Below, one piece after another: positions 1-32,360 of a DNA stretch of 32,360 nt. Origin of the DNA: Akkermansia muciniphila (lineage in GTDB: Bacteria > Verrucomicrobiota > Verrucomicrobiia > Limisphaerales > JADLHS01). Under the pieces are notes generated by a model. That model was not told where the DNA came from. It ran no database searches and saw nothing but the letters and a program-made list of their open reading frames with translations. Within the stretch, counting starts at the first letter, position 1; each line of letters opens with the position of its first letter. The stretch covers positions 1 through 32,360 of the forward strand of contig CAMCWI010000012.1 of the NCBI GenBank assembly GCA_945882065.1. The letters run 5' to 3'. The translations under genes were made by a program, and so were the position numbers.

Positions 1-122
1 CTCAACATTTCTTCCCGACCGGAAGCCAAGTCATACAAACGGATCACACTCTCTTTCTGCGCGCCAAGGGCGAGGAAGCGGCCGCCGGGCGAAATCGAGC
101 CAGCACTGATCGGAGGCGGCGG
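1..122 (-). pseudogene. Partial duplicate of the kinase-WD40 gene (matches 12108..12229); continues beyond the left window edge
   Basis: Bases 1-122 match 12108-12229 with one visible mismatch (position 114 a/c); identity ends abruptly at 122/12229. Confidence 0.85.
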
Positions 123-129
123 TCTTGCC

Positions 130-182
130 CGCAAGTCAAGGGCGTGACCGAGATCGAAAACAACATCACCGCCAAAGAGTGA
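130..182 (+). pseudogene. 3' remnant of a probable BON-domain gene
   Basis: Reads QVKGVTEIENNITAKE-stop, resembling the end of a BON domain; truncated at the junction with the WD40 duplicate near 123. Confidence 0.45.
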
Positions 183-279
183 TCGCATGTAGCCAAGTGC
201 CTCTGCCACCCGCCACCCGCGGGCGCCCTTTTGCCGCCACGTTGACGGCGGATGAAAAAACCACAAAATCAAATAAATT

Positions 280-486
280 ATGACCCCACTCGAAATTAAA
301 GGCGGCTGGAACATCACCAAGGGCAAGCTGAAACAGAAATGGGCTACGCTCACGGATGACGATCTCCAATACGACGAAGGCCAGCCGGACGAATTGTTTG
401 GCCGGATACAGAAGCGCACGGGCGAAACCCGCGAAGCCGTCGAAAAGGCGTACAAGGAATTCCGCTCCGACTGGAGTTGTAACTAG
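280..486 (+). CDS. CsbD-like stress response protein
   Basis: 68 aa; MTPLEIKGGWNITKGKLKQKWATLTDDDLQYDEGQPDELFGRIQKRTGETREAVEKAY has the typical CsbD pattern (W..KGK.KQ.WG.LTDDDL...G..DEL.G..Q...G). Confidence 0.9.
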   Translation: MTPLEIKGGWNITKGKLKQKWATLTDDDLQYDEGQPDELFGRIQKRTGETREAVEKAYKEFRSDWSCN

Positions 487-808
487 CCGGCCACCGCGCG
501 AGCCGGCGCGGGCATTGGGTCAAATTCCAACACCCGCAGCGGAGACTCGCCGGTAAAAATCCAGCCGCCCCTTGAACCGGGCGGCTCTGTTGCCATTTTA
601 ACCGGAACCATGCCGAAGACATTTAACGCCAAGGCCCCAAAGGGCAAAGACGCAAAGGAAATAAACCAGCATAGATTCAGAGATTGGCCGTTTGGTGGTA
701 CTGGGTGCTTCCGGGTTCGGCGCGAGGGCGCGCCGGACTGCCGCCGGGGCGGCTGTGCTCCCCAAGATTCCAACGGGATGATTCCGGTTTAAGGGAAGGT
801 TGCTCGCC

Positions 809-3800
809 TCACGGCAGGAACACCGCGCGATAGAACCGCTGTGGGAACACCGATGCGTTGGTTTCAACAAAGTTGAACGGGGCTGTATTGGTGAAGAGCG
901 CGAGCCAGTTGGTCGTCGCGAGGTTGGTGGCACCTTGCACGATGTAGTTCGTTCCCGCTGTGCCGGTGACGGTGAATTGAAACTGGTTGTTTGTGGCGTA
1001 CGACGGCGAACCGAGCGTGGCGGGAATAACCGGAACAACTGGTGGATTGGCTGGCGAGGCGGTGTTGCGCGGCGCGGGTGGCGTGAGCGTGGTGAAGTCA
1101 TTGGCGTTGTCGTTGGACTCGGTGAAGCCGCCGTTCTTGCGCAGGACGGCCGTGGCGTTTCCGACGGGCCCGCTGGCCGGCCCGGTGCCCTCAAACGCGC
1201 TGGCGTTGCCGAAGCCCACGAAGTCAGTAATGGTGATAGCCCCGACGGGATTGGCACCGCTGAGGGGAATCTGATCGGTCACGAGCGCAACTTTGCCGGC
1301 GGTGGCACTCATGTTGATGGTGTTGGTGGCGTCGGCGGTTGGAATCATGATGCCGTTCGCGATGCCCGAAAACATTTGCACAAGATAGTAGCCGTAAGGC
1401 GCGATGGAGGCGCGCAGGTTGCCGACGCTCCAACTGCTGCTGTTGCCGGCGGCGTATTGAATGGACCAGGCGGCCAGGTTGATGGTGTTCGTGCTGGCAT
1501 TGAACAATTCAACAAAATCGCTCCGGTAGGTCGCGCCGCTGTTGTTGCCGCCGCCGTAAATCTGGCTGATGACGATGTTGGTGGCCACGCCGGGAACATT
1601 GACTGTCAAGGTGGCGACATCGCTCGTCACGCTGCCGAGGTAATTGGTGATTACGACGGTGTAACCCCCCGCGTGAGCGGGTTGCGCGTTGGCTCGTGTG
1701 TAACTGTTCGTGGTTGCCCCACCAATGTCGGTGCCGGCGAACCGCCATTGATAACTCAACGACGCGGTCCCGGCGGCGGTCACGTTGAAGGTCGCGTTTT
1801 GCCCGACAAAAACGGTTTTGTTCGTCGGCTGCGACGTGATGTACGGCTTGAACAGGATGCGCAAGGTGCCGTCCGTGGTCAGGCTGTTCGTGTCCCACTC
1901 CATGCCCGCGCCAGGCGTGGACGGAACCAGCGCGCTGAACGCGCCGCCGTAGCTGGTGGCGGTGAAAAGTTTGTAGGCATCGCCGCCAGCCAGTGTGCCG
2001 CTGAGGTTGGTCAGTTGCAACGTGCCGCCATAGGTCACGCTGGTCAGGCTGGTGAGGTTGTCATTCGTCCCGGAACTTTTGTCCAGCTCGAACACGTTGG
2101 TGCTGCCGTCGGCGAGGGTGACGTTTCCGTTGACGATGAGTTTGCCAATCGAAGCGCCGGGCGAAAGCGTGCCACCGCTCGCGTTGGTGAAGTTGCCGAC
2201 GATTGTGCCGCTGCCTTTGAGCAGGGCGTTGTTCGTGATTTGCAGGCCGATGGGAAAGACGTGCGTTCCGTTTCCGACCAGTTCCAGCGTGGCCGGTGAT
2301 GCGCCGTCGCCGACAGTGAAGGGCGAGCCGTTGCTGTTGACCGTGGACCCGGTCTGCAAGGTGCCGCCGTTAAAGGTGAACTGGCTTTGCGTGCCGTTGG
2401 TCAGCAGGAAGATGTTGGCGCGCACGAGGCCGGAATTCAGGGTGAGCGCGCCGCGGCGAACATCGGCAATACCCGTGCTTGTCAAATTCGTGACGATGAT
2501 GCTGCCGCCGGTGACGATGGTTGTGTTGTTGGAGGACGTGTTCGCATTGCCCAGATAAAAAGTCGGCGTTGAGACGAGGCCGCTGTTTTGCACGGTCAAT
2601 TGATTGCCCGAACCGGCATTGCCGACGTAAAAGGCGAAGCGGCTGAACCAGCGCGACCCCGGATCGGTGACCACTGCCACATTGTTACTGCTGACGGAGT
2701 TTCCCGCCAACTCGCCGGTGTCGGTCTCGACGACGCCACCGTCGCTTACCAGCAGTTGATTAAACGAACTGCCCTGGCCAACAGTCATAGCGCCAAAAGT
2801 CCCAAGGTTGGAAAATAATGAATTCGTCCCCGTTACGACCACCGTGTTATTGCCGCCCGCAGGTTGCCAGCCCAGCACCAGGCTGGCGAACGAAGCGGTG
2901 TTGCGCATCACCCCTCCGTTGGAGATCGTCAACCGATTGTACTTTCCGAAGTTTCCGACGGACGATGTGCCGGTGTTCGTCCAGGCCGAGCCGGTGTCGG
3001 TGATGACCACGGAGTTGCTGGTGCCAGAGCCGCTCTGGGCTTCGTTGCCGCCGACGTAGGCACCGCCGGAGAAAATTTTCCCGCCATTGGTTATGAACAA
3101 CTGGTTGAAGGCGCTGTTCTCTCCCACCTTGGGTCCTGAAACGCTCGTCCACTGCGACCCCGCGTCCGTAATCACAGCCACGTTGCCTTTGCTGGCGGCC
3201 TGGTTGCCCAGCGTGCCACTCACGCTCGACAGGCGGCCGCCGCTGGCGATCAGGAGCTGGTTGGACACGCTGACGTTGCCAATATTGATGATGCTGCCGC
3301 TTTCGACCCGGCCGCCGTCGGTCACGACCAACCGGTTGAAGTTGCCGATATTGCCGACGTTCAAACCGTTCCGGTTCGTCCAAACCGAGTTGGCGCCGGT
3401 CACGATTGCCAGGTTTCCGCTGCCGGCGTTAAACCCCATGTTTCCGAAGTTGCAATCAACGCGCCCCCCGTTTGTCACGGTCAACCGGCTGTACGAGCCA
3501 AGCTGGCCGAAGTTCAAATTCCCGCCGATGCTCCAGATTGAATTCGGGCCTGTCACGATCACCTGGTTGGTCAAGGCGGTTAAGTTTTGTCCGATGATGC
3601 CATTGCCGGAATTGGTGACCGCGCCGGCGTTGGCGATGACCAGCGTGGTGAACGCGCCATTCGTGCCGATGATTAAATCACTCGTCAGGTTGGTGCTGGT
3701 GGCATTGATGGCGGCGGTGGTGCCGTCCGCGACCAGTTGCGCCGATAACGGCCCGCCGGTGTTCGCCAGCAGCAACGCCGCGAGAACGAGAAGATGGTTT

Positions 3801-3811
3801 TTGATTTTCAT
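809..3811 (-). CDS. Large secreted repeat protein: signal peptide, about 50-aa autotransporter-like beta repeats, Ig-like domain, lamin-tail-like domain, FYRAVF C-terminus
   Basis: 1000 aa; N-terminal signal peptide MKIKNHLLVLAALLLANTGGPLSAQ; repeated 'N.L.I..GG.V...' and 'VVTDxGSxW' units; Ig-like SYQWRFAGTDIGGATTNSYTRANAQPAHAGGYTVVITN; LTD-like VISQIYGGGNNSGATYRSDFVELFNASTNTINLAAWSIQY. Confidence 0.85.
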   Translation of the reverse strand: MKIKNHLLVLAALLLANTGGPLSAQLVADGTTAAINATSTNLTSDLIIGTNGAFTTLVIANAGAVTNSGNGIIGQNLTALTNQVIVTGPNSIWSIGGNLNFGQLGSYSRLTVTNGGRVDCNFGNMGFNAGSGNLAIVTGANSVWTNRNGLNVGNIGNFNRLVVTDGGRVESGSIINIGNVSVSNQLLIASGGRLSSVSGTLGNQAASKGNVAVITDAGSQWTSVSGPKVGENSAFNQLFITNGGKIFSGGAYVGGNEAQSGSGTSNSVVITDTGSAWTNTGTSSVGNFGKYNRLTISNGGVMRNTASFASLVLGWQPAGGNNTVVVTGTNSLFSNLGTFGAMTVGQGSSFNQLLVSDGGVVETDTGELAGNSVSSNNVAVVTDPGSRWFSRFAFYVGNAGSGNQLTVQNSGLVSTPTFYLGNANTSSNNTTIVTGGSIIVTNLTSTGIADVRRGALTLNSGLVRANIFLLTNGTQSQFTFNGGTLQTGSTVNSNGSPFTVGDGASPATLELVGNGTHVFPIGLQITNNALLKGSGTIVGNFTNASGGTLSPGASIGKLIVNGNVTLADGSTNVFELDKSSGTNDNLTSLTSVTYGGTLQLTNLSGTLAGGDAYKLFTATSYGGAFSALVPSTPGAGMEWDTNSLTTDGTLRILFKPYITSQPTNKTVFVGQNATFNVTAAGTASLSYQWRFAGTDIGGATTNSYTRANAQPAHAGGYTVVITNYLGSVTSDVATLTVNVPGVATNIVISQIYGGGNNSGATYRSDFVELFNASTNTINLAAWSIQYAAGNSSSWSVGNLRASIAPYGYYLVQMFSGIANGIMIPTADATNTINMSATAGKVALVTDQIPLSGANPVGAITITDFVGFGNASAFEGTGPASGPVGNATAVLRKNGGFTESNDNANDFTTLTPPAPRNTASPANPPVVPVIPATLGSPSYATNNQFQFTVTGTAGTNYIVQGATNLATTNWLALFTNTAPFNFVETNASVFPQRFYRAVFLP

Positions 3812-3936
3812 GACGTGCAGGGCTGGGAGGTTTCGCGGTTCATTAACGCCCCTTGGTGATTCTCACTTGTTTAATTATTTGGTCAGGAGTCATTTTCAAA
3901 AAAACTTTCACGCCTAAGTCCCACAGGCTGCTAGGG

Positions 3937-6723
3937 TTAAGGATTTATCAAGCGATAGAACTTGGCGCTACCGCTAATGGTATTGGTGACGACATGGTTG
4001 CCGCCTGTGATGGTGGGAGGCGGCGTGACTATGACCCAGTTCGTTCCTGCCAAGTTAGTGTTGGAAAGCAGCGTGTACTGGCGGTCAACCACCGGCCAGA
4101 GCAGGCGGACACTGTTATTGTTAATAGTTTGGATGGTCAGGGTGGGCGGGGTCACGGGCGGGGCGGGCAACCGGCTCAGGCGATAAAAGCGACTCGCCCC
4201 AAATACGGAGTTGGTGACGACAAAATTTGTACCGCTAAGGAGTGGGGACGCCACGGACGCCGCCCAGTTGGTGGTAGTGAGACTCGTTTTGTATTCCAGA
4301 TGGAAGTCAGGGTAATTCGTCGCCCAATAGAGTCGAACGCTGCTCGGGGAGATTTTTTCTATGTGCAGCAGCGGCTGATCAGCGGCGAAGACTTCTGTCA
4401 CGCGGACCACCACTGAATTGGCGGTGTTGCTCAATTGCATCGACACTTCGTTGGAAGGAAAATAAAAATTGGCAAACGTCCCGCTACGCGTGCCTGCCGT
4501 CAGCACTGTGAAAGTGTCATTCGTGGTAGGAACAAACCCGTTGGCCAGCCGGATACTCAGTGAGCCGGTATTCGTAACGTTGCCGGAAACTTGGAGTCGG
4601 CCGTATCCGCTGCCCGCCCCGCTTCCGCTGAGCGCATAACGGAGCGAGGCGGTCGGAGTAGAATGATAGCCACCTTCCAAGAGCAGCGTGCCGGCCAGCA
4701 GGTCCACGGCGCCGTAATTGTTGAACGCGATTCCACTGTTTACAGTGTTGGTGACAGCGGTGGTCTTGCGGAACAGGCCCGCGTTGTCCAATTGCGCCGC
4801 TACGCCGCTGGGGTAACTCAACTCGCCCGTGCCTTGGACTTCGAGCAGAGCGCCCGCGCGGTTGGTGATCACCGCCCCGCTCATCTGGATGTTTCCGCCT
4901 GTCCAGACCAACGTCCCTCCATTCTCTAAGGTGCGCGTCGTCAAGCTGACGGCGCTAGGGTTGGCCAGGTTGAGCACCCCGCCGGGCGCAATGATGGTCC
5001 GGCCACTGCCGGTCATCGATCCTGCTGACCACGTCATCTGCGTCAGCACAGTCAATGATTGCGTGCCGGTCAACGTGCCGTCGCTGAGGGTCAGCAGCGC
5101 GGGCGTGACCGCACCCGTGCCGCTGAAGTTGGCCGTTCCGCCGCTCACAATCAGCGTGTTCATCGTGCAAATGGAATTACCCGTCAGATTAGCGGTCCCG
5201 CCGCTCACGATGAATTTTCCTGCGCCTGTGAGGCTTGAGCCTGCATTCCCAGTAAATGTCTGGAACGCCAGATGCAAGGTGCCGCTGGCCGCCAAGTCGA
5301 TCGTGCCGTTGTTCGAGCCGCCACCTTCCAAGAGCAGCGTGCCGGCCAGCAGGTCCACGGCGCCGTAATTGTTGAACGCGATATAACGGGTGACAGTGTT
5401 GGTGACAGCGGTGGTCTTGCGGAACAGGCCCGCGTTGTCCAATTGCGACTCCACGCCGCTGGAGTAACTCAACTCGCCCGTGCCTTGGACTTCGAGCAGA
5501 GCGCCCGCGCGGTTGGTGATCACCGCCCCGCTCATCTGGATGTTTCCGCCTGTCCAGACCAACGTCCCTCCATTCTCCAACGACCGTCCCCCGCTTAGCG
5601 ACTTGGTTGCAGTCCCGGTGATATCGAAAGCGACCCCCGGCGGAACAATGATTCGTCCGCTGCCGCTCATCGATCCGCCCGACCAAGAGGAATCTCGCTT
5701 CACAGTGAGTGCGCCCGTCCCGGCAAGCGTCGGGCTGGCCCCCGCTCCCAACGTGAGACTGCCAATGTTCACATCGCTGTTGAGCGTCACGCTGATATTG
5801 CGGGCTATTGTGACGTTGTCGTTGGGGCCGGGAACTACGTCGGGACTCCAGCTTGAAGACCTGTTCCAATCTCCCCCGCTGGCGTTCGTCCACGTCATGT
5901 CGTATGAGCTCAAATAGGCATAAATCGTCTTATTGCCATCCATGACCAAGGTCAGGGGATTCTCGCTGGAGTTGGTCGCTCCTCTCCAGCCATGGAAGGT
6001 ATTCGGGGCAAATGCCGTCGCGGTGAGGGTGACGACTTCGCCATTGGTGAAGGTGGTCCGGCCCGGGTTTACGGACACCCTGCCGGCGTCGTTGAACACC
6101 GTCAGCTGAAAAGTGGTCGATGTGCTGTTTGTTGGGTTTGTTCCATTTTGATATTCGCCCTCGTTGGAGACCCCATCGCCGTCGAAATCGGCACCGGGAT
6201 TCTGACTCAATCCGCCGAAATAGGATTGCTCCCAGGAATCAGGCAAGCCATCGCCATCGCCATCCAGCAGCAAGGCCGCTGGGGTGCTGGTCACGCTTCC
6301 GAAACTATTGGCGAGCACGACGGAATATTGGCCGATGTTTCCCGCGGAGATATTGGTCAGCAGCAGGGCATCACCGGTGGCGCCGCTGAGGTTGTTGCCG
6401 TTGAAGCGCCATTGGTAGGTGAGCTCGCGGGTGTTGGCCGCGACGACACTGAAGGAGGCCGCGCCCTCTAGCGTGACCATCTGGTCTGTTGGTTGACCCA
6501 GGATTTGCGGCGTGGCGTTGACTGATGCGGTTTGAGCGACAAGGTTGCCGTTGGCATCGAAAGCGAACTGCGAACCTTGCGCCGAGGTAACCCCAGCGGT
6601 TGTCACCAATAATCCCAGAGCAAAGACCGAACCAAAGATCGCAGTGCTCGCGCCGAAAGGGCGGCGTGTCCTCAAAACCCTCCGGATGATTTGATTCCAA
6701 ATTGGCGATGGGAAAAATCTCAT
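3937..6723 (-). CDS. Surface/secreted protein with Ig-like, thrombospondin-3-like calcium-binding, InlB-B-repeat-like and beta-helix-like domains
   Basis: 928 aa; YQWRFNGNNLSGATGDALLLTNISAGNIGQYSVVLANSFG (Ig-like), DGDGDGLPDSWEQ..DFDGDGVSNEGEYQNGTNP (TSP3-like), GRVSVNPGRTTFTNGEVVTLTATA..FHGWRG (InlB B repeat-like); start overlaps the RHS stop (ATGA). Confidence 0.85.
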   Translation of the reverse strand: MRFFPSPIWNQIIRRVLRTRRPFGASTAIFGSVFALGLLVTTAGVTSAQGSQFAFDANGNLVAQTASVNATPQILGQPTDQMVTLEGAASFSVVAANTRELTYQWRFNGNNLSGATGDALLLTNISAGNIGQYSVVLANSFGSVTSTPAALLLDGDGDGLPDSWEQSYFGGLSQNPGADFDGDGVSNEGEYQNGTNPTNSTSTTFQLTVFNDAGRVSVNPGRTTFTNGEVVTLTATAFAPNTFHGWRGATNSSENPLTLVMDGNKTIYAYLSSYDMTWTNASGGDWNRSSSWSPDVVPGPNDNVTIARNISVTLNSDVNIGSLTLGAGASPTLAGTGALTVKRDSSWSGGSMSGSGRIIVPPGVAFDITGTATKSLSGGRSLENGGTLVWTGGNIQMSGAVITNRAGALLEVQGTGELSYSSGVESQLDNAGLFRKTTAVTNTVTRYIAFNNYGAVDLLAGTLLLEGGGSNNGTIDLAASGTLHLAFQTFTGNAGSSLTGAGKFIVSGGTANLTGNSICTMNTLIVSGGTANFSGTGAVTPALLTLSDGTLTGTQSLTVLTQMTWSAGSMTGSGRTIIAPGGVLNLANPSAVSLTTRTLENGGTLVWTGGNIQMSGAVITNRAGALLEVQGTGELSYPSGVAAQLDNAGLFRKTTAVTNTVNSGIAFNNYGAVDLLAGTLLLEGGYHSTPTASLRYALSGSGAGSGYGRLQVSGNVTNTGSLSIRLANGFVPTTNDTFTVLTAGTRSGTFANFYFPSNEVSMQLSNTANSVVVRVTEVFAADQPLLHIEKISPSSVRLYWATNYPDFHLEYKTSLTTTNWAASVASPLLSGTNFVVTNSVFGASRFYRLSRLPAPPVTPPTLTIQTINNNSVRLLWPVVDRQYTLLSNTNLAGTNWVIVTPPPTITGGNHVVTNTISGSAKFYRLINP
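4670..4929 (-). repeat. Internal direct repeat copy 1 (about 260 bp) in the 928-aa protein gene
   Basis: Near-identical to 5321-5580 (offset 651 bp, 217 codons), with mismatches clustered in two patches. Confidence 0.9.
5321..5580 (-). repeat. Internal direct repeat copy 2 (about 260 bp) in the 928-aa protein gene
   Basis: Near-identical to 4670-4929. Confidence 0.9.
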
Positions 6724-9700
6724 AGATCGGTTTCAAGTTGCTTGTACATCCGGTCGGCGTATTTGTTGGCCATCCCGCCTTTGCCTTGTCGGACCAGGGA
6801 GAAAATTCCTTCTACGGTATCGCAGTCGGTCATGGTGAGCACGGTGATGCCTGCCCCGATGGCCCAACCAATCGAACTGCTCAACCGACTGGCTGGAGTC
6901 GCAAGCCAGCCGGAGCGATTGGGGAGACGCAGGTTGGCGATTCGATACTCATGGCGAATGTAGTAAGCACTAAAGAAGTCCAACCAGAAATTCGAACTGG
7001 TATCGGTTATATCCCACGCAGTCTTCTTGAAATCTTCCCAAGTGCCTTTAACGGAGAGTCCAAAAGGGTCGCGCAGGTTGACCGGATCGTTGCCCACATA
7101 AGCATAGAGATTGGGACCTTGCTCCAACTCTGCATGCTTGAGGGGATCCCGCGAGAGCCAGCGGCCGAATTGCGGCTCGTAGGCCCGGTAGTGGGTGAGG
7201 TTGAGGTTGACCTCGGCGGACCAGAGCATGCCGGCAAAGCCTAAGTCTGCCTCCAAGTCGCCGCTGAGTTTGGTGCGGCGGCCGTAAGGATCATAGGCGT
7301 AACGGGCGCGCACCGCGCCGGTGGCATCGAGCAGTTCCCGAATCGACCCGAGATGGTCACGGGTATAAAAATAGTTACCCGCATTAGGGCCGCTTTCCAC
7401 TTTCATCCCTTGGTCGAAGAACCGTTTCTGGACCACGCCCGCGTCGTCGCGCTCTTCGCAAATTTTGTCCCCGCACCATACGAAGCGCCGCAGGGAAACG
7501 TGAGTCCCGTTACTCAACTGCCGGATGCTGGCGAGGCGGCTGAGCCCGTCATAGGTGAATTCTGTGCGCGCCGCGGCAGTCGTGACGGTAACCAGCCGAT
7601 CCAGGGCATCCCACTCGTTGGTGCGCGCGACAGCCTGCGCAGTGCTGGTGCTGAGCTGATTCAACGCATTGTAGCTGGCGGCGTAGTTTGACGTGCCGGC
7701 CTGTTCGGTCAGGCGGTTCCCCGCCGGGTCATAAGCATAGGCGTAGGTGCTGACGCGTGTTCCCCCATTGGTAACCGTCACGGCCAACAGTTGATTGACG
7801 GGGTCGTAACCGAAGGTGTTGAGGTTTGGCGATGATACGCCCGCTTGCTGCGACATGGAAGTGATCCGCCCCGCCGGAACATCGCGGCCATAAATGAATT
7901 CGGAAACCTTGGTGGCCCCCACTTTGTGAGTGATGCGTTGGAGTTCGCGATCTTGCAGGTTATCGAAATAACTTAACTCCGTGGTCTGGTTCGCAGGGGA
8001 CGTTTGCGCCACCACGCGGCGGGAGTTGCCGGCGTAGCCGTAGGTAAAACTCCCCAGAGCATTGGTTTCCATTACCGTCCGACCGCGCCCGTCTATGGTC
8101 TGCAATGTTGCCACCCCATTTATCGCGGTGGAGACGCGCCGCCCCAGTTCGTCAAAACCAAAGGTGATGGTGTCATCTGGGAGCGGGCCATCAATGCTGG
8201 CCAAAGTTCCGGCACCTGGAATCGGCACGGTGGTGATGGGTTTATACGAATATAGCGTGGTTCCCGTGCCGTCCGTCATGGTGAGCAACCGTGGATAATC
8301 CGCATCCCACAGGTAACTGACGCCGGGGGTCACCCCCTCCACATTGGCGTAGCCGACGGACTTCAGAGTGTCATCGCGGTTGTAATCGTATATCGTCGCC
8401 TGCTCTTTTTCGTCAGTCACCCTGCGCAGCCGACTGGTGGTGTTTTCGTAGAGGTATCTGGTTTTAGTCCCATCCCCGGTTTGCTTGCTGACCTGGCGGC
8501 CTTGCACGTCCGTGCGCCATCGGGTCATCCGCCCCATCGGATCAACCAAGCTTTCTAAGCTGCCGCAGGCACACCAGTCAAAGCGGGTGACTCGCCCCAA
8601 CGGATCGGTTTGTTGGGTCAGTTGCCGCATGTTGTCGTAAGCAAACAAAGTCTGGCGCCCCGCGCTGTCCCGCACGCCAACTAGGTCTAAGCGGTTGTAG
8701 GTGTATTGGTCGAAAGTTGTGTCGGGATACGTCACGCGGGCCAGCCGATCCATGGCGTCATAAGCAAACGTCAACGTGTAACCACTCACACTGGTTCTGG
8801 CGCGCAACCGACCAAAGTCGTCGTAGGTAGCCGTCACGACGTCGCTTGCCCCCGGCAACGGTCCATCTACCACCGTGAGATACCCATTGGCGTCATAGGT
8901 GTAGGTGGTGGTCTCCGCTTTGGGGTTGGTCGTGGTTAGCAGTTGCCCGCGATTGTTGTAAGTATTTGTGGTGGTTTGGCCTGCGGCATCGGTGAGAGTC
9001 AACGGCTGATGTTGGGAGTTGTAGGTGGCGCGGGCGAGCAGCACGTTGTTTGTGCCGCGCGTCTGCCGAATCTCCAGAACATCGATTTCGTTGGTTGAAT
9101 AGACGTAACTCAATTCCCGACCGACGGGATCGATGGAATTCGTCACATGGCCTAACCTATTGTAGCCGAAGGAATACAACTGTGTGACGCCGTCATCAAG
9201 CACCCGACCTATCTGAGTGGGACGGTCACTGCTGCCCGGGACAAAATATGGCGAGACTTGCCCCGGATAGGAAAACCACACCCGCCGCTCGAGCGGCTCC
9301 TTAATGCTCTCCAAAATCCCGGCCGTGATGGCGGTATTTTGCGAATGCAACCAGTGATAGATCTTTGCTTTGGAATAATCACCAGATCCTTGCGCATACG
9401 CGTTGCGACTCCAGTAAAACGTGTTGCGAGCGGAAAGATATGAATTGAACACATTCATTCCGCTTGGCACCACGGCTGACAGATCGGAATGAGCGATCCC
9501 GTTGGTATTTTGATTTTGATTGTATTCCACGCGATCGCGGCTTCCGTCCGGATAGATCGTTTCCACAAAACGGGTTGCCTCATATGTGCTGCCGGTTTGT
9601 CCCTTGATGAAAGCAGTCGTGCCGTAAGGAGTGGTCATCGAGACGAGGGAGAGATCCGCCGAGTTGTTTGTGCCCGCCACAATCTGATGCGCAAACTGAG

Positions 9701-11591
9701 AGGAAATGCCAATGACGTCCGTGATTCCCGCCAGTGCATAAACCGGCATTTGCACGGGCGCAGTATTGACGTTGTTGTCCGTGTCTAAGAGAAGTTCAAA
9801 GGTCTGGTAGTCAAACGTCGCGAACCGGCCAAACGGGTCGGTGACTTTGGTGATCAAATCCGGCGCGGCAGGATGCTCGTAGGCGATTGTCGTTACTTGC
9901 CCGATGGCATCGGTCAGCGCCACCAAGCGATCCCCGCTCCACGTCAATGTGACGGCGTTGCCGGCGGGGTCCACCACTTGGGTTAGGAAAACTTTTGCTC
10001 CCTGGCGCAAATTGAATATTTTTTTGGACCCGGTCGGAAAAAGCATTTCATAACTGTTCGCCCCCGTGCGCGTGAGTTGCGTTTGCTCCAACTGCTGTGG
10101 GGCGTATGTTTGGGAGTTCGTGTTGAACCCGGTAAATGTTCGCGCGCCCCCTCCTCCAACAAAATACTTCACATCCGCCAAGGGATTGAGCGGAGAGTCA
10201 GTAATATATGCCTCCCAATCGTGGGTCCAGCGCGGCCCCAGCTTGCGGGAAATCTGGCTGGGCTGTTGCACATAATCCCTATGGTTGAAGCGCACGGTAA
10301 AGTTTACGGGAGGGCCAACCGGCGGCTGGTAGCCCACTGGCGTATCGCGGATCTGCAGGCTGACAATCCCCAAATGAACACCTGTAACGGCCATCCCCAC
10401 GCCACCGCTGTTGGAACATATTCCACCCTGCTGATCTTCCGGGGTGTAATTGTCCGGATCAATTCCGCTCGTGATTCCTTTGCCCCAAATCGTTCCGCCT
10501 TCGGCCCCGGCCACGCTGCGCCAGCCGCGCGGCAAGTCTCCAGGCGGGATCAGAAAGTAACCACTGGTTTCCGCATCTAACGCTTGCCGCGTCGCCCAAA
10601 CCGTGTTGCCAAACGTCGGATCCTCCAAGAGATACCGATCCCCAACCTGCCGGACCAAGGCCGCATAATGCCCGACTTTCCAATGCACCACCGACGGGAC
10701 GATGAACTCGCCGCTGCGTTTCCGAAAGGCCATCTGGTAATTTAGACCACTGGACTTGGAGAGTTCGGCCACTTGGGTCAGTGAGAAGCCTTTCTGGGTG
10801 GAGGCAGAATTAAAAATCGCCATGCCATCGCCGTTGGACTCAGGTTCGCGCAATCTCTGAATGGACTGTAACGCCAGCGGCCCGCAGCGAAAGGAAACAC
10901 CGGGCTGATATTGCATCAAAGAAAGCGCCTCGCGGGCCAGGTTGATCCGCTCTGGGCCGCCGCCGAGGAAGACGCGCTGCTCAACCGACTTCAGCAGAGA
11001 TTCCAATTCCGGCATCCGTCCCAGCCGCGCATACAGTCCCGCGAGTTCGCAAACAGCGCGATCTGCCAGGAATTTGCCTTTGGCATCCGACGCCTGCTGG
11101 CCCAAGGCCCAAGCCTCCCGCCAGGCTTCCAGGGCACGCGAGTAGTAGGCGGCCTGATAATACTCCAGGCCAAGACCAGTGAGGAGCGCCGCCCGCCACG
11201 GCGACTCCGGATGTTGCGCCAAAAAGCCTGTGAGGTTAGAGAACTGATCTGGACTGGTCCGCTGGGCATGCGCCCCCAGCGCAACAGCCAGAGCCGCGTT
11301 TTCGGCTGGTGTTGGTTTGCCCCCGATTGGAACGAGCGGCTCGTCAAAAACTTGCGCCATGAAAATCTCCGCCTCTGACGGATTACTTGAAAAGTGTAAT
11401 CCTGTCCGGGGCGTTTCAACGTGGGGTAAAGTGCGGTTTGGAGAGCCGGCCGCCTGTGCCGCAGGCGTGAGCGGCGTCACCAGAGCCAGCACCAGATAGG
11501 GGAAGATGCTGACCGGCAGAAGCCGTCCATTTAGACTGCGGCATATAAACTTGTTGTAGCTCATTGGTAACGAGGCGCACTGGGCCTGCAA
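6720..11591 (-). CDS. RHS/YD-repeat protein with N-terminal C39-peptidase-like domain and unique C-terminal tip
   Basis: 1623 aa; many YD repeats; RHS core RARYAYDPYGRRTKLSGDLEADLGFAGMLWSAEVNLNLTHYRAYEPQFGRWLSRDPLKHAELEQGPNLYAYVGNDPVNLRDPFGL; N-terminal FRCGPLALQSI and HWKVGHYAALVRQVGDRYLLEDPTFG resemble C39 Cys and His/Asp motifs; predicted signal sequence. Confidence 0.9.
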   Translation of the reverse strand: MQAQCASLPMSYNKFICRSLNGRLLPVSIFPYLVLALVTPLTPAAQAAGSPNRTLPHVETPRTGLHFSSNPSEAEIFMAQVFDEPLVPIGGKPTPAENAALAVALGAHAQRTSPDQFSNLTGFLAQHPESPWRAALLTGLGLEYYQAAYYSRALEAWREAWALGQQASDAKGKFLADRAVCELAGLYARLGRMPELESLLKSVEQRVFLGGGPERINLAREALSLMQYQPGVSFRCGPLALQSIQRLREPESNGDGMAIFNSASTQKGFSLTQVAELSKSSGLNYQMAFRKRSGEFIVPSVVHWKVGHYAALVRQVGDRYLLEDPTFGNTVWATRQALDAETSGYFLIPPGDLPRGWRSVAGAEGGTIWGKGITSGIDPDNYTPEDQQGGICSNSGGVGMAVTGVHLGIVSLQIRDTPVGYQPPVGPPVNFTVRFNHRDYVQQPSQISRKLGPRWTHDWEAYITDSPLNPLADVKYFVGGGGARTFTGFNTNSQTYAPQQLEQTQLTRTGANSYEMLFPTGSKKIFNLRQGAKVFLTQVVDPAGNAVTLTWSGDRLVALTDAIGQVTTIAYEHPAAPDLITKVTDPFGRFATFDYQTFELLLDTDNNVNTAPVQMPVYALAGITDVIGISSQFAHQIVAGTNNSADLSLVSMTTPYGTTAFIKGQTGSTYEATRFVETIYPDGSRDRVEYNQNQNTNGIAHSDLSAVVPSGMNVFNSYLSARNTFYWSRNAYAQGSGDYSKAKIYHWLHSQNTAITAGILESIKEPLERRVWFSYPGQVSPYFVPGSSDRPTQIGRVLDDGVTQLYSFGYNRLGHVTNSIDPVGRELSYVYSTNEIDVLEIRQTRGTNNVLLARATYNSQHQPLTLTDAAGQTTTNTYNNRGQLLTTTNPKAETTTYTYDANGYLTVVDGPLPGASDVVTATYDDFGRLRARTSVSGYTLTFAYDAMDRLARVTYPDTTFDQYTYNRLDLVGVRDSAGRQTLFAYDNMRQLTQQTDPLGRVTRFDWCACGSLESLVDPMGRMTRWRTDVQGRQVSKQTGDGTKTRYLYENTTSRLRRVTDEKEQATIYDYNRDDTLKSVGYANVEGVTPGVSYLWDADYPRLLTMTDGTGTTLYSYKPITTVPIPGAGTLASIDGPLPDDTITFGFDELGRRVSTAINGVATLQTIDGRGRTVMETNALGSFTYGYAGNSRRVVAQTSPANQTTELSYFDNLQDRELQRITHKVGATKVSEFIYGRDVPAGRITSMSQQAGVSSPNLNTFGYDPVNQLLAVTVTNGGTRVSTYAYAYDPAGNRLTEQAGTSNYAASYNALNQLSTSTAQAVARTNEWDALDRLVTVTTAAARTEFTYDGLSRLASIRQLSNGTHVSLRRFVWCGDKICEERDDAGVVQKRFFDQGMKVESGPNAGNYFYTRDHLGSIRELLDATGAVRARYAYDPYGRRTKLSGDLEADLGFAGMLWSAEVNLNLTHYRAYEPQFGRWLSRDPLKHAELEQGPNLYAYVGNDPVNLRDPFGLSVKGTWEDFKKTAWDITDTSSNFWLDFFSAYYIRHEYRIANLRLPNRSGWLATPASRLSSSIGWAIGAGITVLTMTDCDTVEGIFSLVRQGKGGMANKYADRMYKQLETDL

Positions 11592-11725
11592 ATGACTTAG
11601 AAGGAAAAATCAGGGTGGATTACAGGAAATCTTCGGATTCAAACACTGAGACCTTGGACACCGTTTTTAGGGGAGGCTAATCATCAGGCCAACGGGGCGT
11701 TTCGCCCTAGAGCCCGAGTTTTGTG

Positions 11726-14700
11726 TCAGCGGTTCGTATCATCCAACACTTCTAAGGGCGGGGCGTCGAAGAGGTAAACGGAGTTGGTGCGGGTGGTCAG
11801 CGCCAGAAAGCGGCCGTCCGGCGAAAAGGTGAGGAAATCGCCCGCATTCGGAAAATCCCAGGAGACAAGCTCGCGCTGCGTTGGGATGTGCCAGAGTTTG
11901 ACTGAGAGATTCATATTCACCGAGGCCAAAGTCCGCCCATCTGGCGAGAACGCGACGGCTGAAGTTTCTTCCATGTGGCCGGGCAATTCGGCAACGAATG
12001 TGCCGGGCCGGGTCTTCCAGAGGCGGATGGTTCCGTCCAGACTGCCACTGGCCAAGGTCGCGTCGTCAGCGGAGAAGGCCAGTCCCCGGATGGTGTCGCG
12101 GTGACCCCTCAACATTTCTTCCCGACCGGAAGCCAAGTCATACAAACGGATCACACTCTCTTTCTGCGCGCCAAGGGCGAGGAAGCGGCCGCCGGGCGAA
12201 ATCGAGCCAGCACTGATCGGCGGCGGCGGACCTTGTAATAAATTCAATAGTTTACCCGAAGTCGCATCCCAAACCGCCACCCGCCCCAGTTGATCCACGA
12301 AGAACAGCGTTTTCCCGTCGAGCGTGAAGCCTTGATATTCCACGCCAGTGCTCTTGTCGTCGCAGTATTCCAATGGGATTGAGGTCACATTGGTGGAATT
12401 CGGAGTCACGACCGACAATGATTTTGCCCCGCGACCCCAGCGGACGAGCCGCTGACCGTCAGCGGTGAAGCTCATGGTGCGGCGGCCCTTGATTTCTTGC
12501 ACCGCACTCAGGTCGTTTAACCCGCGCACAGCGGAAGAGGCGGGGGCATTGGTCGTGCCAGTGGTGACTATCTGCTTGCCGTCTGGGGAAAAGAACGGAT
12601 GCAACGTGCCTTGGTTGGGGATGTAAGAAGTGGCAGGCGGCGCTTCGGGGGACCAAAGTAATACGCGGCGATCTTTGCCGCCGGTGGCGAGTGTTTTCCC
12701 ATCGGGGCTGAACGCCACGGACCAGACTTCATGCTCGTGCCCTCGCAGGACGGATTTTGTTGTCCCAGTTCGTAGATCGGTGAGGCGGACCGTTTGATCG
12801 GAGCTGGTCGTGGCAAGGACGCTGCCGTCCGCCGTGAATGCGGCATCCCAGACCTCCATAGTGTGGCCCAAGATCGCGCCCGGCGGATGGCCGCCGCGCA
12901 GGTCGTGTAGCACTGGAGGCATCGCGCGGCCCATGATCACCAATTGTTGGCTGTCGGGGGAAAATTCTAATCCCCGGACGGCATTGGTGGACTCGATGGT
13001 GCGGAGTAAAATGCCCGTGGTGACCTCCCACAGATCAACGCCTCGTTCCAATCCGGCAATGGCCAGAACCGATCCATCCGGTGCGAGCGCCGCGGTGCGA
13101 CCAGGTTTAGGAAACGTTCGGAGTTTTTCGCCGGTCGCATAGTTCCACACAGTCACCGCCCCCGGCGGTTGCCACCAATAAAAGTAGGAGACTTCGACAC
13201 TCGCGAGCAGCGGAGCGCTTCGCGCCAGCGACGCGGTTTGTCCCGGCAAGTGGCGGACGGGTTGCCACGTTGCACAATCCCAGATCGTCACGCCGCTTTG
13301 GCCGGCGGTGACTAATTGTCGTCCCTCTGGAGTGAAGGTGACGGACCATACCGCGCCAGTGGCGGCGGGAAGGGTGGTGACCAACGCGCGGCGCGCCACA
13401 TCCCAGATTTTTACCGATTGATCCTGGCTGCCGGTGGCCAACCATTGGCTGGTGGGGGAGAAATCCGTGCAGGTCACGATCCACTCATGTTTTCCGAGCT
13501 CCGCCAGCTGCTCGCCATGGCAGCGGCTCCAGAGGCAATACCATTCGAAGCCGCGTAAGTCCGACTCGCCCGCTTGCGGCTGCCAGTCCTCCAAGGTCCG
13601 GCGTGCGAGTCCGAGGTCGCCGCGTTGTAACGCCCGCGCGGCGAAGCTCACATCGCCCGCATATAAATTCAGCCGCACGCGCGCGGCATAATCTTCCGCG
13701 GCCCGCCATTGCCAGAGAATGCCGGCGAGGCCCAGTATGACCACGAGATGCAGCGCCATGGTGAGCGCGGCCAGCACAGGGTGGCGTTTGCCCCAGAGCC
13801 AGAGCTTTTCCAGCGCGGAAACCGCGCGCGCTTCGATGGGTTCATGATCGAGAAAACGCCTCAGATCGTCGGCAAGTTCCTGCGCGGAGCGATAACGCCG
13901 GCCTGGCTCTTTTTGCAGACACTTCAGGCAGATGGTTTGCAGATCCACCGGCACGCTCGGATTCAACCGACGCGGCGCGACTGGATCAACGTTCTGCACC
14001 TGAAGCAAAATGTCCTGCAGGGTTTCACCCTGAAACGGCGGGTTGCCTGTGATGAGGTGGTAAAGAATGGCGCCCAATGAATAGATGTCCGCCGCTGGTC
14101 CGACTTCGTGGCGTTTTCCCACCGCCTGCTCCGGCGCGATATAATTCGGCGACCCCAACACTTGCCCGGTGGTGGTCAAATCCGCATCGGTGCCGAGCAG
14201 TTTGGCGAGACCAAAGTCGGTGATGTGCAGCTGCGAGAACGCATCCAATAGCACGTTGGAAGGTTTGAGGTCGCGATGCAGCACGCCGCGTTGATGCGCA
14301 TATGCCACCGTGGCGGCGATGGTCTGGAGATATTCCGCCGCGCGCTGCGTGGGCAAAGGCTTCCCGCGAACCACTTCGGCCAGATTCGGTCCATCGATGT
14401 ATTCCATCGAGAAAAAGTGCTCCTGCCGTTCTGCGCCGACTTCATAGATGGCGACGATGTTGGGATGCTGCAACGTGGCCATGGCGGCGGTTTCCGTCCG
14501 AAATCGTTGGACGAATTCCGGGCTGGAGAAAGGGCCGCGTAAAACCACCTTCACAGCCACGGTGCGATTCAAACTGAGCTGCCGCGCTCTGTAAACCACC
14601 CCCATCCCGCCGCGCGCGATCTCCTCCAGCAATTCATAGTCCCCCAAGCGATGGAGCGCTTTTTCATCGGAGACGGGGCGGTTCTCTTCTGGAAACAACG

Positions 14701-14803
14701 CGGCAGCGAAGCCCAAGGACCCGAGACATTTTGGGCATAAGCCGCCGGCCGCACCGCTTAACAGCGGTGTCCCGCACTGCGGACACATTGATGCCGCGGT
14801 CAT
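11726..14803 (-). CDS. Serine/threonine protein kinase with N-terminal zinc-ribbon-like motif, TM segment and C-terminal WD40 repeats
   Basis: 1025 aa; CPQCGTPLLSGAAGGLCPKC; GGMGVVYRARQ, VAVKVV, HRDLKPSNVLL, DFGLAK, GSPNYIAPEQ; repeated LAFSPDG..LATGSxDxTVRLW. Confidence 0.95.
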   Translation of the reverse strand: MTAASMCPQCGTPLLSGAAGGLCPKCLGSLGFAAALFPEENRPVSDEKALHRLGDYELLEEIARGGMGVVYRARQLSLNRTVAVKVVLRGPFSSPEFVQRFRTETAAMATLQHPNIVAIYEVGAERQEHFFSMEYIDGPNLAEVVRGKPLPTQRAAEYLQTIAATVAYAHQRGVLHRDLKPSNVLLDAFSQLHITDFGLAKLLGTDADLTTTGQVLGSPNYIAPEQAVGKRHEVGPAADIYSLGAILYHLITGNPPFQGETLQDILLQVQNVDPVAPRRLNPSVPVDLQTICLKCLQKEPGRRYRSAQELADDLRRFLDHEPIEARAVSALEKLWLWGKRHPVLAALTMALHLVVILGLAGILWQWRAAEDYAARVRLNLYAGDVSFAARALQRGDLGLARRTLEDWQPQAGESDLRGFEWYCLWSRCHGEQLAELGKHEWIVTCTDFSPTSQWLATGSQDQSVKIWDVARRALVTTLPAATGAVWSVTFTPEGRQLVTAGQSGVTIWDCATWQPVRHLPGQTASLARSAPLLASVEVSYFYWWQPPGAVTVWNYATGEKLRTFPKPGRTAALAPDGSVLAIAGLERGVDLWEVTTGILLRTIESTNAVRGLEFSPDSQQLVIMGRAMPPVLHDLRGGHPPGAILGHTMEVWDAAFTADGSVLATTSSDQTVRLTDLRTGTTKSVLRGHEHEVWSVAFSPDGKTLATGGKDRRVLLWSPEAPPATSYIPNQGTLHPFFSPDGKQIVTTGTTNAPASSAVRGLNDLSAVQEIKGRRTMSFTADGQRLVRWGRGAKSLSVVTPNSTNVTSIPLEYCDDKSTGVEYQGFTLDGKTLFFVDQLGRVAVWDATSGKLLNLLQGPPPPISAGSISPGGRFLALGAQKESVIRLYDLASGREEMLRGHRDTIRGLAFSADDATLASGSLDGTIRLWKTRPGTFVAELPGHMEETSAVAFSPDGRTLASVNMNLSVKLWHIPTQRELVSWDFPNAGDFLTFSPDGRFLALTTRTNSVYLFDAPPLEVLDDTNR

Positions 14804-14882
14804 GAATTGAGGAGGACCACAAACATGCTAAGAAGAAATTTGGGCGTGCGATTTCAGGATATTTGGTTTTGTGGTTAAGCCC

Positions 14883-15659
14883 TCAGGTATTCAAGGCTGC
14901 GAATAAATGTCGCATTTCCTCTTCCACCTCCAGCGGACTGGAAACCGTATCTGCTACTCCGGCACGCACCAGTTCCCGATACCGCTGGCGCAGGCGATGC
15001 ACTGAGACGGCCACGGATTGGCTGCTCACTTCCAAGCGCTGGGCCACTTGCGCGTATTCGCCAGGGGCGGATTCGTTTGTCAAAAAAGTTTTCAGCACTT
15101 CGAACTGGCTCAATTTTCCCGCAGCGACCATCTCTGCGCGTAAGCGCGTCACCGCGTTGGTCAAGAGCGTCATCGCCCACCGTTGGTCATACAACTTGTC
15201 CGGGGACAACGCCGTGGCGGGTTCGAATCGCTGCCACTCCTCGGTAGCCATGGCCTCTAGAGAAAGAATGGGGCGGCCACCCCCGCGCTTGGCGGCGTTT
15301 GCAAAATCCCGTTCGTTGGACAGAAAATGCCCGAGGCTGGCCAGAAGGAAGGTGCGGAACTTGCCTTTGCGCGCGTCCACGGTCCGCAACGACTTCGATT
15401 CCAGCAACCGCGTGAAAAATTGTTGGGTGAGGTCTTGCGCGTCCGCCTCGCGGTGGCCCTTGCGGAGGAGAAACGCAAAGAGCGGATACCAATACGTGCG
15501 ACACAGCTTCTCTAGCGCCGCCGTGCCAACCGACGATGGTTCGGCACCCGCCTGCACTACCACACTCCAATGCGTGGTGGCAAATACGGGATTGCGCGCT
15601 CTACCAAGCCCCTCTCTTGGATCTGCTTCAGTCCTCCCCATGTGTGACCAGCGTAGCAC
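14883..15659 (-). CDS. ECF-type RNA polymerase sigma factor (FATTHWS group)
   Basis: 258 aa; FATTHWSVVVQAG, LCRTYWYPLFAFLLRKGHREADAQDLTQQFF, RLEVSSQSVAVSVHRLRQRYRELVR (helix-turn-helix); directly upstream of the kinase. Confidence 0.85.
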   Translation of the reverse strand: MLRWSHMGRTEADPREGLGRARNPVFATTHWSVVVQAGAEPSSVGTAALEKLCRTYWYPLFAFLLRKGHREADAQDLTQQFFTRLLESKSLRTVDARKGKFRTFLLASLGHFLSNERDFANAAKRGGGRPILSLEAMATEEWQRFEPATALSPDKLYDQRWAMTLLTNAVTRLRAEMVAAGKLSQFEVLKTFLTNESAPGEYAQVAQRLEVSSQSVAVSVHRLRQRYRELVRAGVADTVSSPLEVEEEMRHLFAALNT

Positions 15660-15732
15660 AAGTCCTTGGGCAGGAAAGTAAATATTCTACCGACAAAGCG
15701 CTTCGCCGCACGGGGAATAAGCCGACAACGCC

Positions 15733-16191
15733 TCAAACCCAAGAAAAGCTCTGCTGAGAGCCCTTAGGGTGTTTGCTAGCAGTCTGTCGGGCTTTGGCTT
15801 TCTTTGTTCGCACACTTTCACCATCGAACTCCAAGATGGTGGCGTGATGCACCAGCCGGTCAATGGCGGCCATAGTTGGCATCGGGTCTTTGAAGATTTG
15901 ATCCCACTTCGAGAATACCAGATTGCTGGTGATCATCACGCTGCGCCGCTCGTAGCGCTCGGCCAGGAACGTGAACAACACTTCCATCTCTTCCCGATCC
16001 TGCTGCACGTAGCCGATGTCGACCAGGCATACGACCGCATACCGGTCGAGTTTCTTGAGCAGTGCTTCGAGTTTTAACGCTTTCTTGGCGAGCAAAAGTT
16101 TTTGCACTAACTTGAAAGTCGGGATGAACAGCACCGTGTGGCCATGCCGCAAGGCGGGAAGTTTAGTTGTCGCTACAGGAACGCTCCCCAA
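15733..16191 (-). pseudogene. istB: IS21-family IstB helper ATPase remnant, truncated before Walker A
   Basis: LRHGHTVLFIPTFKLVQKLLLAKKALKLEALLKKLDRYAVVCLVDIGYVQQDREEMEVLFTFLAERYERRSVMITSNLVFSKWDQIFKDPMPTMAAIDRLVHHATILEFDGESVR is typical of IstB; no P-loop and no istA nearby. Confidence 0.85.
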
Positions 16192-16310
16192 GCGGCTTCG
16201 TTCTGTCGGGTGCTTTCGTCGTCAAGGCTGGAGAGGAGGATGTCGGCAAGCACGGCGCGTTCGGCAGGAGTGAGCTTCAACGCTTCTTTTTCCAGAATGG
16301 CTTGATCCAT
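16173..16310 (-). pseudogene. Truncated addiction-module antitoxin-like protein (TIGR02574/Unstab_antitox-like)
   Basis: Manual translation from 16310: MDQAILEKEALKLTPAERAVLADILLSSLDDESTRQNEAAWGAFL-stop (45 aa); reads like the N-terminal half of this family and breaks at the IstB junction. Below the ORF-track size cutoff. Confidence 0.7.
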
Positions 16311-16359
16311 GACCCCAGGATAAGGGGTCAATCGCCACGCGCAAGGTCGTTACTGCTTC

Positions 16360-16488
16360 AAACAAACTTCCCCGGATTCAGGATCGCCTTCGGATCAACG
16401 GCGAGTTTGATGGCGCGATGCAGGTCGCGGGCTTCTTGGGAAACGGCCAGAGGCCACCAGCGTTTTTTGGCGATGCCGATGCCGTGTT
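16360..16488 (-). repeat. 129-bp duplicate of the glcD-like gene 3' end (copy A, pseudogene fragment)
   Basis: Matches 17862-17990 with one visible mismatch; encodes HGIGIAKKRWWPLAVSQEARDLHRAIKLAVDPKAILNPGKFV-stop. Confidence 0.95.
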
Positions 16489-16554
16489 TGTCCGGCAATT
16501 TCTTCGTCGCGTCAATGCCGGGAGTTGGTAGAGGGTTCATGGTTGAGAGTGCAA

Positions 16555-17793
16555 TCAGGGGCGTCGTCGGTTTGCACCGCGTTGCTTTCGTTTCACGGAT
16601 TGATGGAGTTCGAGGGCGCGGCGGGTTTGTTCGAGTTCGGCGGTCAGGGTTTTTTCCGACGGCAACGCGAGGCGGTATTCGGCAGAGAGGATTTTGTTAT
16701 CGAGGCCGGCCAGCGCGTAGCGGGCGACGGCGTGGTCTTGCTCGGAGCAGAGGATCAGGCCGATGGGCGGATTTTCGCCGGGGCGCGTCCAGTGTTCGCG
16801 GGCATAGTTCAAATACAGATGCATCTGGCCGGCGTCGGCGTGAATGAGCGGTTTGGTCTTGAGGTCAATCACCAGCAGGCAACGGAGAGTGCGATGAAAG
16901 AACAGGAGGTCCACGCGATACCATTGTCCGCCGATGCGCAGCCGCCGCTGGCGTCCGATGAAGGCGAGGTCGCCCCCGAGTTCGAGAAGGAAGGTTTCGA
17001 GGTGGCGGATGAGGGCGTCTTCGAGTTCGGTTTCTGAGTATTCGTCCTTGAGGCCGAGGAATTCGAGGACGAGCGGGTGTTTGATTTCTTCCTCCGGGGT
17101 GACGCGGTCGGACGGGCGAGGGCGAGCGCCTTTGCGGAGCATGGCGGCTTTGTTGCGCGAAAGGGCGGTGCGTTCGTAGAAGAGCGTGGACATCTGGCGA
17201 TCCAACTGGCGCACGGACCAGCCGCCGCGCAGAGCTTCGGTCTCGTAGAAGGCGCGCGCTTCTGGCGAACGAGAGCGGCGCAACAGGTGAACATAGTGCG
17301 TCCAGGAGAGCGGAAAAACTTTTGACCATTCCATGAAGGTGAATTTCCGAATCACTGATTCGGAATTCATGGGGACGAGTGCGGCGGAAGATTTCCGAAT
17401 CACTGATTCGGAAATGTCGGCAGCGGCGGCGGGCGGCAAATTCCGAGTCGCCGTCTCGAAAATTTGCGCGGGCGAATAGCTGGTGTAAAACAGTCGCATC
17501 AATTCGAGGTGGTCCACCGAGAAACCGCGTCCGAAGCGTTTGTTCGGATCGGAGGAGAGTTTGTCGAGCAGTTGCTGACCGTAACCGGCGCGGTACTGGC
17601 CCGCCTGCTCGAACTCGACGATGTGCCGCCCGACTTGCCAGTAGGTCGCGGTCATGATGACGTTGACGGTGCGGGCGGAAGCGCGTCGGGACTCGTCCAG
17701 CAGAGTGACGAGAGTGTGGAGCAGCGATGGATAAGAGTCTGCTTTGCCTGACTTTGATTTTGCGCGTGCGGCTTTCATGCGGAAATGGTTCAA
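16555..17793 (-). CDS. DUF1016 / PDDEXK nuclease-domain protein (YhcG-like)
   Basis: 412 aa; VNVIMTATYWQVGRHIVEFEQAGQYRAGYGQQLLDKLS, RGFSVDHLELMRLFYTSY, LRGGWSVRQLDRQMSTLFYERT, YRVDLLFFHRTLRCLLVIDLKTKPLIHADAGQMHLYLNYAREH (nuclease core D..IDLK). Confidence 0.93.
   Translation of the reverse strand: MNHFRMKAARAKSKSGKADSYPSLLHTLVTLLDESRRASARTVNVIMTATYWQVGRHIVEFEQAGQYRAGYGQQLLDKLSSDPNKRFGRGFSVDHLELMRLFYTSYSPAQIFETATRNLPPAAAADISESVIRKSSAALVPMNSESVIRKFTFMEWSKVFPLSWTHYVHLLRRSRSPEARAFYETEALRGGWSVRQLDRQMSTLFYERTALSRNKAAMLRKGARPRPSDRVTPEEEIKHPLVLEFLGLKDEYSETELEDALIRHLETFLLELGGDLAFIGRQRRLRIGGQWYRVDLLFFHRTLRCLLVIDLKTKPLIHADAGQMHLYLNYAREHWTRPGENPPIGLILCSEQDHAVARYALAGLDNKILSAEYRLALPSEKTLTAELEQTRRALELHQSVKRKQRGANRRRP
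17345..17461. repeat. Array of three palindromic modules at exact 48-bp period inside the DUF1016 gene
   Basis: 17345-17365 and 17393-17413 are both ttccgaatcactgattcggaa (perfect 10-bp arms, 1-bp centre; second extends to 12-bp arms at 17391-17415); 17441-17461 ttccgagtcgccgtctcgaaa is a degenerate third copy. Spacers of 27 bp differ. Confidence 0.9.
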
Positions 17794-17859
17794 CGATGAC
17801 TACCAAACGGAGAATTGATTTTCGTCTTCACGTTTTCGTCTATCTTGATCAGTAGCCGC

Positions 17860-19236
17860 CTAAACAAACTTCCCCGGATTCAGGATCGCCTTCGGATCAA
17901 CGGCGAGTTTGATGGCGCGATGCAGGTCGCGGGCTTCTTGGGAAACGGCCAGAGGCCACCAGCGTTTTTTGGCAATGCCGATGCCGTGTTCGCCGGTGAT
18001 CGAGCCGCCCCACGCGAGCACTTGCCGGAACAATTCATCCAGCGCGGCTTCGCTGCGTCGTTTCGCGCCCGGTAACGTGAAGTCCACCATGATGTTCGTG
18101 TGGATGTTGCCATCGCCCGCGTGACCGAAGCAGGCGAGTTGCAGTTGGTGTTTCTTTTGCAACCGCGCGGCGAAGTCGAACAAATCCTCCAGTCGGCTGC
18201 GCGGCACGACGATGTCTTGGTTCAACTTAGTCAGGCCGGTGTCGCGCAGTGAATAGGAGAATTCACGTCGGATTTTCCAGACGGCTTCGCATTGTTTGTC
18301 GCCGAGACCGGTCTCAATGAACAGCGGTTTCTGCGCGCGGATGATGCGACGCAACGTCTCGATTTCGCTGCGAACGGAAGAGCGTTGCCCGTCTACCTCC
18401 ACGATCAGGTGTGCGCGGCAGCCGCGCAGGCGTTCGCTCTTGGTGCGTTTGTAGGCGGCGGCGAGAGTGAATGAATCCGCCAGTTCGAGTGCTGCGGGAA
18501 GGAAGCCTGCGGCAAGAATCGCGTGCAGCGTGCGCACGGCTGATTTCATCGAGCTGAAACCGATGGCGAGGTTCGCCCGGTACGGCGGGAGCGGCAGCAG
18601 CTTGAGCGTCGCCTCGGTAACGACGCCCAGCAAACCTTCCGAGCCGACGAACAGCCGATGCAGATCGAAGCCGGTTTTGTTTTTGTGCGTGCGACTGCCG
18701 AGGCGGACAATCGTGCCGTCTGCGAGAACGACTTCGAGGCCGAGGACGTAATCACGCGTCACGCCGTATTTCAGACAGCGCGGGCCGCCAGCATTGGTGA
18801 TGATGTTGCCGCCGATGGAACTTTCGCCACGGCTCGCTGGATCAGGTGGATAATAGCGGTTCTGTTTTTCCACTTCGGTCTGGAGCGTGGCGGTGATGAC
18901 ACCGGGTTGCGTGACAACGACGAAATCGCCCGCATTGATCTCCTTGATGCGGTTCATTCGTTCCAACGAAATCACGATGCCGCCGCGCAACGGTACGCAG
19001 CCGCCGACGTAACCATGACCCGCGCCGCGTGCCGTGACGGGGATGCTGTGCTGGTTGGCGAAGCGCAGAATGATGGAGACGGATTTGGTGGAGCGGGGCA
19101 GGGCGACAGCGTCGGGCAGATGCGTGGCGAACCATTTGTCCCCGGCGTATTGCGCGAGCGTCGCGGGTGCGAGTGTGACTTCGCCGGGTAGAAGTTTTTT
19201 GAGTGCGGCGAGATGGCGGGCGTATTGACTGTTCAT
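17860..19236 (-). CDS. FAD-binding oxidase, glycolate/D-lactate oxidase GlcD family
   Basis: 458 aa; VTARGAGHGYVGGCVPLRGGIVISLERMNRIKEI, PPDPASRGESSIGGNIITNAGGPRCLKYGVTRDYVLGLEVVLADG, CFGHAGDGNIHTNIM, TGEHGIGIAKKRW. Confidence 0.93.
   Translation of the reverse strand: MNSQYARHLAALKKLLPGEVTLAPATLAQYAGDKWFATHLPDAVALPRSTKSVSIILRFANQHSIPVTARGAGHGYVGGCVPLRGGIVISLERMNRIKEINAGDFVVVTQPGVITATLQTEVEKQNRYYPPDPASRGESSIGGNIITNAGGPRCLKYGVTRDYVLGLEVVLADGTIVRLGSRTHKNKTGFDLHRLFVGSEGLLGVVTEATLKLLPLPPYRANLAIGFSSMKSAVRTLHAILAAGFLPAALELADSFTLAAAYKRTKSERLRGCRAHLIVEVDGQRSSVRSEIETLRRIIRAQKPLFIETGLGDKQCEAVWKIRREFSYSLRDTGLTKLNQDIVVPRSRLEDLFDFAARLQKKHQLQLACFGHAGDGNIHTNIMVDFTLPGAKRRSEAALDELFRQVLAWGGSITGEHGIGIAKKRWWPLAVSQEARDLHRAIKLAVDPKAILNPGKFV
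17862..17990 (-). repeat. 129-bp direct repeat copy B (native 3' end of the glcD-like gene)
   Basis: Matches 16360-16488, in the same orientation. Confidence 0.95.
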
Positions 19237-19463
19237 TCAAGCGGCTTGTCGAGCGTGACTGTGCCGTCGAGGAACTCTTTCGCTTCGGCGGCTTCGTCCT
19301 CGGGCACTTGCACGCGGATGCCCCCGGAGGCGATGGCAGTTCCTCCCCAAATAGCCGAAGCCACCTGGCTGATGAATGGATGGAAGCCAGCAGCCTCCAA
19401 GCGGGAAAACTTCATGTCCGCTTCAGTGGCGTTTAATTCGTTCGAGACAGTTATCATTTCCAT
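19233..19463 (-). CDS. DUF2007-like small protein
   Basis: MEMITVSNELNATEADMKFSRLEAAGFHPFISQVASAIWGGTAIASGGIRVQVPEDEAAEAKEFLDG; stop overlaps the glcD-like start (ATGA). Confidence 0.7.
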   Translation of the reverse strand: MEMITVSNELNATEADMKFSRLEAAGFHPFISQVASAIWGGTAIASGGIRVQVPEDEAAEAKEFLDGTVTLDKPLE

Positions 19464-19476
19464 AAGTGATCTCCGG

Positions 19477-20496
19477 TTAGTTAGTTCTGGCACGGGCTTC
19501 CGCAAACACCATCACGCCCGCGCCTGTCTGCACTACGTTCTGCACCTGAACTTCAATCTGATGACCGACGTGCGCAAGGCCGTTGTTCACGACCACCATC
19601 GTGCCGTCCGGCATGTAGGCGACACCTTGCGCCTTGTCTTTGCCTTCGCGCACGATCTTGAGCGTGAGCAAATCTCCCGCAAGCAGCACGGGTTTCAACA
19701 CGCGCGCCAAGTCGTGCAAGCTCACGCAACTGACGTTTTGCAGGGCAGCAACTCTGCCGAGGTTGTGGTCGTTGGTGAATAATTTCGCGCTGAGATTTCG
19801 CGCTAACCGGATGAGCTTGGCGTCCACGTCTTTTTCGTCGGGGAAATCTCCGTCATGGATCGTGACCTCGTTCTTCGGATTCTGCTGGATGGTGTTCAAC
19901 ATGTCCAAACCGCGCCGACCGCGTGCGCGTTTGATTTCATCTGCTGAGTCCGCGAGTTGTTGAAGCTCTTTGAGGACAAAGCCCGGGACGAGAACCGTGC
20001 CTTCGACGAATTTTGCTTCGAGCAATTCCGCGATGCGCCCGTCAATCACCGCGCTTGTGTCCAGCAGGATCAATGTGTCCGCCTTGTCGCGGCGCGTGAA
20101 ACGCACGTAGGGGATGATGAGCGAGAAATCTTCCTTGTTGCTGCGCATGGCCAGCACCATGCCGATGTAGCTGAACGCGAGAAACAATCCAAGACGCACC
20201 AGCCAGCGGGTGTCGTCGCTCACGCCGTTGAACAAGCCGGAACTGTCAATTAACTTGGCGACGACGATGCCGAGCAACAGTCCTAGCGTCGTGGCGGAAA
20301 AGGCGCGGAGCGAAAATCCTTTGAGCATCTCGTCGAGCGCGATAAGCAACCCGCCGAAACCGAAACCGATGGCGACGCCGATGAGTCCTGTGTTGCCTCC
20401 AGGGATCAAGTCGGGGCGAAGCTCACTCAGCGAGAAGCCCGCGATGGTGCAAAGCGCGAGGAACAGAATCCGGATAGCCCAGAGTGAAGCGATCAT
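19477..20496 (-). CDS. PIN/TRAM-domain membrane protein (YacL-like)
   Basis: N-terminal TM segments then LILLDTSAVIDGRIAELLEAKFVEGTVLVPGFVLKELQQLADSADEIKRARGRRGLDML (PIN) and C-terminal TRAM-like GVAYMPDGTMVVVNNG; start placed at the internal MIASLW, which overlaps the mlaD stop. Confidence 0.88.
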   Translation of the reverse strand: MIASLWAIRILFLALCTIAGFSLSELRPDLIPGGNTGLIGVAIGFGFGGLLIALDEMLKGFSLRAFSATTLGLLLGIVVAKLIDSSGLFNGVSDDTRWLVRLGLFLAFSYIGMVLAMRSNKEDFSLIIPYVRFTRRDKADTLILLDTSAVIDGRIAELLEAKFVEGTVLVPGFVLKELQQLADSADEIKRARGRRGLDMLNTIQQNPKNEVTIHDGDFPDEKDVDAKLIRLARNLSAKLFTNDHNLGRVAALQNVSCVSLHDLARVLKPVLLAGDLLTLKIVREGKDKAQGVAYMPDGTMVVVNNGLAHVGHQIEVQVQNVVQTGAGVMVFAEARARTN

Positions 20497-21488
20497 TTTA
20501 GGGTGTTGGTTTTGGCGGGCGCGGGAACTTTTTGTTTCCACATGATGCCCCAGAGTCCGCGCGTGTTCAGATTGCTGGTGGTAACGGAAAGATTGTAGGC
20601 GATGTCGCCGAGGTTGGCAGCCAGTTGTTCATCGCGCAACAAACGTCCTGCCACCCCGTGACCATTTTGCAGATCGAACATCAGGTTCGTGAGCGTGATA
20701 GAGGCGATCTCCAGATTTTTGATGGCCGTGGAGAGTTCCGCGCCGTTGCTGGCCACGAGAGAATTGACGTGGCTGGCGAGCGGCGGGAGTTGCGCTGTGA
20801 ACACATTAAGGTTGCTCACTGCCGTGGAGACGGGCGTGGCGTTGTTGGAAACAATGGCGCTCAATTGTGTCATCGTGCCCTGCACATCGGCGCTCAATCG
20901 GGTCATCATGCTCTGCGCTTCGGCGGTGATGGTGTCAACCCGATCCAGCGAGTCGCCGAGCTTGCTGAGTTTTTGCTCGGTCAACACCATGCGGCGCACA
21001 TCGCTCACGGCGGCGTTCAAGTTCGTGGTCGTCTCGCTGATCTTCATGATCATCTCGGTGGCCACGGCCACGGCCTCCTGCATGTTGAACGGCTCGCGCG
21101 CCAGGACTTCGGATTGATTTGCCAACAACTCGCCGAGGTCTTTGGTCGGGTAGATCGCGATGAATTGATCGCCGAGAAATCCGGAGGTCTCGATCTCGAA
21201 CTTCGCATCGCTGTAAAGTTTGTATTGGGATTCGACCTTGAAAAAGATCGTCACGTTTTTGCCGCCCTCGTTGAGCTTGGTGGAGGAAACGCTGCCGACT
21301 TGCACGCCGCGCATGAGGACTTTCGCACCGGGTTTGATGCCGCCGACGTTGGCAGAGATGAGCCGGAGTTCGTAATAACTTTTGTAGAACGCCGTGCTGC
21401 GGCTGAAGAGCAGGGTGAGTCCGCCTAGCATCAAGAGTCCGAGGAGGACGAAGATGCCGACTTTGATTTCGATTCGAGTTTGGCTCAT
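20493..21488 (-). CDS. mlaD: MCE/MlaD-family ABC transporter substrate-binding protein
   Basis: MSQTRIEIKVGIFVLLGLLMLGGLTLLFS..YYELRLISANVGGIKPGAKVLMRGVQVGSVSS..FLGDQFIAIYP. Confidence 0.9.
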   Translation of the reverse strand: MSQTRIEIKVGIFVLLGLLMLGGLTLLFSRSTAFYKSYYELRLISANVGGIKPGAKVLMRGVQVGSVSSTKLNEGGKNVTIFFKVESQYKLYSDAKFEIETSGFLGDQFIAIYPTKDLGELLANQSEVLAREPFNMQEAVAVATEMIMKISETTTNLNAAVSDVRRMVLTEQKLSKLGDSLDRVDTITAEAQSMMTRLSADVQGTMTQLSAIVSNNATPVSTAVSNLNVFTAQLPPLASHVNSLVASNGAELSTAIKNLEIASITLTNLMFDLQNGHGVAGRLLRDEQLAANLGDIAYNLSVTTSNLNTRGLWGIMWKQKVPAPAKTNTLK

Positions 21489-21547
21489 GGTTTTTCAGTT
21501 TGGACTAGCACCGTGACAAAGAAGTTTCGATATAATTACGAGAGACG

Positions 21548-21635
21548 GGTAGGGAGCGTCACTCCGTGCGCGCCGCTTGGGACAAAGCGGAATCTCAACG
21601 ACGTTCGCGGCGCGCAGAGGACTGCGCGTCCTACC
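21548..21635. repeat. REP/MITE-like imperfect inverted-repeat element between mlaF and mlaD
   Basis: Left end ggtagggagcgtcactccgtgcgcgccgc (21548-21576) pairs imperfectly (20/29) with the reverse complement of gcggcgcgcagaggactgcgcgtcctacc (21607-21635). Confidence 0.6.
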
Positions 21636-21666
21636 ACTCATGTCGTAACAGTTGTTTCTCACAATG

Positions 21667-22398
21667 CTAGGGATCGGCGACACCGTTGATGAATTGCTGC
21701 ACCACTGGATCGGCGGACGCAAAAATATCTTCCGGCGTTCCGGTGACGTAAATCTTTTTGTTGTGCAACATCACGATGCGATGCCCCACGCGCCGCGCGC
21801 TCCGCATGTCATGAGTGACGACGATAGTGGTGACCTTCATCCGGTCGGTCACGCGCATGATGAGTTTATCAATGCTGTCGGACACGATGGGGTCAAGCCC
21901 CGTGGTCGGCTCGTCGTAAAGGACGATGCTTGGATGATAGATGATCGCGCGGGCCAGGCCGACGCGTTTCCTCATGCCGCCGGAAAGCTCTGAGGGCTTT
22001 TTCTTTTCCACGCCTGGCAACTCCACCATGTCCAGCGCTTCAGCGACTTTGATGGCGATCTCTTTCTCCGTGAACTTCCGTTCGCGCCGGAACGAGAACC
22101 CGACATTCTCTGCCACGTTCATCGAGTCGAACAACGCCGCACCCTGGAACACCATGCCGAACTTGCTGCGCACCCGGATCAGGTTGCGCTCGTCCATGTG
22201 AGTGATGTCCTCGCCGTCAATGGTCACTGCGCCAGAATCAGGTTGGAGCAAGCCAATGATGTGTTTGAGCAGAACACTCTTGCCACCGCCGCTGCGGCCG
22301 ATGATGACGAGAGATTCACCTTCCTCGATCTTGAAGGTCACGCCATCAAGGATGGGCTGCGGGCCGAAACTTTTTTTAAGATCGCGTACTTCGATCAT
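21667..22398 (-). CDS. mlaF: ABC transporter ATP-binding protein, MlaF family
   Basis: MIEVRDLKKSFGPQPILDGVTFKIEEGESLVIIGRSGGGKSVLLKHIIGLLQP..LSGGMRKRVGLARAIIYHPSIVLYDEPTTGLDPI; start overlaps the mlaE stop (ATGA). Confidence 0.95.
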   Translation of the reverse strand: MIEVRDLKKSFGPQPILDGVTFKIEEGESLVIIGRSGGGKSVLLKHIIGLLQPDSGAVTIDGEDITHMDERNLIRVRSKFGMVFQGAALFDSMNVAENVGFSFRRERKFTEKEIAIKVAEALDMVELPGVEKKKPSELSGGMRKRVGLARAIIYHPSIVLYDEPTTGLDPIVSDSIDKLIMRVTDRMKVTTIVVTHDMRSARRVGHRIVMLHNKKIYVTGTPEDIFASADPVVQQFINGVADP

Positions 22399-23192
22399 AT
22401 GATGTGAAAGAGCCGCCCCAGCAGCAGCGTGAGGAAAAAATTGCAGATGAGGATCGTGATCGAGGAATATACGACCGCCTCCGTGGTGGCGTGGCCCACG
22501 CCTTCTGCACCGTCGCGACAGGTCATGCCTTTGTAGCAACCGATGACCGCGATGATCGCACCGAAGACGATTGATTTGATCTGGCCTATGGAGAAGTCGG
22601 GAATCGTCGTGTAACGAAGCATGTTGTGCCACGAGTAAGTCGGGTCAACTCCCAGCAGATGAACCGCCACAGTGTAGCCGCCCGCGATGCCGACGGTGAT
22701 GGCTTCCGCTGTCAGAATGGGCATGACGATGATCGCCGCGAGCAATCGCGGCACGACGAGATAATCCACGGGATGTGTGGCGAGGGTTCGCAGGGCATCA
22801 ATCTGTTCTGTCACGCGCATCGTGCCGATTTCCGCCGCAATGGATGCTCCGACGCGTCCTGCCACCATCAACGCCGTCAGCACCGGGCCGAGTTCGCTGC
22901 ACATGGAAACGCCCACGAGTGCGAGTGTGGCGGTGTCCATCTTCACCTGATGGAATTGATAGTAAGCCTGCGCTGCGAGAACCATTCCCGTGAACGCGCC
23001 GGTGACAAGGACGACGGTCTGGGATTTCACGCCGATGTAATAGAGTTGGTACACCAGATCGCGCCCACGGACTTTGAACGTGAACAAAGAGGCAAGCGAT
23101 TCCGCGACCAGTAACCCGAAACGTCCGAGTCCACTGAGCCAGTCGGAGATAAACTTTTGCGCGAACGAAGTCATCCGCGCAAAACCTAGCAA
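22395..23192 (-). CDS. mlaE: ABC transporter permease, MlaE family
   Basis: GAFTGMVLAAQAYYQFHQV..ELGPVLTALMVAGRVGASIAAEIGTMRVTEQIDALRTLATHPVDYLVVPRLLA. Confidence 0.95.
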   Translation of the reverse strand: MLGFARMTSFAQKFISDWLSGLGRFGLLVAESLASLFTFKVRGRDLVYQLYYIGVKSQTVVLVTGAFTGMVLAAQAYYQFHQVKMDTATLALVGVSMCSELGPVLTALMVAGRVGASIAAEIGTMRVTEQIDALRTLATHPVDYLVVPRLLAAIIVMPILTAEAITVGIAGGYTVAVHLLGVDPTYSWHNMLRYTTIPDFSIGQIKSIVFGAIIAVIGCYKGMTCRDGAEGVGHATTEAVVYSSITILICNFFLTLLLGRLFHII

Positions 23193-23412
23193 GCGCGTGA
23201 GGACATGGCGAGAGTTTGATTAAGGAGTTTGATTAAGGATTTGTGGCGAAACGCCCACCAACCCGTCCTGTTGTTCGGGCTTACTGCGACTGTTCTCCGC
23301 GATACGGACGCGCTCCGGGGGATGTCGTGGCATTGTCGGAATGCGTTATTTCCCAATTCACTCCGGGAAACAAGTTTGACTCGCCTATGTGCCAAACCTA
23401 AATTGAGCGTGC

Positions 23413-24459
23413 ATGTTGGCAGTTGAGTCAAAAATCACCCCGGCGCACTCTGTCGCCCCCACGCCCATCGGATCGTCTTCTTCTTGGAAGCAACTCGTTG
23501 AGCCGGTGGAGCCGTTTCTGGATGCGGTGACGAAGCGTCTGGCGGAACAGGTGAATGCTTTTGACCCCGCACTTTCTCAATACGCCGAGTACGCACTTAC
23601 CGGGAACGGCAAACATCTGCGCCCCACTTTGGTCGCACTTGCGGCAAATTCCATCGGGAAGATGAATGATTCCCACGTCACGGTCGCCGCTATCATCGAG
23701 ATGGTTCACCTAGCCACGCTCGTTCACGACGATGTCATGGATGAGGCGGAGATGCGGCGCGGCAAGCTGACGCTCGCGGCGAACTGGGGCAACGAGATCG
23801 CGGTTTTGTTTGGTGATTGTTTGTTTGCTCAAGCGTTGAAGCTGGCCGCCAGTTTCCCGACCCCGGAGATTTGCCGCGCTGTCGCTTCGGCCACGAACAC
23901 CGTTTGTTCCGGCGAAATTCTTCAGACTCGGCATCGGAAGAACTTTGAGTTGTCGCAGAAGGAATACTTTCGCGTGTTGCAAATGAAGACGGGTGAACTG
24001 TTCGCGTTGTCATGCGACATGGCTGCGTTTCTCGGCAACGCCACACCGTCGCATCGGACTGTGCTGCGCGAGTTCGGCATGGCGTTCGGCACGGCTTATC
24101 AGATTTACGACGATTGCGTGGATTTGTTTGGAACGGAGAAGCAGGCTGGCAAATCTCTGGGGACAGACCTCGCCAAAGGCAAGCTGACATATCCGGTGTT
24201 GCTAGCGTGGGAACGTGCGACGCCGGAGGATCGCGCCGCGCTGGAAGCACTGGTGCAAGACTGGCAGCCGGGGTCTTTCGCGACGGTGAACAAGTATTTG
24301 GCCAGGTATAAAACACTGGGGACGACGCTGGATTTGATTGAACGACATCTGGGGCAGGCCCGTCAATACCTGTGGTCGTTGCCAGAGTCGGTTGGACGCG
24401 CGGGTTTGCTGGGCGTGACAGACTTTCTGGCACAGCAAACGGCCGCGTTGTCAGAATGA
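23413..24459 (+). CDS. Polyprenyl synthetase (trans-isoprenyl diphosphate synthase)
   Basis: GKHLRPTLVALAA, LVHDDVMDEAEMRRGKLT, IYDDCVDLFGTEKQAGKSLGTDLAKGKLTYPVLL (aspartate-rich motifs). Confidence 0.95.
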   Translation: MLAVESKITPAHSVAPTPIGSSSSWKQLVEPVEPFLDAVTKRLAEQVNAFDPALSQYAEYALTGNGKHLRPTLVALAANSIGKMNDSHVTVAAIIEMVHLATLVHDDVMDEAEMRRGKLTLAANWGNEIAVLFGDCLFAQALKLAASFPTPEICRAVASATNTVCSGEILQTRHRKNFELSQKEYFRVLQMKTGELFALSCDMAAFLGNATPSHRTVLREFGMAFGTAYQIYDDCVDLFGTEKQAGKSLGTDLAKGKLTYPVLLAWERATPEDRAALEALVQDWQPGSFATVNKYLARYKTLGTTLDLIERHLGQARQYLWSLPESVGRAGLLGVTDFLAQQTAALSE

Positions 24460-25124
24460 TCTCTATACTAGTGAGCACGACTGGATCGGAACCTGAACGG
24501 GAGGCAAAGTCGGCGGTGTCTTCGGACGCGCCGAAATCTGCCACCACCACCAACCGCGTCGAAGAAGACGCCATTGTGCAGCGCGCCCAACAGGGCGATC
24601 TCGCCGCTTACGACGAACTTGTGCGTCGGTATCAGGAGCGAATCTACGCCACGCTTTACCACATGACGTCCAATCACGAGGACGCGAACGATCTCGCGCA
24701 GGAGGCGTTCATCAAAGGTTATCAGGCACTCAAGTCGTTCAAAGGTGGATCAAGCTTCTATACTTGGGTCTATCGCATTGGCGTCAACAAGACGCTCAAC
24801 TTCCTCAAGTCCCGCAAAAATCGCTCGATGATGAGTCTGAACGATCTGGATTTCGATGCGGAGAAAGACCCGGACCTACTGGCGTTGATCTCGGATAAAA
24901 CACCACGTCGCGATGCGGTGCTGGCCGAGCTGCAAAAAAAAATGAACGAGGCCATGCTCAAGCTGTCAGAACAACACAGACTCGTGGTGACCATGCATGA
25001 TGTTCAAGGATTGGCTCACGAGGAGATCGCCGAGATCATGGAATGCAACGTCGGGACGGTGCGGTCGCGGTTGTTCTACGCGAGGCAGCAGTTGCAGGGA
25101 TACCTAGCGGATTATCTGAAGTAA
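24456..25124 (+). CDS. ECF RNA polymerase sigma factor (RpoE/SigW-like)
   Basis: IVQRAQQGDLAAYDELVRRYQERIYATLYHMTSNHEDANDLAQEAFIKGYQALKSFKGGSSFYTWVYRIGVNKTLNFLKSRK..LAHEEIAEIMECNVGTVRSRLFYARQQL; start overlaps the prenyl synthetase stop. Confidence 0.95.
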   Translation: MISILVSTTGSEPEREAKSAVSSDAPKSATTTNRVEEDAIVQRAQQGDLAAYDELVRRYQERIYATLYHMTSNHEDANDLAQEAFIKGYQALKSFKGGSSFYTWVYRIGVNKTLNFLKSRKNRSMMSLNDLDFDAEKDPDLLALISDKTPRRDAVLAELQKKMNEAMLKLSEQHRLVVTMHDVQGLAHEEIAEIMECNVGTVRSRLFYARQQLQGYLADYLK

Positions 25125-25138
25125 CAAAGAGACGTAAT

Positions 25139-25669
25139 ATGAGTGCTGAAAACCAAGATCAAGATTTTGAAAAGTTGCAGCAGTTGCTCAAGCTCAAGCG
25201 CCATGAGTCGCCGCCGCCTCGCTTCTTCAACGACTTCTCCTTTCAAGTCACCGCCCGCATCCGCGCCGGTGAAGGCGTGCGCAAGATTGAAGACTTCGAG
25301 GACGTCGTCGCGCAAGCACCGTGGTTGTATCGCATCTGGAAAGCCATCGAGGGCAAGCCAGCCGTCTCCGGGTTGTTCGCGGCGGCGGTATGTGGAGTAT
25401 TGATTGCGGGAATTTTCTACGTGGACAACACCGCTCCGACCATGCCGTCCCTCGTCACAAACCAGCCAGAAGCACCCGCAGCGGATCCTGAAGCCGGAGT
25501 TTCTGGCGGTCTGCTCGCTGGGTCATCGCAGTCTGGCAACAGCATGAGTCCCACGGCTGTGATGCCGGGATCGCAACCGTCGCTGTTCAACAATGTTCTC
25601 GCATTGCCGACTACGGCAATAAACTTGATCAACTTCAAGCCTCACAATCTGACAAACGGCTTCAAATAA
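25139..25669 (+). CDS. Hypothetical single-TM protein, possible anti-sigma factor by position
   Basis: MSAENQDQDFEKLQQLLKLKRHESPPPRFFNDFSFQVTARIR..TM segment PAVSGLFAAAVCGVLIAGIFYV; immediately after the ECF sigma gene. Confidence 0.7.
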   Translation: MSAENQDQDFEKLQQLLKLKRHESPPPRFFNDFSFQVTARIRAGEGVRKIEDFEDVVAQAPWLYRIWKAIEGKPAVSGLFAAAVCGVLIAGIFYVDNTAPTMPSLVTNQPEAPAADPEAGVSGGLLAGSSQSGNSMSPTAVMPGSQPSLFNNVLALPTTAINLINFKPHNLTNGFK

Positions 25670-25682
25670 TTTCACTCACAAC

Positions 25683-25719
25683 CAAAACAGGCGCGGCAAG
25701 ATTTGCCGCGCCTGTTTTG
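25683..25719 (+). terminator. Strong, probably bidirectional, intrinsic terminator
   Basis: caaaacaggcgcggcaa-gat-ttgccgcgcctgttttg: perfect 17-bp stem, 3-nt loop, T-rich on the exit side in both directions. Confidence 0.9.
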
Positions 25720-25794
25720 TTGAAGCCAAGCTCAACCGGATTCCGAAGAGGAGCCGCTAATCTGCGCTGATCATCCCTAATTCCGGTTACGTCC

Positions 25795-27018
25795 TCAATC
25801 TTCCTTCGTGAACGCGATGGCCGCTCCCTCACCTTGAATCATGAGACGATTGCCTTCAAACTTGGCGGTGCGCTTGTCCGTGCCGCCTTCGAGGGTGAAT
25901 TCGTAACTCGTTGTCCCGTCCGCCTTCCATTCGCCCTTCAGATCTTTCAGTTCAGCGGCAGATGGAAAACCGGGAAGCAATTTTCCCGGCGCAAAACTTT
26001 TTATCGCGAGTGTCTTGTCCGGCGCAGCGACGACGACGCATTTGGCAAAACGCTCGTGCATCCAGGCTCTGATGCGCGCGGCTTCGCCGCCGCCGATGTT
26101 GGGCTTGATGCGACGATACGCGAGCATTGTCCCGCTAGAATCAAACCGCCAACGGCCCAGGATCGGATCGGAGTAAGCGGGATTTTGTGAAACGCCGTTG
26201 GTCAGGAAGTAGCCGATGTCTTTCAAGTCCGGCTTCAACGTGGACAAGGTCAGGCGGATCAATTCACCGTTGTTGAAGATAACTTTGGCGGAAGGATTTT
26301 GCAGCACTTCGCTGATGGTGCCGCCTTTGAGCCGGGTTTCGGCAAAGGTCGTGTCTTGGCCGAGTGCTTGAAATTCCGCCCGCTCGCCTAGCGAGAGAAG
26401 TCCTGGATAACGAATGAGCCGCGCTTCGAGCAGTGAATTCTGGAAGATCAATCCCGCAAAGTCTGCGGTGTCGTAGTAGGTGTCGCTGATCGAGGATGCG
26501 GCGCGACCGACGCGAGCCATGCCGGTGCTTTGGAGGTCGCGCCCCAGCTTGTTGATCAGGCGTAGGGCCTTGGAATCGCCTTCGGGTGACTTCAACTGAT
26601 AAGTCCAATAACTCAAGGCGTGAACGCACATGGAAAAAACCACGATGTAAGCGACGCCGTTCAACAACCCGAGGCAACCGCCGAGGCGCGAGTTCAAGCG
26701 TTCCCACAAGGCGAGCCGCAGGTCGCCCGCCTTGTATTTGTAATGAACATCCACCTTTTGATGTGTCAAGAAACCGCCGACCTTCACGAGCGTGAGCACG
26801 AGGAGAAATCCGAGCACGGGCGGCAACGCCCACAACAGGAGCGGGCTGGTGACGCCGAAGATGCCGAGCAGCGGGTTGAAAATATTTCCCGCGAGCGCGG
26901 CGAACATCACACCGAGGACGATGCCGATGAATGAGAAGCCCGCGCGGATGGATCCCTGTTGATAGCCGATGGCGGCGATGGACGGCAGCAATACGAGTAT
27001 GATCAACCAGATTGTCAT
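25795..27018 (-). CDS. CvpA-family membrane protein with C-terminal extension
   Basis: Hydrophobic N-terminal region IILVLLPSIAAIGYQQGSIRAGFSFIGIVLGVMFAALAGNIF..GCLGLLNGVAYIVVF typical of CvpA. Confidence 0.75.
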   Translation of the reverse strand: MTIWLIILVLLPSIAAIGYQQGSIRAGFSFIGIVLGVMFAALAGNIFNPLLGIFGVTSPLLLWALPPVLGFLLVLTLVKVGGFLTHQKVDVHYKYKAGDLRLALWERLNSRLGGCLGLLNGVAYIVVFSMCVHALSYWTYQLKSPEGDSKALRLINKLGRDLQSTGMARVGRAASSISDTYYDTADFAGLIFQNSLLEARLIRYPGLLSLGERAEFQALGQDTTFAETRLKGGTISEVLQNPSAKVIFNNGELIRLTLSTLKPDLKDIGYFLTNGVSQNPAYSDPILGRWRFDSSGTMLAYRRIKPNIGGGEAARIRAWMHERFAKCVVVAAPDKTLAIKSFAPGKLLPGFPSAAELKDLKGEWKADGTTSYEFTLEGGTDKRTAKFEGNRLMIQGEGAAIAFTKED

Positions 27019-27150
27019 GCGGGTAACTTAGGAATCGCCACGGTTAAAGGCACGAAGAAAATGTTTCAAGCTCGCCGCTGTTGCCACTGAAAGCAGCCAC
27101 GAACCATAATTCCTGCGTGATTCCCTCCAGAGGTTTTCCACACTCAACAC

Positions 27151-27535
27151 ATGAGTTTGAAGATGAGAGTTGCCGTTGTTGCTGTCGCGCTTGTGACGCA
27201 GTTTTCCCCCGCTCACGCGCAGCCCACCAACGCCGACGCACCGGTTTATCTCTTCAGCACGTTCAAAGAAGGCGAGCAGGACGGACTTCGCTTTGCGTTT
27301 AGTTACGACGGTTATCACTGGAGCAATGTGCCCGGACTTTTTCTCAAGGCGCATGTGGATGGCAAGATAATTCGCGATCCGAGCATCACGCGCGGGCCGG
27401 ACGGGACATGGCATCTGGTCTGGACTTCGGCATAGAAGGGCAACAACGGAATCGGCTACGCGCACAGCAAAGACCTCGTGCATTGGTTACGAACAGAACT
27501 TTATCCCCGTGATGGCGCATGAGCCGATGGAGCGC
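27151..27535 (+). pseudogene. Glycoside hydrolase family 43-like pseudogene
   Basis: PVYLFSTFKEGEQDGLRFAFSYDGYHWSNVPGLFLKAHVDGKIIRDPSITRGPDGTWHLVWTSA-stop-KGNNGIGYAHSKDLVHW then frame shift into EQNFIPVMAHEP; in-frame TAG where TGG (W) is expected. Confidence 0.8.
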
Positions 27536-27748
27536 GGATTTCTGCCCGCGCTTTTTGTTTATCGCAATATCAGCGGTGAGAATTTTCGTTCCATAGAACT
27601 CCACAGGCAGCGAATGAATGGATTTTGGCAAAATACGGTTAGCCGTGCCGGTTGCCTTCCTGAAACGCTCCACCTAGCGTTTAATCGCGCAGGTTTGTCA
27701 CGTATCCATCCGTCGGAGCGAAAACAATGCCCGGTCTGGTGAGTTCCG

Positions 27749-29218
27749 TTGTCTCAATCGCGCGACTGTGTTTCCAAAAACGGTCAGATCATTTTGAAAA
27801 ATCCATTGATCATACAGGGCGGCATGGGTGCTGGCGTTTCTGATTGGCGACTCGCGCGTGCTGTTTCGTTGACGGGTCAGCTAGGGGTGGTTTCCGGCAC
27901 GGCGGTCGCGTGCATCCTGGCCCGGCGGCTGCAACTCGGCGATCTCGATGCCCGGATGCGGCATGCATTGGAACATTTTCCCGTGTCCGGCGTGGCGGAG
28001 AAAATTCTCGCGGACTACTACATTCCCGGCGGTAAATCGCCGGGCACGCCATTCAAACTGACGCCTCTGCCAAGCCTGCAATCGGGACATGACTACGAAG
28101 CATTGACCGTCGCAGCAAATTTCGTGGAAGTGTTCCTCGCCAAGGAAGGTCACGACGGATTGGTGGGCATCAACTTCCTAGAGAAAATTCAGTTCCCGAC
28201 CTTGCCTTCGATCTTTGGAGCGATGTTTGCGGGTGTGGATTATGTCCTGATGGGTGCGGGCATTCCTCGCAGCATTCCTGGCGTGCTCGACTTGTTGGCG
28301 AAGGGGCAAGCGGTGGAATTGAAGATTGATGTGGAAGGCGCTTTGCCGGGAGAAGAATTTCTTTCCAAGTTCGCCCCAGCGGTTTTCTGTGATGGGAACG
28401 CTCCGACTTTGAAGCGTCCGCTCTTTCTCGGCATCGTCGCTTCGGCAACGCTCGCCATGACACTCGCGCGGAAATCCAACGGCAAGGTGGATGGATTCAT
28501 CGTCGAAGGCGAAACTGCTGGAGGACACAACGCCCCTCCGCGTGGCGCGCTGCAATTGAGTGCCGAGGGCGAGCCTGTTTACGGCGCACGCGATGTGTGC
28601 GACTTGGACAAAGTTCGCGAACTAGAACTCCCGTTCTGGCTGGCGGGTTCGTATGGAGACCCGGACAAACTTGCTGAAGCACTGAGCCTCGGTGCGGCTG
28701 GAATCCAGGTCGGCACGGCGTTCGCGTTCTGCGAAGAATCCGGCATCCGCTCTGACATCAAACAGCAAACGCTTCAGCTCAGTCGCGAAGGCAAAGTCCG
28801 TGTGTTCACCGATCCGCTCGCTTCGCCCACCGGTTTTCCGTTCAAGGTTGTTCAACTCCCGGGCACACTTTCGGATGATGTAGCAAATGGTCCACGGACG
28901 CGTCTCTGTGATCTTGGCTATCTCCGACACGCCTATCGAAAAGAAGACGGCACGCTCGGCTATCGCTGCCCTGCAGAGCCGGCGGAAGATTTTATTCACA
29001 AAGGCGGCGAACCAGATGAAACCAAAGGTCGTCTCTGCGTCTGCAACGGACTCGTTTCCACCATCGGTCTCGCACAAATTCGATCTGCGACCGCGCGTGA
29101 TTTGCCATTAGTCACAGCCGGGAATGACGTGGCGCAAGTCGCCCGTTATCTGCAACCGGGCTGTGATTCCTATACTGCTGCTGAAGTCGTGGATTATCTT
29201 TTGGCAAAGACCCGCTGA
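27749..29218 (+). CDS. Nitronate monooxygenase (2-nitropropane dioxygenase-like)
   Basis: NPLIIQGGMGAGVSDWRLARAVSLTGQLGVVSGTAV..FIVEGETAGGHNAPPRG..PFWLAGSYGDPDKLAEALSLGAAGIQVGTAFAFCEESG. Confidence 0.9.
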   Translation: MSQSRDCVSKNGQIILKNPLIIQGGMGAGVSDWRLARAVSLTGQLGVVSGTAVACILARRLQLGDLDARMRHALEHFPVSGVAEKILADYYIPGGKSPGTPFKLTPLPSLQSGHDYEALTVAANFVEVFLAKEGHDGLVGINFLEKIQFPTLPSIFGAMFAGVDYVLMGAGIPRSIPGVLDLLAKGQAVELKIDVEGALPGEEFLSKFAPAVFCDGNAPTLKRPLFLGIVASATLAMTLARKSNGKVDGFIVEGETAGGHNAPPRGALQLSAEGEPVYGARDVCDLDKVRELELPFWLAGSYGDPDKLAEALSLGAAGIQVGTAFAFCEESGIRSDIKQQTLQLSREGKVRVFTDPLASPTGFPFKVVQLPGTLSDDVANGPRTRLCDLGYLRHAYRKEDGTLGYRCPAEPAEDFIHKGGEPDETKGRLCVCNGLVSTIGLAQIRSATARDLPLVTAGNDVAQVARYLQPGCDSYTAAEVVDYLLAKTR

Positions 29219-29239
29219 ACCGTCAGTGGATATTTGATC

Positions 29240-29431
29240 GCAGGGGAGACAGCACTTCTGATCTATCGAATGATCAACCAAGCCGAGAAGCCCGGTTACG
29301 GTTATCAGATCAACAAAGGCGCGACGAGTTTGACGGAGGCGTGGGACGCGACGTCAGTGAACCCTGTCACGGAATGCGGCAAACCACTGGAGCAGACGAG
29401 CGGCGTGAAGCTGTTGCTGCTCCGCAGCTAA
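29240..29431 (+). pseudogene. C-terminal fragment of an alpha-L-rhamnosidase (GH78)-like gene
   Basis: ETALLIYRMINQAEKPGYGYQINKGATSLTEAWDATSVNP..ECGKPLEQTSGVKLL resembles the GH78 catalytic-barrel end plus C-terminal domain, with internal loss. Confidence 0.65.
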
Positions 29432-29455
29432 AACCACGGTGGAAACACTCTGAAC

Positions 29456-29845
29456 TCACTTCGCCGCCGCGGTCTTGGCTTCCTGCTTCGCTTCCCACTC
29501 CTTGATGGACTTGCTTACGTTGTGTCCAGCGGCGTCGAGCACCGGTTGATCTTGTCTTTGTAGGTCTGGAAGCAAGTGTCGAGAACATCGTGTCGAGCGC
29601 TTCATCGCGGGCGCGCAACGAACGATACTGCGCCTTGATCGCGTCCTGCACGCGGCCCGCTTTGGTGGCGTCATTCAAGCCAGCGAGCCGAGGATGTTTG
29701 TGGCGCGCTTCTCGATGGTCTGGGAATAAACCTCCTCGCGCTCGGCAGCGGTGAACGGCTCGGTGACTTGTACGGAGGCGGGATGGACTACCAAGCTCGT
29801 CGCAGAAATGATGAACGCTAGCGCGATGTGCTTTGTGGTTTTCAT
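29456..29845 (-). pseudogene. DUF3826-like secreted protein, frameshifted
   Basis: Frame 1: MKTTKHIALAFIISATSLVVHPASVQVTEPFTAAEREEVYSQTIEKRATNILGSLA-stop; continues in another frame as LNDATKAGRVQDAIKAQYRSLRARDEALD, then AAGHNVSKSIKEWEAKQEAK. Confidence 0.65.
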
Positions 29846-29894
29846 GGCCGAATTCTAGCACCTCGGATTTTGCCGTCCATATCAAAGCCGGGCG

Positions 29895-30278
29895 TCAAAT
29901 CCTCTCACGTCCGCCGTAGCCGGTTTCCAGATCGTGCCAGAACTCGATGTTGTCCTCGCCGAGTTCCCAACACAGAAAAACCTCCCGGCCACCGATAATC
30001 GCCGGAAAATCCAGAAGTCCACGTTCGATGTCTTTGATGTGGATGTCGCGTTTCTGAAATTCTCCCAGCAACACCTGCATGTCCGCGAGCGTGCGGATCG
30101 AGCGGTTCACGAGATCGCCGCCGATGTCGTTGCCCGGTAACATGAGCGACGTGAGGCGTTTGTCCGCGTGTTCGAGGGTGGAACGCATTTCGTTCAAGCG
30201 CGCCAGCCATGTCCGCACTTGCGGCAACAAGGCTTCAGCTTCTTCGCGTGTGTAATGTTTTTCAAAACGATGATTCAT
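29895..30278 (-). CDS. DUF2203 family protein
   Basis: 127 aa; HYTREEAEALLPQVRTWLARLNEMR..GLLDFPAIIGGREVFLCWELGEDNIEFWHDLETGYGGRERI. Confidence 0.88.
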   Translation of the reverse strand: MNHRFEKHYTREEAEALLPQVRTWLARLNEMRSTLEHADKRLTSLMLPGNDIGGDLVNRSIRTLADMQVLLGEFQKRDIHIKDIERGLLDFPAIIGGREVFLCWELGEDNIEFWHDLETGYGGRERI

Positions 30279-31978
30279 CGGCTTAATTCTTTGATGGCGG
30301 CATCCAGTTTCTTTTGCACAGCTTCGTTGGGTTCAATGGACACGGACTTTGCCCAGGCATCACGGGCTTTGTCCAATGCTTTCGCCGCAGCATAAGCATC
30401 GCCGAGATGGTCATACACCGTGGCGTCAGGGTTATCCAGCTTCGCGATGGCTTTGAGCAGATACTCCATCGCACCCGGAAAATCGCCGAGCTTGAACAAC
30501 ACCCAACCCATGCTGTCGAGGAACGCGTCGTTGTCCGGCTCGATCTTCAACGCCGCCTCGATCAGGTCGTAGGCGCGCCTGAGATTTTCCCCGCGCTCGG
30601 CCCACATGTAGCCTAGATAGTTCATGGCCTCGGCATTGTTCGGAGCGAGGGCGATGGAGCGCTCAAAGTATTTTTCCGCGTCGGCAAATTTCCCCCCGCG
30701 TTCGCTTGCTGCGCCGAATTGGAAATAGAATCCTGCGTTCAACCGGTTCGTCTTGGCGCTGAGCGCTAACTTTTCTGCTGCGGAAAACGAGGCGAGTGCT
30801 TTGTCATACTGTTTTTGCTCATGCCATGCCAGAGCGGTCAAAAACTCCATCGGGAACTTCGTCTCAAACTTTTTGCGCGCTTCTTCCATGACTTTTACTG
30901 CCGTATCTCCGTGTCCGGCGGCGATGTGCGCGCTGGCGAGATCATAGTGCGCCTGCTCAATGGCTGGGTTCGCCCCGATGGCCTGCGTGAAACTGTCTAT
31001 CGCGTCACTCCAGCGTTTCTCATCAAATGCAAAGCTTCCGAGAAAGTAGTGTGCCGCCGCATTTTTTGGATTTTCGCGCAGGATCGCTTTGAGTTGTTCC
31101 TGCGCCCGGGCGTGGTCGCCGCCGCGCAAAAATATGTCCACGAGTTTCGAGCGCAGGATTTCCTGAAGGGGAGAGGCCGGTGCGACGTGATCCAGCACTT
31201 CAAGATACATTTTTGACGCGCTGTTCTTATCGCCGAGAAGATTGAAGCCATCACCGATCTTGAGTTGAACGGGGACGGGTAGGGGAGATTGCGTCGAGGC
31301 GCGATTGAGGATTTCGAGAGCCTTGCCGCGAGCTGCGAGGCGTTGATCTTGGAATTGCCGGGCGAGATTCGCGTAAAGCTCCGCGAGATTGGCGAGGAAT
31401 TCCGCGTCCGTGTCCGGCTCGGCGGCGGCTTCGTTCAAGACCGAGAGCGCGGCCTCAGGTTGTTTGGCGGTGATATGGTTGAGGTAAAGATTTTGCCGGA
31501 GCGCGAGCATCTTTGGCATCCTGCGGATGGCTTCGCGATTGGCTTCGATGGATTTCGCGTTGTCGCCGAGTTGTGAATAAACAAAGCCGAGCCGCACGAA
31601 CAGCATGTCGTCGGCGTCGGGCAATTCCGCCGCCCACTTCAACACTTGCAACGCTCGCTCGAACTGTCGCCCTCCGATGAGACGATTCGCCACCTCGTCA
31701 AGCAAGTCGGCATCAGACTGATTCAGTTTGGCAGCGAGAAAAAATTCGTTAAAAGCAGCGGCGGACTCCTCGTTGACCTCGTGAACAATTGCTGCGGCGA
31801 AGTGGGCGTGTGATTCAGCAAGTGCTTGAAGATTGCGCCTGTCTTCGGGATTTGTTTCTGCGGTGGAATCGGAATGATGCTTGGTGGTTCGTGGAGTGAT
31901 GCAAGCGGTCATGCAGGAAAGGCAAACCAGCGAAATCGCCATTGAAGAGGCGAATGGCAGTCGAGTAATCCTTTTCAT
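30275..31978 (-). CDS. TPR-repeat lipoprotein
   Basis: 567 aa; signal sequence with lipobox-like LSCMTAC; repeated TPR motifs (AEKYFERSIALAPNNAEAMNYLGYMWAERG, EPDNDAFLDSMGWVLFKLGDFPGAMEYLLKAI). Confidence 0.9.
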   Translation of the reverse strand: MKRITRLPFASSMAISLVCLSCMTACITPRTTKHHSDSTAETNPEDRRNLQALAESHAHFAAAIVHEVNEESAAAFNEFFLAAKLNQSDADLLDEVANRLIGGRQFERALQVLKWAAELPDADDMLFVRLGFVYSQLGDNAKSIEANREAIRRMPKMLALRQNLYLNHITAKQPEAALSVLNEAAAEPDTDAEFLANLAELYANLARQFQDQRLAARGKALEILNRASTQSPLPVPVQLKIGDGFNLLGDKNSASKMYLEVLDHVAPASPLQEILRSKLVDIFLRGGDHARAQEQLKAILRENPKNAAAHYFLGSFAFDEKRWSDAIDSFTQAIGANPAIEQAHYDLASAHIAAGHGDTAVKVMEEARKKFETKFPMEFLTALAWHEQKQYDKALASFSAAEKLALSAKTNRLNAGFYFQFGAASERGGKFADAEKYFERSIALAPNNAEAMNYLGYMWAERGENLRRAYDLIEAALKIEPDNDAFLDSMGWVLFKLGDFPGAMEYLLKAIAKLDNPDATVYDHLGDAYAAAKALDKARDAWAKSVSIEPNEAVQKKLDAAIKELSR

Positions 31979-31983
31979 TCGGG

Positions 31984-32030
31984 CAAGAAAAAAAACACGC
32001 TGGCGGCCCGTTGAACGAACCGCCAGCGTG
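31984..32030 (-). terminator. Intrinsic terminator downstream of the COX24-like gene
   Basis: cacgctggcgg (31996-32006) / ccgccagcgtg (32020-32030), 11-bp stem; on the minus strand followed by a run of T. Confidence 0.85.
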
Positions 32031-32054
32031 GGTGTAAAGAATCGGGAGCGCGGC

Positions 32055-32156
32055 TTACTTCTGCCAAGTACGCTTCTTGTGGCGATTCAGACGCAGCTTC
32101 TTGCGCCGTTTGTGTTTATTGATTTTGGCCTTACGGCGCTTTTTCAGTGAACCCAT
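32055..32156 (-). CDS. AURKAIP1/COX24-domain-like 33-aa basic protein (putative small ribosomal-associated protein)
   Basis: Manual translation: [33 protein letters not shown]-stop; followed by terminator; not in the supplied ORF track. Confidence 0.88.
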
Positions 32157-32233
32157 AGTGCGCTAATTTATTAGCTGAATTGAAACGCGGGGTCAATACG
32201 ACACTTTTGTTCGGGTGTGACTGGAAGTGCCGC

Positions 32234-32360
32234 TCAGTTTTTTGACCAGTAGGAGTTCCAGAGGTTATTGGAGCGAGCGACGCGCAGGTTGAGCATGGCT
32301 TGGGCGTGGGTTTCCTTCCACCAAGCACCCGCCAGTTTGAGGCGTTGTTGGATGACGTGA
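32234..32360 (-). CDS. Partial C-terminus of a transposase-like protein running off the right edge
   Basis: HVIQQRLKLAGAWWKETHAQAMLNLRVARSNNLWNSYWSKN-stop; resembles transposase C-termini (ISKra4/UPF0236-like pattern), exact family uncertain. Confidence 0.5.
   Translation of the reverse strand, partial: HVIQQRLKLAGAWWKETHAQAMLNLRVARSNNLWNSYWSKN

Follow-up and report, generated by a model that had tools for sequence, protein, structure and literature searches.

Why should the reading frame of a predicted nuclease contain regularly spaced palindromes that are themselves translated? The question is raised by gene P0001, found on the minus strand at positions 16555–17793 of the window, i.e. the whole stretch of 32 360 nucleotides analyzed here, and encoding 412 amino acids when read from a TTG at 17793, with an in-frame ATG five codons downstream of that start. 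Its product is a plain DUF1016/YhcG member having both domains in the usual order (E 1e-35 and 1e-52), passing the Pfam cut-offs at 123 bits versus 32.8 for DUF1016_N (PF17761; 17170–17709, minus strand) and at 178 bits versus 32.5 for the YhcG_C PD-(D/E)XK nuclease domain (PF06250; 16636–17091, minus strand, residues 235–386), with the first of these matches being stretched by the insert that bears the modules. The family goes by these two Pfam entries, by COG4804 and by the PADLOC candidate label PDC-S02, and its N-terminal part of ~200 residues was described in 2005 as helical and of unknown structure (PMC1189080). The scanned neighbors of the nuclease gene were ordinary chromosomal genes and no defence island was seen; a large protein kinase with WD40 repeats is encoded at 11726–14803.

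An earlier note on this DNA had described three modules at 48-bp spacing, separated by unlike 27-bp spacers and kept in a common frame, and these coordinates were confirmed. Two identical and perfectly palindromic 21-mers lie at 17345–17365 and 17393–17413, with a degenerate copy at 17441–17461, giving spacings of 48 and 48 bp in a single frame of the minus-strand gene. The natural unit of the palindrome is, however, 25 bp rather than 21. In gene order on the minus strand, module 1 (17439–17463, peptide IFETATRN) thereby forms 9 of the 12 possible pairs, module 2 (17391–17415, ATTTCCGAATCAGTGATTCGGAAAT, peptide ISESVIRK) all 12, and module 3 (17343–17367, peptide NSESVIRK) 11. When the junction codons of the window gene were synonymously recoded 20,000 times, a perfect 12/12 25-mer arose in 10 cases and at least 11 pairs in 144; the gene has two near-perfect copies with identical arms. 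The 21-mer was not found elsewhere in the 3.86-Mb assembly, even when two mismatches were allowed, which was a search that the earlier note had proposed, and the palindrome with its center base left free was absent from the viral contigs searched. Matches to a covariance model of the palindrome were confined, in this genome, to the window gene and a second DUF1016 gene. In the latter (C343:1948–2358), palindromes precede both helix-turn-helix (HTH) units.

The DUF1016/YhcG family is widespread in bacteria, E. coli K-12 included, and the array in the window is one case of a feature of the whole family. In relatives, the DUF1016_N match is frequently elongated at one particular place, and the insert responsible is the expanded form of something more general, with the palindrome being present in genes either having or lacking the insert. 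Its consensus is ATT-n9-N-n9-AAT, 25 bp long and in frame 0, located directly before an (L/P)xW(S/T)H motif and ahead of the second HTH. Among 87 genes gathered by protein family without selection for palindromes, the best 25-mer at this junction averaged 10.9 of 12 pairs, compared with 7.1 in synonymous-codon shuffles, and 85 of the 87 genes exceeded the 5% level of their shuffles; as a control, 1,142 segments of the same genes showed a pairing mode of 6. A second set of 54 genes, retrieved from viral contigs by protein similarity, gave 10.6 versus 6.9 pairs, with 53 of 54 beyond the shuffles and all in frame 0. The palindromes hence recur in homologs at the same position as a DNA-level feature, as the earlier note had supposed, and its proposed refutation, homologs encoding the same peptides without palindromes, found no support when run in the form of these synonymous shuffles. 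The 97% pairing seen in an alignment of 55 modules is no measure of universality, since those modules were picked for being near-perfect palindromes.

Frame 0 was kept by 219 of 220 near-perfect palindromes. The usual copy number is one and the inserts hold two to five, with spacings between modules of 30–114 bp across the family (mode 39), a multiple of three in 119 of 119 cases, so that the 48-bp period of the window is not general. At the matching spot before HTH1, 11 of 102 genes have a second palindrome. The modules conserve the peptide pattern I-x-x-x-L-x-x-[KQE]-L, and the half-remembered ISET/ISQT-like repeats of DUF1016 proteins to which the earlier note alluded have a counterpart in repeats of QT type found at this place. 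Scanning 84,980 species genomes for ATTnnnCAGACAsTGTCTGnnnAAT revealed at least 113 stretches, against about two estimated by chance. Of 96 occurrences of this type that were checked, from viral and genome scans pooled, 68 were within a recognizable DUF1016 frame, in bacteria as well as archaea, and several of the remaining ones sit in decayed DUF1016 copies. Among 141 genomes of the class, strong covariance-model matches were found in 28 of the 42 with DUF1016 and in 3 of the 99 without; as the model was partly trained on the same genes, the sensitivity of this comparison is flattered, its specificity not.

Several observations place the constraint on duplex DNA. The arms are diverse yet complementary, with 117 distinct 9-nt arms among 141 unselected modules and three or four types of Watson–Crick pair at most variable arm positions. 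The mismatches comprise 44 G.T and 60 A.C, and the lack of any preference for G-U argues for selection on the duplex rather than on RNA. That each unit could form a hairpin in mRNA, as the earlier note had suggested, is possible, but the same counts speak against the hairpin as the preserved feature. We consider it highly improbable that folding of mRNA or single-stranded DNA keeps the palindrome: perfect pairing would fold well and the arms do covary, but Rfam holds no family matching the palindrome and the relation between protein residues and arm bases described below would be left unexplained. An origin in protein-level repeats, with codons that are palindromic by accident, is hardly conceivable; it could draw upon the conserved peptide pattern, but is excluded by the synonymous shuffles and by rules acting on synonymous bases.

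To derive such rules, the insert was removed and the arm bases were compared with each of 242 protein columns in 177 genes. The top predictor of every arm base from 4 to 11 was one of five residues in the recognition helices, namely GFS+2, +5 and +6 (columns 73, 76 and 77) in HTH1 and W+1 and W+4 (columns 90 and 93) in HTH2, with two predictors almost equal for base 9 and others close for bases 10 and 11. The z-scores reached 11.5 for base 6 with column 73, 8.7 for base 5 with column 76, 8.7 for base 8 with column 77 and 5.6 for base 10 with column 90. Of 72 genes with Arg73, 70 had G at arm base 6, including cases in which the altered codon still specifies the same amino acid. At base 5, Glu76 went with C (25/27), Arg76 with G (25/36), and Trp, Phe, Ala, His or Tyr at column 76 with T (57/60). 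Ser90, following the tryptophan of the WxH motif, was found with A10 C11 in 109 of 118 genes and Gly90 with C10 A11 in all 12, whereas with Thr90 base 10 was G, T or C, never A, giving the arm [GTC]C. When residue 2 of the module is Val, its codon was GTG in 24 of 24 genes with Arg73 and GTC or GTT in 12 of 15 other genes, and the same third-base effect of Arg73 was seen with Leu, Ser or Arg at residue 2. The rule for residue 90 held also for modules more than 35 residues away from HTH2 (56/63). Since Arg73 acts on synonymous bases and the residue-90 rule is obeyed by distant modules, local contacts within the protein cannot be the cause.

About 75 of the 177 genes came from the scan for CAGACA arms, which enriches that arm; this bias is answered by the independent 54-gene set, in which pairing a gene with its own protein gave code log-odds of +2.30, compared with −4.34 for mismatched proteins. 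In these out-of-sample genes, base calls from the code were clearly better than choosing the majority base at positions 6, 9 and 10, but gained hardly anything at position 5. In every identity class, the core was shared by 0–5% of gene pairs differing at residue 90 and by 53–96% of those agreeing. Independent sister pairs with nuclease domains 40–95% identical gave p-values of 9e-12 to 1.6e-5, compared with a median near 0.1 for control columns. Site and reader thus vary together across the family, as judged by covariation in sequence comparisons. An AlphaFold2 model of one relative (L116) places the key residues at the starts of helices 95–107 and 120–127, and the corresponding helices of the window protein are 93–105 (HTH1 recognition helix, 17479–17517, minus strand) and about 164–173 (HTH2, 17275–17304, minus strand), likewise from AlphaFold2. 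A sequence search of the PDB found no relative. In the window protein, D94, E97 and L98 correspond to columns 73, 76 and 77, predictors of arm bases 4–8, and T165 and V168 to columns 90 and 93, predictors of bases 9–11. Scored with this combination (D73, E76, L77, T90, V93), modules 2 and 3 are mildly cognate and represent putative self-binding sites, while the degenerate module 1 is non-cognate.

The residue-to-base code, the sister contrasts and the out-of-sample fit together lead us to read the palindrome as the protein's own dimer-binding site, and we regard it as very likely that the modules are DNA-binding sites of the protein encoded by the same gene. Palindromicity, covariation, DNA-level constraint and code were demonstrated in silico, and from these we infer physical binding and the geometry of the dimer. 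DUF1016_N carries two HTH units, and a dimer would read the 25-bp palindrome at one 12-bp arm per subunit, such that HTH1 (through GFS+2, +5 and +6) would contact arm bases 4–8 and HTH2 (through W+1 and W+4) bases 9–11. The site would be encoded just before HTH2, and sometimes also before HTH1, where flexible helix or linker residues could spell any palindrome, and some genes, that of the window included, have expanded it into an array of two to five copies. As site and reader form one stretch of DNA, recombination would transfer both together, and specificity could drift without loss of the site. Among the three readings that the earlier note had offered, a target-like site came near this answer; a generic mobile palindrome did not, with arms that follow the recognition-helix residues.

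Not every module of an array fits its own protein. In 80 multi-module genes the first module scored +1.96 and later ones +0.31 and +0.75, against −3.0 for mismatched controls, but single modules were clearly non-cognate by the code in some of these genes, and arm bases 4–6 can differ within one array; hence not all modules can be strong sites of their own protein. Nor does this speak for a CRISPR-like memory behind the shape that the earlier note had compared with CRISPR, the later modules being only partly non-cognate, and a CRISPR array was rejected on account of modules that are translated, kept in frame, present in one to five copies and variably spaced, with no match in Rfam.

What purpose self-binding would serve can be suggested with less force. 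The most likely use, which we hold to be about evenly balanced between right and wrong, is that of an intragenic operator restricting the nuclease's own expression. Limiting a dangerous nuclease in this manner would be the simplest reason for having a site in every gene. It speaks against autorepression that a palindrome was found within 400 nt upstream in only 8 of 97 unselected genes, which would leave the intragenic site as the sole operator.

Alternatively, the protein could read the sites in order to cleave them in alleles or incoming DNA, serving homing-like spread, cassette exchange at the palindrome or exclusion of rivals, which we consider a less probable but serious possibility. The fused PD-(D/E)XK domain would fit this purpose, as the nuclease fold of a family member resembles EndoMS/NucS and PADLOC lists the family as a candidate for defence; solitary palindromes within type I restriction–modification (RM) loci and next to a probable Tn7-like element, as well as the distribution of sites in E. 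coli described below, would agree with it too. A gene with one to five intact sites of its own would, however, attack itself unless restrained, and no mechanism of protection was seen; flanking palindromes occur in a minority of genes only, and the E. coli pattern could equally stem from deletion between two palindromes. More tentatively still, DUF1016 genes might be self-addressed selfish nucleases, each harboring, within its own reading frame, a palindromic target that is rare. Lone targets, such as the empty gltD–nanQ site in E. coli or those in RM operons, would then be cut by the protein, whereupon repair or palindrome-to-palindrome exchange would spread or reshuffle the gene; reader and target would move together, specificity could shift without loss of the target, and arrays would store old or rival addresses.

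That a mobile palindromic element of the type of Rickettsia RPE, REP or PARCEL was inserted in frame into the linker seems very unlikely to us. Copies do exist outside DUF1016 genes, single or arrayed, including two with identical arms at unrelated sites of one genome, but the site is found in essentially all DUF1016 genes and at one place, genomes lacking DUF1016 almost never carry it (3/99 versus 28/42), and its arms track the recognition residues of the protein. The window's genome, having no copies outside its DUF1016 genes, also disfavors this reading. Functionless symmetry maintained by template-switch correction of quasi-palindromes appears just as improbable as the hairpin; the paired changes of a downstream site in E. 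coli are what it would produce, but it would not lead one to expect that distant recognition residues determine the arm bases, or that one gene family carries the site throughout. Template switching may nonetheless be a mutational route.

A binding site read by the gene's own protein remains our preferred explanation, and E. coli yhcG offers a view of its variation. The K-12 gene has three in-frame modules (IHQTMSGEL, IPQTPSAEF and IWQTLSAKS), and its stop codon is followed after 15 nt by a perfect palindrome; the number of modules among E. coli strains is three, two or one. In the downstream site, the only differences are center flips and changes that affect both arms as a pair, with ~40 flanking bases being identical. 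Two alleles of a gene that is otherwise 97–99% identical have swapped a single block comprising recognition helix and array. At columns 73/76 the two alleles carry K/R and R/W, for which the code would predict a preference for CGC and for CTG/GTG arms, respectively. Strains E2348/69, 3385 and EC-TO143, which lack yhcG, have exactly one palindrome in the gltD–nanQ gap, cognate to the K-12 allele, whereas the K-12-type sequence has one just after gltD and another just after yhcG, at both ends of the gltF–yhcG segment. This pattern is compatible with integration or loss at the site, and deletion between the two palindromes is equally possible. From the code, K-12 YhcG is predicted to bind most strongly to arms CGCCAGACA, and ATTCGCCAGACAGTGTCTGGCGAAT is a candidate palindrome for binding by this protein; beyond the gltD–nanQ region, the number of K-12 sites was bounded by a blastn search with one arm type.

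Comparison with known systems gives partial likenesses. Homing endonucleases recognize a long and rare target that is normally split by the homing gene itself; the presence or absence of E. coli yhcG at its putative target locus may recall these, but the DUF1016 gene itself holds intact putative targets. Rpn nucleases have short amino-acid repeats, located in a C-terminal antitoxin. They are likewise nucleases of defence type with variable in-gene repeats, but the abstract of the study on them describes no palindromic binding site of the own protein (PMC10327210). The dimeric autorepressor RptR, which belongs to a type I RM island, recognizes several palindromes in the promoter and regulates its own gene (PMC12255303), whereas the putative DUF1016 sites are within the reading frame, where they also code for a portion of the DNA-binding region. 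PARCEL repeats also combine an open reading frame with dyad-symmetric coding DNA, variable copy number and horizontal spread, but form a 25-residue tandem amphipathic domain, often in membrane proteins, and are not connected with any DNA binding of their protein product (PMC2996958); the DUF1016 unit has 8–9 residues, and the spacers are unlike and vary in length. Short palindromes within or between genes are also seen in Rickettsia palindromic elements and REP (PMC4316617); the former are ~100–150 nt long and found in many unrelated genes, unlike the 25-bp palindrome of one family with arms set by the protein. Many unrelated loci per genome would be typical of RPE and REP; the window's genome showed the palindromes in its two DUF1016 genes only. 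Our literature search, largely without subscription journals, found no intragenic palindrome, N-domain DNA binding or recognition code for DUF1016/YhcG.

The results suggest a concrete function for a widespread domain of unknown function, also present in E. coli K-12, in a gene family where coding DNA doubles as the predicted binding site of its product and where an amino-acid-to-base code can be read from sequence. Such a code could help in studies on the evolution of DNA specificity, and the self-site may account for the restraint or the spread of a potentially toxic, mobile nuclease.

Non-coding copies were found as well: some flank DUF1016 genes on the 5′ or 3′ side, some lie between hsdM and hsdS, and some are solitary. 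Other genomes have 1 to about 10 sites each, mostly inside DUF1016 genes. A palindrome-flanked cassette as a general rule was rejected, as in an unselected set palindromes flanked only 8 of 97 genes within 400 nt upstream and 3 of 98 downstream. Four intergenic palindromes with four arm types fill an hsdM–hsdS gap (L112, 2841–3008) in a genome without a DUF1016_N match. Five in-frame modules at spacings of 51–57 lie between two metabolic genes with no DUF1016 domain nearby (L167, 5933–6173), this array being a relic or one that has moved. Two perfect palindromes between TniQ-like and comM-like genes, so named from their translations (L259, 2993–3082), lie at the edge of a probable Tn7-like element. 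One genome has palindromes with identical arms GTGCACGCA in two intergenic places unrelated to each other (L260, 3028–3052; L261, 3064–3088). In E. coli B C2566 and O104:H4 (L295 and L310), yhcG is cut short exactly at the end of its third palindrome, and a small transposase gene (WP_000639208) comes next; in strain F5656C1 an IS1 lies within the third yhcG palindrome (L296, 2485–2501), and in LR-71-1 an IS1 starts within the palindrome after gltD (L311). The palindromes may be hot spots for insertion or breakage.
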